NCBI RefSeq assembly: GCF_008641065.1
Contig: NZ_VTRS01000003.1
Coordinates: 310,001 to 374,000, forward strand
DNA length: 64,000 bases
Source: Rhabdaerophilum calidifontis
Lineage (GTDB): Bacteria > Pseudomonadota > Alphaproteobacteria > Rhizobiales > Beijerinckiaceae
Reading direction: 5' to 3'
The notes under the pieces were generated by a model. It was given only the letters and a program-made list of their open reading frames with translations, searched no databases and was not told the DNA's origin. Both the position numbers and the translations under genes were made by a program. Of this stretch, positions 1-64,000 are shown in pieces; the stretch's first letter is position 1; each line of letters begins with the position of its first letter.

Positions 1-898
1 GCGCGGCATAGAATTCGCTCTGGCCGTTGCCGGCGACCCCGGCGATCGCGACGATCTCCCCCGCCCGCACGGCAAGATCGAGGCGCTCGAGCGCGATGCC
101 GTGCGCCCCCTCCGGCGCGACCGAAAGCCCCTCCACCACGAGGACGGGCGCGCCCAGCGCATGCGCCGGCGCGGCGCGCAGATCGGCGATCCCCGTGCCC
201 ACCATCAGGCTCGCCAGCGCCTTGGCCGGCGTCGCGCGCGGATCGACCCGCGCCACGACGCGGCCGGCGCGCAGGATCGTCGCCGCCGAACACAGCCGCC
301 GCACCTCCTCCAGCTTGTGGGAGATGAACAGCACCGCCGCGCCCGCGCGCGCCACGGCCTCGATCGTCCGGAACAGCAGCTCGGTTTCCGCCGGCGTCAG
401 CACCGAGGTCGGCTCGTCGAGCACCAGCACCCGCGGATCCAGCATCAGCGCGCGCAGGATCTCGATCCGCTGCCGCTCGCCGGCGGAAAGCGAATGGACC
501 GGCCGGTCGAGATCGATCGCGAGCCCGAATTCCGCCGCCTTGGCCGCCACCCGCGCGCGCAGCCGCCGATCCGCCACCGCGCCGGGAATCGAGACCGCGA
601 TGTTCTCGAGCGCGGTGAAATCCTCGAACAGCGAGAAATGCTGGAACACCATGCCGATCCCCGCCGCACGCGCCGCGCGGGGCGAGTCGAACCGCACCGG
701 GCGGCCGTCGATGCGGATCTCGCCGGCATCCGGCTGCAGCAGGCCGTAGAGAATCTTCACCAGCGTCGATTTTCCGGCGCCGTTCTCGCCGAGCAGCGCG
801 TGGATGACACCGGATTCGAGCGTCAGATCCACCCCGGCATTGGCCGTGAGCGCGCCGAAGCGACGGGTGATGCCGACCAGTTCGACGCGCGGCGCCAT
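1..898 (-). CDS. ABC transporter ATP-binding protein, nucleoside/sugar type (3' end outside window)
   Basis: The reading frame starts with ATG at 898 and runs off the left edge, so only the first 299 residues are visible. The N-terminal ATPase domain has a Walker A (GENGAGKST, about residues 38-46), Q-loop (VFQHFSLFEDF), signature LSAGERQR and Walker B VLVLDEPTSVLTP. A second ATPase domain begins near residue 255 and the edge cuts it near its own Walker A (GVAGNGQSE). This tandem layout with degenerate second P-loop is that of CUT2/BMP-type importers (RbsA, or YufO-like nucleoside ATPases). The first-domain style fits the BMP/nucleoside branch best. The permeases and binding protein would lie outside the window. 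The neighbouring quinone reductase ends 9 bp before the start. Confidence 0.85.
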   Translation of the reverse strand, partial: MAPRVELVGITRRFGALTANAGVDLTLESGVIHALLGENGAGKSTLVKILYGLLQPDAGEIRIDGRPVRFDSPRAARAAGIGMVFQHFSLFEDFTALENIAVSIPGAVADRRLRARVAAKAAEFGLAIDLDRPVHSLSAGERQRIEILRALMLDPRVLVLDEPTSVLTPAETELLFRTIEAVARAGAAVLFISHKLEEVRRLCSAATILRAGRVVARVDPRATPAKALASLMVGTGIADLRAAPAHALGAPVLVVEGLSVAPEGAHGIALERLDLAVRAGEIVAIAGVAGNGQSEFYAA

Positions 899-906
899 GC
901 CCGGCC

Positions 907-1881
907 TCACGGCACCAGGATGGTCGAGCCGGTCGTCAGCCGTGCCTCCAGCGCGCGATGCGCCTCCGCGACCTGATCGAGGGGGAAGCGGTTGCTGGCC
1001 GGGATCGCCAGCGTTCCGGCCGCGACCGCCGCGAACAGCCGCCGCGCCATGGCGGCATAGGTCCTGCGATCCGCGATATGGGTGAACAGCGTCGGGCGCG
1101 TGGCATAGAGCGAGCCCTTCCCCGCGAGCAGGCCGAGATTGAAAGCCTCGACCGCGCCGGAAGCATTGCCGAAGCTCACGAACATGCCGAACTTGCGCAG
1201 GCAATCGAGCGAACCGGGAAAGGTCGCCTTGCCGACCCCGTCATAGACGACATGGCACAGCGCGCCCTCGGTCACCGCCCGCACCCGCTCGACGAAATTC
1301 TCGGTCGCGTAGTTGATGACGTGATGGCAGCCCTGCGCGCGGGCGATCGCGGCCTTCTCCTCCGAGCCGACGGTGCCGATGACCGTGGCGCCGAGCGCCC
1401 GCGCCCATTGCGTCAGGATCTGCCCGGTGCCGCCCGCCGCGGCATGGACCAGCACGACATGGCCCTTCTTCACCCGAAAGGTCCGGAACAGCAGATATTC
1501 CGCCGTCAAGCCCTTGAGCATCATTGCCGCCGCGGCCTCGAAGGAGATTTCGGCGGGGATCTTCACCAGCGCCGCGGCGGCGATATTGCGCGCCGCGGCA
1601 TAGGCGCCGAGCTGCCCGACATAGGCGACCCGGTCGCCGACGCGCAGGCCGCTGACGCCGGGGCCGAGGGCCGTGACGAGGCCGGCAGCCTCGTTGCCGG
1701 GCGTGAACGGCATCGCAGGCGCCGGATAGAGCCCGGTGCGGAAATAGACGTCGATGTAATTGAGGCCGATGGCCTTCTGCGCGATCGTCACCTCGCCGGG
1801 GCCCGGCGGCGGCACCGCGCGCTCCTCGATGGCAAGCACCTCCGGTCCGCCATGGGCGGCGATCCGCACCACCTTCACCAT
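907..1881 (-). CDS. NADPH:quinone oxidoreductase, zinc-independent MDR family
   Basis: 324 aa. Medium-chain reductase of the zeta-crystallin/QorA type, which reduces quinones with NADPH in the cytoplasm. The N-terminal GroES-like domain carries GLNYIDVYFRTGLYP and a PGNEAAG motif. The nucleotide-binding loop is HAAAGGTGQILTQWA (about residues 148-162), the AxxGGxG form seen in quinone reductases. It lacks zinc-binding cysteines of alcohol dehydrogenases. I chose ATG at 1881 because the protein then begins like the family (MVKVVRIAAHGGPEVL) and a GGAG lies 6 nt upstream. The frame stays open to 2046, but that stretch is low-complexity and unlike the family. It may be co-transcribed with the ABC ATPase 8 bp downstream, though a functional link is not evident. 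Confidence 0.9.
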   Translation of the reverse strand: MVKVVRIAAHGGPEVLAIEERAVPPPGPGEVTIAQKAIGLNYIDVYFRTGLYPAPAMPFTPGNEAAGLVTALGPGVSGLRVGDRVAYVGQLGAYAAARNIAAAALVKIPAEISFEAAAAMMLKGLTAEYLLFRTFRVKKGHVVLVHAAAGGTGQILTQWARALGATVIGTVGSEEKAAIARAQGCHHVINYATENFVERVRAVTEGALCHVVYDGVGKATFPGSLDCLRKFGMFVSFGNASGAVEAFNLGLLAGKGSLYATRPTLFTHIADRRTYAAMARRLFAAVAAGTLAIPASNRFPLDQVAEAHRALEARLTTGSTILVP

Positions 1882-2105
1882 GTCCGTCTCCGATCCCGGT
1901 TGCGGCGGCCTGCCCGCCTTCCTGGCCGGAGAACCTGCATCATTCGCCGGCGATTTCAAGCGGCTCGCTCGCCCGTCACCCGGCCCATCCCCTGCCGCAC
2001 GGGCTTGGCAAGCGGGACAGGCGGGGTCCATCATGGACCGGACCACCTTCGCCGCTCCGATTTTCCGTCCCTGTCCGATCCTCCCACTTCCCCGCCGGCC
2101 GCACC

Positions 2106-3368
2106 ATGCAATATCTGAATTCGCCCTTTGCCCCGAAACTCGTGGCCACCTTCCGCGAAGGCTACTCGGCCACCGACTTCCGGCACGATGCGATCGCCGG
2201 GCTCACCGTGGCGATCGTCGCGCTGCCGCTCTCGATGGCGATCGCGATCGCAAGCGGCGCGGCACCGGAGCGCGGGCTCTATACCGCGATTGTCGGCGGG
2301 TTCCTGATCTCGCTGCTCGGCGGCTCGCGATTCCAGGTCGGCGGCCCGGCCGGGGCCTTCATCGTGCTCGTGGCGGCGACGATCGACCGCCACGGCGTCG
2401 ACGGCCTGCTGCTCGCGACCATCCTCGCCGGGCTGATCATGCTCGCCTTCGGGCTTGCGCGGCTGGGAACGCTGATCCGCCACATCCCGCATCCGGTGAT
2501 CATCGGCTTCACCGCCGGCATCGCCGTGATCATCTTCGCGAGCCAGATCCGCGACCTGCTCGGGCTCACGCTCGCGGGCAAGGAGCCCGCGGCCCTGATT
2601 CCCAAGCTCGGCGCGCTCGCCGGCGCGCTGCCGAGCCTCAATATCACGAGCCTCGCGCTCGCCGCGGGCAGCATCGCGCTGATCGCGCTGTTGCGCGTCT
2701 GGCGCCCGCTCTGGCCCGGCTTCCTGATCGCGGCCCTGCTCGGGGCGGGGCTGGTGCACCTGCTCGGCCTGCCGGTGGAGACGATCGGCAGCCGCTTCGG
2801 CGGCATTCCGGCCGCGCTGCCCGCCCCTGCCCTGCCGGCCTTCGACCAGGCGCGGCTGCTGGCGGTGTTGCCGGACGCGCTGACCATCGCGCTGCTCGGC
2901 GGCATCGAATCGCTGCTCTCGGCCGTGGTGGCGGACGGGATGAGCGGCCGCCAGCACCGCTCCAACACCGAACTCGTCGCGCAAGGAATCGCCAATATCG
3001 GCACGGCGCTGTTCGGCGGCATCTGCGCGACGGGCACGATCGCGCGCACGGCGACCAATGTCCGCGCCGGCGCGCGCTCGCCGGTCGCCGGCATGCTGCA
3101 CGCGCTCTACCTGCTCGCCTTCATGGTGATCGCGGCACCGCTTCTGGCGATGATCCCGCTCGCGAGCCTCGCGGCGATCCTGACCTTCGTCGCCTGGAAC
3201 ATGGCCGAGCGGCACAAGGTCGTGGCCCTGTTCCGGGACGAGCGCGGCGCGGCGCTGGTCTTCACCGCAACCTTCCTCGTCACGATCCTGCGCGACCTGA
3301 TGGAAGGCATCCTGGTCGGGCTCGCGCTCGGCGCGCTGATCGGGCTCGCGCGGCGGATGCGACGCTGA
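2106..3368 (+). CDS. SulP (SLC26) family anion transporter lacking a STAS domain
   Basis: 420 aa inner-membrane protein. SulP features are clear: the N-terminal cytoplasmic lead-in, GLTVAIVALPLSMAIAIASG in TM1, GLYTAIVGGFLISLLGGS, and the substrate-site QVGGPAGAFIVLV in TM3 (about residues 78-90). Further down are HPVIIGFTAGIAVII and ATGTIARTATNVRAGARSP. Family members usually continue for another 100-150 residues into a cytoplasmic STAS domain. Here the protein stops just after the last membrane segment (GALIGLARRMRR), so the STAS part is missing. No separate STAS gene follows. Substrate (sulfate, bicarbonate, dicarboxylate) cannot be told. No convincing Shine-Dalgarno precedes the ATG. Confidence 0.88.
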   Translation: MQYLNSPFAPKLVATFREGYSATDFRHDAIAGLTVAIVALPLSMAIAIASGAAPERGLYTAIVGGFLISLLGGSRFQVGGPAGAFIVLVAATIDRHGVDGLLLATILAGLIMLAFGLARLGTLIRHIPHPVIIGFTAGIAVIIFASQIRDLLGLTLAGKEPAALIPKLGALAGALPSLNITSLALAAGSIALIALLRVWRPLWPGFLIAALLGAGLVHLLGLPVETIGSRFGGIPAALPAPALPAFDQARLLAVLPDALTIALLGGIESLLSAVVADGMSGRQHRSNTELVAQGIANIGTALFGGICATGTIARTATNVRAGARSPVAGMLHALYLLAFMVIAAPLLAMIPLASLAAILTFVAWNMAERHKVVALFRDERGAALVFTATFLVTILRDLMEGILVGLALGALIGLARRMRR

Positions 3369-3408
3369 AACGGCTTGCGCGCGGCGGGCTTTGGCGCTTG
3401 ATGTCCGC

Positions 3409-4614
3409 ATGGAACGGCAATTCGACACGGCGGTGGTCGGCGGCGGCGCGGCAGGGCTCGCGAGCGCCATCGGGCTCGCGCAGGCCGGACTCCGGACGCT
3501 CGTCCTCGGCGTCCCCGATAGCCCACATGACGACGGCCGCTCCGCCGCCCTGTTCGAATCGAGCCTTGCCTTCCTCGACCGGCTCGGGGTCGGGGACGCG
3601 CTGCGGGCCAGGGGCGCACCGCTGCGCGCCATCCGGCTGATCGACGTCACCGGCGCGCTGGTCCGCGCCCCGACCGTGACCTTCAAGGCCGCTGAACTCG
3701 GGCAGGATTGCTTCGGCTGGAACATCCCCAACGCCGCGATCGTCGCGGTGCTTGCCGAGGCCGCGCGCGCGATTCCGGGCCTGACCGTTTCCGCAGCCCT
3801 CCTGGACGGGTTCGAGGTCGATGGCGGCGAGGCGCGTCTGCGCATCGCCGGCGGCGGGGAGATGGCGGCACGGCTCGTCATCGGCGCCGACGGGCAGCGC
3901 TCGCGCGTCCGCGCCGCCGCCGGGATCGGCTTCCGCGAGAAGCCCTATCCGCAGGCGGCGATCACCTGCCGGCTCGCACATCCGCGCGATCACGAGGATG
4001 TCAGTCTCGAATTCCACACCCGCGAGGGCCCCTTCACCTTCGTGCCGGTGGGCGAGCGCCGCTCGGCGCTGGTCTGGATCATGCGGCCCGAAAAGGCGGA
4101 GGCGATGCTCGCCCTGTCGCGCGCGGAATTCGCGGCCCGGATCACCCGCGCCGCCATGTCGATCCTCGGGGCGGTGACGATCGAGGGGCCGGTCGCGGCC
4201 GTGCCGATGCGCAAGCTCGTCGCGGACCGTCTCACCGCGCCGCGCGTCGCGCTGGTCGGCGAGGCGGCGCATGCCTTCCCGCCGATCGGCGCCCAGGGCC
4301 TCAATCTCGGCCTCAAGGATGTCGAGGCGCTGGTCGGCATGCTGGCCGGCGCCCATGCGCGGGGCGAGGATCCGGCGGCGGCACTGCCCGCCTATGCCCG
4401 CGCGCGGCGGATGGATGTCGAACTGCGCTCGGCCGGCGTCGATCTCCTCAACTCGGCGCTGATCGCCGGGCGCTTCCCCGTCGATCTCGCCCGCGCCCTC
4501 GGCCTCGCGGCGTTGCGCGACCTCGCGCCGCTGCGCCGGCTGGCGATGCGGATCGGCGGCTGGAACCCGCCTTTCGGCTCCGCGGTCGGGGCGGATGGCG
4601 CCGGCACGCGCTGA
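3409..4614 (+). CDS. FAD-dependent UbiH/UbiF/COQ6-family monooxygenase
   Basis: 401 aa flavoprotein hydroxylase of the ubiquinone-biosynthesis type. It has the dinucleotide fold VVGGGAAGLASAIGLA at residues 9-24, the second FAD motif GADGQRSRVRAAAGI, and the third motif FPPIGAQGLNLGLKDVEAL near residue 290, which is typical of alphaproteobacterial UbiH homologues. Members hydroxylate the ring of ubiquinone precursors at the membrane; which carbon is attacked cannot be decided from sequence. The ATG at 3409 is used. A TTG at 3391 would add six residues. It lies 40 bp behind the SulP gene on the same strand. It ends at 4614, directly abutting the stop codon of the convergent AEC carrier at 4615, with no room for a terminator. 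Confidence 0.85.
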   Translation: MERQFDTAVVGGGAAGLASAIGLAQAGLRTLVLGVPDSPHDDGRSAALFESSLAFLDRLGVGDALRARGAPLRAIRLIDVTGALVRAPTVTFKAAELGQDCFGWNIPNAAIVAVLAEAARAIPGLTVSAALLDGFEVDGGEARLRIAGGGEMAARLVIGADGQRSRVRAAAGIGFREKPYPQAAITCRLAHPRDHEDVSLEFHTREGPFTFVPVGERRSALVWIMRPEKAEAMLALSRAEFAARITRAAMSILGAVTIEGPVAAVPMRKLVADRLTAPRVALVGEAAHAFPPIGAQGLNLGLKDVEALVGMLAGAHARGEDPAAALPAYARARRMDVELRSAGVDLLNSALIAGRFPVDLARALGLAALRDLAPLRRLAMRIGGWNPPFGSAVGADGAGTR

Positions 4615-5568
4615 TCACCAGACGGGGAGCCTGTCCCCGGCGATCAGCCAGAGCAGGCCGGTGACCGTCGCGATCGAGACCAGCGTCCCCACCAGAACGC
4701 CCGAGGAGGCACGCTGGACATAGGTTTCGTATTGGCGCGCCATCACATAGACATTGAGCGCCGGCGGCAGCGCCGCCATCAGCGTCGCGGTCAGGATCCA
4801 GATCCGATCGAACCCGCCAAGCAGGCTCAGCAGGGTGAAAACCAGCATCGGGTGCAGGACGAGCTTCACGAGGAGATGCGCCGGCATCTCCGCCGGCACG
4901 CGCGTCAGCGGCCGCAGCGCCACCGTGACGCCGAGCGCGAACAACGCCACCGGCGCCGCCGCGTTCTTGAGCAGAACCAACATCGTGTCGAGCGCCGCCG
5001 GCGGCTGCCAGTGGAAATAGGCGGCCGCCACACCGCAGAATGTCGCGACATTGAACGGATGCGTGAAGATGCGCGTGAGCACGAGCCGCGTCGTCGCCCA
5101 TAACCGCACCTTCTCGGCGCCGCCGAGCGCCATCAGGAACGGCACCAGCGTGAACAGCAGCATCGAATCGAACACGAAGATCAGCGCCGTCGGCACCGAG
5201 GAGCCGGGCCCGAGCGCGGCAAGCGTCAGGCCGGGGCCCATATAGCCGACATTCGAATAGGCGCCGAACACGCCCTGGATCGTCGCCTCCCGGACATGGC
5301 CCTTCGAGGCAAGAAGGCCGATGCCGAACGAGAGGACGAAGACGATATAGGTGCACAGCGTCGTCGTCAGGATGAAACGCCAGTTGGTGAGTTCCTCGAT
5401 CGGCGTCACCCCGATCAGCTTGAAGAACAGCGGCGGCAGCGCGACATAAACGATGAAGAAATTCATCCAGGCGAGGCCCTGCTCGGCGATCTTCATCAGC
5501 CGGCCGCAGGCGAAGCCGAGCAGGATCAGGCCGAAGAACGGGAAGGCGAGCGTGACAACGGGGCTCAT
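4615..5568 (-). CDS. AEC (auxin efflux carrier) family transporter
   Basis: 317 aa, about ten hydrophobic segments, the usual size of bacterial AEC permeases. The characteristic central feature GVFGAYSNVGYMGPGLTLAALG (split helix with asparagine and glycines) is present, as is the C-terminal TATLMAALPPALNVYVMARQYET. Family members export or exchange small organic anions such as malate or malonate. The substrate here is unknown. I chose ATG 5568 since the protein then begins directly with TM1. The frame is open 22 codons further upstream, where the sequence is not membrane-like. It is divergent from the acyltransferase gene, with only 38 bp between annotated starts. Confidence 0.88.
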   Translation of the reverse strand: MSPVVTLAFPFFGLILLGFACGRLMKIAEQGLAWMNFFIVYVALPPLFFKLIGVTPIEELTNWRFILTTTLCTYIVFVLSFGIGLLASKGHVREATIQGVFGAYSNVGYMGPGLTLAALGPGSSVPTALIFVFDSMLLFTLVPFLMALGGAEKVRLWATTRLVLTRIFTHPFNVATFCGVAAAYFHWQPPAALDTMLVLLKNAAAPVALFALGVTVALRPLTRVPAEMPAHLLVKLVLHPMLVFTLLSLLGGFDRIWILTATLMAALPPALNVYVMARQYETYVQRASSGVLVGTLVSIATVTGLLWLIAGDRLPVW

Positions 5569-5606
5569 CGCGGGCGGGGAAAGACGGCCTTGACAGGGCG
5601 CGCCGC

Positions 5607-6587
5607 TTGACGGACGCCGCCGGAGCAGAAACAAGGCCCTCGATTACCAGCTTCGCCGCCGCCGTCCAGAGAAAAGACCGCGTCCGGCTCTCGGGGAAAG
5701 CCTTGCCCGCACCCGCCCTTCTCTCCGCGCTGCAAGTCCGGGCCGAGGCGGCGGGGTTCGCGGCCGCGGCCGGGCTGATCCGCGCCCTGGGGCCGGACCG
5801 TGCCGGCGCGCTCTCCGGCCTGCTGTGGCGGCGACTCGCGCCGCTCAACAAGCGGCATGCGCGGGCGCGGGCGCATCTGCGGGCGAGTCTGCCGGATCTG
5901 CCGGACGACGCCGTGGCGGCCTGCCTCGCCGGCATGTGGGACAATCTCGGCCGGACCTCGGCCGAGGCCTTCCATCTCGGCCGGCTCGTCGCGGAGCAGG
6001 AGCGTTTCGTGATCGACGAAGCGACGCATGAGGCCGTCCGGGCGGCGCGCCGGCACGGCGCGGTGTTCGTCTCCCTGCATCAGGGCAATTGGGAGCTCGC
6101 CTCGCCGCTCCTCGACGCGCTCGGCCTGCCGGTGGCGGGCGTCTATCAGCGGCTGCGCAACCCGCTGGTCGATGCCATGGCCGCGCGCACGCGGGCACCC
6201 TTCTACCGGCTCGGCCTGTTCTCGAAAGGCCACGAGACCGCACGGCGATTACTGCGCATCCTCGCCGATGGCGGCACGGTGACGATCATGGCCGATCTGC
6301 GCGACCTGTCCGGGGTCGCAGTGCCCTTTTTCGGCCGGCCGGCGCCCTCGACGATCTTCCCGGCGCTGCTCGCGCGCGGGCGCGGCGTGCCGCTCTTCGC
6401 CGGCGCGGTGCTGCGGGAACAGGGGGCGACCTTTGCCGTGCGGACGCTCGAAATCCCCGTCGCCCGCACCGGCGACCGCGAGGCGGATCTCCGGACGACG
6501 ACCGCTGCAATCCAGGCCGCGTTCGAAGCCTCGATCCGGGCGCGGCCCGAACAATGGATGTGGGGCCACCGGCGTTGGGAGCGTTGA
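5607..6587 (+). CDS. LpxL/HtrB-family lauroyl (lipid A) acyltransferase
   Basis: 326 aa with TTG start. Members add a secondary acyl chain to lipid A at the inner membrane. The catalytic HxxxxE motif is HQGNWE (about residues 158-163). GTVTIMADLRD and the block VPFFGRPAPSTIFPALLARGRGVPL match the family's conserved D-(10 residues)-FG-R pattern, and the C-terminus (RPEQWMWGHRRWER) is the usual QWxWxHRRW ending. The start is uncertain. TTG at 5607 leaves only 38 bp to the divergent carrier gene, and TTG at 5703 would remove a poorly conserved 32-residue lead. No strong ribosome site is seen at either. It lacks the usual N-terminal membrane helix of E. coli LpxL, as do many alphaproteobacterial paralogues. 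Which acyl position it serves is unknown. Confidence 0.82.
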   Translation: MTDAAGAETRPSITSFAAAVQRKDRVRLSGKALPAPALLSALQVRAEAAGFAAAAGLIRALGPDRAGALSGLLWRRLAPLNKRHARARAHLRASLPDLPDDAVAACLAGMWDNLGRTSAEAFHLGRLVAEQERFVIDEATHEAVRAARRHGAVFVSLHQGNWELASPLLDALGLPVAGVYQRLRNPLVDAMAARTRAPFYRLGLFSKGHETARRLLRILADGGTVTIMADLRDLSGVAVPFFGRPAPSTIFPALLARGRGVPLFAGAVLREQGATFAVRTLEIPVARTGDREADLRTTTAAIQAAFEASIRARPEQWMWGHRRWER

Positions 6588-6642
6588 AACCGCGCCAGCA
6601 GATTTGGCAGGCATGGCGGTATGGCGGTGCGGCGTCGCAACC

Positions 6643-6671
6643 CTTGTGGCAGCGCGAAAAGCGATTATTTT
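6643..6671 (+). promoter_or_regulatory. Predicted promoter of hspQ
   Basis: CTTGTG at 6643-6648 and TATTTT at 6666-6671, separated by 17 bp. The predicted start lies just before a GGAG ribosome site about 8 nt ahead of the ATG at 6692. The element was read by eye. A heat-shock sigma form (CTTG with CCCCAT) is not obvious, although homologues of this gene are heat-inducible. Confidence 0.4.
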
Positions 6672-6691
6672 ATGTCTCTGGAGTGCAGAGC

Positions 6692-7024
6692 ATGAAACCG
6701 CGTCAGGCCAAGTTCACGATCGGTCAGGTGGTCCGCCACCGGGTCTATCCGTTCCGTGGCGTAATCTTCGATGTCGACCCCGTCTTCGCGAATACCGAGG
6801 AATGGTGGCTCTCGATCCCCGAGGATGTCCGCCCGCGCAAGGACCAGCCCTTCTACCATCTCCTCGCCGAGAACGAGGAGAACGAATACATCGCCTATGT
6901 CTCGGAGCAGAACCTGCTTCCGGACCGGTCGGGCCTGCCGCTGCGTCACCCGCAGATCGAGGAATTGTTCGAGCCGGGCGCCGACGGCCAGTTCGCGGTG
7001 AAGAACAACGCGCTGCTGAACTGA
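6692..7024 (+). CDS. hspQ: Heat shock protein HspQ (YccV-like)
   Basis: 110 aa, the normal size of the family. HspQ/YccV folds as a small barrel. In E. coli it binds hemimethylated DNA and acts as a specificity factor for Lon protease. The family blocks are complete: KFTIGQVVRHRVYPFRGVIFDVDP, NTEEWWLSIPEDVRPRKDQPFYHLLAE and YIAYVSEQNLLPD, followed by the short HPQIEELFEP tail. ATG 6692 is preceded by GGAG at suitable distance, and a promoter-like pair is seen upstream at 6643-6671. The gene stands alone and is closed by a strong bidirectional terminator. The Lon gene itself lies in the same window at 61-63.5 kb. Confidence 0.95.
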   Translation: MKPRQAKFTIGQVVRHRVYPFRGVIFDVDPVFANTEEWWLSIPEDVRPRKDQPFYHLLAENEENEYIAYVSEQNLLPDRSGLPLRHPQIEELFEPGADGQFAVKNNALLN

Positions 7025-7071
7025 GCTGATCGGCGGCATCGCGACGGCCACAGCGCGCCCCATCGACAGCA

Positions 7072-7097
7072 AAAGCCCGGCGCTTGCGCCGGGCTTT
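7072..7097. terminator. Bidirectional intrinsic terminator between hspQ and the IalB gene
   Basis: A perfect 12-bp inverted repeat (AAAGCCCGGCGC at 7072-7083, its complement at 7086-7097) with a two-base TT centre. The arms end in AAA/TTT, giving a short T run on both strands. It lies between the convergent hspQ (ends 7024) and IalB-family (ends 7128) genes, as expected for a shared terminator. Confidence 0.9.
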
Positions 7098-7127
7098 GTC
7101 TCTGGCAGGGCCGATTCCGGCCAGCAG

Positions 7128-7907
7128 TTACGGCTTGGGCGCTGCGGCGCCGCCCTGGCGCTGCTTCAGCATTTCCTCGGCGCGGCGCTTGAGATCGTCC
7201 GCGCCCTGCGGCGCCGGGGCCGCACCGCCCTGTTGCGGCTGCGCAGCCTGCTGCTGCATCTTCTGCAGCGTCTCCTGATCGATTCCGGCGGAATCGAACG
7301 CCTTGGCGAAACCGGCGAGCGGAACCTGGAAATTCACCTCCTGCCCGAGCTGGTTCTGCATGTCGATGCGCAGGACCGTGCCCTTCTTGAGGCTGGCGAT
7401 GATCGCGTCGTTGAGTTCGCCCTCGACGAAGCAGCCCTGCGGCAGGCAGATCTGGAACTTCGCGTTGACCGGCTGCATGCCTTCCGCCGAGAAGCGGATG
7501 CCGGGCTGGATCATGAAGGTCAGCGGCACGAGGAACCGCGCGAAGCGGCGCGTATCGTCCTTGATCGCGTAAATCGCCACCGCCATCACCGGCTGGTTGT
7601 TCTCGGCGACGAAATCGCGCGTCGTGTAGCAGATCTGCTTCTTGACCGCGGGATCCTCGCCGCAGACCTTCAGCCAATCCGCCTGCTCGGGGGCGGCCTT
7701 GAGCGCCACCTTGATGCCGCCCTGCGGCGCGGCCGGCGCCGGCGCGGCAGGCGCGGGCTGGCTGGCGGGCGGGCGCTGCTGCGCGAGGGACGGAGCGGCA
7801 AAGCCGGCCGCGAGCGCGAGCGCCGCGCCGGTCATCAGACGAAGGGCCTTCACAGAACCAAATGCCTTCATGGCGTGCCACGCTCTCTTGTGAGCCGAAT
7901 TCATCAT
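7128..7907 (-). CDS. Secreted IalB-family (invasion-associated locus B) protein
   Basis: 259 aa. The N-terminus carries a Sec signal peptide (MTGAALALAAGFAAPSLAQ, cut likely after SLA), then a Pro/Ala linker. The IalB domain (about residues 65-215) has the family's paired cysteines, VCGED...ICYT and ICLPQGCFVEGEL. IalB proteins are periplasmic or outer-membrane associated proteins common in Rhizobiales. Bartonella IalB contributes to erythrocyte invasion, but most homologues occur in non-pathogens and their role is unknown. The C-terminus ends in a Gln/Ala-rich tail with a short charged helix (DDLKRRAEEMLKQRQ). The start may be 7907 (GGGGA five nt upstream), 7904 or 7871; the last gives a more compact signal peptide. 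Confidence 0.88.
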   Translation of the reverse strand: MMNSAHKRAWHAMKAFGSVKALRLMTGAALALAAGFAAPSLAQQRPPASQPAPAAPAPAAPQGGIKVALKAAPEQADWLKVCGEDPAVKKQICYTTRDFVAENNQPVMAVAIYAIKDDTRRFARFLVPLTFMIQPGIRFSAEGMQPVNAKFQICLPQGCFVEGELNDAIIASLKKGTVLRIDMQNQLGQEVNFQVPLAGFAKAFDSAGIDQETLQKMQQQAAQPQQGGAAPAPQGADDLKRRAEEMLKQRQGGAAAPKP

Positions 7908-7949
7908 TCTATCCCCGGAACCGGCGCGAGGCCGGCGAACCCGATCCCT

Positions 7950-7984
7950 CTAGAGCATCGCGCGCCAAAGTGGAAACCGGAATT
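7950..7984 (+). repeat. Intergenic motif resembling a dispersed Rhizobiales element
   Basis: The stretch begins CTAGAGCATCGCGCG and continues CCAAAGTGGAAACCGG. From memory, the pattern CTAGAGCAT...AAAGTGGAAACCGG recurs in many intergenic regions of Rhizobiales genomes. Only this one copy is visible in the window, so membership of a repeat family is recollection, not shown here. It sits in the 204-bp divergent region between the IalB gene and the binding-protein gene and could carry regulatory signals for either. Confidence 0.4.
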
Positions 7985-8111
7985 TCACCCTTCGCCTCGT
8001 CCGGTGCGAATGCGGCCAAAGCGTGACCGGGCGATGTCGCCGCCCGGTCATCACCGCCGAAACCGGCATCCCCCATGGTGCGGGGACGCCGGCTTGCCTA
8101 TTCTGGAGCCG

Positions 8112-9959
8112 ATGATGACAACACGAATCATCGCTCCCTGCAGGAGCGCGGTCCGTCGCGCCGGTATCTGGCTGGCCGTTCTTGGTCTGGTGGCAAGCCT
8201 TGCCGCACCGGCGCAGGCGGTGGAGAGCGAGCCGCCGGCGCACCGCCATGCGCTCGCCATGCATGGCGAGCCGGCGCTGCCGGCCGATTTCGCGCATCTC
8301 CCCTATGTCAACCCGGATGCCCCGAAAGGCGGCGCGCTGCGCTACGGAATCGCCGGCTCGTTCGACAGCCTCAACACCATGATCTATCGCGGCAATTCGC
8401 CGCCGGCCATGGTTCCCTACATCGTCCAGCCGCTGATGATGCGCTCGATGGACGAGCCGTTCACGCTCTATGGCCTCGTCGCGGAAACGATCGCCGTGCC
8501 CGAGGACCGGAGCTTCGTCGAGTTCCGCATCGATCCCCGCGCCCGCTTCTCGGACGGCGTCGCGGTGACGGCGCGCGACGTGCTGTTCTCCTGGACCCTG
8601 TTCTCGACCAAAGGCCGGCATATCGAAACCGCACGCAAGATCGAGCGTGTGGAATTGCGCGACGCCATGACGATCCGCTTCACCTTCAAATCCGCCGGCG
8701 ACCGCGAATTGCCGCTGATCCTGGGGCTTCTGCCGGTGCTGGCGGCGCATGCAACCGATCCCGAGACCTTCGCCAATCCCGGCTTCACCGCCTTCACCGG
8801 CTCCGGCCCCTATCTGCTCGAGGAGCTGGTGCCGGGGACGCGGGTGGTTTTGCGGCGCCGGGCGGATTACTGGGCGAAGGACAAGCCCATCCATCGCGGG
8901 CTTTATAATTTCGACACGATCGCCCTCGAATTCTTCCGCGATTCCAATGCTATGTTCGAGGCGCTGAAAACGGGCCTGCTCGATTACCGCGTCGAGATCG
9001 ACCCGACGAAATGGCGCGAGGGCTATGATGTTCCCGCCGTGCGCGACGGCCGGATCATCCGCGACACGATCCCGATCGGGGCGCCGAAAGGCATGTCGGG
9101 CTTCATCTTCAACACGCGCCGCACGGTCTTCGCCGATCCGCGCCTGCGCGAGGCGCTGCTGCACCTGTTCGATTTCGAATGGCTGAACCGCAGCCTGTTC
9201 GACGGCATCTACCGCCGCACCGGCTCCTTCTTCGATGAGAGCGAATTGTCGTTCCGCGGCCATCCGGTCGATGCCCGCGAGGCGGCGATCCTGGGCGAGG
9301 CGCTGGAAGGGCTGCCCGAAACGGTGCGCAACGGGCAATGGCGCCCGCCCGTCACCGACGGCTCGGGCCGCGACCGGGCGGTGATGCGCCGCGCGATCGC
9401 GCTGCTCGACGCCGCCGGCTACGCGATCCGCGACGGGCGCATGGTCCGGCGCGACACCGGCGCACCGCTCGCCTTCGAGATCATGGTCACGAACCGGGAG
9501 AAGGAGCGCATCGCCCTCGCCTTCGCCGATGTGCTGAAGCAGGTCGGGATCTTCCCGGCGATCCGCTTCGTCGATTCCAGCCAGTATTGGGCGCGACTCC
9601 GGCAGTTCGAGTTCGACATGATCATCGAGGGCTATGTCGTCGGCCCCTCGCCCGGCCAGGAGCAGGCGAACCGCTGGTCGAGCCGCGCCGCCGAGCGGCC
9701 GGGCTCGCTCAACTGGGCCGGGGTGCGCTCGGCCGCGGTCGATCGCGCCATCGCCGCCCTGCTCGCCGCGACGGACAAGCCGGAGTATCTCGCTGCCGTC
9801 CGCGCGCTCGATCGGCTGCTGATCGCCGGGCATTACGTGCTGCCGCTCTATCATCTGCCCGAGCGCTGGGTTGCGCGCTGGCGGCATATCGCGCGGCCGG
9901 ATCGGCTTGCACGTTACGATATCCCCATCGACAGTTTCTGGTTCGCGCCGAATCGGTGA
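8112..9959 (+). CDS. Extracellular solute-binding protein family 5, YejA-like
   Basis: 615 aa. A Sec signal peptide (GIWLAVLGLVASLAAPAQA) precedes a periplasmic family-5 binding protein. The start of the mature part (LPADFAHLPYVNPDAPKGGALRYG) is diagnostic for the YejA branch, which in enterobacteria feeds peptides and microcin C to the YejBEF ABC importer. Other matches are ARFSDGVAVTARDVLFSWTL, YTGSGPY-like FTGSGPYLLEELVPGTRVVLRR, and a C-terminal YVLPLYHLPERWVARW. No permease or ATPase gene follows, so the partner transporter must be elsewhere. The start is ATG 8112 or 8115; the second is better spaced from GGAG at 8105-8108. Confidence 0.88.
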   Translation: MMTTRIIAPCRSAVRRAGIWLAVLGLVASLAAPAQAVESEPPAHRHALAMHGEPALPADFAHLPYVNPDAPKGGALRYGIAGSFDSLNTMIYRGNSPPAMVPYIVQPLMMRSMDEPFTLYGLVAETIAVPEDRSFVEFRIDPRARFSDGVAVTARDVLFSWTLFSTKGRHIETARKIERVELRDAMTIRFTFKSAGDRELPLILGLLPVLAAHATDPETFANPGFTAFTGSGPYLLEELVPGTRVVLRRRADYWAKDKPIHRGLYNFDTIALEFFRDSNAMFEALKTGLLDYRVEIDPTKWREGYDVPAVRDGRIIRDTIPIGAPKGMSGFIFNTRRTVFADPRLREALLHLFDFEWLNRSLFDGIYRRTGSFFDESELSFRGHPVDAREAAILGEALEGLPETVRNGQWRPPVTDGSGRDRAVMRRAIALLDAAGYAIRDGRMVRRDTGAPLAFEIMVTNREKERIALAFADVLKQVGIFPAIRFVDSSQYWARLRQFEFDMIIEGYVVGPSPGQEQANRWSSRAAERPGSLNWAGVRSAAVDRAIAALLAATDKPEYLAAVRALDRLLIAGHYVLPLYHLPERWVARWRHIARPDRLARYDIPIDSFWFAPNR

Positions 9960-10026
9960 CAATGGGGCGCGGTGGGCCTGAGCCGGCGCGAGGCGCGCGC
10001 GGTCGGCCCTTGGGGAGTTGCGCAGG

Positions 10027-11232
10027 ATGAGCAGGCCGAACGGGCCGGAACTGCCCGAGCCTTGGACGAGCCTGACCATGCAGGCGCTGGCGATCAAGGC
10101 CGCGATGGAACGGCCGGCAGGCATCCTGATCCGTGATTGTCCCTGGCGCGAGGCGTGGAACGGCGTCGAACCGCGGGCGCTGACCTGCGACGAATTTCTC
10201 CGCCGCGCCCGTTTCCTCGCCGCCCAGTTCGTGACGCTCGGCATACGCCCCGGCGAGGCCGTGCTGATCATCCTCCCCAATGTCGTCGAAGTCGGCCTGT
10301 CGATCCTCGCCTGCCAGCTCGCCGGCGCCGTTCCCGCGCTTGCGCCCGCCGACGACACTATCGACCGGCTGCGCAATGCCGCCGAGCGCTGCGGCGCGGT
10401 GATGGTGCTGTCCATGGCACGGGTCGGCGAGATCGCGCTCGGCGAAAAGGCGCGGCAGGTCGCGGCCAAGGTGATGTCGGTCCGGGTGGCGGCCGGGTTC
10501 GGCTTCGATCTGCCGGATGGACTCGTCTCACTCGAAGGCTGGGCGGAAGACGATGTGATGCCCTTCACCGAGGCCGCGCGCCGGCAGGCGGATGCTGGCC
10601 TCATCACCTTCACCCGCGCCGGGGGAACGCTCGCCGCCGCGCTGCGCAGCGAGGGGCAGATGATCGCCGAGGCGCTGGCAATCTCCTCGGTGCTGCGGCT
10701 CGATGGCCGACGCGGCCTCGTCTCGCTCATGCATCCCGGCGCGGCGGCAAGCGTCGCAGGGGCGCTGATCCTGCCGCTCTTCGCCGGCGCCGAGATCCGC
10801 CTCGCCGGCCCCTATGATTCCGCCCTGCTTGCCGTCATCCTCGACGAGGCGCCGACCGCGCATCTCTATTGCCCTGATCATTTCGCCGCCTGGCTGCGCC
10901 CCGAGGCGCTCGGCGCGCAGCGCCTCGGCAATCTTGCCGGCATCGCCGCCCTGGCGCGGGCGGAGGGACGCGAGGCCGCGATCCTGACGCCGGGGCCGCT
11001 CGATTGCGCGCTGATCGTCGATTTCGACGAGCGCGGCCTCGCGCCGCTGCGGCGCTGGCCTGTTGACGGCCGGCTCGCGCTGCCGGCCGCACTGCCGCAT
11101 CCGATGGAAACGATCCTGCCGGAGGATCAGCCGTTCCTGACGATCCCCGCCGCGCCGGGCGAGGATTTCGGCGGGTTCGCCGCCGCCCGGCTGCTGAACC
11201 GTACGGAAAACCCGGCCGGCAAGGCCGCCTGA
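10027..11232 (+). CDS. Truncated, degenerate acyl-CoA/AMP-ligase-like protein
   Basis: 401 aa. The N-terminal half follows the adenylate-forming (ANL) ligase fold: LTCDEFLRRARFLAAQFVTLGIRPGEAVLIILPN, then ILACQLAGAVPALAPADD. Where active ligases have the phosphate-binding loop (SGTTG...K), this protein has TFTRAGGTLAAALRS, without the lysine. The C-terminal swivelling domain of about 110 residues, with its catalytic lysine, is absent, because family members are usually 500 aa or longer. I therefore doubt ligase activity; it may bind a substrate or partner, or be decaying. It is intact as an open frame, with GGGGAG 9 nt before the ATG. Nothing in the neighbourhood reveals its pathway. Confidence 0.7.
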   Translation: MSRPNGPELPEPWTSLTMQALAIKAAMERPAGILIRDCPWREAWNGVEPRALTCDEFLRRARFLAAQFVTLGIRPGEAVLIILPNVVEVGLSILACQLAGAVPALAPADDTIDRLRNAAERCGAVMVLSMARVGEIALGEKARQVAAKVMSVRVAAGFGFDLPDGLVSLEGWAEDDVMPFTEAARRQADAGLITFTRAGGTLAAALRSEGQMIAEALAISSVLRLDGRRGLVSLMHPGAAASVAGALILPLFAGAEIRLAGPYDSALLAVILDEAPTAHLYCPDHFAAWLRPEALGAQRLGNLAGIAALARAEGREAAILTPGPLDCALIVDFDERGLAPLRRWPVDGRLALPAALPHPMETILPEDQPFLTIPAAPGEDFGGFAAARLLNRTENPAGKAA

Positions 11233-11266
11233 CCGCGCGCCCTCCTCGTTCAGCCGCGCGTCCTGT

Positions 11267-14200
11267 TCAACCGCGCTTGGCGGCGATCCGGGCGATCTCG
11301 GCCATCAGCTTGCGCGTGGCGTTGAGCCGCAGCGCGGGATCGGCGAAATCTCCGGCGAACACCACCCGCATATCGGGCCGGACCTTGGCGGTGCTGCCCT
11401 TCTCGCTGACGAATTTCACAAGCCCGTTCGGATTGGCGAAGGCATTGTTGCGGAAGCCGATGATGATGCCCTTCGGTCCGGCATCGACCTTGTCGACATT
11501 GGCGCGCCGGCACAGCAGCTTGATCCCGACGACATTCATCAGCTGGTCGATCTCGGGCGGCAACGGCCCGAAACGGTCGATCATCTCGGCCGCGAACGCC
11601 TCGATCTCGGCCTCGCTTTCCACCTGCGCCAGACGGCGATAAAGCCCCATCCGAATGTCGAGATCGGCGATATAGCTCTCGGGGATCAGGACCGGCGTGC
11701 CGAGCGCGATGTTTGGCGACCAGGTCTCTTCATCCGGCAGTTCGATCCCGGCCTTGAGCGCCGCGACCGCTTCCTGGAGCATCTGCTGGTAGAGTTCGTA
11801 ACCGACCTCCCGGATATGGCCGGATTGCTCGTCGCCGAGCAGGTTTCCGGCGCCGCGGATGTCGAGATCATGGCTCGCGAGCTGAAAACCGGCGCCCAGG
11901 CTGTCGAGCGATTGCAGCACCTTGAGCCGCCGCTCGGCGGTGGCGGTGAGCGTGCGGTTGAGCGGCAGGGTGAACAGCGCATAGGCCCGCGTCTTCGAGC
12001 GGCCGACACGGCCGCGCAGCTGGTAGAGCTGGGCGAGGCCGAACATGTCGGCGCGGTGGACGATCAGCGTATTGGCGGTCGGGATATCGAGCCCGCTCTC
12101 GACGATCGTGGTCGAGAGCAGCACATCGAACTTACCGTCGTAGAAATCGCCCATCACCTGTTCGAGATCGGCGGCCGCCATCTGGCCATGACCGATCCCG
12201 ACCCGCACCTCCGGCACATTCTTTTCGAGGAAGGCCCGGACCTCGCCGAGCTGGTCGATGCGCGGCACGACATAGAAGCTCTGCCCGCCGCGATAGCGTT
12301 CGCGCAGCAGCGCCTCGCGCACGACGAGCGGGTCGAACGGCGCCACGAAGGAGCGCACCGCCAGCCGGTCCACCGGCGGGGTGGCGATGATCGAGAGTTC
12401 GCGCACCCCGGTCATCGCCAGTTGCAGCGTGCGCGGGATCGGCGTCGCGGAAAGCGTCAGCACATGCACTTCCGCACGGAGTTCCTTGAGCCGCTCCTTG
12501 TGCGCGACGCCGAAATGCTGCTCCTCGTCGATGATCAGCAGGCCGAGATCCTTGAAGCGAACGCCCTTGGCGAGCAGGGCATGCGTGCCGACGACGATAT
12601 CGACCCGCCCCTCCGCCATTTCCTCGCGCGTCCGCTTCAGATCGGCGGCGGAGACGAGCCGGGAGGCCTGCGCAACCCGCAGGGGAAGCCCGGAGAACCG
12701 GTTCTGGATGGTGCGGAAATGCTGGCGCGCCAGCAGGGTCGTGGGCACGACCACCGCCACCTGCCTGCCCGCCATGGCCGCGACGAAAGCCGCGCGCAGC
12801 GCCACCTCGGTCTTGCCGAAGCCGACATCGCCGCAGACGAGCCGGTCCATCGGCCGGCCGGAGGCGAGATCGTCGAGAACCGCGTCGATCGCGCTCTGCT
12901 GGTCCTCGGTCTCGTCGAAGGGGAAGCGCGCGACGAATTCCTCATAGGCGCCTTCGGGCGGCACGAGCCGGGGTGCTTCGCGCGTCATGCGCTGCGCCGC
13001 GACCTTGATCAGCGCCCGTGCCATGTCGCGGATCTTGGCCTTGAGCCTGGCCTTGCGCGCCTGCCAGGCGCCGCCGCCGAGCCTGTCGAGCGTCGCCTCG
13101 GTCTCCTCGGAGCCGTAGCGCGTCAGGAGTTCGATATTCTCGACCGGCAGGAACAGCTTGTCGCCGCCGGCGTAATGGATCTCCAGGCAATCATGCGGCG
13201 CGCCAGTCACGGTCACGGCCGTGAGCGCCACGAAGCGGCCGATGCCGTGATCCATATGCACGACGAGATCGCCGGCCTTGAGGCTCGTAAGCTCGGTGAT
13301 GAAATCCTTGGCGCGCTTCGCCGCGCGCCGCGGCCGGCCGAGCCTTTCGCCGAGCAGGTCCTGCTCGGAAAGCACGGCGAGGTCGGCGGCCTCGAAGCCT
13401 TCCGAGAGCTGTACGCGCATCAGCCCGATCTCGCCGGCGGCGAGCGTCGCCGCCTCCGCAAGCCCGCGCAGCACGCGCTGCCCGGCGAGGCCGTGATCGG
13501 CGAGCACACCGGCGAGGCGGTCGCACGCGCCCTCGCTTGCGGCGGTGAAGATGACCGCCTTGCCTTCCTGGCCAAGCGCGCGGGCATGTGCCGCCGCCGC
13601 CTCGAAGACATTGGCGTTCGGATCGTTGCGCTCCGGCGCGAAATCGCGCCCGCGCCGGGTGCCGAAGGACAGGACGGGCCCCGCCCCGCCCGGTGCCAGC
13701 GTGAACGGTGAAAGCGCGACCGACCCCACCTTCCGCCAGCCCTCCCAGGCGGCGCGGCCGAGATAGAGCGTGTCCGGCGGCAGCGGCCGGTAGGGCACGC
13801 CGGCGCCCCCCTCCTCCGCCGCGCCGCGACGGGCCTCGAAATAATCGGCGATCTGCGCGAGCCGCTCCTCGGCGGCGGCATCGGCCTGATGGTCGAAGAC
13901 GAAGCTTGCCTGCGGAACATAGGCGTCGAGCGGGTCGAGACCGGCATGGAAGAGCGGCAGCCAATGCTCCATGCCGACATGGCGCCGGCCCTCGCTCACA
14001 TGCTCGTAGAGCGTGTCGCCGCGCAGATTGCCGCCGAAGGCCGCAAGATATCCCTGCCGGAAGCGCGCGATCGCGGCGCTGGTGAGCTGGAACTCGCTCA
14101 TCGGCACGAGGTCGAGCGCCCTGAGCTGCGCCGCCGAACGCTGGGTCTCGGGGTCGAAGGACCGGATCGATTCGAGCGTATCGCCGAAGAAATCGAGCCG

Positions 14201-14797
14201 GACCGGATCGGCGAAGCCCGGCGGGAAGAGATCGACGATCCCGCCGCGAACGGCGTATTCGCCGACATCGCGCACGGTCGAGACGCGGGTATAGCCATTG
14301 GCATCGAGCCAGGCGGCGACCTCGCCGAGATTGAGCGCATTGCCCGGCGCGGCGGAGAAGCTCTGCCGCGCGACGAAGTCGCGCGGCGGCAGCTTCTGCA
14401 GCACGGCGTTGACGCTGGTGACCAGCACGCGCGGCCGCTCCCCGCCCCGCGAACGCACGAGCCGCGCGAGGCATTCCATGCGCCGTGCCAGGATGGCCGG
14501 GTTCGGCGAGGCGCGGTCATAGGGCAGGCAATCCCAGGCCGGCAGCGACAAGACCTCCACCGCCGGATGGAAGGCGGCGAGCGCGCCCTGCACCTCGGCC
14601 TGCCGCAGCCCGTCGCGCGCCACGAACACCGCGAGCGCCGGCAGGTCCGCGCCGGCCGCGAAGCGAAGCGCCGCGATCTCGGCCAGGGCGAGCGCGATGG
14701 CGCCGTCCGCGACATCACCGAGCAGCACCGGCGCGCGCGCCTCGAGCGCTTCGCCGAGCGCACGGGCCGCGAGGCCCTTCAGCAGCGTCCCCGTCAT
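11267..14797 (-). CDS. mfd: Transcription-repair coupling factor Mfd
   Basis: 1176 aa. Mfd releases RNA polymerase stalled at DNA lesions and recruits UvrA. The layout is standard. An N-terminal UvrB-like region comes first. The RNA polymerase interaction domain near residues 507-525 has GDLVVHMDHGIGRFVAL. The RecG-like translocase module has Walker A GDVGFGKT (about 654-661) and Walker B/DEEQ IIDEEQHFG (about 755), then LSATPIPRTLQLAMTGVRELS and QLRGRVGRSKTRAYAL. The C-terminal TRCF domain closes the protein. ATG 14797 is preceded by GAAGG; a GTG at 14800 is the alternative. It lies 9 bp behind sdhE in the same direction, an arrangement usual in alphaproteobacteria. Confidence 0.97.
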   Translation of the reverse strand: MTGTLLKGLAARALGEALEARAPVLLGDVADGAIALALAEIAALRFAAGADLPALAVFVARDGLRQAEVQGALAAFHPAVEVLSLPAWDCLPYDRASPNPAILARRMECLARLVRSRGGERPRVLVTSVNAVLQKLPPRDFVARQSFSAAPGNALNLGEVAAWLDANGYTRVSTVRDVGEYAVRGGIVDLFPPGFADPVRLDFFGDTLESIRSFDPETQRSAAQLRALDLVPMSEFQLTSAAIARFRQGYLAAFGGNLRGDTLYEHVSEGRRHVGMEHWLPLFHAGLDPLDAYVPQASFVFDHQADAAAEERLAQIADYFEARRGAAEEGGAGVPYRPLPPDTLYLGRAAWEGWRKVGSVALSPFTLAPGGAGPVLSFGTRRGRDFAPERNDPNANVFEAAAAHARALGQEGKAVIFTAASEGACDRLAGVLADHGLAGQRVLRGLAEAATLAAGEIGLMRVQLSEGFEAADLAVLSEQDLLGERLGRPRRAAKRAKDFITELTSLKAGDLVVHMDHGIGRFVALTAVTVTGAPHDCLEIHYAGGDKLFLPVENIELLTRYGSEETEATLDRLGGGAWQARKARLKAKIRDMARALIKVAAQRMTREAPRLVPPEGAYEEFVARFPFDETEDQQSAIDAVLDDLASGRPMDRLVCGDVGFGKTEVALRAAFVAAMAGRQVAVVVPTTLLARQHFRTIQNRFSGLPLRVAQASRLVSAADLKRTREEMAEGRVDIVVGTHALLAKGVRFKDLGLLIIDEEQHFGVAHKERLKELRAEVHVLTLSATPIPRTLQLAMTGVRELSIIATPPVDRLAVRSFVAPFDPLVVREALLRERYRGGQSFYVVPRIDQLGEVRAFLEKNVPEVRVGIGHGQMAAADLEQVMGDFYDGKFDVLLSTTIVESGLDIPTANTLIVHRADMFGLAQLYQLRGRVGRSKTRAYALFTLPLNRTLTATAERRLKVLQSLDSLGAGFQLASHDLDIRGAGNLLGDEQSGHIREVGYELYQQMLQEAVAALKAGIELPDEETWSPNIALGTPVLIPESYIADLDIRMGLYRRLAQVESEAEIEAFAAEMIDRFGPLPPEIDQLMNVVGIKLLCRRANVDKVDAGPKGIIIGFRNNAFANPNGLVKFVSEKGSTAKVRPDMRVVFAGDFADPALRLNATRKLMAEIARIAAKRG

Positions 14798-14806
14798 CAC
14801 TGGCCT

Positions 14807-15103
14807 TCAGAGATCGAGCGGCGCATCATGGCTGTGGAACGCCTTCAGCGCCCGGAACACCGCGCTGTCGTAATTCTCCGGCACCGGCTCGGCACCGGTC
14901 AGCCAGGCGAAGAGGTCGCGGTCTGGCACTTCGATCAGCGCTTCGAGAATCGCAAGCTCCGGCTCCGCCAGCGCGGCGACGGCGCTCTCGACATAGCGGC
15001 CCATGAGCAGGTCCATCTCGCGCGTGCCGCGATGCCAGGCACGGAACAGGATGCGCTTGCGACGCGGATCGAGATCCGCACTCGTGCGGGAAAGGCCGGT
15101 CAT
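14807..15103 (-). CDS. sdhE: FAD assembly factor SdhE (succinate dehydrogenase flavinylation)
   Basis: 98 aa. Small helical protein that helps attach FAD covalently to succinate dehydrogenase SdhA in the cytoplasm. The defining RGxxE motif is present as RGTREMD (residues 25-31), with the conserved downstream YDS..F block (ENYDSAVFRALKAFH). Length fits the YgfY/SDH5 family. First gene of an sdhE-mfd pair. Divergent from recG with a 149-bp spacer that must hold promoters for both. Confidence 0.93.
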   Translation of the reverse strand: MTGLSRTSADLDPRRKRILFRAWHRGTREMDLLMGRYVESAVAALAEPELAILEALIEVPDRDLFAWLTGAEPVPENYDSAVFRALKAFHSHDAPLDL

Positions 15104-15252
15104 GAGAGGCTCCGGAAGGGCGGCTCGGCCGCGTATCCGGGCTTAGAAGGCACTGGCGCGCGCGAAGTCAAGCGCCGGCCCGCATGCCGGGCCTGCGAGC
15201 CCGGCAGGATTGGCGCTTCGCGTTCGGCCGCGCGCTTGCTATCGCTGGGAGC

Positions 15253-17367
15253 ATGTCGCTCCGGCCCTCCGATCTCGATCCCTGGTTCGCGCCGGTGGCG
15301 CGGCTGCCGGGCATCGGGCCCAAGCTCGCGCCGCTCTTCGATCACCTTGCCGGCCGCGGCGGCCCGGCGCGGATCCTCGATCTGCTGTTCCATCTCCCGC
15401 TCGCCGTCACCGATCGGTCGCTGCATGCCACGATCGCCGCCGCGCCAATGGAGGGGATCGCGACCGTGCGGGGCACCGTCGAGGCGCATCGCCCCGCCCC
15501 GCCCGGCCGCGCCAAGGCGCCCCATCGCGTCATCCTCGGCGACGAGACCGGCGACGTGACGCTGGTCTTCTTCCGCCTGCCGCAGGCGCAGATCGAGGCG
15601 ATGCTGCCGCTCGGCGCGACGCGCATCGTCTCGGGCCGGATGGAGCCTTTCGACGGCCTGCGGCAGATGGTGCATCCGGATCGCATCCTCCCGCCGGCGA
15701 AATACGATCCGGCGGAGGCATTCGAGCCGGCCTATCCGCTGACGGAAGGGCTCTCGCATCGCCGCGTCAATGCGGCGGCGCGCGCGGCGCTGGCGCGGCT
15801 GCGCCCCCTGCCCGAGTGGCAGGACGAAGCCCTTCTCGCCCGCGAGAACTGGCCGGATTTCACCGCGGCGCTTGCCGCGCTGCACCAGCCGCGCCAGGCC
15901 ATTCCGCCGGAGGAAACGTCGGCCTGGCGCCGCCTCGCCTATGACGAATTGCTCGCCGGGCAGGTGGCGTTGCGCCTGCTGCGCGCCCGCGAGCAGGGTG
16001 AGGCCGGCCGGGCGATTCATGGCGACGGGCGGCTGCGCCGGGCGATCCTCGCGCATCTCCCCTATGCCCTCACCGGCGCCCAAAGACGCGCGATCGCCGA
16101 GATCGAGGCCGATCTCGCGCGGCCGGAGCGCATGCTCCGCCTGCTCCAGGGCGATGTCGGCGCCGGCAAGACCATCGTCGCCGCGCTCGCCATGGCGATC
16201 GCGGTCGAGGGCGGGCATCAGGCGGCAATGATGGCGCCGACCGAGATCCTCGCGCGCCAGCATCACGAGCGCCTCGCCCCGCTCGCGGAGGCCGCCGGGA
16301 TCCGCCTCGGCCTCTTGACCGGCCGCGCCGCCGGCGGCGAGCGCAACGCGACGCTCGCCGCTCTGGCCGGGGGCGAACTCGACATCGTCGTCGGCACGCA
16401 TGCGCTCTTCCAGAACGATGTGGTCTTCCGCGATCTCGCGCTCGCGATCGTCGACGAGCAGCATCGTTTCGGGGTACATCAGCGGCTAGCGCTGGCGCAC
16501 AAGGGCGGCAGCGCCGGCCCGGCGGCGCATCTCCTGGTGATGACCGCGACGCCGATCCCCCGCACCCTGGTCCTCTCCTATTTCGGTGATCTCGACATCT
16601 CCGTGCTCGACGAGAAGCCTCCCGGCCGCGAGCCCGTCGACACCCGGCTCGTCAATCAGGAGCGGCTCGCCGAGATGATCGAAGGGCTCGGCCGCGCCAT
16701 CGCCGCCGGCTCGCGGATCTACTGGGTCTGCCCGCTCGTCGAGGAGAGCGAGAAGATCGACGCCGCCGCCGCCGAGGCGCGCCACGCCGATCTCGCCCGG
16801 CATTTTCCCGGCCGGGTCGGGCTCGTCCATGGCCGGATGGCGGCCGCCGAGAAGGATGAGGTGATTGCCCGTTTCGCAGCCGGTGATCTCGCCGTGCTCG
16901 TCGCGACGACGGTGATCGAGGTCGGCGTCGATATCCCGGCGGCCAATGTCATGGTGATCGAGGAGGCGCAGCGCTTCGGCCTCGCCCAGCTCCACCAGCT
17001 GCGCGGCCGGGTCGGGCGCGGCGGTGGGCAATCACGCGCCATCCTGCTCTATCGCGGCCCGCTTTCCGAGACGGCGCGCGCCCGGCTCGAGATCCTGCGC
17101 AGCACCGAGGACGGGTTCCGCATCGCCGAGGAGGATCTGCGCCTGCGCGGCGAGGGCGACGTGCTCGGCACCCGCCAATCCGGCATGCCCGGCTTCCGCA
17201 TCGCCCGGCTCGACCGGCACCAGGACCTGCTGCGCATCGCCCGCGACGACGCTACGCTGCTTGTCGCGCGCGATCCGCGGCTCGAGACGCCGCGCGGCGC
17301 GGCTATCCGCCGCCTGCTCTATCTCTTCGAGCGCGACGAGGCGATCCGCCTCATCGGCGCCGGGTGA
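15253..17367 (+). CDS. recG: ATP-dependent DNA helicase RecG
   Basis: 704 aa. RecG regresses stalled replication forks and branch-migrates Holliday junctions. An N-terminal wedge/OB region (GTVEAHRPAPPGRAKAPHRV...GDVTLVFF) leads into the helicase. Walker A is GDVGAGKT (about residues 299-306), motif II IVDEQHRFG (about 398), motif III TATPIPRTLVLSYFG, motif VI QLRGRVGRG, and the C-terminal arm has LRLRGEGDVLGTRQSG. ATG 15253 gives the family N-terminus MSLRPSDLDPWFAPV; a GGGAG sits very close to it. The gene ends 16 bp from the convergent DUF502 gene with no visible terminator. Confidence 0.97.
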   Translation: MSLRPSDLDPWFAPVARLPGIGPKLAPLFDHLAGRGGPARILDLLFHLPLAVTDRSLHATIAAAPMEGIATVRGTVEAHRPAPPGRAKAPHRVILGDETGDVTLVFFRLPQAQIEAMLPLGATRIVSGRMEPFDGLRQMVHPDRILPPAKYDPAEAFEPAYPLTEGLSHRRVNAAARAALARLRPLPEWQDEALLARENWPDFTAALAALHQPRQAIPPEETSAWRRLAYDELLAGQVALRLLRAREQGEAGRAIHGDGRLRRAILAHLPYALTGAQRRAIAEIEADLARPERMLRLLQGDVGAGKTIVAALAMAIAVEGGHQAAMMAPTEILARQHHERLAPLAEAAGIRLGLLTGRAAGGERNATLAALAGGELDIVVGTHALFQNDVVFRDLALAIVDEQHRFGVHQRLALAHKGGSAGPAAHLLVMTATPIPRTLVLSYFGDLDISVLDEKPPGREPVDTRLVNQERLAEMIEGLGRAIAAGSRIYWVCPLVEESEKIDAAAAEARHADLARHFPGRVGLVHGRMAAAEKDEVIARFAAGDLAVLVATTVIEVGVDIPAANVMVIEEAQRFGLAQLHQLRGRVGRGGGQSRAILLYRGPLSETARARLEILRSTEDGFRIAEEDLRLRGEGDVLGTRQSGMPGFRIARLDRHQDLLRIARDDATLLVARDPRLETPRGAAIRRLLYLFERDEAIRLIGAG

Positions 17368-17383
17368 CGTCAGGTCGGGCGGA

Positions 17384-18157
17384 TCAGGCGGAGGGCGGCG
17401 CGGCATCCGCCGCGGGCGACGGCTTGCCCTTCTTGCGGCCGTTGAGCAGGGCCACCGCCTCGAGCGCAGCCTTTCGCGGCTCCTCCTCGCCGGGGCGGAG
17501 CAGGCCGAGCGACATCACGACCTTCGCCGCGTCATCGACCGAGATCGGCACCTCGATCACCTTGTGGCGCGGCGCGTAGAAGAAGAACCCGGTGGTGGGG
17601 TTCGGCGCGCAGGGCAGGAAGACCGCGACGAAATCCTCGCTCCGCGGCAGGCCGGCGGCGATCTCGGCGCTCGGCGGCGCGGAGAGGAAGACGATCGACC
17701 AGCATCCCGGCGAGGGATATTCGACCAGTGCCACCGTGCGGAACGATGTGCCCGATTGCGAGAAGATCGTCTCGAAGATCTGCTTGACCGAGCGGTAGAG
17801 CCCGCGCACCACCGGCATCCGCGCAAGCAGGCTTTCGCCAAGCTCGATCAGCGTCCGCCCGACGAGATTGGCGGTCAGGAATCCGAGCATCGTCAGCCCG
17901 ACCACCAGCACCAGAATGCCGAAGCCGGGGATCGCGAACGGGAGATAGGTCTCGGGCAGATAGACCGAAGGAATGAGCGGCTTGACCCAGCCATCGACGA
18001 GATTGATGATCCACAGCGAGAGATAGACCGTGATCACCAGCGGCCCGCTGATGATCACGCCGGTCAGGAAGTAATTGCGCAGCCGCTGCCGGCCGCTCAG
18101 CCCGCGCGGAGGCGGGGCCGGCAGGGCGGGGTCGCTTTGGTGGACGGGCTCGCTCAT
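17384..18157 (-). CDS. DUF502 family integral membrane protein
   Basis: 257 aa. Two N-terminal membrane helices are seen (NYFLTGVIISGPLVITVYLS and AIPGFGILVLVVGLTMLGFL), followed by a conserved cytoplasmic region. That region carries the family signatures GRTLIELGESLLARMPVVRGLYRSVKQIFETI and VALVEYPSPGCWSIVFLS. Function is unknown. Relatives occur in many bacteria, and plant homologues (COV1/LCV) are membrane proteins. The start codon overlaps the lpxB stop (ATGA at 18154-18157), so it is probably translationally coupled to lpxB and the last gene of the lipid A unit. Confidence 0.9.
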   Translation of the reverse strand: MSEPVHQSDPALPAPPPRGLSGRQRLRNYFLTGVIISGPLVITVYLSLWIINLVDGWVKPLIPSVYLPETYLPFAIPGFGILVLVVGLTMLGFLTANLVGRTLIELGESLLARMPVVRGLYRSVKQIFETIFSQSGTSFRTVALVEYPSPGCWSIVFLSAPPSAEIAAGLPRSEDFVAVFLPCAPNPTTGFFFYAPRHKVIEVPISVDDAAKVVMSLGLLRPGEEEPRKAALEAVALLNGRKKGKPSPAADAAPPSA

Positions 18158-19332
18158 CGGGCTCCTGTGTCGCGGGCTTTGGCCACGACGTCAAGCAAGA
18201 GCGATGCCGCCCGCGCGCTCGGGGCCTCGCCGCCCGCGCGCAGGCGCGCCTCGAGCCGCTCGAACGCCGCGAGCTGCGCATTCCGCGCGGGGCCGTCCGG
18301 CAGCAGGGCGCGCAGCGCCGGGCCGAGCCGCTCCGGCACCGCCTCTTCCTGGAGGAATTCCGGCACCGCCTTCTCGCCGAGGATGATGTTCGGCAGGATG
18401 ACCGAGGGCACGGTGACGAGCCGCCGCGCGATCGCCGCCTCCCAGCCCGCGACGCGATAGGCGGCGATGGTGGGAATGCCGGCCAGCGCCAGTTCAAGCG
18501 TCACGGTGCCCGAGGCCGCGAGCGCCGCCCGCGCCGCGCGGAAGGCCGCGTATTTCGCCGCCTCGCCGGTCACGATCTCGACCGGCAGGCCGCCCGCCGC
18601 GACCATGGCGCGCACGCTCGCGAGGAGATGCGGCAATGTCGGCAGGACAAAGTGCGCCCCATTTCCCGCCCCGGCGATCCGCGCCGCATCGAGAAAGAGC
18701 GGCAGCTTGCGGCGGATCTCAGCCATGCGCGAGCCCGGCAGCAGCAGCACCAGCGGCGCTTCACCCCCCGCCCGCCGCGCCGCCTCGGCCGCGCCGGCCG
18801 GGCGCATCTCGGCGATGCGCTCCACCAGCGGATGGCCGACATAATGCCCCTCCGGTCCGCCGAGACGATGCAGGGCCTCCGGTTCGAAGGGCAGCAGGCA
18901 GAGGATATGGTCGATATAGGGGCGCATCGCCGGGGCGCGGCCGGGGCGCCAGGCCCAGACCGAGGGGCAGACCCAATGGAGCGTCGGAATATCCGGCGAC
19001 GCCTTTCGGACCCGCCGCGCGACGCGCTTGGAGAAATCCGGCGCGTCGATTGTCACGAGCGCGTCCGGCCGCGCGGCAACGATCGCCTCCGCCGTCTCGC
19101 GGATGCGCCGGATGAGCAAGGGCAGCCGGCGGATCACCGGGCCGAACCCCATCACCGCGATCTCGGATTGCGGGAACAGCGTCGCGAGCCCTGCTTCCGT
19201 CAGCGCCGGCCCGCCGACGCCCATCGCCTCGACCGCAACGCCGCGCGCGGCGAGCGCCCCGAGCAGGCTCGCGCCAAGCATATCGCCGGATGCCTCCCCG
19301 GCCACGATCGCGAGCCGGAGGGGCTGCCGCAT
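18154..19332 (-). CDS. lpxB: Lipid-A-disaccharide synthase LpxB
   Basis: 392 aa. LpxB joins UDP-2,3-diacylglucosamine and lipid X to give the lipid A disaccharide at the inner membrane. GT19 features are complete: VAGEASGDMLGASLL at the N-terminus, GVGGPALTEAGL, APDFSKRVARRVRK, PTLHWVCPSVWAWRPGRA, FEPEAL...GHYVGHPLVE, LLLPGSRMAEI and AASGTVTLELALAGIPTIAAYR. It follows lpxA by 3 bp. In most alphaproteobacteria lpxI, for the step that makes lipid X, lies between these two genes. It is missing here. Confidence 0.97.
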   Translation of the reverse strand: MRQPLRLAIVAGEASGDMLGASLLGALAARGVAVEAMGVGGPALTEAGLATLFPQSEIAVMGFGPVIRRLPLLIRRIRETAEAIVAARPDALVTIDAPDFSKRVARRVRKASPDIPTLHWVCPSVWAWRPGRAPAMRPYIDHILCLLPFEPEALHRLGGPEGHYVGHPLVERIAEMRPAGAAEAARRAGGEAPLVLLLPGSRMAEIRRKLPLFLDAARIAGAGNGAHFVLPTLPHLLASVRAMVAAGGLPVEIVTGEAAKYAAFRAARAALAASGTVTLELALAGIPTIAAYRVAGWEAAIARRLVTVPSVILPNIILGEKAVPEFLQEEAVPERLGPALRALLPDGPARNAQLAAFERLEARLRAGGEAPSARAASLLLDVVAKARDTGAR

Positions 19333-19335
19333 CGC

Positions 19336-20151
19336 CTATTCCGCCGGGTCGGTCGGCCGCATCTCGCGCGGCATGCAGATCGCGCGGTCGCCGCCTGCGC
19401 GGATGAAATCGAGAATCTCGTGCACCAGCGGCAGGCTGTCGAATTCGAGCGCCACATCCTCCACGCGCTCCTTGAGCGTGCCCTCCGGCGCGAAGAGCAG
19501 CCGATAGGCACGGCGCAATTCGTGGATCTGCTCGCGCGTGAAATTGCGCCGGCGCAGGCCGATGATATTGAGCCCGGCGAGCGCGGCGCGATTGCCGAGC
19601 GCCATGCCATAGGGGATCAGGTCGTTCTCGAGCCCCGCGAGCCCGCCGATAAAGGCATGATCGCCGATGCGAACGAATTGGTGGATGCCCGCACCGCCGC
19701 CGATGATGACGTAATTGCCCACCCGGCAATGCCCGGCCAGCATGACATTGTTCGAGAACACGACATGATTGCCGACGATGCAATCATGCGCGACATGGGC
19801 ATTGGCGAGAAAGGTGCAATCATCGCCGACACGGGTGAGAAGCCCGCCGCCCTCGGTGCCGGGATTCATCGTCACGCCTTCGCGGATCGTGCAGCGCGCG
19901 CCGATCTCGAGCCGGGAGGCCTCGCCGCGGAACTTGAGGTCCTGCGGCTCGTGGCCGAGCGAGGCGAAGGGAAAGACCCGCGTACCGGCGCCGATCGTAG
20001 TCCGGCCCGCCACCGCGACATGGCTCTTCAATTCCACCCCGTCGGCGAGCGTGACCTCCGGCCCGACCATGCAAAACGGCCCGATACGCACGCCACGACC
20101 CAGATTGGCAGCAGGATCGACCACCGCGCTCGGATGGATGTCCGTTTCCAT
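19336..20151 (-). CDS. lpxA: UDP-N-acetylglucosamine O-acyltransferase LpxA
   Basis: 271 aa. First lipid A enzyme; it moves a 3-hydroxyacyl chain from ACP to UDP-GlcNAc. The left-handed beta-helix repeats begin at IHPSAVVDPAANLGRGVRIG. The catalytic His sits in NAHVAHDCIVGNHVVFSN, with IGGGAGIHQFVRIGDHAFIGG following, and the C-terminal helical domain includes GLNIIGLRRRNFTREQI and LRRAYRLLF. ATG 20151 gives the usual start. A GTG at 20163 overlaps the fabZ stop (GTGA) and would add four residues, so translational coupling is likely either way. Confidence 0.96.
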   Translation of the reverse strand: METDIHPSAVVDPAANLGRGVRIGPFCMVGPEVTLADGVELKSHVAVAGRTTIGAGTRVFPFASLGHEPQDLKFRGEASRLEIGARCTIREGVTMNPGTEGGGLLTRVGDDCTFLANAHVAHDCIVGNHVVFSNNVMLAGHCRVGNYVIIGGGAGIHQFVRIGDHAFIGGLAGLENDLIPYGMALGNRAALAGLNIIGLRRRNFTREQIHELRRAYRLLFAPEGTLKERVEDVALEFDSLPLVHEILDFIRAGGDRAICMPREMRPTDPAE

Positions 20152-20159
20152 CGCGCCGG

Positions 20160-20675
20160 TCACTCGAGCACCACCATGGCCGAGAGTTCCGCTTCCGCCA
20201 TCAGCTGGCCATCGACCCGGGCCTCGCCGCGGAACCACCACATGTTGCGACGATGGTTGAGCTGGGTCATGTGATATTCGACCCGGTCGCCGGGCGTCAC
20301 GGGCTTGCGGAACTTGCACTTGTCGATCGTCATGAAATAGACGAGCTTCGCCCGGCCCTTCGCGGCGCCGGAGCCGACACAGGCCGCGCCCGCCGTCTGG
20401 GCCATGCCCTCGATCAGCAGCACCCCAGGCATCACCGGCTGCCCCGGAAAATGCCCCGCGAAATGCGGCTCGTTGAACGTCACGTTCTTGATGCCGAGGA
20501 TGCGGTTGGTGCCGTCGAGCATGATCACCTTGTCGACCAGCAGGAAAGGATAGCGATGCGGCAGGACCTCCATCAGCCGGGTGATGTTAAGCACCTCGCC
20601 GCCCGCTCCGCCACCGCCTTGCGCACCGCTCGCGGCGCCGCCCGCAGCGGCGGCACCCCCGTGTTGTTCCGTCAT
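20160..20675 (-). CDS. fabZ: 3-hydroxyacyl-ACP dehydratase FabZ
   Basis: 171 aa. Hot-dog-fold dehydratase of fatty acid synthesis. The catalytic segment is [22 protein letters not shown], with the His and Glu in place. [13 protein letters not shown] and FRKPVTPGD also match. Residues 6-26 are a Gly/Ala-rich tract not found in most FabZ proteins, ahead of the normal start of homology ([16 protein letters not shown]). It may be an unstructured tail, and the start codon is supported by GGGGTGAG upstream. It lies 20 bp behind lpxD and overlaps lpxA. Confidence 0.95.
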
Positions 20676-20694
20676 TGTCTCACCCCTGCAGGGT

Positions 20695-21783
20695 TCAGGC
20701 GCCGGCCGGGTCTGTCCCGCCCGCCTGATCCGGTTTTTCCCTGGTATCCGGGCCCTTTTGCGCCAGGCGTTCGAGCGTGGCAACCTCCCGGAAGAACTGC
20801 TTCACGGGTTTCGCCGGCGCACCGATGATGCGCGCACCCGCCGGGACATCCGCCATAACCCCGGCCTTGGCGCCGACCTGCGCGCCCATGCCGATACGGA
20901 CATGCCCGGCGATCCCCGCCTGCCCGGCCAGCACCGCGTAATCCTCAAGCACGCTGGAGCCCGAGACCCCCGCCTGCCCGACGATCACGCAATGCCGGCC
21001 GATGACGACGTTGTGGCCGATCTGCACGAGATTGTCGATCTTCGACCCCTCGCCGATGATCGTGTCGCGGTTGGCGCCGCGATCCACCGTCGTGTTGGCG
21101 CCGATATCGACATCGTCCTGCAGGATCACCCGGCCAATCTGCGGCACCTTGAGATGCCCCCGCGCCCCGAGCGCGAAGCCGAAACCGTCCTGCCCGATCC
21201 GCGCGCCGGCATGAATGATCACCCGGTTGCCGATCAGGGCATGCGTGATCGAGGCATGCGGGCCGATGGCGCAATCGCGGCCGATCCGCACCTCCGGCCC
21301 GATCACGGCATGCGCCGCGACCAGCGTACCCCGGCCGATCTCGGCGCCGGGGCCGATCACCGCGCCGGGATCGACCGTGACGCCGGCCTCGAGCCGCGCC
21401 GTCGGATGGACGAAGGCCCCTGCCGCGATGCCGATGGTGCCGAACACGCTCTGCGGCCGCGTCGAGCTCGGAAAGAGCAGCGCCGTCGCCCGCGCGAAGG
21501 CGCGATAGGGTTCGGCGGTGATCAGGGCCGCCGTTCCCGGCGCCAGCCGCCCGGCGAATTTCGGGGCGATGAGGCAGGCGCCAGCCCGCGTCTCGGTCGC
21601 GAAACGCGCATAGGCCGCATTGTCGAGAAAGGCGAGATCGCCGGGCCCCGCGCTCTCAAGCGGGGCGATCCCCACGATCTCCCGCGAGGCCATGGCCGGG
21701 TCGGCGAGCGCCGCGTCGAGCGCGACGGAAAGCGCGCCGAGCGCCATCGGCGCGGGAACGGGAAAGAACATCGGCCCAGTCAT
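20695..21783 (-). CDS. lpxD: UDP-3-O-(3-hydroxyacyl)glucosamine N-acyltransferase LpxD
   Basis: 362 aa. Adds the N-linked hydroxyacyl chain in lipid A synthesis. The N-terminal uridine-binding domain contains [14 protein letters not shown]. The hexapeptide beta-helix includes the catalytic His region [10 protein letters not shown]...[26 protein letters not shown], and [23 protein letters not shown] follows. The C-terminal tail [16 protein letters not shown] is typical. ATG 21783 has no clear ribosome site. It starts 36 bp after bamA with no ompH/skp gene in between, as in other Rhizobiales. Confidence 0.96.
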
Positions 21784-21819
21784 CGGGGGCGGCACCGGGG
21801 CGGCGAGCCGCCCCCGTAC

Positions 21820-24273
21820 TCAGAAGCGAGCGCCGCCCGAGAAGCGGAACGCCTGCTTGCGATCGCCGCCCGAGCCGCGGACATAGGAGAGCGCCTGCGC
21901 GTAATCGAAGCGGATCGGCCCGAGCGGCGAAGCCCAGAGCAGGCCGACGCCGACCGACGAGCGGATCTGGTTCTCGTCGCGGACATCGAGGCATTCCGAT
22001 TGCGCAAGCCCGGTCACGCAGCCCGCGCCGCCATTGATCAGCCCGTCGCCGTTGACGTCGAGAACCTTCTTGCCGCGATAGCCGAACAGCGTGCCGGCAT
22101 CGGCGAAGACCGCGCCGCGCAGCCCGAATTCGCGCGGGATGCCGAAGATCGGGAACTGAACCTCGGCGGTGGCGCCGATATAGGTGGTACCGCCGACCGC
22201 GTTCGCGCCGGAATCGCCGTTCTTGTCGCGCGGACCGATGCCGGAGGGTGCGAAGCCGCGGACCAGATCCGGCCCCTGGTAGAAATGGTCGAGCACGCGC
22301 AGCTTCTCGCCACCATAGGCGAAGAGATGGCCGCCCTGCACCTTCACGAACCCGACGATGTCGTCGGTGATCGGGTAGTAGTAGCGGGCCGAGGCCACGG
22401 CGCGCACGAAGCGCGAATCCCCGCCGACACCCGCGATCTCCGGCTTGAGATCGGCGAAGATGCCGCTGGTCGGGTTCTGGTTGTTGTCGAGCGTATTGTA
22501 GGTGAAGGTCAGCCCGACGAGCGAGGTGGTGCGCGTGCCGCGCGCTTCCTTGATGGCGACCGAGGCCTCGCCATTCGCGATACAGGAATCACCCGCCAGC
22601 GCGCCGGCCGCGCAATCCGCGTAGAGCCGCGAGCCCGAATTCGGGATCTTGATCTCCTGCTGGTAGAACGAATAGCGCGGGCCGACCGTGAATTCATCGG
22701 TGACCGGCACGCCCATGCGCAGCGTGAAGCCGGCAGTGCGCGATTCGTAGCGCGTGTAATCGGTGGTATCGGTGAATTTCGAGAACAGGTCGAACCCGGC
22801 CGAGAGACGCCGATCAAGGAAGAACGGCTCGGTGAAGGAGAACTCGGCACCGCGCGACCGCTGGCCGTTGGAAACCGAGATGCGCGCGAACTGGCCCTTG
22901 CCCTGGAAGTTGGTTTCCTGGAGCGAGACCTCGGCGACGAAGCCTTCGGAGGTCGAATAGCCGCCGGCGATCGAGAACGAACCGGTCGCCTGATCCTCGA
23001 CATCGACATTGATGACCACCCGGTCCGGCGCGGAGCCCGGCTCGTTGGTGATCTTCACGGTCTTGAAGAAGCCGAGATTGCGCAGCCGCCGCTCGGCGCG
23101 ATCGACCGCCGCCTTGTTGTAGGCATCCCCCTCGCCGATATCGAACTCGCGGCGCACCACGTAGTCGCGCGTACGGGTATTACCACGCACGACGATGCGC
23201 TCGACATAAACGCGCGGGCCTTCCTCGACCGAATAGACGATGCGGACCGTGCGCGAGGCGGGGTCGCGGTCGCCGCGCGGGCGGACCTGCGCGAAGGCAT
23301 AGCCGCGCTGCGCAACCTCGCGGTTGATCGCGTCGACCGATTTCTCGACATCCTCGGCGTTATAGGTCGAGCCGACGCGCGTCCGGACCTGCGAGCGCAG
23401 GCGGGTGACGTCGACATCGGCGATGCGCGATTCGACATCGGCCCCGGCGACCGAATATTTCTCGCCCTCATCCACCACGATGGTGACGATATAGCCGCCA
23501 CGCGCCGCGTCATAATCGGCATTGGACGAGACCACGCGGAAATCGGCGTAGCCATTCTTGAGGTAGAAACGGCGGATCAGTTCGAGATCCGCAGCGAGGC
23601 GCTCCGGATCGTAGATATCCGAGCTCTTGAGGAAGCTCAGGAAGTTCGATTCGGTCGTCTGCATCACGCCGCGCAGCTTCGAGGCCGAGAAGGCGCGGTT
23701 GCCTTCGAAATTGATCGCCTTGACGCCGGTTTTGTCGCCCTCCTTGATGCGGAAGACGACATCGACGCGCCCGTCGGCAAGCGGCGTGACCTCGGCATTG
23801 ACAGTCGCGGCGGCGCGGCCGGTGCGGCCGTAGATGTCGCGGATGCGCGCCACGTCCTGATCGACGATCGACTGGCTGAACGGCCCGCGCGACCGGGTCT
23901 GGACCTCGCCGGTCAGCACCTCGGTCTTGAGCTTGGAATTGCCGATGAAGGTGACGCGATTGACCTGGTTGTTCTCGACGACGGAAACCACGATGCCCGA
24001 ACCGGCGCGGCGGATCTTCACATCGGCGAACAGGCCCGTGGCAAAAAGGTCCTTGATCGCCTGATCGATTCGCGCCGGCGTGTAGCTGTCGCCGGGTGCC
24101 AGGCGCACGAAGGAGCGGATCGTTTCGCTGTCGACACGCTGGTTGCCCTGCACCGTCACGTTCTGCGCGGCCGCCGGAACGGAGAGCGAAACGGCCAGGA
24201 CCAGAGCCGCGATGGCGGACAGGACAAGCCGGATATGGGCCATCAAGCCGCCGCGAACAGAGAAACCAGACAT
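21820..24273 (-). CDS. bamA: Outer membrane protein assembly factor BamA
   Basis: 817 aa. Central subunit of the beta-barrel assembly machine in the outer membrane. A signal peptide (LSAIAALVLAVSLSVPAAAQ) precedes five POTRA repeats, the first beginning NVTVQGNQRVDSETIRSFV. The Omp85 barrel starts near residue 430 (SIAGGYSTSEGFVAEVSL). The loop-6 signature VRGFAPSGIGPRD and the C-terminal aromatic FRFSGGARF are present. An insertion with two cysteines (GAGCVTGLAQSECLDV) lies in a late barrel loop. The start is 24273, or 24243 for a shorter signal peptide. It is separated from rseP by 233 bp that may hold its own promoter. Confidence 0.97.
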   Translation of the reverse strand: MSGFSVRGGLMAHIRLVLSAIAALVLAVSLSVPAAAQNVTVQGNQRVDSETIRSFVRLAPGDSYTPARIDQAIKDLFATGLFADVKIRRAGSGIVVSVVENNQVNRVTFIGNSKLKTEVLTGEVQTRSRGPFSQSIVDQDVARIRDIYGRTGRAAATVNAEVTPLADGRVDVVFRIKEGDKTGVKAINFEGNRAFSASKLRGVMQTTESNFLSFLKSSDIYDPERLAADLELIRRFYLKNGYADFRVVSSNADYDAARGGYIVTIVVDEGEKYSVAGADVESRIADVDVTRLRSQVRTRVGSTYNAEDVEKSVDAINREVAQRGYAFAQVRPRGDRDPASRTVRIVYSVEEGPRVYVERIVVRGNTRTRDYVVRREFDIGEGDAYNKAAVDRAERRLRNLGFFKTVKITNEPGSAPDRVVINVDVEDQATGSFSIAGGYSTSEGFVAEVSLQETNFQGKGQFARISVSNGQRSRGAEFSFTEPFFLDRRLSAGFDLFSKFTDTTDYTRYESRTAGFTLRMGVPVTDEFTVGPRYSFYQQEIKIPNSGSRLYADCAAGALAGDSCIANGEASVAIKEARGTRTTSLVGLTFTYNTLDNNQNPTSGIFADLKPEIAGVGGDSRFVRAVASARYYYPITDDIVGFVKVQGGHLFAYGGEKLRVLDHFYQGPDLVRGFAPSGIGPRDKNGDSGANAVGGTTYIGATAEVQFPIFGIPREFGLRGAVFADAGTLFGYRGKKVLDVNGDGLINGGAGCVTGLAQSECLDVRDENQIRSSVGVGLLWASPLGPIRFDYAQALSYVRGSGGDRKQAFRFSGGARF

Positions 24274-24378
24274 TCCGTAGACCTACCCCGATTATCGGCG
24301 TTTCCGGGCAAACCCTTCCGAAAAAGGGCGCACAGAAAGGATGCCCGCGCCCGAAGGCACACCACCACCAGGCAATGC

Positions 24379-24407
24379 TTCTAGCCAATCATCCCGCCAT
24401 TGCAACC
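24379..24407 (-). promoter_or_regulatory. Possible bamA promoter
   Basis: On the minus strand GGTTGC (24402-24407) and CTAGAA (24379-24384) are 17 bp apart. This is a fair -10 with a weak -35, about 105 bp before the bamA start. It lies in the 233-bp rseP-bamA spacer, where I see no gene. Confidence 0.3.
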
Positions 24408-24506
24408 GGCAAGGCCATGATCGGTTACGATTTCCTAATCTCCGTGACACCTCCGCAACGGACAAAACCGGGGCGTGCACCGGCCCGTCCTCGTCGTGGC
24501 CCGGCT

Positions 24507-25658
24507 TCAGAGCGCGAAACCGGTCAGGTGGACGAGATCGTTCCAGGTCGAGAACAGCATCAGCATGATGACCAGCGCAAAACCGACGCGGAAGCTAATC
24601 TCCTGCGCGCGCGGGCTCACGGGCCGGCCGAAGATCGCCTCGATCGCATAGAAGACGAGATGCCCGCCATCGAGCATCGGCACCGGCAGCAGGTTGATGA
24701 GCCCGATCGAGATCGAGAGAATGCCGGCCAGCATCAGCAGCGGCGCGATGCCGGATTCGGCGACCTTGCCGGAGATATAGGCGATCCGCGTCGGGCCGGA
24801 GAGCTGATCGGCGCGCTCGCGCCCGGCCACGAGGCCCGACACGTAATGCACCGTGCGGTCGATGACGAAGACGATCTCGCCGATCGCCGTCGTCGAGGCC
24901 TCGCCGAGGCCGTAATATTTGCGGAAGAAATGCGCCGGATCGCGCGAGGCGACGAAGCCCATCACCGGGCGCCGGTCGGTGCCGAGCACGGTCTTGCGCG
25001 ACATGATGGCCGGCTCGCCCGCGAGTTCGATCTCCCGCCCGGCGCGCTCGATACGGAAGATCAGCCGCTGGCCCTCGCTGACGGAGACCTTGCGGGCGAT
25101 CTCGTCGAAGCTCCCGACCGGCTCGCCGTCGATCGCCAGCACCCGGTCCCCTGCCTGGAAGCCGGTGGCGGCGGCGACCGAGCCCTCGTTGACCGCGCCG
25201 ATCACCGGCGCGATCAGCGTCCGGCCGACCAGCATGTAGCTCAGCGTGAAGATGACGAAGGCAAGCACGAAATTCGCCAGCGGCCCGGCCGCAACAATCG
25301 CCGCGCGCTGCGCCACCGGCTTGTGCGGGAAGGAATCGCCGCGCTCATCCGCCGGAATCGCCGCCATGCCGGCATGGTCCGGCACGCTCGCGGCGTTGAG
25401 ATCGCCCTTGAACTTGACATAGCCGCCGAGGGGAATCGCCGAAATGGCCCATTCGGTGCCCCTGCGGTCGTAGAATCGCGCGATCCGCGGCCCGAAGCCG
25501 AGCGAGAAGGTCTCGACCTTGACCCCGCAGAGCCGGCCGACGAGGAAATGCCCCATCTCGTGCACGAAAACGACGATCGCCAGCACGAACAGGAACGGCA
25601 GGAGATAGCCGAAAAGGCCCGAGACGATGTCGAAACTACCCTGGAGGACGCTGGACAA
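24507..25658 (-). CDS. rseP: Site-2 zinc metalloprotease RseP
   Basis: 383 aa from TTG 25658. Intramembrane protease that clears anti-sigma factors and signal peptide remnants. The zinc motif is VVFVHEMGHF in TM1, and the third ligand region is INLLPVPMLDGGH near residue 330. One PDZ domain (about 145-215) has GFQAGDRVLAIDGEPV, and the substrate-clamping GGYVKFKGD is present. I favour TTG 25658 because AGAGG lies 5 nt upstream and the protein then starts as in relatives. GTG at 25694 would add 12 residues without a ribosome site. Upstream lies a full CtrA box. The usual upstream neighbour dxr is absent. Confidence 0.95.
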   Translation of the reverse strand: MSSVLQGSFDIVSGLFGYLLPFLFVLAIVVFVHEMGHFLVGRLCGVKVETFSLGFGPRIARFYDRRGTEWAISAIPLGGYVKFKGDLNAASVPDHAGMAAIPADERGDSFPHKPVAQRAAIVAAGPLANFVLAFVIFTLSYMLVGRTLIAPVIGAVNEGSVAAATGFQAGDRVLAIDGEPVGSFDEIARKVSVSEGQRLIFRIERAGREIELAGEPAIMSRKTVLGTDRRPVMGFVASRDPAHFFRKYYGLGEASTTAIGEIVFVIDRTVHYVSGLVAGRERADQLSGPTRIAYISGKVAESGIAPLLMLAGILSISIGLINLLPVPMLDGGHLVFYAIEAIFGRPVSPRAQEISFRVGFALVIMLMLFSTWNDLVHLTGFAL

Positions 25659-25710
25659 GGGGGCCTCTGCTCTCGTTGGGGCGCCGCGCGGCACGCGCGC
25701 ATCGCAAGGG

Positions 25711-25725
25711 TTAAGGAAGTCTTAA
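25711..25725 (-). promoter_or_regulatory. CtrA box (TTAA-N7-TTAAC) at the rseP promoter
   Basis: Plus-strand TTAA at 25711-25714 and 25722-25725 are separated by exactly 7 bp. On the minus strand it reads TTAA-N7-TTAAC, the full consensus for the cell-cycle regulator CtrA of Caulobacter and rhizobia. TTAA is rare in this GC-rich window and no other such pair was found. It overlaps the predicted -10/start region of the rseP promoter, a position more typical of repression than activation. Confidence 0.65.
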
Positions 25726-25753
25726 TATTGGGTGCCACCGAGTTGCGGCCAAG
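25725..25753 (-). promoter_or_regulatory. Predicted promoter of rseP
   Basis: Minus-strand CTTGGC (25748-25753) and CAATAT (25725-25730) with a 17-bp spacer. The predicted transcript would start near 25718, inside the CtrA box, and run into rseP-bamA and the lpx genes. Confidence 0.4.
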
Positions 25754-25813
25754 ACAAGGCGGCGGCCGCGCCTTTCACCGGGCATGGTTAAGGCCGGGTG
25801 TCACCAGCCCGCC

Positions 25814-26494
25814 TCACCAATCGAGCAGCCCGCGCGCCGCCGAGGCACCATCCTCTGCCCGCGCGAGGCCGATCGCCGCCGCGAGGATCGCCGCCGCCAC
25901 GAAACCGTCGAGCCGGTCCATGAAGCCGCCATGCCCGGGAATGAGCCGCCCCGAATCCTTGACCCGGAACCGGCGCTTGAACGCCGATTCGAAGAGATCC
26001 CCCGCCACGGCGGCGAGCGCGAGCGCCAGCGCCACAAGCGCATGCGCCGGACGCACCCCCTGCCCCGCTGCCGCGAGCAGCGCGAGCCCCGCCCCGACGC
26101 CGCCCGTCACCCCGCCGAGCATGCCCGACCAGGTCTTCTTCGGCGAGATCCTCGGCGCGAGCTTGGGTCCGCCGATCGCACGGCCGGCGAAATAGGCGCA
26201 GATATCGGTGAACCAGACGATCGCGAACAGGAACAGGATGGCGAGGAGGCCGCGCTCGCCATCGGCGCGCAGCATCAGCACCGCATAATAGAGCGCCACG
26301 GCATAGAGGACCCCCGCCCCGCCCCAGAGCGCGAAGCCGGGCTTGCCGCGCACCACCGACAGCCATTCCTGCAGCACCAGCAGCGCCAGCACCCCCCAGA
26401 CGAGCGCGAACACGGTACCGCCCCAATAGGCCGAGCCGAGCGCCGCCGCCGCGAGAATCAGGGCCGAGACGACCCGCAAGCCGAGTTCGCTCAT
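25814..26494 (-). CDS. cdsA: Phosphatidate cytidylyltransferase CdsA
   Basis: 226 aa. Makes CDP-diacylglycerol, the precursor of all phospholipids, at the inner membrane. The C-terminal signature is seen as GDLFESAFKRRFRVKDSGRLIPGHGGFMDRLDG. APRISPKKTWSG and IVWFTDICAYFAGRAIGG also match the family. About seven hydrophobic segments are present. ATG 26494 gives MSELGLRVVSALILAAAAL; upstream open frame is not family-like. It is slightly short but complete. It follows uppS by 91 bp. The next gene downstream in relatives, dxr, is not here. Confidence 0.95.
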   Translation of the reverse strand: MSELGLRVVSALILAAAALGSAYWGGTVFALVWGVLALLVLQEWLSVVRGKPGFALWGGAGVLYAVALYYAVLMLRADGERGLLAILFLFAIVWFTDICAYFAGRAIGGPKLAPRISPKKTWSGMLGGVTGGVGAGLALLAAAGQGVRPAHALVALALALAAVAGDLFESAFKRRFRVKDSGRLIPGHGGFMDRLDGFVAAAILAAAIGLARAEDGASAARGLLDW

Positions 26495-26585
26495 CGGCCG
26501 CCGCCCCGGATCGCGGGAAGCGGGCCGGGCCCGGCCGCAGGCGGATGGATCGGGTCTCTGCGCATGCCGGCGTCGCCCATCGGGC

Positions 26586-27347
26586 TCAGAGCCCGCCGAA
26601 GCGGCGATGGCGGTGCGAGAATTCGGCGAGCGCGGCATCGAGCGCCGCCTCGTCGAAATCCGGCCACAGCACCGGCGAGAACACGAATTCGGTATAGGCG
26701 CATTGCCAGAGCAGGAAATTCGAGATGCGTTGCTCGCCCGAGGACCGGATCAGCAGGTCGGGATCGGGAATGCCGGCGGTGTCGAGCCGCGCGGCGATCT
26801 CGGCCTCGCCGATCGCCTCCGGCGCGATCCGCCCGGAAGCGGCCTCCTCCGCGAGCCGGCGCGTGGCCCGGACCAGTTCCGCACGCGCGCCGTAATTGAA
26901 GGCAACGATCAGCATGAGCCCGGTATTGGCCGCCGTCACCGCTTCCGCCTCGCGCAAGAGCGCAAGAATATCCTCCGGCAATCCCTCGCGCTCGCCGATG
27001 ATCCGGACCCGCACATTGCGCGCGTTGAGCGTCGCGAGATCAGAGCGGATGAAGAAGCGCAGCAGCCGCATCAGCTCGCCCACCTCCTCGGCCGGGCGCG
27101 CCCAGTTCTCGGTCGAGAAGGAATAAAGCGTCAGATAGCCGATCCCGCGCGCGATCGCGGCGCGGACGAGGCGACGCACGGCCTCGAGCCCGGCCCGGTG
27201 CCCGGCGACGCGCGGCAGGCCGCGTTGCGTGGCCCAGCGGCCATTGCCGTCCATGATGAAGGCGAGATGCACAACGCCGCAGCTCGCGCCCGGCGCCGGC
27301 GCGTCGTGCTCAGGACCAGCGGCTCGATTCGGCACGATGCCCGGCAT
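26586..27347 (-). CDS. uppS: Undecaprenyl diphosphate synthase UppS
   Basis: 253 aa. Cis-prenyltransferase that makes the C55 lipid carrier for peptidoglycan and O-antigen. The catalytic Asp lies in [10 protein letters not shown] (about residues 30-39). [37 protein letters not shown] and the C-terminal [22 protein letters not shown] are all conserved. ATG 27347 has a strong GGGAGGGGGAG ribosome site. A short variable N-terminal lead of about 25 residues precedes the core. It follows frr after 196 bp in which I see no gene. Confidence 0.96.
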
Positions 27348-27543
27348 CGTCTCCCCCTCCCGGGTGGTATCGCCATTCCCCTCCGCGGCGCGGAGCCCGG
27401 CCGGCCCCGGCTTTCGCGGCACGATGCGCCGCACGGGACCACGAGGCAACCCTGGGGTCGCGAATCCCGAAGATCCGTCCCCATGCCGCGGCTCGCAAAT
27501 CCCGGACCGTTCCGGGCGCGGCCCCGCGGCGGCCCGGACGGGT

Positions 27544-28107
27544 TCAGACCTGCATGATCTCCTTCTCCTTCTGCTGAAGGAGCTGGTCGATCTCCTGGAT
27601 GGTCTGGTCGGTCGCCTTCTGAACCTGATCGGCGTGGCGCGCGGACTCATCCTCGCTGATCTTGCCGTCCTTTTCGAGCTTCTTGAGCACGTCGAGCGCG
27701 TCGCGCCGGACATGACGCCCGGCGACGCGCGCATTCTCGGCGTATTTATGGGCGGCCTTGACCATTTCCTTGCGCCGCTGCTCGTTGAGTTCCGGCATGC
27801 GGATGCGGATCGTCTGGCCCTCGCTCTGCGGGTTGAGCCCGAGCGGCGATTCGCGGATCGCCTTCTCGACCGCGTGGACATTGCCGCGATCCCAGACCTG
27901 CACCGAGAGCAGCCGCGGCTCCGGCGCCGAGACGGTGGCACATTGGTTGAGCGGCATCTTGGCGCCGTAGATCTCGACCTCGATCGGATCGAGGATATTC
28001 GTCGAGGCACGCCCGGTGCGCAGCGAGGCGAAATCGGATTTCAGCGCCGCAACGGCGCCCTGCATGCGGCGCTTGACGTCCTGGATGTCATAGGTCGGGG
28101 CACTCAT
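27544..28107 (-). CDS. frr: Ribosome recycling factor
   Basis: 187 aa. Splits post-termination ribosomes together with EF-G. Recognisable blocks are [82 protein letters not shown] and [27 protein letters not shown] precedes ATG 28107. It follows pyrH by 151 bp, a spacer that contains a long stem-loop. Confidence 0.97.
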
Positions 28108-28155
28108 CGGCCGGTCTCCTTGTTCTGGACGGGCCGGCATCCGGCCCTGTCCCGT

Positions 28156-28194
28156 GGAATCCGGCGCCGATGGGGTGAACGGCGCCCGGATTCC
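28156..28194. other. Stem-loop between pyrH and frr
   Basis: GGAATCCGG (28156-28164) pairs with CCGGATTCC (28186-28194) and the inner CGCC (28165-28168) pairs with GGCG (28181-28184), leaving one bulged C and a 12-nt loop. No T tract follows on the minus strand, so it is probably not a terminator. It could be an RNA processing or stability element ahead of frr. Confidence 0.5.
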
Positions 28195-28258
28195 GGGAAT
28201 TCAGGCGGCTTCCTTGTCGGAAGCGGCGGCAAAGATCAAGCGCCCGGCGCGATCCGGG

Positions 28259-28999
28259 TCACATCGTCACCAGGGTCGAGCGCCCCTCGCCCCGAAGCAC
28301 CGCCGCGATCGAGCCCCGCTCCTGGATCGCGAAGACGGCGACGGGAAGCCGCGCATCGCGTGCGAGCGCGAAGGCGGCCGTGTCCATCACCTTGAGATCG
28401 TTTCGGATCACCTCGTCGAAGGTCACGGTCTCGTAGCGCCGCGCCGCAGGGTCCTTGCGCGGATCGGCAGTGTAGACCCCGTCGACCTGCGTGGCCTTCA
28501 GCAGCACGTCGCATTCGAGTTCGGCCGCGCGCAGCGCGCCCCCGGTATCGGTGGTGAAAAACGGGTTCCCCGTGCCGCCGGCGAGCAGCACGATCCGCCC
28601 TTTCGAGAGATGGTCCATCGCCTGCTGGCGCGTATAGGTCTCGACGACGGAGGGCATCGCCACGGCGCTCATCGCGCGGGCCGGCGCGCCGAGCGAGGCG
28701 AGCTGCGCCTCGATGGCGATCACATTCATCACCGTGCCGAGCATGCCCATGGCATCCGCGGCCGGGCGCGACAGCCCCATCCCGTGCATCTGCGCGCCGC
28801 GGAAGATGTTGCCCCCGCCGACCACCACCGCAATCTCGACACCGAGTTCGACCGCCTCGATCAGATCCTCCGCGATCTGCCGCACGGTCGGCTGATGGAT
28901 CCCGAAGGCCTCGGCACCGAGCAGCGCCTCCCCCGAGAGCTTGACCAGGGCCCGCTTGAAGACCGGAATTCCGGCACTGGGTCTGCGCTCGTCGCTCAT
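28259..28999 (-). CDS. pyrH: UMP kinase PyrH
   Basis: 246 aa. Phosphorylates UMP to UDP in the cytoplasm; it belongs to the amino-acid-kinase fold. The N-terminal LVKLSGEALLG, the glycine loop VVVGGGNIFRG, LSRPAADAMGMLGTVMN, GGTGNPFFTTDTGGALRA and the KATQVDGVYTADPRKDP segment are all family-typical. ATG 28999 follows GGAGGATGAT. A strong terminator separates it from tsf, so it probably needs read-through or its own promoter in the 99-bp spacer. Confidence 0.97.
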   Translation of the reverse strand: MSDERRPSAGIPVFKRALVKLSGEALLGAEAFGIHQPTVRQIAEDLIEAVELGVEIAVVVGGGNIFRGAQMHGMGLSRPAADAMGMLGTVMNVIAIEAQLASLGAPARAMSAVAMPSVVETYTRQQAMDHLSKGRIVLLAGGTGNPFFTTDTGGALRAAELECDVLLKATQVDGVYTADPRKDPAARRYETVTFDEVIRNDLKVMDTAAFALARDARLPVAVFAIQERGSIAAVLRGEGRSTLVTM

Positions 29000-29068
29000 A
29001 TCATCCTCCGGGCCCATGCGCGGCAAGAAAAGGCATCTCGTGCCGGGTGCGTGGCGGGAAGCGAGACG

Positions 29069-29092
29069 AAAAAGGCGGCTCGCGCCGCCTTT
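29069..29092 (-). terminator. Intrinsic terminator after tsf
   Basis: The 9-bp arms AAAGGCGGC (29071-29079) and GCCGCCTTT (29084-29092) enclose a 4-nt loop. On the minus strand the hairpin is followed by TTTTTC (complement of 29068-29073). It starts 7 bp after the tsf stop codon, so it should end most rpsB-tsf transcripts before pyrH. Confidence 0.85.
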
Positions 29093-29098
29093 CCGGCC

Positions 29099-30025
29099 TC
29101 AGGCCTTGCCGGCCGCGGCCGCAACCTCGGCCGCGAAATCGGAGGTTTCCTTCTCGATTCCCTCGCCGAGCGCAAACCGGATGAAGGCCTTGAGCGTGAT
29201 CGGCGCGCCGGCGGCCTTCTCGGCCTCCTTCACCGCCTGGGCGACGCTCTTGCCCGGATCATGCACGAAGGGCTGATCGAGGAGCGCAACCTCCTTGAAG
29301 AAGGTCTTGAGCCCGGACTCGACGATCTTCTCGATCACGTTCTCCGGCTTGCCGCTGGCGCGTGCCTTCTCGGCGAGCACCGCGCGCTCGCGCTCGACGA
29401 CATCTGCCGGGATCGAATGCGCGTCGAGTCCCTGCGGGTTGGTTGCCGCGACATGCATCGCGACCTGGCGGCCGATCGCCGCGAGCGCCTCGGCATTGCC
29501 GGTCGATTCGAGCGCCACCAGCACCGCGATCTTGCCGAGCCCGTCGGCGACCGCATTGTGCAGGTAGCTCGCGACGATCCCCGTCTCCACCGCGAGCGCG
29601 CCGACGCGCCGCAGCGTCATGTTCTCGCCGACGGTCGCAACCGCATTGGCGATCGCCGCCTCGACGCTGCCGCCACCGGGATAGGCGGCGGCCTTGAGCG
29701 CTTCGAGCTCGGTCGCGCCGCCGAGCGCGACGCCGGCGATCTCGCGCACCAGCGCCTGGAACTGGTCGTTGCGGGCGACGAAATCGGTCTCGGAATTGAC
29801 CTCGACCGCCACGCCCCGGTTGCCGGACGCCGCGATGCCGACGAGCCCTTCGGCCGCAACCCGGCCGGCCTTCTTCGCCGCCTTGGCGAGGCCCTTCTTG
29901 CGCAGCCAATCGACAGCCGCCTCGATATCCCCGCCCGTCTCGGTGAGCGCGGCCTTGCAATCCATCATTCCGGCGCCAGTGGACTGGCGCAGCTCGCTCA
30001 CCATGCTCGCGGTGATCGCCGCCAT
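29099..30025 (-). CDS. tsf: Elongation factor Ts
   Basis: 308 aa. Nucleotide-exchange factor for EF-Tu. The N-terminal TMVKELR-like stretch [26 protein letters not shown], then [15 protein letters not shown], the core [13 protein letters not shown] and the C-terminal domain with [24 protein letters not shown] are conserved. ATG 30025 has AAGGAAGGGG upstream. It is the second gene of rpsB-tsf, separated by about 99 bp that contains two stem-loops. Confidence 0.97.
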
Positions 30026-30062
30026 GATCGAACCCCTTCCTTGAACCTCAGCGTGCAACGGA

Positions 30063-30120
30063 AGGCCGCAACCGGATGGCTGCGGCCTTGCTTGTCTTGT
30101 CCAAACCGGCCGTGGCCGGC
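30063..30120 (-). other. Two stem-loops in the rpsB-tsf spacer
   Basis: One stem pairs AAGGCCGCA (30063-30071) with TGCGGCCTT (30082-30090) across 10 nt. The other pairs CCGGCC (30107-30112) with GGCCGG (30115-30120) and is followed on the minus strand by TTTGG just after the rpsB stop. The second resembles a weak terminator or attenuator that could lower tsf relative to rpsB. Neither has a long T tract. Confidence 0.45.
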
Positions 30121-30124
30121 CGTC

Positions 30125-31117
30125 TCAGGCCGCCAGCGCGCGGGCGGTATCGAGCCAATGATCGCGCGTCGCGCGGCCGTTGAGCTTCAGTTCCATGTCG
30201 AGCGCGGCGACATCCGCCTCCGACATGGCCGCGATCTGCCAGAAATGGAAGATCCCGTATTCGTTCAGCCGGGCTTCGAGCTGCGGGCTCATGCCGCCGA
30301 GCTTCGACAGATCGTCCGGCGCGCCGCGCGGCGCAGAGAGCCGCACAAAGCCCTCGCCCGCCGGCTGCTCCGGCAGATCCTCGGCGATCGGCGCGGCCGC
30401 GGCGCCGATATCGATGCCGAGCGAGGATTGACCGCGGGCGATTCCGTCGATGGCGGCGCGGCTCACGAGATCGCAATAGAGCGCGAGCGCCCGGCCCGCA
30501 TCGTCATTGGCCGGGATCGGGAAGGCCACGCCGTCGGGGTTCGAGTTGGTATCCACGATCGCGACGACCGGGATGTTGAGGCGGTTCGCCTCCTGGATGG
30601 CGAGCTGCTCCTTGTTCGTGTCGATCACGAACAGCAGATCGGGCGTGCCGCCCATATCCTTGATGCCGCCGAGCGCGCGCGTGAGCTTCTCCTGCTCGCG
30701 CGTGAGCATCAGGCGCTCCTTCTTCGTCAGGCCCTGCGCGCCACCGGCCAGGATCTCGTCGAGCTTGCGCAGGCGCTGGATCGAATTCGAGATCGTCTTC
30801 CAGTTGGTCAGCATGCCACCGAGCCAGCGCGAATTGACGAAATACTGCGCCGAGGATTTTGCCGCCTGGGCGATCGGCTCCTGCGCCTGGCGCTTAGTTC
30901 CGACGAGCAGCACGCGGCCGCCGCGCGCCACCGTATCCGAGATCGCCTCGAGCGCGCGATGCAGCATCGGCACCGTCTGCGCGAGATCGATGATGTGGAT
31001 GTTGTTGCGGGTGCCGAAGATGTAGGGAGCCATCTTCGGATTCCAGCGATGGGCCTGATGGCCGAAATGCGCGCCAGCTTCCAAAAGCTGGCGCATCGAG
31101 AAGTCAGGAAGCGCCAT
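30125..31117 (-). CDS. rpsB: Ribosomal protein S2 with C-terminal helix-hairpin-helix-like extension
   Basis: 330 aa; ordinary S2 is about 240-260. Residues 1-258 are normal S2: [86 protein letters not shown]. Residues 267-330 form an extra module, [18 protein letters not shown]...GIFHFWQIA...[17 protein letters not shown]. It resembles the small domain found at the ends of several rhizobial proteins (for example L21) and, in this window, NuoE. The extension is known in Rhizobiales S2; its role is not. ATG 31117 has CGGAGAACG upstream. Confidence 0.96.
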
Positions 31118-31214
31118 ATTCGTTCTCCGGTTGAGCCGCCGCAGGGACGAGCCGCCTTGGCCGGCGACACCGGATCGACATCAATCGACATGCCCTGCGT
31201 GAGGAATGCTGCGC

Positions 31215-31243
31215 GCCTAATCCAAGCCCGGGCAAAAAGCAAG
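31215..31243 (-). promoter_or_regulatory. Predicted rpsB promoter
   Basis: Minus-strand CTTGCT (31238-31243) and TTAGGC (31215-31220) with 17 bp between. It lies in the 148-bp spacer between the dnaE stop and the rpsB start, the only place for a promoter of rpsB-tsf other than read-through from dnaE. Read by eye. Confidence 0.45.
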
Positions 31244-31265
31244 TCTCGCCGCGTCGAATTCCGCG

Positions 31266-34200
31266 CTAGAACGGCTTTACCTCCAGAATTCCGGGGATCG
31301 CGGCGAGCGTTGCCGCCGCCGCCGCAGGCAGCGCGAAGCGGCCGGGGAGCTTGATATCCACCTCCCGGCCATCGGCGAGCATGATCGTCATCGCCACTTC
31401 GCCATCGACGCCGCGCTTCAAAACCTGTTCGAGGCCGCCGAGCGCCGCCGGTCGCCGGGGATCGCGCAGCGCCTGTTCGGTCACGACAAGCTGGATCCCG
31501 CGCCGGGCCCGCGCCAGCGCCGCTTCCAGCCCCTCGAGCTCCAGTACGCGGACGCGCAGATCCTCGCCCTCGACAGACCCCGCCACCGTAAGATGCAGGG
31601 CCGCGCCGGGCTCCAGCAGGGCCCGCTTCGTCTGCAGCATTTCCGAGAACAGCATCGCCTCGAACTGCCCCGACCGATCCGACAATGCGAGGATCGCGAT
31701 CTTGTTGCCGTTGCGCGTGCGCCGAATTTCCATCCCCACCAGCGTGGCGGCGAGCCGCGCATGCGTCGCCCCGTCGCGCGCCGCGCGCTGGAAGGTCGCG
31801 AAATCGCCGATCGAGGCGCGGTCGAGCAGCGCGGCATAGGGATCGAGCGGGTGGCCCGAAAGGAAGAAGCCGACCGCGGCATGCTCGCGCCGCAACCGTT
31901 CGGCGAGCCCGAGCGGCTGCGCCTCGGGCAGCACCAGCAGCGCGCTCTCCTCGCCGCCGCCGAACAGCCCCCCCTGCCCGCTCGCACGCTCGGCGCCATG
32001 CGCGTTGGCCTCGGCGAGGATCGCGTCGAGCCCGGCGACCAGTCGGCCGCGATTGGGCTCGAGCGCATCGAGCGCGCCGGCGCCGACAAGCTGCTCCAGC
32101 GTGCGCTTGTTGACGAGCCGTGGATCGATCCGCCGCGCGAAATCCGCGACCGACCGGAACGGCCCTTGCTCCCGCGCCGCCACGATGGCGCGCGCCGCCT
32201 CGATGCCGACCCCCTTGACCGCCGCAAGCGCGTAGAGGATCGCCCCGTCGCGCACATCGAAGGCGACCTGCGAGCGGTTCACATCCGGCGGTTCGACGCG
32301 GATCCCCAGCCGCTGCGCCTCGCGCCGGAACTCGCCGAGCTTGTCGGTATTCGACAATTCGAGGCTCATCGATGCCGCCAGGAACTCGACCGGGTAATTG
32401 GCCTTGAGATAGGCGGTCTGGTAGGCGACGAGCGCATAGGCCGCCGCGTGGCTCTTGTTGAAGCCGTAATCCGCGAAGCGCGCCAGCAGGTCGAAGATCT
32501 GGTCGGCCTCGCCCGCACCGACCCCGTTCGCGACTGCGCCCTCGACGAACCGCGCACGCTGCGCATCCATCTCGGCCTTGATCTTCTTGCCCATTGCGCG
32601 GCGGAGCATGTCGGCCTCGCCGAGGGAATAGCCCGCCATGACCTTGGCGATCTGCATCACCTGTTCCTGATAGACGATCACGCCGAAGGTTTCGGCCAGG
32701 ATCGGCTCGAGCATCGGGTGGGCGTAATCCGCCTTCTGCCGCCCGTGCTTGACGTCGCAATAGACCGGGATATTGGCCATCGGCCCCGGCCGGTAGAGCG
32801 CGACGAGGGCGATGATATCCTCGATCCGGTCGGGCTTCATCTCGACCAGCGCCCGCCGCATGCCCGCCGATTCGACCTGGAACACCCCGACCGTCTCGCC
32901 CCGCGCCAGCATCGCATAGCTCGCTGGATCGTCGAGCGGAATCGCCAGCAGATCGACCGTGATCCCCTGACGCGCGAGCAGGTCGACCGCGCCCTGCAAC
33001 ACCGTCAGCGTCTTCAGCCCGAGGAAGTCGAATTTCACGAGCCCTGCGGGTTCCACCCATTTCATGTTGAACTGGGTGACTGGCATGTCGGATTTCGGAT
33101 CGCGATAGAGCGGCACCAGCTCCTCGAGCGGCCGGTCGCCGATCACGATGCCGGCAGCATGGGTCGAGGCGTGGCGATAGAGCCCCTCGAGCTTCTGCGC
33201 GATGGCGAGCATCCGCCCCACGGCCTCGTTCTCCGCCGCCGCGGCGCGCAATTGCGGCTCCTCCTCGATCGCTTTGGCAAGCGTGATCGGATTGGCGGGG
33301 TTCTGCGGCACCAGCTTGGTCAGCCGGTCGACCTGGCCATAGGGCAGGCCGAGCACGCGGCCGACATCGCGCAGGACGCCGCGCGCGAGCAGCGTGCCGA
33401 AGGTGATGATCTGCGCGACCCGCCCGGCCCCGTAGCGCCCCACGACATAGCGGATCACCTCGTCGCGCCGATCCTGGCAGAAATCGATGTCGAAATCCGG
33501 CATCGAGACGCGCTCGGGATTAAGAAATCGCTCGAAGAAAAGACCGTAACGTAACGGGTCCAAATCGGTAATCGTCAAGGAATAGGCGACAAGCGACCCC
33601 GCGCCCGAACCGCGGCCCGGCCCCACCGGAATGGCCTGCGCCTTGGCCCACTGGATGAAATCCGCGACGATCAGGAAATAGCCCGGATATTGCATACGTT
33701 CGATCACCGAGAGCTCGAAAGCGAGCCGCTCGTGGTATTCCGTTGCCGTGCGCCCCGGGGCCGGGCCATGCGCGGCGAGCCGTGCCGCGAGCCCCGCCTC
33801 CGCCTGACGCCGCAATTCCGCGGCCTCATCCGCCACATCGCCGGCCGTGAAACGCGGCAGGATCGGGCGGCGCGTGCGCGGGCGGACATGGCAGCGCTCG
33901 GCGATCTCGACGCTCGCCTCCAGGGCCTCCGGCAGGTCGGCGAACAGCGCCGCCATCTCGGCGCGGGTCTTGAAGCGGTGTTCGGGCGTCAGCCGCCGCC
34001 GGTTCGGCGCATCGACCGCGACGCCGCCGGCGATGCAGAGCAGCGCATCATGTGCTTCGAAATCCTCTGCGGCGGCGAAATAGGCATTGTTCGCGGCCAC
34101 CGCCGGCAAGCGCTCGTCGATCGCGAGATCGATCAGCGCCGGCTCGATCGCCCGCGCCTCGGCGAGCCCGAAGCGCTCCAGCTCGATATAGAGCCGGTTC

Positions 34201-34718
34201 GGGAACAGGCGCCGGAGCATCCGCAGCCGCGTGCGGGCAAGATCGACGCCGCCAAGCGCGAAGGCGCGGTCAATGGGGCCAATACCGCCGCCGGTCAGCG
34301 CGATCAGCCCTTCGGTCTGCCCCTCCAGTGCGGCGATGGGGAGATGAACCGAATCCCCCGCCGGATTGTCGAGGAAGGCCCGGCTCGAGAGCGCCATCAG
34401 CCGCGCATAGCCCTCGGGGCTCGCCGCGAGCAGGACCAGCGCGCCGCGCGCCTCCGACCCTATACCCGGCCGCATCCGCGCCGGCCGGTCCCCGAAATCC
34501 ACGCAGAGCTCGATCCCCGTGATCGGCTGGATGCCGGTGCCGGAGAGCTTCTCCGAGAATTCCAGCGCCCCGAACAGGTTGTTGGTGTCGGTCAGCGCCA
34601 GGGCCGGCATCCGGTCCTCGGCGGCGAGCTTGGCGAGCTTGCCGATCGTCAGCGCTCCCTCGAGCAGCGAGAACGAGGAATGCACATGCAGATGAACGAA
34701 ACCCGGCCCCGCCGCCAT
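31266..34718 (-). CDS. dnaE: DNA polymerase III alpha subunit DnaE (replicative DnaE1 type)
   Basis: 1150 aa. Catalytic subunit of the chromosomal replicase. The N-terminal PHP domain starts FVHLHVHSSFSLLEGAL, which is the DnaE1 form; the SOS mutagenesis paralogue DnaE2/ImuC begins differently. Polymerase motifs include GPGRGSGAGSLVAYSL and the metal-binding PDFDIDFCQDRRDEV (about residue 404). GVFQVESAGMRRALVEMKPDRIEDIIALVALYRPGPM, the HhH region and the OB domain (HARLAATLVGMEIRRTRNG) follow. ATG 34718 has GGGAGAGGG upstream. It lies 17 bp behind a 33-codon gene that begins just after an SOS-box promoter, so dnaE appears to be damage-responsive here. Confidence 0.96.
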   Translation of the reverse strand: MAAGPGFVHLHVHSSFSLLEGALTIGKLAKLAAEDRMPALALTDTNNLFGALEFSEKLSGTGIQPITGIELCVDFGDRPARMRPGIGSEARGALVLLAASPEGYARLMALSSRAFLDNPAGDSVHLPIAALEGQTEGLIALTGGGIGPIDRAFALGGVDLARTRLRMLRRLFPNRLYIELERFGLAEARAIEPALIDLAIDERLPAVAANNAYFAAAEDFEAHDALLCIAGGVAVDAPNRRRLTPEHRFKTRAEMAALFADLPEALEASVEIAERCHVRPRTRRPILPRFTAGDVADEAAELRRQAEAGLAARLAAHGPAPGRTATEYHERLAFELSVIERMQYPGYFLIVADFIQWAKAQAIPVGPGRGSGAGSLVAYSLTITDLDPLRYGLFFERFLNPERVSMPDFDIDFCQDRRDEVIRYVVGRYGAGRVAQIITFGTLLARGVLRDVGRVLGLPYGQVDRLTKLVPQNPANPITLAKAIEEEPQLRAAAAENEAVGRMLAIAQKLEGLYRHASTHAAGIVIGDRPLEELVPLYRDPKSDMPVTQFNMKWVEPAGLVKFDFLGLKTLTVLQGAVDLLARQGITVDLLAIPLDDPASYAMLARGETVGVFQVESAGMRRALVEMKPDRIEDIIALVALYRPGPMANIPVYCDVKHGRQKADYAHPMLEPILAETFGVIVYQEQVMQIAKVMAGYSLGEADMLRRAMGKKIKAEMDAQRARFVEGAVANGVGAGEADQIFDLLARFADYGFNKSHAAAYALVAYQTAYLKANYPVEFLAASMSLELSNTDKLGEFRREAQRLGIRVEPPDVNRSQVAFDVRDGAILYALAAVKGVGIEAARAIVAAREQGPFRSVADFARRIDPRLVNKRTLEQLVGAGALDALEPNRGRLVAGLDAILAEANAHGAERASGQGGLFGGGEESALLVLPEAQPLGLAERLRREHAAVGFFLSGHPLDPYAALLDRASIGDFATFQRAARDGATHARLAATLVGMEIRRTRNGNKIAILALSDRSGQFEAMLFSEMLQTKRALLEPGAALHLTVAGSVEGEDLRVRVLELEGLEAALARARRGIQLVVTEQALRDPRRPAALGGLEQVLKRGVDGEVAMTIMLADGREVDIKLPGRFALPAAAAATLAAIPGILEVKPF

Positions 34719-34735
34719 CACCCTCTCCCGCCGCC

Positions 34736-34837
34736 TCAGATCAGCGGCCAAGCGCCGCCGATCCCGGCCCAGAACGCCACCATAACGAAGAATGCACCGA
34801 TCGAAGCCAGTTCGATCATCTCTTCCACAGCCCGCAT
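34736..34837 (-). CDS. 33-aa single-pass membrane microprotein, SOS-controlled
   Basis: A 33-codon gene not previously obvious because of its size. It begins MRAVEEMIELASIGAFF, continues VMVAFWAGIGGAWPLI and ends with TGA at 34736-34738. The first nine residues carry three Glu and one Arg. Residues 10-29 form one hydrophobic helix with two Phe, one Trp and small residues, so it should sit in the inner membrane. GGGAGGCAGGC immediately precedes the ATG, a strong ribosome site. An SOS box and promoter lie 19-60 bp upstream, and dnaE follows after 17 bp. Size, topology and control recall SidA, the 29-aa SOS-induced division inhibitor of Caulobacter. I see no basis for claiming sequence homology. 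Confidence 0.72.
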   Translation of the reverse strand: MRAVEEMIELASIGAFFVMVAFWAGIGGAWPLI

Positions 34838-34855
34838 GCCTGCCTCCCGCCAAAT

Positions 34856-34870
34856 GTTCATGTTTTGTTC
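34856..34870. promoter_or_regulatory. LexA-binding SOS box (GTTC-N7-GTTC)
   Basis: GTTC at 34856-34859 and GTTC at 34867-34870 with exactly 7 bp between; the other strand reads GAAC-AAAACAT-GAAC. This direct repeat is the established LexA operator of alphaproteobacteria, and the A-rich spacer also fits. It overlaps the -10 of the promoter for the 33-aa gene and dnaE, so bound LexA would block RNA polymerase. Confidence 0.82.
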
Positions 34871-34896
34871 TAGATTGCCGCCGCTTGTTTGTCAAG
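34868..34896 (-). promoter_or_regulatory. Promoter of the 33-aa gene and dnaE
   Basis: Minus-strand CTTGAC (34891-34896), a perfect alphaproteobacterial -35, and CTAGAA (34868-34873) as -10, with a 17-bp spacer. Predicted start near 34861, about 24 nt before the ATG at 34837. No second equally good promoter was found between here and 35047. Confidence 0.75.
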
Positions 34897-34921
34897 CGCC
34901 ATCCTGTCGGTGATTCGCACC

Positions 34922-34950
34922 CGTGACAGGCGCACGTTTCACGCTAGACT
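34922..34950 (+). promoter_or_regulatory. Predicted promoter of the CHAD operon
   Basis: CGTGAC (34922-34927) and TAGACT (34945-34950), 17 bp apart, pointing rightward. Divergent from the SOS promoter, with about 25 bp between the two -35 elements. The leader runs about 55 nt to a 12-codon upstream reading frame. Confidence 0.45.
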
Positions 34951-35012
34951 GGTTTGCCGGCGCATGGATTGCGCCAAAAGGCTGCGTTGCTCCGGAAAGC
35001 GGGGAGGAAACC

Positions 35013-35051
35013 ATGCGCGTACACGATGTTCCGAGGATAACCCCGCCATGA
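35013..35051 (+). CDS. 12-codon leader peptide overlapping the CHAD gene
   Basis: ATG at 35013 is preceded by GGGGAGGAAACC, the strongest ribosome site in this stretch. It opens a frame reading MRVHDVPRITPP and stopping at TGA 35049-35051, which overlaps the next ATG (ATGA). The CHAD start itself has only a weak site, so its translation may depend on ribosomes finishing this leader. Whether the peptide has a function, or only serves coupling, cannot be told. Confidence 0.5.
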   Translation: MRVHDVPRITPP

Positions 35052-36103
35052 CCGTGGGAATCATCGCCCCGGATACCATGACGATGAATGCTGCGGCTCC
35101 GGCCCCTGCCAATGCGGCGCGGCCGCGCGGGCGGACGCGATCCCCGCCCAAGCCCAAGCCGGCGAAGGCCCTGCTGCGCGCGCCGCCGCCCGCCCTTCGC
35201 CGGCACGAGGATATCGCCCGCGGGCTGGTCCGCCTGCTGAAGACCGAGATCGCGGCCGCGCGCGCCCTGCTCGCGGCACAGGCCGCACAGAGCACGCCCC
35301 TGGTCATCCACGCCGCGCGCCGCCGCCTGAAGCGCGCGCGGGCGATCGTGCGCCTCCTCCGCCCCGTGCCGGAAGCGGATGCCCCTGCGCTTGCCGCGAT
35401 GCTGCGCGACGCTTCGAAGGCGCTGGCCGGCGCGCGCGATGCATCGGTGCTGGCCGAAACCGCCGAGACGCTCGCACGCCGCATCGCCCGACCCGCGGAG
35501 GAAGCGCTGCTCGCATCGATCGCCGATCACGCCCGGATGGAGGCCGCACGGCTCGGCCAGGCCGGCCCCGGCCCCGGCCGGGCGGCGCGGCGGCTCCGCG
35601 CGGCGGAACGACATGTCGGAGCGCGGCTTGCCGTTCCGGGGCGGCCGGCGCCGCCCTCGGCGCTGATCCTGCCGCGCCTCGCGACAATCTACCGGCGCGC
35701 GCGCAAGGGCTGGCGTCGCGCCCAGGCCGCTCCGGATGCCGAGACGCTGCATGAATGGCGGCGCAGGGTGCAGGACAGGCTGCATCTCGCCCGCATCTTC
35801 GCGCGGCGCTGGCCCGAACGGAAACCGCCGCGCGAAAGCCGCCTCGACCGGCTGAGCGAGGTGCTCGGCCGCGACCATGATCTGGCGGTGCTTGCGGCCC
35901 GGATCCCTGCCGATCACGCCGCGGCCCCGGCGATACAGGCCGCAATCGCCGACCGGCATCGGCAACTCGCGCGCAAGGCGTTGAAGCTCGGCGGCACGCT
36001 GTTCGGCGGCAAGAGCGGGCCGCGCCGTCGCGCCTGGCTCGCGCTGGACAGAACCGCGCCGGGCCAGGAAGCACCCGTCATGGAGGTAACCCAGCCGGCC
36101 TGA
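35048..36103 (+). CDS. CHAD domain protein
   Basis: 351 aa. CHAD is an all-helical domain with conserved histidines that binds polyphosphate, often found next to CYTH/adenylate cyclase-like triphosphatases. Two repeats are visible: residues about 80-190 with IHAARRRLKRARAIVRLLRP, and about 210-330 with LHEWRRRVQDRLHLARIFARRWP and LGRDHDLAVLAARI. The first 45 residues are an Ala/Pro/Lys-rich, disordered-looking tail. No CYTH domain is fused and none is adjacent. The protein is very rich in Arg, in keeping with anion binding. The start is ATG 35048, overlapped by a 12-codon leader frame. Confidence 0.85.
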   Translation: MTVGIIAPDTMTMNAAAPAPANAARPRGRTRSPPKPKPAKALLRAPPPALRRHEDIARGLVRLLKTEIAAARALLAAQAAQSTPLVIHAARRRLKRARAIVRLLRPVPEADAPALAAMLRDASKALAGARDASVLAETAETLARRIARPAEEALLASIADHARMEAARLGQAGPGPGRAARRLRAAERHVGARLAVPGRPAPPSALILPRLATIYRRARKGWRRAQAAPDAETLHEWRRRVQDRLHLARIFARRWPERKPPRESRLDRLSEVLGRDHDLAVLAARIPADHAAAPAIQAAIADRHRQLARKALKLGGTLFGGKSGPRRRAWLALDRTAPGQEAPVMEVTQPA

Positions 36104-36119
36104 TCCGCAGCGGGACGCC

Positions 36120-36803
36120 TCAGGCGAGCGCGACGACCCGCCCCTCGCGGAGGGTGATGCGCCGGTCCATCCGGGCCGCAAGATCGAGATTATGCGTCGC
36201 GACCAGGGCCGCGAGCCCCGATTGCTTCACGATCGCCGCGAGGGTGGTGAAGACGTGATCCCCGGTGACGGGATCGAGATTGCCGGTGGGCTCGTCCGCG
36301 AGCAGCAGCCGCGGGGTGTTTGCGACTGCGCGGGCGATCGCGACGCGCTGCTGCTCGCCGCCGGACAATTCCGCCGGGCGGTGATCGAGCCGATGCCCGA
36401 GCCCGAGAAAGGTCAGGATCTCGGTGGCGCGGATATTCGCCTCGGTCTCGCCGAGCCCCGCCACGCGCTGCGGCAGGGTGACATTCTCCCGCGCGGTGAA
36501 TTCCGGCAGGAGATGATGGAACTGGTAGACGAATCCGATCTCGCTGCGCCGCAGCAGGGTGCGGGTTTCGTCATCGAGCGCGGCAGTCGCCCGCTCGCCG
36601 ATGAAGACCTCGCCCTGATCGGGGTGTTCGAGCAGCCCGGCAATGTGGAGGAGCGTCGATTTCCCGGCGCCGGAAGGCGCGACCAGCGCCACCATCTCGC
36701 CGGGATGGATTTCGAGATCGGCCCCGGCGAGCACGGTGACGACATTCTCCCCTTGCCGGTAGGCGCGGCAGATATTCGCGAGCTGGAGGGCGGGGATGGA
36801 CAT
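36120..36803 (-). CDS. lolD: Lipoprotein-releasing system ATP-binding protein LolD
   Basis: 227 aa. ATPase of the LolCDE complex that extracts lipoproteins from the inner membrane for transfer to the outer membrane. Walker A is APSGAGKST (about residues 42-50). Other landmarks are the Q-loop [19 protein letters not shown] with the LolD-typical FHHLLPEF, signature [14 protein letters not shown], Walker [13 protein letters not shown] and switch His ATHNLDLA. It starts 5 bp after the permease gene lolC. Downstream is the convergent CHAD gene. Confidence 0.95.
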
Positions 36804-36808
36804 GGCTC

Positions 36809-38062
36809 TCACTCGCCGCGCAACGCTTCGACAGGGTCGAGCTTTGCCGCGCGCCAGGCGGGATAGAGCGTCGCGAGCAGCGAGAGCGTCAGCGCCATGA
36901 CGACGATGGCCACCACCTCGGCCGGGCGCATGTCGGCGGGAAGCCGCGAGAGGAAATAGAGTTCCGGCGGAAAGATCTGCGACCCCGAGACCCAGGACAC
37001 GAATTGCCGCAGGCTCTCGACATTCCAGGTGATCAACACCCCGAGCAGGAAGCCGAAGAAGGTGCCGCCGACGCCGATCGCCGCCCCGGCGATGACGAAG
37101 ATCATCAGGATCGAGCGCCGCGTCGCGCCCATGGTGCGCAGGATCGCGATGCCGCGCGCCTTGTCCTTCACGAGCATCGTCAGCCCCGAGATGATGTTGA
37201 GCGCCGCGACCAGCACGATCAGCGTCAGGATCAGGAACATCACGTTGCGCTCCACCTCGAGCGCGCCGAAGAAGGTGCGGTTGCGGAAGCGCCAATCGGT
37301 CAAGGCGTGCGGCTTGCCCACCGCCTCGCGGATGGCCGGCAGCACGTCGTCCATGCGGTCGGCGTTCTCGACGAACACCTCGATCAGGGCCGCCTGCCCC
37401 TCCATGTCGAAATAGAGCTGCGCCTCCTTGAGCGGCATGAAGATGAAGCTCGAATCGAACTCGCTCATGCCGATCTCGAAGATCGCGCCGATCTCGTAGG
37501 CCTTCTGGCGCGGCGCCGAGCCGAACGGCGTCGAGGGCCCCTTGGGCGACAGCAGCCGGAGCTTGTCGCCGATGCCGAGGCCGAGAAAGCCCGCGAGGCG
37601 GCGCCCGATCGCGATCTTCTCCGAACCGTCGAACCCGTCGAGCGAGCCGTCGATGATGTTGTTCGCAATAGAGGAAAACCGCCGCAGATCCGCTTCGCGC
37701 ACCCCGCGCACCAGCGCGCCGCTGGTCGAACCGGGCGAAGCCGCGAGCACCTGCCCCTCGACGATCGGCGCCGCCAGCGTCACGCCCTTCGCCTTCGCCA
37801 CGCGGGCGGCGATTCCCTCGTAATCGGTCAGCGCATCGCCATAGGGCTGGATGAAGGCATGGCCGTTCACGCCGAGGATCTTGCCCATCAGCTCCTGGCG
37901 GAAGCCGTTCATCACAGCCATCACGACGATGAGCGTCGCGACCCCGAGCATGATGCCGAGAAAGGAGAACCCGGCGATCACCGAGATGAACCCGTCGCGC
38001 CGCCGTGCGCGCAGATAGCGCCAGGCGACGATCCATTCGAACCGGCTGAACACGCCGCTCAC
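36809..38062 (-). CDS. lolC: Lipoprotein-releasing ABC permease LolC/LolE
   Basis: 417 aa with GTG start overlapping the proS stop (GTGA). Four membrane helices enclose a large periplasmic domain. The N-terminal [38 protein letters not shown] is typical of LolC/E. The C-terminal membrane part includes [32 protein letters not shown], the coupling region for LolD, and ends [19 protein letters not shown]. Alphaproteobacteria usually have a single LolC/E-type permease acting as homodimer, consistent with one gene here. Confidence 0.93.
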
Positions 38063-39381
38063 GACGCGATCCGCTCCACCGCCTCGTCGGGCGAAACCAG
38101 AACCCGCTCGCCGGTCGCGCGGCGCTTGAGCTCGACCTTGCCCTCGCCGAGCCCCTTCGGCCCGACGATCACCTGCCAGGGCAGGCCGATCAGGTCCGCC
38201 GTCGCGAATTTGGCGCCCGGCCGCTCGTCGGTATCGTCGATCAGCGCCGAGAGCCCGCGCGCGCCGAGCGCCGCCTCGATCTCGGCCGAGACACGATCGG
38301 TGGCGCCGTCGCCCGGCTTGAGGTTGAGGATCGCCGCGTCGAACGGCGCGACCGCGTCCGGCCAGATGATGCCGGCCTCGTCATGGCTCGCCTCGATGAT
38401 CGCCGGCACGAGCCGCGTCGGGCCGATGCCATAGGAGCCCATATGCACGGGCACCTCCTTGCCGTCCGGACCGGTGACATAGGCCTTCATCGGCTCGGAA
38501 TATTTGGTGCCGAAATAGAAGATATGCCCGACCTCGATGCCGCGCGCGGAAACGCGGCTCCCCTCGGGCAGCGCGTCGAAGGCGGCCTGATCGTGCATCT
38601 CCTCGGTGGCGGCGTAGAGCGAGGTCCATTTCTTCACGATTCCCTCGAGATCGGCGCGCGAGTCGAAATCCGTATCCGGCCCGGGAACGTGGAAATCGAG
38701 ATAATCCCGGTGGCAGAAGACCTGGCTCTCGCCGGTCGAGGCGAGGATGATGAATTCATGGGAGAGATCGCCGCCGATCGGCCCGGTATCGGCGCGCATC
38801 GGGATGGATTTCAACCCCAGCCGCTCGAAGGTGCGAAGATAGGCGACGAACATGCGGTTATAGGCGTGGCGCGCGCCCTCCTGGTCGAGATCGAAGGAAT
38901 AGGCATCCTTCATCAGGAACTCGCGCGAGCGCATGGTGCCGAAACGTGGGCGGATCTCGTCGCGGAACTTCCATTGCAGATGGTAGAGATTGAGCGGCAG
39001 TGCCTTGTAGGAACGCACATAGGCCCGGAAGATCTCGGTGATCATCTCCTCGTTGGTCGGCCCGAACAGCATCTCGCGCTCCGCCCGGTCGGTGATGCGC
39101 AGCATCTCCTTGCCATAGGCGTCGTAGCGGCCCGATTCGCGCCAGAGATCGGCGGATTGGATGGTGGGCATCAGCAATTCGATCGCGCCGGAACGGTTCT
39201 GCTCCTCGCGGATGATCGCGCAGATCCGGTTCAGCACCCGGAGGCCGAGCGGAAGCCAGGCATAGATTCCCGCCGATTCCTGCCGGATGAGCCCGGCCCT
39301 GAGCGCAAGCCGGTGCGAGACGATCTCGGCCTCCTTCGGCGTTTCGCGCAAGGTCGGCAGGAAATAGCGGGACAGACGCAT
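38059..39381 (-). CDS. proS: Prolyl-tRNA synthetase, short alphaproteobacterial form
   Basis: 440 aa. Class II synthetase that charges tRNA-Pro. Motifs seen are [61 protein letters not shown] (motif 2) and [17 protein letters not shown] (motif 3). The C-terminal anticodon domain has [26 protein letters not shown]. It lacks the roughly 180-residue editing insertion of E. coli ProS, as is usual in this class. Its stop overlaps the lolC start, so proS-lolC-lolD is one transcript. Confidence 0.97.
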
Positions 39382-39529
39382 GGGAACTCCGGCGGCGGGG
39401 CGGCGAACGGTTTGAAACGGCTCATGCTTCTGTCACAAATCGCGGCCCTTGCAAATGCCGCGCGGCGCAGTTCCCGGAGGCGGGAGGTGCCCGGAAAGGC
39501 CTTGCGGAGGCCGAAACACATTCAATTTA

Positions 39530-39746
39530 AAGAATGTTGCGCCGCATGATGACAGGAGCTTCCGCATAAATTAGTCAGGAAGGTGGCAGGCGGGGCACCG
39601 CTTCCGCGCTCCGGCGCGGACGGGAGAAGCAAGAAGAGAAGCCCCACAGGGTGGCGTCGAGCGGCGTTCTTGTCGGTCTGACGTTTATCCGGCCGTCCAA
39701 GAACCAGAACCAAGGTTTGAAGCAGGGCCGAGGCCCTGCTTTTTCT
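39530..39746 (+). ncRNA. Candidate structured small RNA
   Basis: The 391 bp between the proS start and DUF1467 stop contain no convincing gene, yet the plus strand ends in a textbook terminator. Upstream of it lie two strong stem-loops. One is TCCGCGC paired with GCGCGGA (39603-39620). The other has GTTCTTG (39666-39672) paired with CAAGAAC (39698-39704) stacked on GACG/CGTC (39680-39683 with 39694-39697), with a 7-nt bulge and 10-nt loop. An A/G-rich unpaired stretch (39621-39643) separates them. A weak promoter (CTTGCG at 39501, AATTTA at 39524, 17-bp gap) would give a transcript of about 210 nt. The 5' end is a guess. I cannot match it to 6S, SRP, tmRNA or RNase P RNA. Confidence 0.5.
39721..39746 (+). 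terminator. Intrinsic terminator of a plus-strand transcript
   Basis: AGCAGGGCC (39721-39729) and GGCCCTGCT (39732-39740) form a perfect 9-bp stem with a two-base loop, followed on the plus strand by TTTTCTTTC. On the minus strand the tail is TTCAAACC, a much poorer T run, so it serves the plus strand best although it could also stop the DUF1467 message. Confidence 0.8.
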
Positions 39747-39772
39747 TTCGGCCGGTCGACCGATCCGCCGCC

Positions 39773-40000
39773 TCAGAGCAGCGGCCAGAGCGCGTAGCGG
39801 AACAGCAGGAAGACTGCCGCGGCCACGAGGCTGTTCCAGAAGGCGATGCGTCCGAGGCGCGTCGCGGCCGGCGCGCCGGGATCGGAACCCGGCGCCACCG
39901 TTCCCGCCTCGCGCTGCGAACGGATGCCGAAAGGAAGCACCGCGAACAGCGTCGTCCACCAGATGACGAAATAGATCGCAACCCCGCTGCCGAGCGACAT
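39773..40000 (-). CDS. DUF1467 family small membrane protein
   Basis: 75 aa. Two membrane helices, GVAIYFVIWWTTLFAVLPFG and FWNSLVAAAVFLLFRYALWPLL, flank a short polar loop. The WWTTLFAVLPFGIRSQ segment is the family signature. Function unknown. The gene is conserved beside mce and proS in alphaproteobacteria. Its ATG shares one base with the mce stop (TAATG), so it is translationally coupled. Confidence 0.92.
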   Translation of the reverse strand: MSLGSGVAIYFVIWWTTLFAVLPFGIRSQREAGTVAPGSDPGAPAATRLGRIAFWNSLVAAAVFLLFRYALWPLL

Positions 40001-40404
40001 TACACTTCCTCAAGCTCGGTCAGCGTGCCGAGGAAGTCCTTCGGATGCAGGAACAGGACCGGGCGACCATGCGCCCCGATCCGCGGCTCGCCGTCGCCGA
40101 GCACGCGCGCCCCGGCCGCGACCAGCCGGTCCCGCGCGGCGCGGAGATCACTGACTTCGTAGCAGAGATGATGCATCCCGCCTTCCGGGTTCCGCTCGAG
40201 GAATTTCGCGATCGGCGACGTCGCGCCGAGCGGTTCGAGGAACTCGATCTTGGTGTTCGGCAATTCGACGAACACCACCGTCACGCCGTGTTCCGGCAGC
40301 GCCTGCGGCGCCGAGATCCGCGCGCCGAGCGCATCGCGATAGGTCGCGACCGCGCGCGCGAGATCCGGCACCGCGATCGCGACATGGTTGAGCCGCCCGA
40401 TCAT
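40000..40404 (-). CDS. mce: Methylmalonyl-CoA epimerase
   Basis: 134 aa, glyoxalase fold. Interconverts the two epimers of methylmalonyl-CoA, linking propionyl-CoA breakdown to succinyl-CoA. LNHVAIAVPDLARAVATYRDALGA with the first metal His, VVFVELPNTKIEFLEPLG, the GGMHHLCYEVSDL segment with another ligand, and VLFLHPKDFLGTLTELEE with the final Glu are complete. It lies 3 bp after rnj and overlaps the DUF1467 start. No mutase genes are nearby. Confidence 0.95.
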   Translation of the reverse strand: MIGRLNHVAIAVPDLARAVATYRDALGARISAPQALPEHGVTVVFVELPNTKIEFLEPLGATSPIAKFLERNPEGGMHHLCYEVSDLRAARDRLVAAGARVLGDGEPRIGAHGRPVLFLHPKDFLGTLTELEEV

Positions 40405-40407
40405 CCC

Positions 40408-42072
40408 TCAGACCTCCAGCACCAGAACCTTCGTCACCGGCTTCTTGTCCCAGATCTCGGCGATCCCCGCCCGCACGCCGCGCTCAACCGCGAGACGCAG
40501 CGCGTCGGGATCGCGCCGCTTCGCCTTCGGCAGCGTCGCCAGCACCTCGTCGACGAGATCGCGGACATGATCGAGCATCGCCTCGCCCTCGTCATCCGCC
40601 GCCGGCAACCCTGCCAGCTCGATCTGCGGATCATCCGCCAATTGGCCGCGATCGTCGATGGCGAGCGCGATCACCACGATCCCGGCGAAGGCGAGCCGCT
40701 TGCGCTCCACGATCGCCTGGTCCCCGGCGGGGATGAGCAGGGTCCCGTCCTTGACCAGCCGCCCGGCCGGCACCTGCTCGACGATCGCCGCCGGGCCGGG
40801 CGCGAGGCTGACCGCCTCGCCGTTGAAGGCGCGGATCACCTGCTCCACCCCGCGCGCCCGGGCGAAATCGCGGTGCAGCGTCAGGTGCAGCGCCTCGCCA
40901 TGGGCGGGGATCGCGATCCTCGGCCGCACCCATTCATACATGCGCTGCAATTCGTCGCGGCGCGGATGGCCGGAGACATGCACCAGCCGCTCGCGATCCG
41001 TGACAATACGGACCCCCATCCGCACCAGATTGTTGACGATCGCCCCCACCGCGCGCTCGTTGCCGGGAATGGTGCGGGAAGAGAAGATCACCATATCCCC
41101 CGGCGCGAGCGCGATATCGGGATGATCGCCCGCCGCGACGCGCGCCAAGGCCGCGCGGTTCTCGCCCTGGCTGCCGGTGAGCAGCACCACGCACCGGTCG
41201 CGCGCGAGGCTCTTGAACCGCTCCGGGGACCGGAAGGGCGCGATGCCTTCGAGCATGCCGCCCTCGCCCGCGACATCGACGACGCGGTCCATCGCCCGGC
41301 CGACGAGGATCACCTCGCGCCCGACCGCCGCCGCAGCCTCCGCCACCGCGCGGATGCGCGCGACATTCGAGGCGAAGGTCGTCACCGCCACCCGGCCCTT
41401 CGCTTCGGCGATGATCGCCCTCAGGTTCTCGCGCACCTCGGTCTCGGAGGGCGAGATGCCGTCCCGGACGACATTGGTCGAATCGCAGACCAGCGCCAGC
41501 ACGCCCTCGTCGCCGATCTCGCGCAGGCGGTTGCCGTCGGTCGGCAGGCCGAGCACGGGGGTCTCGTCGATCTTCCAGTCCCCGGTATGGATGACGGTTC
41601 CGGCTTTCGTGCGGATCGCCAGCGCCATGGATTCCGGGATGGAATGCGCGACCGGGATGGTCTCGACATCGAACGGCCCGAGCGTGAAGCGGCTCGCCTG
41701 CGCGATCTGCCGCACCGGGATGCGCGGCGCGCCGGGCTCGGAAAGCCGCCGCGCCTCGAGCAGATTGGCCGCGAATGGCGTCATGTAGACCGGCGCGCCG
41801 AGCCGCGGCCAGAGATCGGCCAGGGCACCGAAATGGTCCTCATGCGCATGGGTGATGACGATGCCGAGAAGATTGGCCTTCTCCGCCTCGATGAAGCGGA
41901 TATCCGGCATCAGGAGGTCGATGCCGGGCAGGTCCTCCCCCGCGAAGGCGACCCCGCAATCGACCATCAGCCATTTGCGCGCCCTGCCCCGGCCATGGCC
42001 GTAGAGCGCCATGTTCATGCCGATCTCGCCGAGCCCGCCGAGGGGCACGAAGACGAGGTCCGAATTCCTCAT
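40408..42072 (-). CDS. rnj: Ribonuclease J
   Basis: 554 aa metallo-beta-lactamase/beta-CASP nuclease acting in rRNA and mRNA maturation as 5' exonuclease and endonuclease. The zinc motif is ITHAHEDHFGA (about residues 72-82). Further ligands lie in VAHSIPESMALAI and HTGDWKIDETPV. Beta-CASP motifs are VTTFASNVARI and VLLTGSQGE, and HVSGHPRRDEL is the C-terminal beta-CASP His. Members use it where RNase E is modified or, in rhizobia, alongside RNase E. The start overlaps the birA stop (ATGA). Confidence 0.95.
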   Translation of the reverse strand: MRNSDLVFVPLGGLGEIGMNMALYGHGRGRARKWLMVDCGVAFAGEDLPGIDLLMPDIRFIEAEKANLLGIVITHAHEDHFGALADLWPRLGAPVYMTPFAANLLEARRLSEPGAPRIPVRQIAQASRFTLGPFDVETIPVAHSIPESMALAIRTKAGTVIHTGDWKIDETPVLGLPTDGNRLREIGDEGVLALVCDSTNVVRDGISPSETEVRENLRAIIAEAKGRVAVTTFASNVARIRAVAEAAAAVGREVILVGRAMDRVVDVAGEGGMLEGIAPFRSPERFKSLARDRCVVLLTGSQGENRAALARVAAGDHPDIALAPGDMVIFSSRTIPGNERAVGAIVNNLVRMGVRIVTDRERLVHVSGHPRRDELQRMYEWVRPRIAIPAHGEALHLTLHRDFARARGVEQVIRAFNGEAVSLAPGPAAIVEQVPAGRLVKDGTLLIPAGDQAIVERKRLAFAGIVVIALAIDDRGQLADDPQIELAGLPAADDEGEAMLDHVRDLVDEVLATLPKAKRRDPDALRLAVERGVRAGIAEIWDKKPVTKVLVLEV

Positions 42073-42860
42073 AGATGGGTCCTCACGGCGGCTTCCGGCG
42101 TCATCGGCGCCGCGCCGACGACATCGCCGGCAATGATCGATTCGAGCCCGCCCGCGGTCCGGATCAGGAGCTGACCATCGGCGCCGAGGCCGGCGAAGAC
42201 GCCGTTCCGCTCGCCGGAGGGCAGCCGCACGCGGATCGGCGCCCCTTCGGGCAGCGCATGCGCCAGCCAGCCGGCGCGGATTGCCGGAAACCCGCCGCCG
42301 CGCGCGAACAGCGCGAGATTGGCGGCGAGGCGCGCGGAGAGCGGTGCGAACAGCGCCGCCGCATCCGCATGCGGCGCGTGCCGGTGCAAGGCCGTCGCCG
42401 GCTGGTCGAGCCCCTCGGGCACGGCGGCGACATTGACGCCGATCCCGATCGCCACCGCCTGCCCGCCGCCCGGCCGGCTCGCGCCTTCGAGCAGGATGCC
42501 GGCGAGCTTCTCGCCCGCGATCAGGCAATCATTCGGCCATTTCAGCGCCAGAACCAGCCGCAGCCCCGGCGCAAGCGCCAGGATCGCCTCGGCGAGGCTC
42601 AGCCCCGCAACGAAGCCGAGCAGCGGCGTCGCCGCCGGCGGGCAGGGATCGACAAGCGCCAGGCTCGCATGGAGATTGCCCGCGGGCGAGACCCAGCCCC
42701 GGCCATGTCGGCCGCGGCCGGCCATCTGCCGGTCGGCGACGATCCAGGCGCGATCCCGCCCCGCCTCGGCCGCGGCCAGCGCGGCCGAATTGGTCGAGCC
42801 GATCTCGTCCCGATGCTGGAGGCTGAACCCGGCGGCGCGCGCCGCGTCGGACAGGTCCAT
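42069..42860 (-). CDS. birA: Biotin-[acetyl-CoA-carboxylase] ligase BirA (class I, no DNA-binding domain)
   Basis: 263 aa. Attaches biotin to the carboxyl carrier protein. Biotinyl-AMP motifs are GSTN at the N-terminus, AGRGRHGRGWVSPAGNLHAS (about residues 47-66), the catalytic KWPNDCLIAGEKLAGILLE and AIGIGVNV. The N-terminal winged helix of repressor-type BirA is missing, so it should not regulate biotin genes. It directly follows nuoN (1-bp gap) and overlaps rnj, the common alphaproteobacterial order. Confidence 0.94.
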   Translation of the reverse strand: MDLSDAARAAGFSLQHRDEIGSTNSAALAAAEAGRDRAWIVADRQMAGRGRHGRGWVSPAGNLHASLALVDPCPPAATPLLGFVAGLSLAEAILALAPGLRLVLALKWPNDCLIAGEKLAGILLEGASRPGGGQAVAIGIGVNVAAVPEGLDQPATALHRHAPHADAAALFAPLSARLAANLALFARGGGFPAIRAGWLAHALPEGAPIRVRLPSGERNGVFAGLGADGQLLIRTAGGLESIIAGDVVGAAPMTPEAAVRTHL

Positions 42861-42861
42861 A

Positions 42862-44304
42862 TCAGAACAGCGACCGGGCCGCGGCGGCGGCCATGGTCCG
42901 GATCGGGTTCGCCACCACGGCGAAGAGCAGCACGAACGCCGCCGAGGCCCACATCAGCCCGCGGATCTCGGGCCCCGCCCGGCCGAAAGCCGGCGCCGGG
43001 GCGTCGAAATACATCACCTTGACGATGCGCAGGTAATAATAGGCCGAGACCGCGCTCGCGAGCATGCCGATCACGGCGAGGGCGAAAAGCTTCGCCTCGA
43101 TCGCCGCCGCGAAGACGTAGAACTTGCCGAAGAAGCCGGCGAGCGGCGGAATGCCGATCAGCGAGAACATCAGCACCGCCATGACGAAGGCGAGGCCGGG
43201 ATGGTTGCGCGCCGCCCCCGAGAGATCGCCGATCGTCTCGAGCCGCGTCCCGTTCGCCTGCATCGCCAGAATCACCGCGAAGACGCCGATCGTCATCGCG
43301 AGATAGACCGCCATGAAGATGATGACGCCCTCGATGCCCTGCACCGTGCCGGCCGCCAGCCCGACCAGCGCATAGCCCATATTGGCGATCGAGGAATAGG
43401 CCATCAGCCGCTTGAGATTCTGCTGGCCGATCGCCGCGAAGGCGCCGAGGCCCATCGAGGCGATCGCCACGAAGGCGATGATCGGCTGCCAATCCTTCGC
43501 CACCGGCAGGAAGCCGTCGATCAGCAGCCGGGTCGTCATCGCCACCGCCGCCATTTTCGGCGCGGTCGCGAAGAACGCCGTCACCGGCGTCGGCGCGCCC
43601 TCATAGACATCCGGCGTCCACATGTGGAACGGCACGACGCTCATCTTGAAGGCGAGCCCCGCGATGATGAAGACGAGCCCGATCATCACCCCCGTCCCGC
43701 CCGCGCCGGACACCGCCTTGGCGATCGTCGGGAAGGTGACCGAACCGGTGAAGCCGTAGACGAGGCTCATTCCGTAGAGCAGCATGCCGGAGGAAAGCGC
43801 GCCGAGCACGAAATACTTGAGGCCCGCCTCGGAGGATTTCGCATTGTCGCGGTTGATCGCCGCGACGACATAGAGCGCGAGGCTTTGCAGCTCGACGCCG
43901 AGATAGAGCGAGATCAGCTCGTTCGACGAGGCCATCATCATCATGCCGATCGTCGCGAGCAGCACGAGGATCGTGTATTCGAACCGCGCGAATTTCTCCT
44001 CGACGAGGAAGCGCGTCGAGAGCACGATCGCCGCGGCAGAGCCGATCAGCGTCAGGATCTTCATCGCGCGCGCGAAGCCGTCGACGACGAAGGCATCGTT
44101 GAAGGTCGCGAGCCGCCCCGGCCCCTGGTCGAGCAGGATCAGCGCGGCAACCGCCAGCGCGGCGAGCGCCAGCGCGTCGATCAGCCGCTTCGCGCCATCG
44201 CCCCGCAGCGCGCCGATCAGCACCAGCGCCAGCGCCGCAAGGGCGATCACGATCTCCGGCAGCGCCGGGCCGAGCGCGGGAACGGGGGAAACAACCGGAT
44301 TCAT
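42862..44304 (-). CDS. nuoN: NADH-quinone oxidoreductase subunit N
   Basis: 480 aa, about 14 membrane helices. One of three antiporter-like proton-pumping subunits of complex I. The conserved Glu/Lys segments are in ELISLYLGVELQSLALYVVAA and SSEAGLKYFVLGALSSGMLLYG, and the broken-helix motif PFHMWTPDVYEGAPTPVTAFF is present. ATG 44304 follows GGGGTGAGG. A GTG at 44313 is closer to the nuoM stop. Last of the nuo genes. Confidence 0.97.
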   Translation of the reverse strand: MNPVVSPVPALGPALPEIVIALAALALVLIGALRGDGAKRLIDALALAALAVAALILLDQGPGRLATFNDAFVVDGFARAMKILTLIGSAAAIVLSTRFLVEEKFARFEYTILVLLATIGMMMMASSNELISLYLGVELQSLALYVVAAINRDNAKSSEAGLKYFVLGALSSGMLLYGMSLVYGFTGSVTFPTIAKAVSGAGGTGVMIGLVFIIAGLAFKMSVVPFHMWTPDVYEGAPTPVTAFFATAPKMAAVAMTTRLLIDGFLPVAKDWQPIIAFVAIASMGLGAFAAIGQQNLKRLMAYSSIANMGYALVGLAAGTVQGIEGVIIFMAVYLAMTIGVFAVILAMQANGTRLETIGDLSGAARNHPGLAFVMAVLMFSLIGIPPLAGFFGKFYVFAAAIEAKLFALAVIGMLASAVSAYYYLRIVKVMYFDAPAPAFGRAGPEIRGLMWASAAFVLLFAVVANPIRTMAAAAARSLF

Positions 44305-44316
44305 CTGCCTCACCCC

Positions 44317-45819
44317 TTATTGCGCGAGCCCGGCCAGCCTGCCGCCGAGCCCGGATTTCACCGCCGCCAGAATACCGTCCACGGACGCCGCGGACATGTC
44401 GAGGATCGCGTTCGGCTGCACGCCGAAATAGATCACGAACAGCGCAAGCGGCACCAGCAGCGCCAGTTCCCGCCGGTCGAGATCGGGGATCGTCTCGAGC
44501 GCGTGCCGCTCGACCTTGCCGTAGACGACGCGGGCGAAGAGCCAGAGCGCATAGGCCGCCGAGAGGATCACGCCGCTCGTCGCGACCAGCGCCACGGCGG
44601 TGTTGGCCTTGTAGGAGCCGAGCAGCGTCAGGAACTCGCCGACGAAACCCGAGGTGCCCGGCAGCCCGACATTGGCCATGGTGAAGACCAGGAAGACCAG
44701 CGCATAAAGCGGCATGCGGTTCGCGAGCCCGCCATAGGCCTTGATCTCGCGGGTATGCATCCGGTCATAGACGATGCCGACGCAGAGGAAGAGCGCGCCG
44801 GAGACGAGCCCGTGGCTCACCATCTGGAACACCGCGCCCTGCACCCCCTGGGCGTTGAGCGTGAACAGCCCCATCGTCACGAAGCCCATATGGGCGACGG
44901 AGGAATAGGCGATCAGCTTCTTGATGTCCTCCTGCATCAGCGCGACGAGCGAGGTGTAGACGATCGCCACCACCGAGAGCGCGAAGACCAGGTTGGCGAA
45001 TTGCAGGCTCGCCTCCGGAAACATCGGCAGCGAGAAGCGCAGGAAGCCGTAGCCGCCCATCTTGAGCAGGATGCCGGCCAGGATCACCGAGCCGGCCGTC
45101 GGCGCCTCGACATGCGCGTCCGGCAGCCAGGTATGCACCGGCCACATCGGCATCTTCACCGCGAAGGAGGCGAAGAAGGCGAGCCACAGCCAGGTCTGCA
45201 TGCCTGCCGGGAACTTGTAGGCGAGCAGCTTGACGATGTCGGTCGAGCCCGCGGACCAGTACATCGCCATGATCGCGAGCAGCATCAGCAGCGAGCCCAC
45301 GAGCGTGTAGAGGAAGAACTTGAAGCTCGCATAGATCCGCCGCGCCCCGCCCCAGATGCCGATGATCAGGAACATCGGGATCAGGCCGGCCTCGAAGAAC
45401 ACGTAGAACAGCACGAGATCGAGCGCCACGAACACGCCGATCATCAGCGTCTCGAGCAGCAGGAACAGCGCGTAATATTCCTTCTGGCGGGTGCGGATCG
45501 CGTTGAACGAGGCCAGGATGCAGAAGGGCATCAGGAAGGTCGTCAGGATGACGAAGGGCATCGCGACGCCGTCGACGCCGAGCTGGTAGACGATCTCGGT
45601 GCCGAGCCAGGCCTTGCGCTCCACGAGCTGGAACCCGGCCTTGGCCGCATCGAACCGCGCGAGCGCGACGAGGCTCAGGATGAAGGTGACGATCGTCGTC
45701 CAGAACGCGCCCCAGCGCGCGTTGCGGAGCCCGGCCTCGTCGCTCTTCTGGAGCAGCACGAAGGCTGCGCCGATGAGCGGCAGGACGAGAAGGCCGGACA
45801 GGATGCCGAAGCCGAACAT
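44317..45819 (-). CDS. nuoM: NADH-quinone oxidoreductase subunit M
   Basis: 500 aa antiporter-like subunit. [22 protein letters not shown] holds the key membrane Glu. [43 protein letters not shown] is the discontinuous helix with the conserved Lys, and [14 protein letters not shown] follows. Its ATG overlaps the nuoL stop by one base, so expression is coupled. Confidence 0.98.
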
Positions 45820-47912
45820 CAGCGGGCCCCCCCTGCGAAGAGATACCAGGTCACGAAGCCGGCGACGCCGAGCAGCATCGCGAAGGCATAATGATAGACG
45901 AAGCCGGTCTGGAGCCGCACGACGCGGCCGGTGACGCGCAGCACCGTGGCGGACACGCCGTCCGGTCCGAACCCGTCGATCATCGCGCCGTCACCCTTCT
46001 TCCAGAGGAAATGGCCGAGCGCCTTGGCGGGCCGCACGAAGATGCGGTCATAAAGCTCGTCGAAATACCATTTGTTGAGCAGGAAACGGTAGATCGTCGG
46101 GTGCCGCGCCGCGAGCCGGCCGGGAATTTCCGGCCAGCGCAGATAGAACAGATAGGCGAGCACGAACCCGGCCACCATCATCACGAGGGGCGACCAGGGC
46201 ACCCAGGCCGCGAGCTTGGTGGAATCGTGCATGTCGTGCAGCGTGTGGTTGTTGGCGCCGGTGAACAGCGCCCCCTTCCAGAAGGCGTCGTAATCATGGC
46301 CGATGAACTTCCCGACCAGCGGGAAGCCGGCCAGGATCGCCCCGGCGGCAAGCACGCCGAGCGGAACCAGCATGACGAGCGGGCTCTCATGCGCGTGCTC
46401 GTAGGTGTGGTGATCGGCGCGCGTCCGGCCCAGGAAGGTCAGGAAGAACAGCCGCCACGAATAGAACGAGGTCATCCCGGCGGCGAGCACCACGCAGATG
46501 AAGGCATAGACATGCCCCGGCTGGTGCGCGACATAGGCCGCCTCGATGATCGCATCCTTCGAATAGAAGCCGGCGGTGAAGGGGAAACCCGTCAGCGCGA
46601 TCGTGCCGATCGCCATCATCGCCGCGGTGAACGGGATCTTGCGCGCGAGCCCGCCCATCTTCCGAATATCCTGCTCGTGATGCATGGCATGGATCACCGA
46701 GCCGGCGCCCAGGAACAGCAACGCCTTGAAGAAGGCATGCGTGAACAGGTGATAGATGCCGGCGGCATAGACGCCGGTGCCGAGCGCCACGAACATATAG
46801 CCGAGCTGCGAGCAGGTCGAATAGGCGATCACGCGCTTGATGTCGTTCTGCACGAGCCCCACGGTCGCGGCGAAGAAGGCCGTCGTCGCGCCGATGACCA
46901 GCACCACGCTCTGCGCGACGGGCGCGTGCTCGAAGAGCGGCGACAGCCGCGCCACCATGAACACTCCCGCCGTCACCATGGTCGCGGCATGGATCAGCGC
47001 CGAGACCGGGGTCGGCCCCTCCATCGCGTCCGGCAGCCAGGTATGGAGCAGAAACTGCGCGCTCTTGCCCATCGCGCCCATGAACAGCAGCACGCAGGCA
47101 AGCTCCAGCGCCGGCACCGAATAGCCGAGGAAGACGGTCGCCTCCTTCGCCTTGCCGGCGACCCCTGCGAAGATCGGGTCGAAGGACACCGCGCCGAACA
47201 GCCAGAAGGTAAGGAAGATGCCGAGCGCGAAGCCGAAATCGCCGACGCGGTTGACGATGAACGCCTTCATCGCTGCGTCGTTGGCACTCTTCTTCTTGAA
47301 CCAGAAGCCGATGAGCAGATAGCTCGCGAGGCCGACCCCCTCCCAGCCGAAGAACATCTGCACGAGGTTGTCGCTCGTAACCAGCATCAGCATCGCGAAG
47401 GTGAAGAGCGAGAGATAGGCGAAGAAGCGCGGCCGGGCCGGATCCTCGTGCATATAGCCGATGGAATAGAGATGGACGAGCATCGAGACGCTCGTCACCA
47501 CGACGAGCATCACCGCCGTCAGCGTGTCGATCCGCAGCGACCAATCGGCAACAAACCCGCCGACATGGATCCAGTCCGCGATCTGGACGCGGAAGGCGGC
47601 GCCGCTGCCGAGCGCGACCTGCGCGAATTCCGCCCAGGAGAGAATGCAGGCAATGGCGAGGAAGCCGGTGGTGATCACCTCGGCGAAACGCGAGACCCCT
47701 TCCGAATGCGGCGAGGGCTCGGCCGCGTGGTGGTCGTCATGCCCGTGATCCTGGTGCCCGTAATCCTGATACCCGTGCCCGCCATGGCCGGAATGATCCG
47801 CGTCGCCGAAGGCGCGGACCTCGGCCTCGCGCGCCGGGCGGTGCGCGATGAGGCTCGCGAGCCCCGCGATCAGGAAGCCGAAGAGCGGCAGGAAGACGAT
47901 TGCCTGTGCCAT
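45819..47912 (-). CDS. nuoL: NADH-quinone oxidoreductase subunit L with His-rich insert
   Basis: 697 aa. The distal pump subunit with its long C-terminal lateral helix. The core has [57 protein letters not shown] and [12 protein letters not shown]. Residues 37-71 form an insert between TM1 and TM2 with nine His among Gly and Asp (for example [20 protein letters not shown]). It is on a loop and could bind metal. Similar His-rich stretches occur in other Rhizobiales NuoL proteins as far as I recall. It starts 6 bp before the nuoK stop in the operon order. Confidence 0.97.
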
Positions 47913-47918
47913 GACCCC

Positions 47919-48236
47919 TCAGCCCTTCATCACGTTGATGTCTTCGACCGCGATCGTGCCGCGGTTGCGGAAATAGGTAACGAGGATCGCAAGCCCGATC
48001 GCCGCCTCCGCCGCCGCCACGGTCAGCACCAGCAGCGCGAAGACCTGCCCGGTGAGATCCGCAAGATGCGTGGAGAAGGCGACCAGATTGATGTTCACCG
48101 CGAGCAGGATCAGTTCGACCGACATCAGGATGACGATCACGTTCTTGCGGTTCACGAAGATGCCGAAGCAGCCGAGCGTGAACAGCGCCCCCGACACGAC
48201 GAGATAATGGGCGAGCCCGATTCCGGTTTCCGCCAT
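47919..48236 (-). CDS. nuoK: NADH-quinone oxidoreductase subunit K
   Basis: 105 aa, three membrane helices. [35 protein letters not shown] carries the two conserved membrane Glu of the proton path region, and [22 protein letters not shown] completes the family pattern. ATG 48236 lies 2 bp from the nuoJ stop. Confidence 0.97.
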
Positions 48237-48238
48237 GC

Positions 48239-48913
48239 TCAGCTCCCCTGCCCCACAAAATCCTGCCCGGCCGCATCGGCACGCTTCACACCGGCATTCG
48301 TGACCCCCTGCCCCGGCGGCACGGAGACGATCGTCATCGCCGCGGCCTTGGTGCGGGCGTTCTGCGCCGCCACGTCCTGCCGCTTGACGCCGGTGCGCTC
48401 GCGCAACGTCAGCACGATGGCGCCGATCATCGCCACCAGCAGCACCAGCCCCGCTGCCTGGAAGAAATAGACATATTCGGTATAGAGCACGCGCCCGAGC
48501 GCGCGGGCATTCATCGCCTCGACCGGCACGGCCGCCGCCGCCTTGCGCATCGCCAGCGCATCCGGCGCGAGCTGCCAGGTTCCGACCACCAGCGCCAGTT
48601 CCACGAAGAAGATGCCGGCGATCAGCGCGCCGAGCGGCAGATATTGCAGGAATCCCTGGCGCAATTCCGAGAAATCGACGTCGAGCATCATGACGACGAA
48701 CAGGAACAGCACCGCGACGGCGCCGACATAGACGACGACCAGGATCATCGCCAGGAACTCCGCCCCCAAGAGCAGGAAGAGCCCGGCCGCATTGACGAAG
48801 GCGAGGATCAGGAACAGCACGGAATGCACCGGGTTCCGCGACGACACCACCATCACCGCCGAGGCGATCATGATCCCCGAGAACAGGTAGAAGAAGAGGC
48901 TGACAAGGGTCAT
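48239..48913 (-). CDS. nuoJ: NADH-quinone oxidoreductase subunit J
   Basis: 224 aa, five membrane helices. [52 protein letters not shown] is the conserved TM2-TM3 block that changes conformation during turnover (cited as a region, positions about 27-78). The C-terminal 40 residues are a soluble, variable tail. Sits between nuoI and nuoK with short spacers. Confidence 0.96.
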
Positions 48914-48925
48914 CGCGTCCGCTCC

Positions 48926-49417
48926 TCAGCGATAGGGCGCGTCGAGCGCGATGTTGCGGGCCAGCTCGCGCTCCCAGCGCGCGCCATTCGCGAGCAGCTT
49001 CTCCTTGTCGTAGAAGAGCTCCTCGCGCGTCTCGGTCGCGAATTCGAAATTCGGGCCCTCGACGATGGCATCGACCGGGCAGGCCTCCTGGCAGAAGCCG
49101 CAATAGATGCATTTCGTCATGTCGATATCGTAACGCGTGGTGCGGCGCGTGCCGTCGTTGCGGCGGGGACCGGCCTCGATGGTGATCGCCTGCGCCGGGC
49201 AGATCGCCTCGCAGAGCTTGCAGGCGATGCAGCGCTCCTCGCCGTTCGGGTAGCGGCGCAGCGCATGCTCACCCCGGAAGCGCGGCGAGGTCCGCCCCTT
49301 CTCGAACGGGTAGTTGAGCGTCGGCTTCGGCTTGAAGAAATACCGCATTGTCAGGAAGAACGCCGAGACGAATTCCCGGAGGAGCAGGCCTTTCGCGGCT
49401 TGCGCGAGCGCGGACAT
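48926..49417 (-). CDS. nuoI: NADH-quinone oxidoreductase subunit I
   Basis: 163 aa ferredoxin-like subunit with two [4Fe-4S] clusters (N6a, N6b). The clusters are bound by [12 protein letters not shown] and [12 protein letters not shown], each with the expected fourth Cys. The N-terminal amphipathic helix [22 protein letters not shown] docks to the membrane arm. ATG 49417 is best spaced from GGGAGG; 49420 is an alternative. Confidence 0.98.
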
Positions 49418-49428
49418 CATCCCCTCCC

Positions 49429-50601
49429 TTACCGGTACCAGCCGGTGATCTGCAACGCGCCGGCCACGATCACCACCGCCGCGAGGCTGAGCGGCAGGAA
49501 CACCTTCCAGCCGAGCCGCATGAGCTGATCGTAGCGGTAGCGGGGCACCATGGCCTTCACCATCGCGAACATGAAGAACACCGCCGAGACCTTGACAATG
49601 AACCAGATCACACCCGGCACCCAGGTGAAGGGCGGCAGGCTGAGCGGCGGCGTCCAGCCGCCGAGGAACAGGATCGTCGTCAGCGCGCACATGGTCATGA
49701 TCGCCACGTATTCGCCGAGCATGAACAGCAGGTAGGGCGTGGAGGAATATTCGCTCATAAACCCTGCCACGAGCTCCGATTCCGCCTCCGGCAGATCGAA
49801 GGGCGGCCGGTTCGTCTCGGCCAGCGCCGAGATGAAGAAGATCACGAACATCGGAAAGAGCGGGATGAAGAACCAGTTCAGCATCGTGAACCAGGGGATG
49901 CCGAGCATATGCGCGATCCCGGCCTTCTCCTGCGCCAGCACGATATCGGTGAGGTTGAGCGAGCCGACGATCATCAGCACGGTGATGATCACGAAGCCGA
50001 TCGAAACCTCGTAGGAGACCATCTGCGCCGCCGAGCGCAGCGCGCCGAGGAACGGATATTTCGAGTTCGAGGCCCAGCCGCCGATGATGATGCCGTAAAC
50101 CCCCAGCGACGAGATCGCGAAGATGTAGAGCACGCCGACATTGATGTCCGCCACCGCCCAGCCGGCATTGACGGGCACCACCGCCCAGGCCGCCAGCGCC
50201 AGAACGCAGGTCAGCACCGGCGCGAGCAGGAACAGGAACCGGTCCGAGCCCGAGGGAATGACCGGCTCCTTGAGCACGAATTTCAGGAAATCCGCAAAGC
50301 TCTGGAGCAGGCCCAGCGGCCCGACGACATTCGGCCCGCGCCGGAGCTGCACCGCCGCCCAGATCTTGCGGTCGGCGAGCAGGATGAAGGCGATGAAGAT
50401 CAGCAGCCCGACCATCAGCGCGAGGCTCTTCAGCACGACGAGCAGCAGCGGGACGAACCAGGTCGTCTCGACGATCAGGAATCGCAGCACCCAGAAGGCC
50501 GCATAGGCCGCGGCGACCAGCACGAGAAGCCCAAGCCCGATCAGGGCCAGTGGCGCCAGCGACGGACGCTTGCGCGGATTGGTTGGCGTGATGTCGACCA
50601 T
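49429..50601 (-). CDS. nuoH: NADH-quinone oxidoreductase subunit H
   Basis: 390 aa, about eight or nine membrane helices forming the quinone cavity. Landmarks are [58 protein letters not shown] and [23 protein letters not shown]. The first about 45 residues, including an additional hydrophobic stretch, extend beyond the compact form in many bacteria. Confidence 0.97.
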
Positions 50602-50609
50602 ATTGCCCC

Positions 50610-52673
50610 CTATTCCGCCGCGACCCTAGCCGATCCGGCCGCGAGCCCCGCGCATTCGCCCATGACTTTGGAGGCCCGCGCGATGGCATTGGTGAGATGG
50701 AATGCCTTGACCGGGCTCTCGAACGGCGCCTTGGCCGGCTTGCCCGGCAGCGCGGCCAGGGCCGCGATCGCGCCCGGATCCCCGGCGGCGATGGCGTCGA
50801 TCTCCGCGAAATGCGGATGCGCCGCGTAGAGCGCCGCCCGGAGCTGCGCGAGGCTGTCATAGGGCAGCCGGTGCCCGAGTGCCTCGGAGAGCGCGCGCAG
50901 GATCGCCCAATCCTCGCGCGCCTCGCCCGGCGGGAAGCCCGCGCGGTTGGTCATCTGCACGCGCCCCTCGGTATTGACGAAGGTCGCGCTCTTCTCGGTA
51001 TAGGCGGCGCCGGGCAGGATGACATCGGCGCGATGCGCGCCGCGATCGCCATGCGTGCCGATATAGACCATGAAGGCCCCGGCCGGCACCTCGACCTCGT
51101 CGGCGCCGAGATTGAACAGGAGATCGAGCGCGCCCGGCGCCAGCATCGCGGCGGTATCGAGCCCGCCCTCGCCCGGCACGAAGCCGAGATCGAGCGCGCC
51201 GACGAGCGCCGCCTCGTGGTGGAGCACCGAGAAGCCGTTCCAGCCCTCCTTCACCACCCCGATCGCCGCCGCCGCCCGCGCCGCCAGCGCCAGCACCGCC
51301 GCGCCGTCCGGGCGGTTGAGCGCCCCCTGCCCGAGGATGAACATCGGCCTTTCGGCCTTGGCCGGCGCGTGGCCGGCGAGTTGCTCGAGGCTCTCCGGCC
51401 CCGCGCCGAGATAGGTGTAGGGATAGGTGAGATCGGCCTGCTCGCCGATCAGCCCCAGCGTCAGCCCGCCCTTGAGATAGCGCTTGCGGATGCGGGCATT
51501 GAGCACCGCCGCCTCCTTGCGCGGATTGGTGCCGATCAGCAGGATCGCGTCCGCCGCCTCGATGCCGGCGATCGTGGCGTTGAAGAGATAGCTCGCGCGC
51601 CCGTGCTTCGGGTGCAGCGGCGAGCCGGGATAGCGGCAATCGACATTGCCGGCGCCGAGCGCCGCCATCAGCCCCTTGAGCGCGAACATCTCCTCCACGC
51701 CGGCGAGCTGGCCGGCGAGCGCGCCGATCCGCTCGGGCTTCGCGGATTTCACCCGCGCGGCGATGGCGGCGAAGGCCTCGGCCCATGTCGCGGGCCGCAG
51801 CTTGCCGTTCTCGCGGATATAGGGCCGGTCGAGGCGCTGCGTCCTGAGCCCGTCCCAGATGAAGCGGGTCTTGTCCGAGATCCATTCCTCGTTCACCGCC
51901 TCGTTGAGGCGCGGCATGATGCGCATCACCTCCGGCCCGCGCGTATCGACGCGGATCGCGGAGCCGAGCGCGTCCATCACGTCGATGCTTTCGGTCTTGG
52001 TGAGTTCCCACGGCCTGGCATTGAAGGCATAGGGCCGCGAGGTCAGCGCGCCGACGGGGCAGAGATCGATGACATTGCCCTGCAATTCCGAGCTCATCGC
52101 CTGCTCGAGATAGGTGGTGATCTCGGCATCCTCGCCGCGGCCGATGAGGCCGAGTTCGGAAATGCCGGCCACCTCGGTGGTAAACCGGACGCAGCGCGTG
52201 CAATGGATGCAGCGCGTCATCACGGTCTTCACCAGCGGGCCGATATACTTGTCCTCGACCGCACGCTTGTTCTCGTGGAAGCGCGAATTGTCCATGCCAT
52301 AGGCCACAGCCTGGTCCTGGAGGTCGCATTCCCCGCCCTGATCGCAGATCGGGCAATCGAGCGGGTGGTTGATGAGCAGGAACTCCATCACCCCCTCGCG
52401 CGCCTTCTTCACCATCGGGCTCTTGGTGAAGATCTGCGGCAATTCGCCGTTGGGGCCGGGGCGCACGTCGCGCACGTTCATGGCGCAGGAGGCCTGGGGC
52501 TTCGGCGGCCCGCCCTTCACCTCGACGAGGCACATCCGGCAATTGCCGGCGATCGAGAGCCGCTCGTGGAAGCAGAAGCGCGGCACCTCCGCGCCCGCCG
52601 CCTCCGCCGCCTGGAGCAGCGTGTAATGCGGCGGCACATCGACTTCGACATCATCGACGAGGATCTTGGTCAT
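50610..52673 (-). CDS. nuoG: NADH-quinone oxidoreductase subunit G
   Basis: 687 aa. Iron-sulfur subunit of the peripheral arm. The N-terminal [2Fe-2S] site is [20 protein letters not shown] plus CAMNV. The His-ligated [4Fe-4S] is [18 protein letters not shown], and the next cluster is [10 protein letters not shown] with [13 protein letters not shown]. The rest is a molybdopterin-oxidoreductase-like domain without the extra N7 cluster motif, as in mitochondria. Starts 5 bp after nuoF with GGAG upstream. Confidence 0.98.
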
Positions 52674-52678
52674 GTCCG

Positions 52679-53980
52679 TCACTCCGCCGCGATCCGCACG
52701 GGGTCGCCGTGCGGGTTCGCCGAATATTGGTCGATCTTCGCCTCGATCTCGTGGCGGAAATGCCGGATCAGCCCCTGGATCGGCCAGGCCGCCGCGTCGC
52801 CGAGCGCGCAGATCGTGTGCCCCTCGATGCGGGTCGAGACATCGAGCAGCATGTCGATCTCGCGCTTCTGCGCGCGGCCCTCGGCCATGCGCGCCATCAC
52901 CCGCGCCATCCAGCCCGTCCCCTCGCGGCAGGGCGTGCACTGGCCGCAGCTCTCGTGCTTGTAAAAATGCGCGATCCGCGCGATCGCGCGCACGATATCC
53001 GTGCTCTTGTCCATCACGATCACCGCCGCGGTGCCGAGGCCGGATTTGAGGCCCCGCAGCGTGTCGAAATCCATGAAGGCGTCGGCGATCTGCTCCGCCG
53101 GCACCAGCGGCACCGAGGAGCCGCCGGGGATGACGCATTTGAGATTGTCCCAGCCGCCGCGGATGCCGCCGCAATGCCGGTCCACCAGCTCGCGGAAGGT
53201 GATGCCCATCGCCTCCTCGACATTGCAGGGCGTGTTCACATGCCCGGAGACGCAGAAGAGCTTGGTTCCGACATTGTTCGGCCGGCCGATCCCAGCGAAC
53301 CAGCCTGCGCCCCGGCGCAGGATCGTGCCGGCGACGGCGATCGATTCGACGTTGTTGACCGTGGTGGGGCAGCCATAAAGGCCCATATTGGCCGGAAAGG
53401 GCGGCTTCAGGCGCGGTTGGCCCTTCTTGCCCTCAAGGCTTTCAAGCAGCGCCGTCTCCTCGCCGCAGATATAGGCGCCGGCGCCGTGATGGACGTAGAA
53501 ATCGAACGGATAGCCGTGGACATTGTCCTTGCCGATCAGCTTCGCGGCATAGGCCTCGTCCACCGCCTTCTGGAGCGCGATCCGCTCGGCGATGAATTCG
53601 CCGCGGACATAGATATAGGCCGCGTGCGCGCCCATCGCGAAGCTCGCGATCATCGCGCCTTCGATCAGGAGATGCGGGTCGTGGCGCAGGATCTCGCGGT
53701 CCTTGCAGGTTCCGGGCTCCGATTCGTCGGCATTGATGACGAGATAATGCGGGCGCCCGTCATTCACCTTGGGCATGAACGACCATTTCATGCCGGTCGG
53801 GAAGCCCGCGCCGCCGCGCCCGCGCAGGCCCGAAGCCTTCATCTCGTCGAGGATCCAGTCCCGCCCCTGCGCGAGGATATGCTTGGTGCCGTCCCAGTTG
53901 CCGCGCCGGAGCGCAGCCTGAAGACCCGGATCCTGCCGGCCATAGAGATTGGTGAAGATGCGGTCGCGATCGTGGAGCAT
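52679..53980 (-). CDS. nuoF: NADH-quinone oxidoreductase subunit F
   Basis: 433 aa. NADH- and FMN-binding subunit. [20 protein letters not shown] binds [21 protein letters not shown] and [19 protein letters not shown] follow, and the [4Fe-4S] N3 site is [12 protein letters not shown] with a further Cys in TICALGDA. It starts 6 bp after an unrelated lipoprotein gene that separates it from nuoE. Confidence 0.98.
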
Positions 53981-53986
53981 GGCGCC

Positions 53987-54514
53987 TCAGATCCGGTTCG
54001 GGTTGGAGAGGATCACCTGCGTGGCCTCCCCGGCTTTTGTTTCGACCTCGGCGGCGAGCGTCATGTCGGCATTCCAGCCGACACCCTGATAGCTGATCCG
54101 GGTCACGACCAGCCAGCGCTGGGCCGGCAGGGCTTCGAACGCGAAGCGACCGGTCGCGTCGCATTGCGTCTTGCGGACCACGCCGTCATGCAGCCGGTCG
54201 AGCGCAGCGGCATTGGCGACCCGCCCGCCGGACCGGTGGATCTCGACCCATTCGCGAAAATAGGGCGAAGCCGGCGCGAGATAGACCGTTCCCCCCGAGC
54301 AGCGCGCAAGCCAGCCATTCGGCCGGCGCAGGAACCCCTCGCCGGCAATCGACGCGCGGCCCGGCGCACGCCAGGCGGCATGCGCGCCGGCATCGAAGCC
54401 GATGCTCTTCTCGACCTCCGGCCGCGCGCAACCGGCAAGCGCCTGCATCGCCAGCACGCCGGCGGCGGCTGGCAGGACATGGGGGCGCGTCAGGGCCGGG
54501 GAGCGGCGCATCAT
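53987..54514 (-). CDS. Putative lipoprotein inserted between nuoE and nuoF
   Basis: 175 aa. A signal peptide ends in the lipobox ALAGC (Cys about residue 29), so it is a predicted lipoprotein. The mature part (about 145 aa) has a single further Cys pair region (WLARCSGGTVYLAP and VVRKTQCDATGRFAFEALPAQRWLVV). The second segment resembles the beta-sandwich repeats of carboxypeptidase-regulatory-like folds, where a short GRF-F-LP pattern is common. I do not recognise a family. It lies in the operon with gaps of 3 bp to nuoE and 6 bp to nuoF, so it is co-expressed with complex I. The start is 54514 or 54511. Confidence 0.75.
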   Translation of the reverse strand: MMRRSPALTRPHVLPAAAGVLAMQALAGCARPEVEKSIGFDAGAHAAWRAPGRASIAGEGFLRRPNGWLARCSGGTVYLAPASPYFREWVEIHRSGGRVANAAALDRLHDGVVRKTQCDATGRFAFEALPAQRWLVVTRISYQGVGWNADMTLAAEVETKAGEATQVILSNPNRI

Positions 54515-54517
54515 GCC

Positions 54518-55651
54518 TCACTTCGTCGGCTTTTCGCCGACGGCGCTTTCCGGGCGCCAGCCGGCGGCGAGCTTCTTGGCCTGGCCGATCCAGTCGTCGC
54601 GCACGGCGCGGCCCCTGAACCCTTCGAGATTCTGATCGACCCAGGCGAGATTGGCGGCGCTCCATCCGGCGATCTGGTCGAAATGGAACACGCCCATCCG
54701 GTGGAGCATCGTCTCGAGCTTGGGGCCGACGCCCCAGATCAGCTTGAGATCGTCCGGCCTGCCGTCGCGCGCGGCGGAGAGAAGCGCGGGCTTCGCCGCA
54801 TCATCGGCGGCGGCAGCCGCGGGTGCCGGCGCAGCGGATTTGGACTGGCCGGCCCTGGATTCCGCAGGCTTGGATTCGGCGGGCTTGGGCTCAGCGGGCT
54901 TGGGCGCCGGGACCGGCGCCGGCTGCGCAGCGGCAACCTGCGCGGCTTCCGCCGCGGCCCGCGCGGCAGCTTCCTTGGCGGCCTTCTGGGCGGCGATGCG
55001 CTCGTCGAACGCCGCCGTCCAGGCCCCGACGGCGGAGCCGTCGTAAAGGCCGGGCTCGAGCAGCGTTTTCGGACCGCCGAGCGGCTCCGATTTCGCGCGG
55101 CCGTTCTGGGGCCCGACCTTGACCGGGCGGCCGGCGGCGAGATCGTCGAGCAGCCGGCCGAAAGTCTCGGGCGTCAGGTCCTCGAAATAATCGTCGTTGA
55201 TCTGCACCATCGGCGCATTGGTGCAGGCGCCGAGGCATTCGACCTCGAGCCAGGAGAACTTGCCGTCGGCGCTCACCTGGCGCTCCTCGCCGATCCGCGT
55301 CTTCAGCACCGCCTTGAGATCCTCCGCGCCCATGCAATGGCACGGAACGGTGCCGCAGAGCTGGATGAAATGCTGGCCCACCGGTTCGAGATTGAACATG
55401 GTGTAGAAGGTCGCAACCTCCATCACCCGGATCTTCGGCATGTCGAGCACCTCGGCGACATGCTCGATCGCGGCGCGGGGCAGCCAGCCGCCGGCCTGTT
55501 TCTGCGCCTGCCAGAGCAGCGGGATCACGGCCGAGGCCTGGCGGCCGGGCGGATATTTCGCGATCTGCGCGGCGACGAAGGCTCGGTTGGGCTCATCGAA
55601 CGCGAAGCTGGCCGGCTGAAGGGCATCGGGCGCAAGGCGGCGGACGGACAT
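54518..55651 (-). CDS. nuoE: NADH-quinone oxidoreductase subunit E with C-terminal extension
   Basis: 377 aa; the ordinary subunit is about 170-200. Residues 1-185 are normal NuoE with a thioredoxin-like [2Fe-2S] domain: QKQAGGWLPRAAIEHVAEVL, ATFYTMFNLEPVGQH, cluster ligands in LCGTVPCHCMG and VECLGACTNAPMVQIND. An Ala/Pro/Lys linker (about 215-298, with repeated KPAE/KPAES units) leads to a module at 299-363 (PDDLKLIWGVGPKLETML...GVFHFDQIA...GRAVRDDWIGQAKKLAAG). That module matches the extension on ribosomal protein S2 in this window. Such extended NuoE occurs in Rhizobiales. ATG 55651 follows GAGGAAGAG. Confidence 0.96.
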   Translation of the reverse strand: MSVRRLAPDALQPASFAFDEPNRAFVAAQIAKYPPGRQASAVIPLLWQAQKQAGGWLPRAAIEHVAEVLDMPKIRVMEVATFYTMFNLEPVGQHFIQLCGTVPCHCMGAEDLKAVLKTRIGEERQVSADGKFSWLEVECLGACTNAPMVQINDDYFEDLTPETFGRLLDDLAAGRPVKVGPQNGRAKSEPLGGPKTLLEPGLYDGSAVGAWTAAFDERIAAQKAAKEAAARAAAEAAQVAAAQPAPVPAPKPAEPKPAESKPAESRAGQSKSAAPAPAAAAADDAAKPALLSAARDGRPDDLKLIWGVGPKLETMLHRMGVFHFDQIAGWSAANLAWVDQNLEGFRGRAVRDDWIGQAKKLAAGWRPESAVGEKPTK

Positions 55652-55703
55652 CGGCTCTTCCTCGAAACGCTGGCCGGCATGCGGCAGTGCAGCGGTCGGA
55701 CGG

Positions 55704-55732
55704 GTCTTACCACCCTCGCGGCGCGGGGCAAG
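55704..55732 (-). promoter_or_regulatory. Possible internal promoter for nuoE onward
   Basis: Minus-strand CTTGCC (55727-55732) and TAAGAC (55704-55709), 17 bp apart, about 55 bp before the nuoE start. Together with the stem-loop just upstream it suggests that nuoE-N can be transcribed apart from nuoA-D. The rest of the 271-bp spacer holds no gene I can see. Confidence 0.35.
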
Positions 55733-55744
55733 TCTGGAAACGCT

Positions 55745-55774
55745 AAAAGATGCCCGACTTCCGCCTAAGTCGGG
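55745..55774 (-). terminator. Terminator-like stem-loop between nuoD and nuoE
   Basis: CCCGACTT (55753-55760) pairs with AAGTCGGG (55767-55774) around a 6-nt loop. On the minus strand CATCTTTTAG follows the stem, an imperfect T run. It may end part of the nuoA-D transcripts. Confidence 0.45.
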
Positions 55775-55922
55775 GAAGAAGCCCCCGCCCCGTTCCTGCC
55801 TCGCCGAGACACGGCAGGATGCCCGGCACCTATCCCGGATTCGCCAGGGGGCGGGCGGGCATGGCACGCCCATTCCGCAACGTGGTTGCCCGCAGGTTAA
55901 GCGAATCGCCTCCCGGCGGTGC

Positions 55923-57116
55923 TCAGCGGTCGACCTCGCCGAACACGATATCGAGCGAGCCGAGAATCGCCGAGACATCGGCGAGCATGTAGCCCTTGCA
56001 CATGAAATCCATCGCCGAGAGATGGGCGAAGCCCGGCGCGCGCAGCTTGCAGCGATAGGGCTTGTTGGTGCCGTCCGCCACGAGATAGACGCCGAACTCG
56101 CCCTTGGGCGCCTCGACCGCAGCGTAGACCTCGCCGGCGGGCACGTGGTAGCCCTCGGTATAGAGCTTGAAATGGTGGATCAGTGCCTCCATCGAGCGCT
56201 TCATCTCACCCCGCTTCGGCGGCACGATCTTGCCGTCGAGCGCGGAGATCGGCGTCCGGCCGTCCGGCCCGCGCAGCCTGGCGATGCATTGCTTCATGAT
56301 GCGGACGGATTGCCGCATCTCCTCCATGCGCAGGCAGTAGCGGTCGTAATTGTCGCCGTTCTTGCCGACCGGAATGTCGAATTCCAGTTCCGAATAGCAT
56401 TCATAGGGCATGGCGCGGCGCAGGTCCCAGGCGGCGCCGGAGCCGCGTACCATCACGCCCGAGAAACCCCAGGCCCAGGCATCATCGAGATTGACGATGC
56501 CGATATCGACATTGCGCTGCTTGAAGATGCGGTTGTCGGTCAGCAGCCCCTCGAGATCGTCGCAGAGCTTCAGGAACGGGTCGCAGAACGCCTCGATATC
56601 GTCGATCAGCTCGGCCGGCAGGTCCTGGTGGACGCCGCCCGGCCGCACATAGGCGGCGTGCATGCGTGCGCCCGAGGCCCGCTCGTAGAAGATCATCAGC
56701 TTCTCGCGCTCCTCGAAGCCCCAGAGCGGCGGCGTCAGCGCGCCGACATCCATCGCCTGCGTAGTGATGTTGAGCAGATGCGAGAGGATGCGCCCGATCT
56801 CGGAATAAAGCACGCGGATCAACTGCCCGCGCTTCGGTACCTCGATGCCGAGTAGCCGCTCCACGGCCAGCGCGAAGGCGTGCTCCTGGTTCATCGGCGC
56901 GACGTAGTCGAGCCGGTCGAAATACGGCACCGCCTGAAGATAGGTCTTGGCCTCGATCAGCTTCTCGGTGCCGCGATGGAGGAGCCCGATATGCGGATCG
57001 GTGCGGGTGACGACCTCGCCATCAAGCTCCAGCACCAGCCGCAGCACGCCATGCGCCGCCGGGTGTTGCGGCCCGAAATTGATGGTGAAGTTGCGCATGT
57101 TCGGCTGTTCGGTCAT
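55923..57116 (-). CDS. nuoD: NADH-quinone oxidoreductase subunit D
   Basis: 397 aa. Quinone-site subunit of the peripheral arm, related to the large subunit of [NiFe] hydrogenases. [23 protein letters not shown] starts the fold and holds the conserved His near the quinone. [35 protein letters not shown] and the C-terminal [26 protein letters not shown] are complete. ATG 57116 lies 5 bp after nuoC. Confidence 0.98.
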
Positions 57117-57121
57117 GGCCC

Positions 57122-57724
57122 TCACCTCGCGGCCTTCTCGTCGCCCGGCAGCACATAATCCGTGCCTTCCCAGGGCGAGAGGAAATCGAAGTTGCGGAAT
57201 TCCTGGTTGAGCTTCACCGGTTCGTAGACCACGCGCTTCTCGGTATCGTCGTAGCGCACCTCGACGAAGCCGGTCAGCGGGAAATCCTTGCGCAAGGGGT
57301 GGCCCTGGAAGCCGTAATCGGTGAGCAGGCGCCGCAGATCCGGATGGCCGGTGAAGACGATGCCATACATGTCGTAGGCCTCGCGCTCGAACCAGTTCGC
57401 GCCGGGAAACACCCCGGTGACCGAGGGCACGCTGTCCTGCTCGCCGGCCTCGACCTTCACCCGCACACGCCGGACATGGCGCGGCGAGAGGAGATGGTAG
57501 ACGACGTCGAACCGCTTCTCCCGCGCCGGATAATCGGCGCCGCAGATATCGGTGATGTTGAGGAAGGCGCAATCCGGATCATCGCGCAGGAAGGTCGCCA
57601 CCTCGACGATCGCCTCGGCCTCGGCCTGGAGCGTGAGCTCGCCATAGGCGATCTTGTGGCCGATGACCTTGCCCGGCAAGGCCTTCTCGACATGCGCGGC
57701 AAGGAGGGAAAGGGGCTCGGTCAT
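57122..57724 (-). CDS. nuoC: NADH-quinone oxidoreductase subunit C
   Basis: 200 aa, the 30-kDa subunit of the peripheral arm. The family signature is [36 protein letters not shown], with [16 protein letters not shown] following. Not fused to nuoD, unlike E. coli. A 111-bp spacer with a palindromic repeat separates it from nuoB. Confidence 0.97.
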
Positions 57725-57736
57725 CAGGTCCTCTCC

Positions 57737-57770
57737 AACGTCATGCCCGGCCTTGCGCCGGGCATCCCGT
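57737..57770. repeat. REP-like palindrome between nuoB and nuoC
   Basis: ATGCCCGGC (57743-57751) and GCCGGGCAT (57757-57765) form a perfect 9-bp inverted repeat with loop CTTGC, flanked by CGTC and CCCG. The pattern GTCATGCCCGGC-loop-GCCGGGCAT is, from memory, a very common intergenic palindrome in Rhizobiales genomes. Only one clear copy lies in this window. In RNA it would form a stable hairpin inside the nuo message. Confidence 0.6.
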
Positions 57771-57835
57771 CCTGGTCTCGTTGTGCTCAGGTCGCGGATC
57801 GCGGGGCATTCCCGACCATCCGCCCGAGCCGTCCC

Positions 57836-58399
57836 TCACCGTTCGATCGTCGCGGTGCGGCGAATCTTCTTCTGGAGCAGCAGCACGCCGTAAAGCAGGG
57901 CCTCGGCGGTCGGCGGGCAGCCGGGCACATAGATATCGACCGGCACCACGCGGTCGCAGCCGCGCACCACCGAATAGCTGTAATGGTAATAGCCGCCGCC
58001 ATTGGCGCAGGAGCCCATGGAGATGACGTAGCGCGGCTCCGGCATCTGGTCGTAGACCTTGCGGAGCGCCGGCGCCATCTTGTTGGTCAGCGTGCCAGCG
58101 ACGATCATCACGTCGGACTGGCGGGGCGAGCCACGGGGCGCGAAGCCGAAACGCTCGACATCATAGCGCGGCATCGAGAGCTGCATCATCTCGACCGCGC
58201 AGCACGCGAGCCCGAAGGTCATCCACATCAGCGAGCCGGTGCGGGCCCAGGCGATGAGATCGTCCGTCGCGGTGACGAGGAACCCCTTGTCCGCGAGTTC
58301 GTTGTTGATCTCCGTGAAGAACGGATCGGTCGCCCCGACCGGCTTGCCGGTCGCGGGGTCGAGAATGCCCTTGGGCGCAGGCGCGACGAGCGTGTTCAT
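57836..58399 (-). CDS. nuoB: NADH-quinone oxidoreductase subunit B
   Basis: 187 aa. Carries cluster N2, which hands electrons to quinone. The unusual tandem cysteines are in [11 protein letters not shown]. The other ligands are in [11 protein letters not shown] and [15 protein letters not shown]. The first about 45 residues are a variable lead ([18 protein letters not shown]). ATG 58399 lies 19 bp after nuoA. Confidence 0.98.
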
Positions 58400-58418
58400 G
58401 ATCTCACCGGACGTTCCA

Positions 58419-58784
58419 TCAATCCCACTCGAGCGCGCCCTTCCTCCACTCGTAGACGAAGCTGATCGTCAGCACGGCGAGGAAGATCATCATCGACCAG
58501 AAGCCGAATGTCCCGACATCCTGGAGCGCCACCGCCCAGGGAAACAGGAAGGCGACCTCGAGGTCGAAGATGATGAACAGGATCGCGACGAGGTAGAAGC
58601 GCACATCGAACTTCATGCGCGCATCGTCGAAGGCGTTGAAGCCGCATTCATAGGCCGAGAGCTTCTCCGGATCCGGGTTCCTGTAGGCAAGCAGGAACGG
58701 CGCCACCATGAAGGCGAGCCCGACGACGAGGCTCAGCCCGATGAAGAGCACCAGCGGCAGGTAATCGGCGAGAAGCGTTTGCAT
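58419..58784 (-). CDS. nuoA: NADH-quinone oxidoreductase subunit A
   Basis: 121 aa, three membrane helices. [45 protein letters not shown] is the conserved block, including the loop Cys near the quinone site (cited as a region, about residues 40-84). First gene of the nuo cluster. ATG 58784 is preceded by a run of seven G. Confidence 0.97.
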
Positions 58785-58792
58785 GCCCCCCC

Positions 58793-58821
58793 GATTAATC
58801 GAGCCCGCGCCCCGGCGCAAG
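58793..58821 (-). promoter_or_regulatory. Possible nuoA promoter
   Basis: Minus-strand CTTGCG (58816-58821) and TTAATC (58793-58798), 17 bp apart. If real, transcription would start only a few bases before the nuoA ATG at 58784, giving an almost leaderless message, which conflicts with the G-run ribosome site. A promoter further upstream in the 201-bp divergent spacer is also possible. Confidence 0.3.
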
Positions 58822-58985
58822 CGCCGCCTCGTCGCGGCCGGGCGCTTTCCGCGCCCCCCGCCTCATCCTTCCGTTGGAGGGCGCGCGCTGCTCCGGCCCC
58901 GCGCCCCCTCGCGCCCCCCCTCGCCCCCCTTGCGCGCACCCGATTCGGATGCCTCAATGGACGGAACAGGGAGGAAATTCATCTT

Positions 58986-59735
58986 ATGGCCAATCAGATC
59001 GATCTCGCCGGCCGCGTGGCCGCGATCACCGGCGGCGCGCAGGGAATCGGGCTCGCCATCGCCCGCCGCTTCGTCGCCTCGGGCGCGCGGGTCGCGCTGC
59101 TCGATCTCGACCTGCCTCTCGCCGAGGCGGCGGCGCGTGCCCTGAACCAGAACACGATCGCGATCCGGACCGACGTCACGAATTTTGATTCGGTCGCGGG
59201 CGCGATCGAAGCGGTCGAGAAGGCGCTCGGCCCGATCGATATCATGGTCAACAATGCCGGGATCGCCGGCATGAACACCTCCGTCGCCGAATACCCGGTC
59301 GCGGAATGGCGGCGGATCATGGCGATCAATCTCGACGGCGTGTTCCATGGCTGCAAGGCCGTGGTGCCGGGCATGGTGGCGCGCGGCTATGGCCGCATCG
59401 TCAACACCGCCTCGATCGCCGGCAAGGAGGGCAACCCCAACGCGTCGGCCTATTCGGCCTCGAAGGCGGGGGTGATCGCGCTGACGAAATCGCTCGGCAA
59501 GGAACTCGCCACCCATGACATCGCGGTGAATTGCATCACGCCCGCCGCCGCGCGCACCGCGATCTTCGAGCAGATGAAGCCGGAATTCATCGAATACATG
59601 CTCTCCAAGATCCCGCGCGGCCGCTTCGTCGAGGTCGAGGAGATCGCGAACATGGTCGCCTGGCTCGCGAGCAAGGAGAATTCCTTCACAACCGGCGCGG
59701 TGTTCGACCTTTCCGGCGGTCGGGCAACCTATTGA
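58986..59735 (+). CDS. Short-chain dehydrogenase/reductase (SDR)
   Basis: 249 aa classical SDR. The cofactor motif is ITGGAQGIGLAIA (about residues 14-26), with Asp in LLDLDLP at the end of the second strand, which favours NAD over NADP. NNAGIAG, catalytic Ser in NTASIAGKEG and YSASK (about residue 155) complete the site. The tail VFDLSGGRATY is common in the family. Likely substrates include sugar-acid or 3-oxoacyl compounds; the sequence does not decide. GGGAGG lies about 12 nt before ATG 58986. Divergent from the nuo operon and apparently alone. Confidence 0.88.
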   Translation: MANQIDLAGRVAAITGGAQGIGLAIARRFVASGARVALLDLDLPLAEAAARALNQNTIAIRTDVTNFDSVAGAIEAVEKALGPIDIMVNNAGIAGMNTSVAEYPVAEWRRIMAINLDGVFHGCKAVVPGMVARGYGRIVNTASIAGKEGNPNASAYSASKAGVIALTKSLGKELATHDIAVNCITPAAARTAIFEQMKPEFIEYMLSKIPRGRFVEVEEIANMVAWLASKENSFTTGAVFDLSGGRATY

Positions 59736-59843
59736 GGCGCGCAGCCGGACGCCGCCGAATCGGGCCGTCATCCGCCCGGTGCAATGCCCAGCAGGCAGGG
59801 ATCGCCAGGGGAGGAGATATCCGGCACCGGGATATCGGGGAGA

Positions 59844-59920
59844 TGGCGCGGGCGACGGGGCTCGAACCCGCGACCTCCGGCGTGACAGGCCGGCACTCTA
59901 ACCGACTGAGCTACGCCCGC
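59844..59920 (-). tRNA. tRNA-Asp (GTC)
   Basis: 77 nt including encoded CCA. The acceptor arms GCGGGCG/CGCCCGC, D-arm TAGCTCAGTCGGTTAGAG, anticodon loop CTGTCAC with GTC, and T-arm GCGGGTTCGAGCCCCGT fold as a complete cloverleaf. Confidence 0.97.
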
Positions 59921-59957
59921 AACCGGCCGGGGAAGCCCCCCCGGCGAGGCGGCAAGG

Positions 59958-59986
59958 GTTACGCGAAGCGCCGCTTGCCTGTCAAG
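59958..59986 (-). promoter_or_regulatory. Promoter of tRNA-Asp
   Basis: Minus-strand CTTGAC (59981-59986) and CGTAAC (59958-59963), 17 bp apart, about 38 bp before the tRNA. The -35 is the perfect alphaproteobacterial form. Confidence 0.6.
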
Positions 59987-60010
59987 CCGCTCCGGCAGGC
60001 TTTTCCATTG

Positions 60011-60748
60011 TCACAGCGCCGGCGTGCCGAGCCGGTATTTCCGGATCTCGGCACCCGAGAGGATGCGGATCTGGTCGTGCGGGATCGATTCGGCGAGGCT
60101 GATCAGTTCCTGGCTGCCGCCGACCCGGCTGGCATAGGCGCGCAGCGTCGCGATCTCCTCGCTGCCGGCATAGACCCGCCCAGTACGCGCGCCGCCGCCG
60201 GCGGGATCGAGCGCGTAGAGCCGCGCCGACATCCGGTGCACGCCGAGCCGGGCGCCATTGGGCACCACGCGCCGGCGCGCGCCCATCAGCGTATAGACGC
60301 AGGCCGAGGCGCATTGCCCCGGCACGACGCCGATGCTGCCGACGCTGACCCGCCGGCCGCGCGGCGCGGCGCCGTTCATCGCCAGCGGCCGTCCGATCAC
60401 CACCGCCGCGCCGGCATCATGGATCATCGCGCCGAGCTTGAGCGAGGATTCGACATTGCCGCCGGGAGAATTGAGAAACACCACGGCGTGCAGGCCGGGT
60501 GTCTGCAATTCCTGGCGCAGGAACCGCGCGAACCGCGCCGGCGCATCCGCCGTGATCTCGCCCTCGGCAATCAGAGCGCGCGGACAGGCCGTCGCATCGC
60601 ATCGCGCGCCGACGGGAATGGTGGCAAACTCCATGGCGCCGGCCATGCGGCCGGCGGCAAGGACGCCCAGCAGGGCGAGCGCGACAGAAGCGCAACGCGG
60701 AAAGAAACGGAAAACGGCACGAGAACGGCAAAGGACACGCGAACGCAT
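60011..60748 (-). CDS. Secreted ClpP/crotonase-fold protein (COG3904-like)
   Basis: 245 aa. An Arg-rich N-terminus and hydrophobic stretch (FFPRCASVALALLGVLAAG) form a signal peptide ending in GAMA-like residues. The rest resembles periplasmic ClpP-fold proteins: VVFLNSPGGNVESSLKLGAMIHDAGAAVVIG, then GQCASACVYTLMGARRRVV where the Ser of SAC would be the nucleophile, and ARLGVHRMSA with the candidate His. A Cys pair (RCDATACPRALIAEGEI) is near the mature N-terminus. Proteolysis is predicted by fold only; substrates are unknown. The start is ATG 60748; ATG 60796 would add 16 residues. Lies between two tRNA genes on the same strand. Confidence 0.78.
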   Translation of the reverse strand: MRSRVLCRSRAVFRFFPRCASVALALLGVLAAGRMAGAMEFATIPVGARCDATACPRALIAEGEITADAPARFARFLRQELQTPGLHAVVFLNSPGGNVESSLKLGAMIHDAGAAVVIGRPLAMNGAAPRGRRVSVGSIGVVPGQCASACVYTLMGARRRVVPNGARLGVHRMSARLYALDPAGGGARTGRVYAGSEEIATLRAYASRVGGSQELISLAESIPHDQIRILSGAEIRKYRLGTPAL

Positions 60749-60885
60749 GGATCGAAAGACCCCCGACACCAACGCACCGCCTGAACGAGACGGCATGATT
60801 ATGGTGAACGAACGGTCTTTACGCAACGTTGCCCGCCGCCGCGCGGCGGCGTCCCAAGCAGGGACGCGGGCACCATCGGCGCGGC

Positions 60886-60961
60886 TGGTGGGCGGTGAGA
60901 GGCTCGAACTCCCGACATCCTCGGTGTAAGCGAGGCGCTCTACCAACTGAGCTAACCGCCC
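60886..60961 (-). tRNA. tRNA-Val (TAC)
   Basis: 76 nt with encoded CCA. Acceptor GGGCGGT/ACCGCCC, D-arm TAGCTCAGTTGGTAGAGC, anticodon loop CTTACAC with TAC, and T-arm GGGAGTTCGAGCCTCTC make a complete cloverleaf. In relatives a tRNA-Val also lies between the lon and nuo loci. Confidence 0.97.
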
Positions 60962-60990
60962 GGCCGGTTTGGCCGCTCCGCGAGAATGCG

Positions 60991-61019
60991 GTAAACACGA
61001 TCTTCCCGCGCGAGACAAG
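60991..61019 (-). promoter_or_regulatory. Predicted promoter of tRNA-Val
   Basis: Minus-strand CTTGTC (61014-61019) and GTTTAC (60991-60996), 17 bp apart, about 30 bp before the tRNA and 58 bp after the lon stop. Confidence 0.45.
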
Positions 61020-61076
61020 GCCCGCACGGGAAGAGGCGAGCGCCGGGTGCTGCGACGCCCGGATCCGGGCGCGGGT

Positions 61077-63524
<2,448 letters not shown>

Positions 63525-63684
63525 GGGATAGTCCTCTCTTGCGGCACGCCCCGCCGGAAATCACGGCTCCGGATATGGGCACGGCCCCCGGCGCGGCGGC
63601 CGGGAATGATGGCGGCATCCGTGCCTCCCCGCTTCTGCGCTGGGAAAGGGCGGGACCCTCGGAGGCGCCCCGCGATGCCTGGTT

Positions 63685-63707
63685 GAATCCGAACGTGGGG
63701 TGGATTC
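63685..63707. promoter_or_regulatory. Inverted repeat with two GANTC sites at the lon promoter
   Basis: GAATCC (63685-63690) and GGATTC (63702-63707) are inverted around 11 bp. Each half contains GANTC, the CcrM methylation site of alphaproteobacteria. The repeat spans the -10 region of the predicted lon promoter, so methylation state or a dimeric regulator could act there. Confidence 0.45.
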
Positions 63708-63721
63708 GCCCCCGGTGCAAG
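63695..63721 (-). promoter_or_regulatory. Heat-shock (sigma-32-like) promoter of lon
   Basis: Minus-strand CTTGCA (63716-63721), preceded by CCC, and CCCCAC (63695-63700), with a 15-bp spacer. This is close to the sigma-32 pattern CTTGAA-N13-15-CCCCAT. It lies about 170 bp before the lon ATG. The rest of the 328-bp clpX-lon spacer contains GC-rich palindromes but no gene I can see. Confidence 0.5.
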
Positions 63722-63852
63722 GGGCGGCGACGCCGCGGCGCGCATCTTCCACCCTCGCATGATCGTGAAGCCGGGCGGCGCCGCTCCCCGGCTGACGCCC
63801 CGGGAGAAACGCCGCGCCGGCTGGGGCGGGCCGAACGGCCGGGCGGCGGCGC

Positions 63853-64000
63853 TCAGGCGCTCGCCGCCTCCGGCTCTTCCTTGCGCTCGCCGTAGATATA
63901 GAGCGGCTTCGCCTTGCCCTCGATGACCTCGGCGCCGACGACCACCTGATCGACCCCGTCGAGGCCCGGAAGGTCGAACATCGTGTCGAGCAGCGTCGCC
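63853..64000 (-). CDS. clpX: ATP-dependent protease ATPase subunit ClpX (C-terminal end only)
   Basis: Only the last 49 codons are inside the window; the start lies to the right. The visible end reads [19 protein letters not shown], then [19 protein letters not shown] and a short acidic tail. This matches the conserved C-terminus of ClpX, the unfoldase partner of ClpP. The order clpX-lon is conserved in proteobacteria and supports the call. Confidence 0.88.

What the first reader, a model, noticed from the sequence alone, without database searches (positions are those of the whole stretch)
34736..34837. A 33-aa membrane microprotein directly under SOS control
Seen: a 33-codon frame with an excellent ribosome site, one hydrophobic helix (residues 10-29) and an acidic N-terminus, the first gene after an SOS-box promoter. 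Known: Caulobacter SidA is a 29-aa, single-pass, LexA-controlled inner-membrane inhibitor of cell division, and it is not recognised outside its relatives. Inference: this may be an analogous SOS checkpoint peptide, placed next to the replicase gene, that delays division during repair. Genes this short are normally skipped by annotation, so it may be undescribed.
Basis: partly seen in the sequence, partly recalled or inferred. Interest (0 to 1): 0.85.

Follow-up and report, generated by a model that had tools for sequence, protein, structure and literature searches.

The report
Distant SidA relative upstream of dnaE
The 33-residue peptide is real: it is a diverged relative of SidA, the small membrane protein that stops Caulobacter cells dividing while their DNA is damaged, and it sits in the same place, between a DNA-damage switch and the main DNA polymerase gene.

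Summary
The frame at 34736-34837 (-), its ribosome site, an SOS box overlapping a promoter, and dnaE 17 nt downstream are all there. Relatives keep a short single-helix ORF between a GAAC-N7-GAAC box and dnaE: 14 of 14 readable genomes of the genus (own included), 39 of 45 boxed upstreams read in the wider family and order, 34 of 41 boxed Caulobacteraceae upstreams (shuffled control 0-2.7%).

In G479, identified as Caulobacter crescentus/vibrioides by an identical MipZ, the ORF at this place is 29 aa and scores 72.3 bits with NCBI's SidA model, cut-off 35. An HMM built without Caulobacteraceae recognises all 33 distinct Caulobacteraceae peptides (median 22.4 bits; 95% of shuffles below 4.4). 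So the window ORF is a homologue of sidA in the same position, not merely an analogue. It fails the curated SidA model.

The S. meliloti sORF25 in the dnaE1 5'-UTR, found by Ribo-seq and published as a possible uORF, is probably the same gene. Two copies away from dnaE that keep an SOS box argue against a leader peptide. Division arrest through FtsW is inferred from homology; nothing was tested in cells. Prophage-like loci carry further copies.

The parts
34736..34837 (-). SidA-like microprotein, 33 codons and TGA stop
   Evidence: conserved frame; single helix
34843..34848 (-). Shine-Dalgarno GGGAGG, 5 nt before the ATG
   Evidence: read directly
34856..34870 (-). LexA (SOS) box GAACAAAACATGAAC, direct repeat GAAC-N7-GAAC
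   Evidence: same kind of box before recA and lexA of this genome; a box in 14 of 14 genus upstreams
34867..34895 (-). promoter TTGACA-N17-TAGAAC whose -10 overlaps the SOS box
   Evidence: read by eye; TTGAC and TAGAAC are visible in all 14 genus rows; not listed by the scan, for the reason given
31266..34718 (-). dnaE, DNA polymerase III alpha subunit (1150 aa), starts 17 nt after the microprotein's stop
   Evidence: PF07733, PF17657, PHP; NF004226 over its cut-off

Best explanation
The ORF is a diverged homologue of the Caulobacter division inhibitor SidA, in the place that sidA holds there: the first gene of a LexA-controlled sidA-dnaE unit. When DNA is damaged, RecA-triggered loss of LexA frees the promoter; the small peptide is made and inserts in the inner membrane as a single helix; there it holds the septal cell-wall complex (FtsW/FtsI/FtsN) inactive, so division waits, while the same promoter raises the supply of the replicase subunit. 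Shown here: the gene, its promoter box, its conservation, and its homology and synteny with SidA. Inferred: regulation by LexA in this organism (from the box), co-transcription with dnaE (from the 17-nt gap), membrane insertion, FtsW as target, and division arrest (by homology with SidA).
For: Same order, box - small single-helix ORF - dnaE, in Hyphomicrobiales and Caulobacteraceae. In G479 (MipZ 260/260 identical to PDB 2xj4) the ORF is 29 aa and matches NF033228 'cell division inhibitor SidA' over 1-29/29 at 72.3 bits; the same 29 residues' counterpart in G460 gives 72.4. Print agrees: SidA is a 29-aa inner-membrane protein acting on FtsW (PMC4211646, passages). HMM of 84 distinct peptides without Caulobacteraceae: 33 of 33 distinct Caulobacteraceae peptides at 12.6-27.7 bits, shuffles 95% below 4.4, largest 12.4. 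HMM without any sequence of the own genus: own peptide 31.4 bits, its 50 shuffles at most 7.5. Strand control: best of 1664 minus-strand frames 4.7 bits. Copies with an SOS box but away from dnaE: G049 (L344) and G036 (L343). Translation of a sORF in the S. meliloti dnaE1 5'-UTR by Ribo-seq (PMC10117765, passages).
Against: The curated SidA model does not recognise the window peptide and gives no match over its cut-off in 100 relatives; the own genome's three weak matches lie elsewhere. The reverse test is weak: the Caulobacteraceae HMM scores the own peptide 4.7 bits, and only 46 of 84 of the other peptides exceed 95% of shuffles. One of 13 genus peptides (L124, 4.3 bits) falls below the shuffle level with the model that lacks the genus. 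Many relatives show nothing at dnaE: 33 of 79 family/order, 35 of 79 named and 31 of 42 wider-class upstreams have neither a rule-based ORF nor a frame of 12 bits, and 5 of the 7 rule-based class ORFs are below 12 bits. The N-terminus differs (acidic here, R..RE in Caulobacter) and the window peptide ends in WPLI, which most lack. No functional data outside Caulobacter were found.
Confidence: 0.8

Rival explanations
1. A leader peptide or uORF: translating the short frame tunes expression of dnaE in cis, and the amino acids matter little. This is how the S. meliloti authors suggest reading sORFs in 5'-UTRs, sORF25 among them.
For: It lies in the dnaE 5' region; the stop is only 17 nt from dnaE here and can be about 7 nt away. 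The S. meliloti paper suggests uORFs for 5'-UTR sORFs.
Against: Amino acids are conserved (F16 in 76 of 84 aligned peptides) and the profile crosses orders. The distance from ORF stop to the start of the dnaE match (approximate start) is over 100 nt in 72 of 135 cases, up to 406. G049 and G036 keep box and peptide away from dnaE, and G031 keeps the peptide without a perfect box. The C. crescentus one is SidA, which acts in trans (PMC4211646).
Confidence: 0.08
2. An SOS-induced single-helix membrane peptide of the SidA lineage with another job, such as membrane depolarisation like TisB or DinQ (recalled), or binding another divisome or envelope partner.
For: The sequence is diverged, and single-helix SOS peptides with other roles exist (DinQ: PMC3567139, start of abstract). 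The curated SidA model is not met.
Against: Conserved synteny and profile with SidA. An antisense RNA partner was not looked for.
Confidence: 0.1
3. Chance ORF, or an in-frame N-terminal extension of DnaE.
For: The dnaE frame is open up to 34895.
Against: The microprotein is in another frame than dnaE (start codons 119 nt apart). It has its own ribosome site, 14 of 14 genus genomes keep it, and pN/pS is 0.49 against 1.02. Shuffled controls give it in 0 to 2.7%.
Confidence: 0.02

Closest known systems
SidA of Caulobacter crescentus (CCNA_02004; NCBIfam NF033228)
   Same: LexA box upstream, short single-helix peptide, dnaE next downstream, core pattern E/D-x-x-x-L/F-x-S-x-x-x-F-x-x-M
   Different: Window peptide is 33 aa, acidic N-terminus, WPLI tail, not recognised by the curated model; effect on division untested
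S. meliloti sORF25 (PMC10117765)
   Same: Translated small ORF in the 5'-UTR of dnaE1; Sinorhizobium/Ensifer loci here hold a 28-aa homologue at that place (L088, L089, L093, L095, L096, L100, L101, L107)
   Different: Its sequence was not seen by me; the authors suggest a uORF and the main text does not mention SidA (0 occurrences)
YneA (Bacillus), SosA (Staphylococcus), ChiZ, DivS, DidA
   Same: Damage-induced small membrane proteins that stop division; contact with FtsW is reported for YneA and modelled for ChiZ, SosA and SidA (PMC13396833, passages)
   Different: Larger and, as far as recalled, unrelated in sequence; DidA is induced independently of SOS (PMC4211646, passages)

Membership tests
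SidA (NCBIfam NF033228, equivalog) | score over the curated cut-off of 35 bits | tested here: not met
   P0001 no match at E<=1; 0 of 100 relatives over cut-off. Of six Caulobacteraceae peptides scanned, four pass (72.4, 54.2, 57.8, 41.2), two do not (34.8, 18.3)
SidA lineage (homology in the wider sense) | profile similarity to SidA beyond composition | tested here: met
   HMM without Caulobacteraceae finds 33 of 33 distinct Caulobacteraceae peptides, SidA included; own 31.4 bits with a model free of its genus. The reverse direction is weak
SidA lineage (homology in the wider sense) | same genomic place: LexA box - ORF - dnaE | tested here: met
SidA lineage (homology in the wider sense) | single-pass inner-membrane peptide of about 30 aa | tested here: inconclusive
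   length and one hydrophobic helix predicted; localisation not tested
SidA lineage (homology in the wider sense) | LexA-regulated expression | tested here: inconclusive
   box of the type before this genome's recA and lexA; no expression data
SidA lineage (homology in the wider sense) | blocks division through FtsW/FtsN | not testable with these tools
   needs cells

The most novel reading that the evidence does not exclude
SidA is not a Caulobacter peculiarity but an old alphaproteobacterial checkpoint, encoded with the replicase in one LexA-controlled unit. It has stayed at dnaE in much of Hyphomicrobiales and Caulobacteraceae, goes unrecognised because of its size and divergence, acts also in polar-growing Hyphomicrobiales, and has been taken up by temperate phages that use it to hold host division.
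Probability: 0.5. Interest if true: 0.8.

Novelty: new variant of a known kind. Interest (0 to 1): 0.7.

Why it matters
In the papers searched here (listings, with passages of a few) I found no account of which gene holds division during DNA damage in Hyphomicrobiales; SulA was not looked for in these genomes. This gives a concrete, short, testable gene in many of them, offers an identity for a Ribo-seq ORF now listed as a possible uORF, and shows that a curated model trained on one corner misses distant members. It also ties the replicative polymerase and a likely division brake to one SOS promoter.

Tried and rejected
Leader peptide or uORF, chance ORF and DnaE extension were considered and rejected or downgraded (see rivals). 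PHROGs, Pfam and NCBIfam scans of the window peptide gave nothing. tblastn of a prophage-type copy against phage records, and of the window peptide against plasmid records, gave no match. A scan of viral contigs for the DUF2303 neighbour gave no relative. Searches with L102 dnaE and with the MipZ family did not identify Caulobacter by themselves. The MipZ-like protein of G341 was not Caulobacter's, but the PDB alignment it brought supplied the MipZ sequence that did identify it. The promoter scan missed the promoter because of its own rule.

Rows dropped before counts: L086 and L125 (upstream cut by the contig or record end) and L275 (a 100-base stretch without dnaE). L087 and L102 were left out of the HMM (they score 3.2 and 5.6 bits with it), and the extra N-terminus of some Caulobacteraceae frames was trimmed there to the conserved start. 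That HMM's training set holds one Parvibaculum locus and MAGs labelled only Alphaproteobacteria besides Hyphomicrobiales. One search kept 80 of 541 loci. Of 98 relatives with a dnaE match, 94 were read or dropped as above; four (G005, G018, G022, G048) had only weak matches and were not read. Of 262 class genomes with a match 42 upstreams were read, of 192 Caulobacteraceae 49.

Full report
WHAT IS THERE. On the minus strand of the window a 33-codon frame (34837..34736, MRAVEEMIELASIGAFFVMVAFWAGIGGAWPLI) starts 5 nt after GGGAGG and stops 17 nt before dnaE (ATG at 34718; DNA polymerase III alpha, NF004226 over its cut-off). Upstream lies GAACAAAACATGAAC (34870..34856), overlapping the -10 of TTGACA-N17-TAGAAC. 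The peptide is predicted as one helix, residues 2-28.

THE BOX. The whole genome holds 76 GAAC-N7-GAAC sites on both strands against 24 for the reversed control, so single sites mean little. I fetched 15 places, chosen mostly for an AT-rich box, and looked also at 12 of the 30 loci. Among the 15, such a box precedes recA (PF00154), lexA (PF01726; two overlapping boxes) and a DUF5131 gene; the other places gave no gene that I could tie to DNA repair by domain. At dnaE, 150 of 263 upstreams (600 bases) carry GAAC-N7-GAAC in the direction of the gene, 14 carry GTTC-N7-GTTC, and four control patterns occur in 1, 2, 4 and 8.

THE FRAME IN RELATIVES. Rule: an ORF of 24-50 aa starting within 90 nt after a perfect box, with a 17-residue hydropathy of 1.7 or more. 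Found: own 1 of 1; same genus 13 of 13; family and order 39 of 45 boxed (79 read); named loci, mostly Hyphomicrobiales, 41 of 41 boxed (79 read); wider class 7 of 11 boxed (42 read); Caulobacteraceae 34 of 41 boxed (49 read). Lengths run from 25 to 47 aa. Shuffling the DNA between box and dnaE gives 0 to 2.7%. By HMM (12 bits or more, plus strand) the numbers are own 1 of 1, genus 13 of 13, family/order 46 of 79, named 42 of 79, class 6 of 42, Caulobacteraceae 46 of 49; the best of 1664 minus-strand frames is 4.7 bits. The first four groups trained that model, the last two did not. Rule and HMM together: boxed upstreams with the ORF are 42 of 45, 41 of 41, 10 of 11 and 41 of 41 for family/order, named, class and Caulobacteraceae; of all upstreams, boxed or not, 46 of 79, 44 of 79, 11 of 42 and 47 of 49. 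So the unit is far from universal, and 5 of the 7 rule-based class ORFs score below 12 bits. Many of the ORFs added by the HMM have a box with one mismatch. In the genus, 30 codons in 14 genomes carry no indel or stop; pN/pS is 0.49 in frame, 1.02 and 1.02 in the other forward frames, and 0.63 to 1.23 on the reverse strand; dnaE codons give 0.33.

IT IS SIDA IN CAULOBACTER. Genomes held here are unnamed. G479 and G460 encode MipZ identical over 260 residues to the PDB 2xj4 sequence (that this entry is from C. crescentus is recalled, but among the 14 control genomes the MipZ family rings only in Caulobacter vibrioides). In G479 the place before dnaE holds a box, GGAGG and [29 protein letters not shown], 29 residues; a GTG four codons earlier would give 33. 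In G460 the same stretch reads [29 protein letters not shown], but the frame has an earlier ATG that would give 40 aa. NCBIfam NF033228, 'cell division inhibitor SidA', matches both over its whole 29 positions at 72.3 and 72.4 bits, cut-off 35. In print, SidA is a 29-aa inner-membrane protein acting on FtsW (PMC4211646, passages), its locus is CCNA_02004 (PMC10769358, one passage), and dnaE is CC1926 (PMC1839093, table passage). These are two numbering series; recN is CC1983 in one and ccna_02062 in the other, so the two places are compatible, but I saw no printed statement that they are neighbours. The original SidA paper is not held.

HOMOLOGY OF THE WINDOW PEPTIDE. A model built from 84 distinct peptides without Caulobacteraceae scores all 33 distinct Caulobacteraceae peptides at 12.6-27.7 bits (median 22.4). 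Full shuffles: 95% below 4.4, largest 12.4. Shuffles of apolar residues only: 95% below 7.0, largest 15.1. A model without the own genus gives the own peptide 31.4 bits, its 50 shuffles at most 7.5; 12 of 13 other genus peptides, 34 of 34 Caulobacteraceae and 5 of 7 class peptides exceed 99% of their shuffles; L124 of the genus, at 4.3 bits, does not. In the other direction the signal is weak: the narrow Caulobacteraceae model puts 46 of 84 peptides above 95% of shuffles and the own one at 4.7 bits. NF033228 matches neither the window peptide nor any of 100 relatives over cut-off, and even within Caulobacteraceae two of six peptides scanned fall below its cut-off (34.8 and 18.3 bits). I therefore call the window peptide a diverged homologue of SidA in the same place, outside the curated family.

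NOT A LEADER. The distance from ORF stop to the start of the dnaE match is 7 to 406 nt, above 100 in 72 of 135. A profile search of 100 relatives (A2, which contains rows from some of them) gave matches in 57 genomes at E<=0.1. By my reading of the coordinates, 49 matches have E<=1e-3; 44 lie next to dnaE and 5 elsewhere. Two of the five carry a perfect box: G049 (L344, box beginning 27 nt before the ATG, between a peroxidase and an ABC transporter gene) and G036 (L343, beside an ABC gene that by eye is of the lol type, about 280 kb from dnaE). G031 (L341), G035 (L342) and G073 (L345) have no perfect box nearby (domains).

TRANSLATION. Ribosome profiling of S. meliloti listed sORF25 in the 5'-UTR of dnaE1 and suggested that such sORFs could be uORFs (PMC10117765, passages). 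Sinorhizobium/Ensifer loci here hold a 28-aa homologue at that place. I did not see the sORF25 sequence, so identity is likely, not shown.

PHAGE COPIES. Second copies lie in G073 (S24-type repressor, DUF2303), G034 (sliding clamp; an S24 match of 20.8 bits, below its cut-off of 23.3) and G040 (sliding clamp). Four IMG/VR contigs carry such copies too; the clamp gene of L349 is identical to that of G040 and that of L351 99% identical to that of G034, so these are not independent. All score 19.5-21.9 bits, the next best frame in those loci 5.5.

MECHANISM. By homology: LexA loss, peptide in the inner membrane, FtsW/FtsI/FtsN held inactive, division delayed (model of PMC4211646). A 2026 paper models SidA on TM7 of FtsW, not with high confidence (PMC13396833, passages). 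None of this was tested for the window peptide.

NOVELTY. Searches of the held library listed no paper that I could see to report SidA outside Caulobacter and its kin or to link it to the dnaE-upstream ORF of Hyphomicrobiales. I read passages of nine papers and otherwise only listings and starts of abstracts. Subscription papers are mostly not held, so earlier mention cannot be excluded.

Noticed in passing
   Followed up: partly
L343 (G036): An SOS box and the peptide stand beside an ABC (by eye lol-type) gene although dnaE is about 280 kb away, so the link to dnaE can be broken while box and peptide stay together.
   Followed up: partly
own genome, contig C13 position 199356-199381 (locus L332): Two overlapping LexA boxes directly before lexA.
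   Followed up: no
own genome G000: Only one DNA polymerase III alpha gene was found (PF07733; one match), so the error-prone DnaE2/ImuC seems absent, while 14 of 16 other genus genomes show two or three matches (in G016 the second is a contig split).
   Followed up: no
53265-53279: A second GTTC-N7-GTTC match in the window (GTTCCGACATTGTTC); not known to be functional.
   Followed up: no
34889-36103: Divergent 404-codon frame on the + strand sharing the intergenic region; it looks like a CHAD-domain protein (recalled, not tested; my scans of it failed on coordinates).
   Followed up: no
L031, L033, L034, L035, L036, L038: A second box in the opposite sense (GTTC-N7-GTTC) starts 18 to 46 nt after the first.
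   Followed up: no
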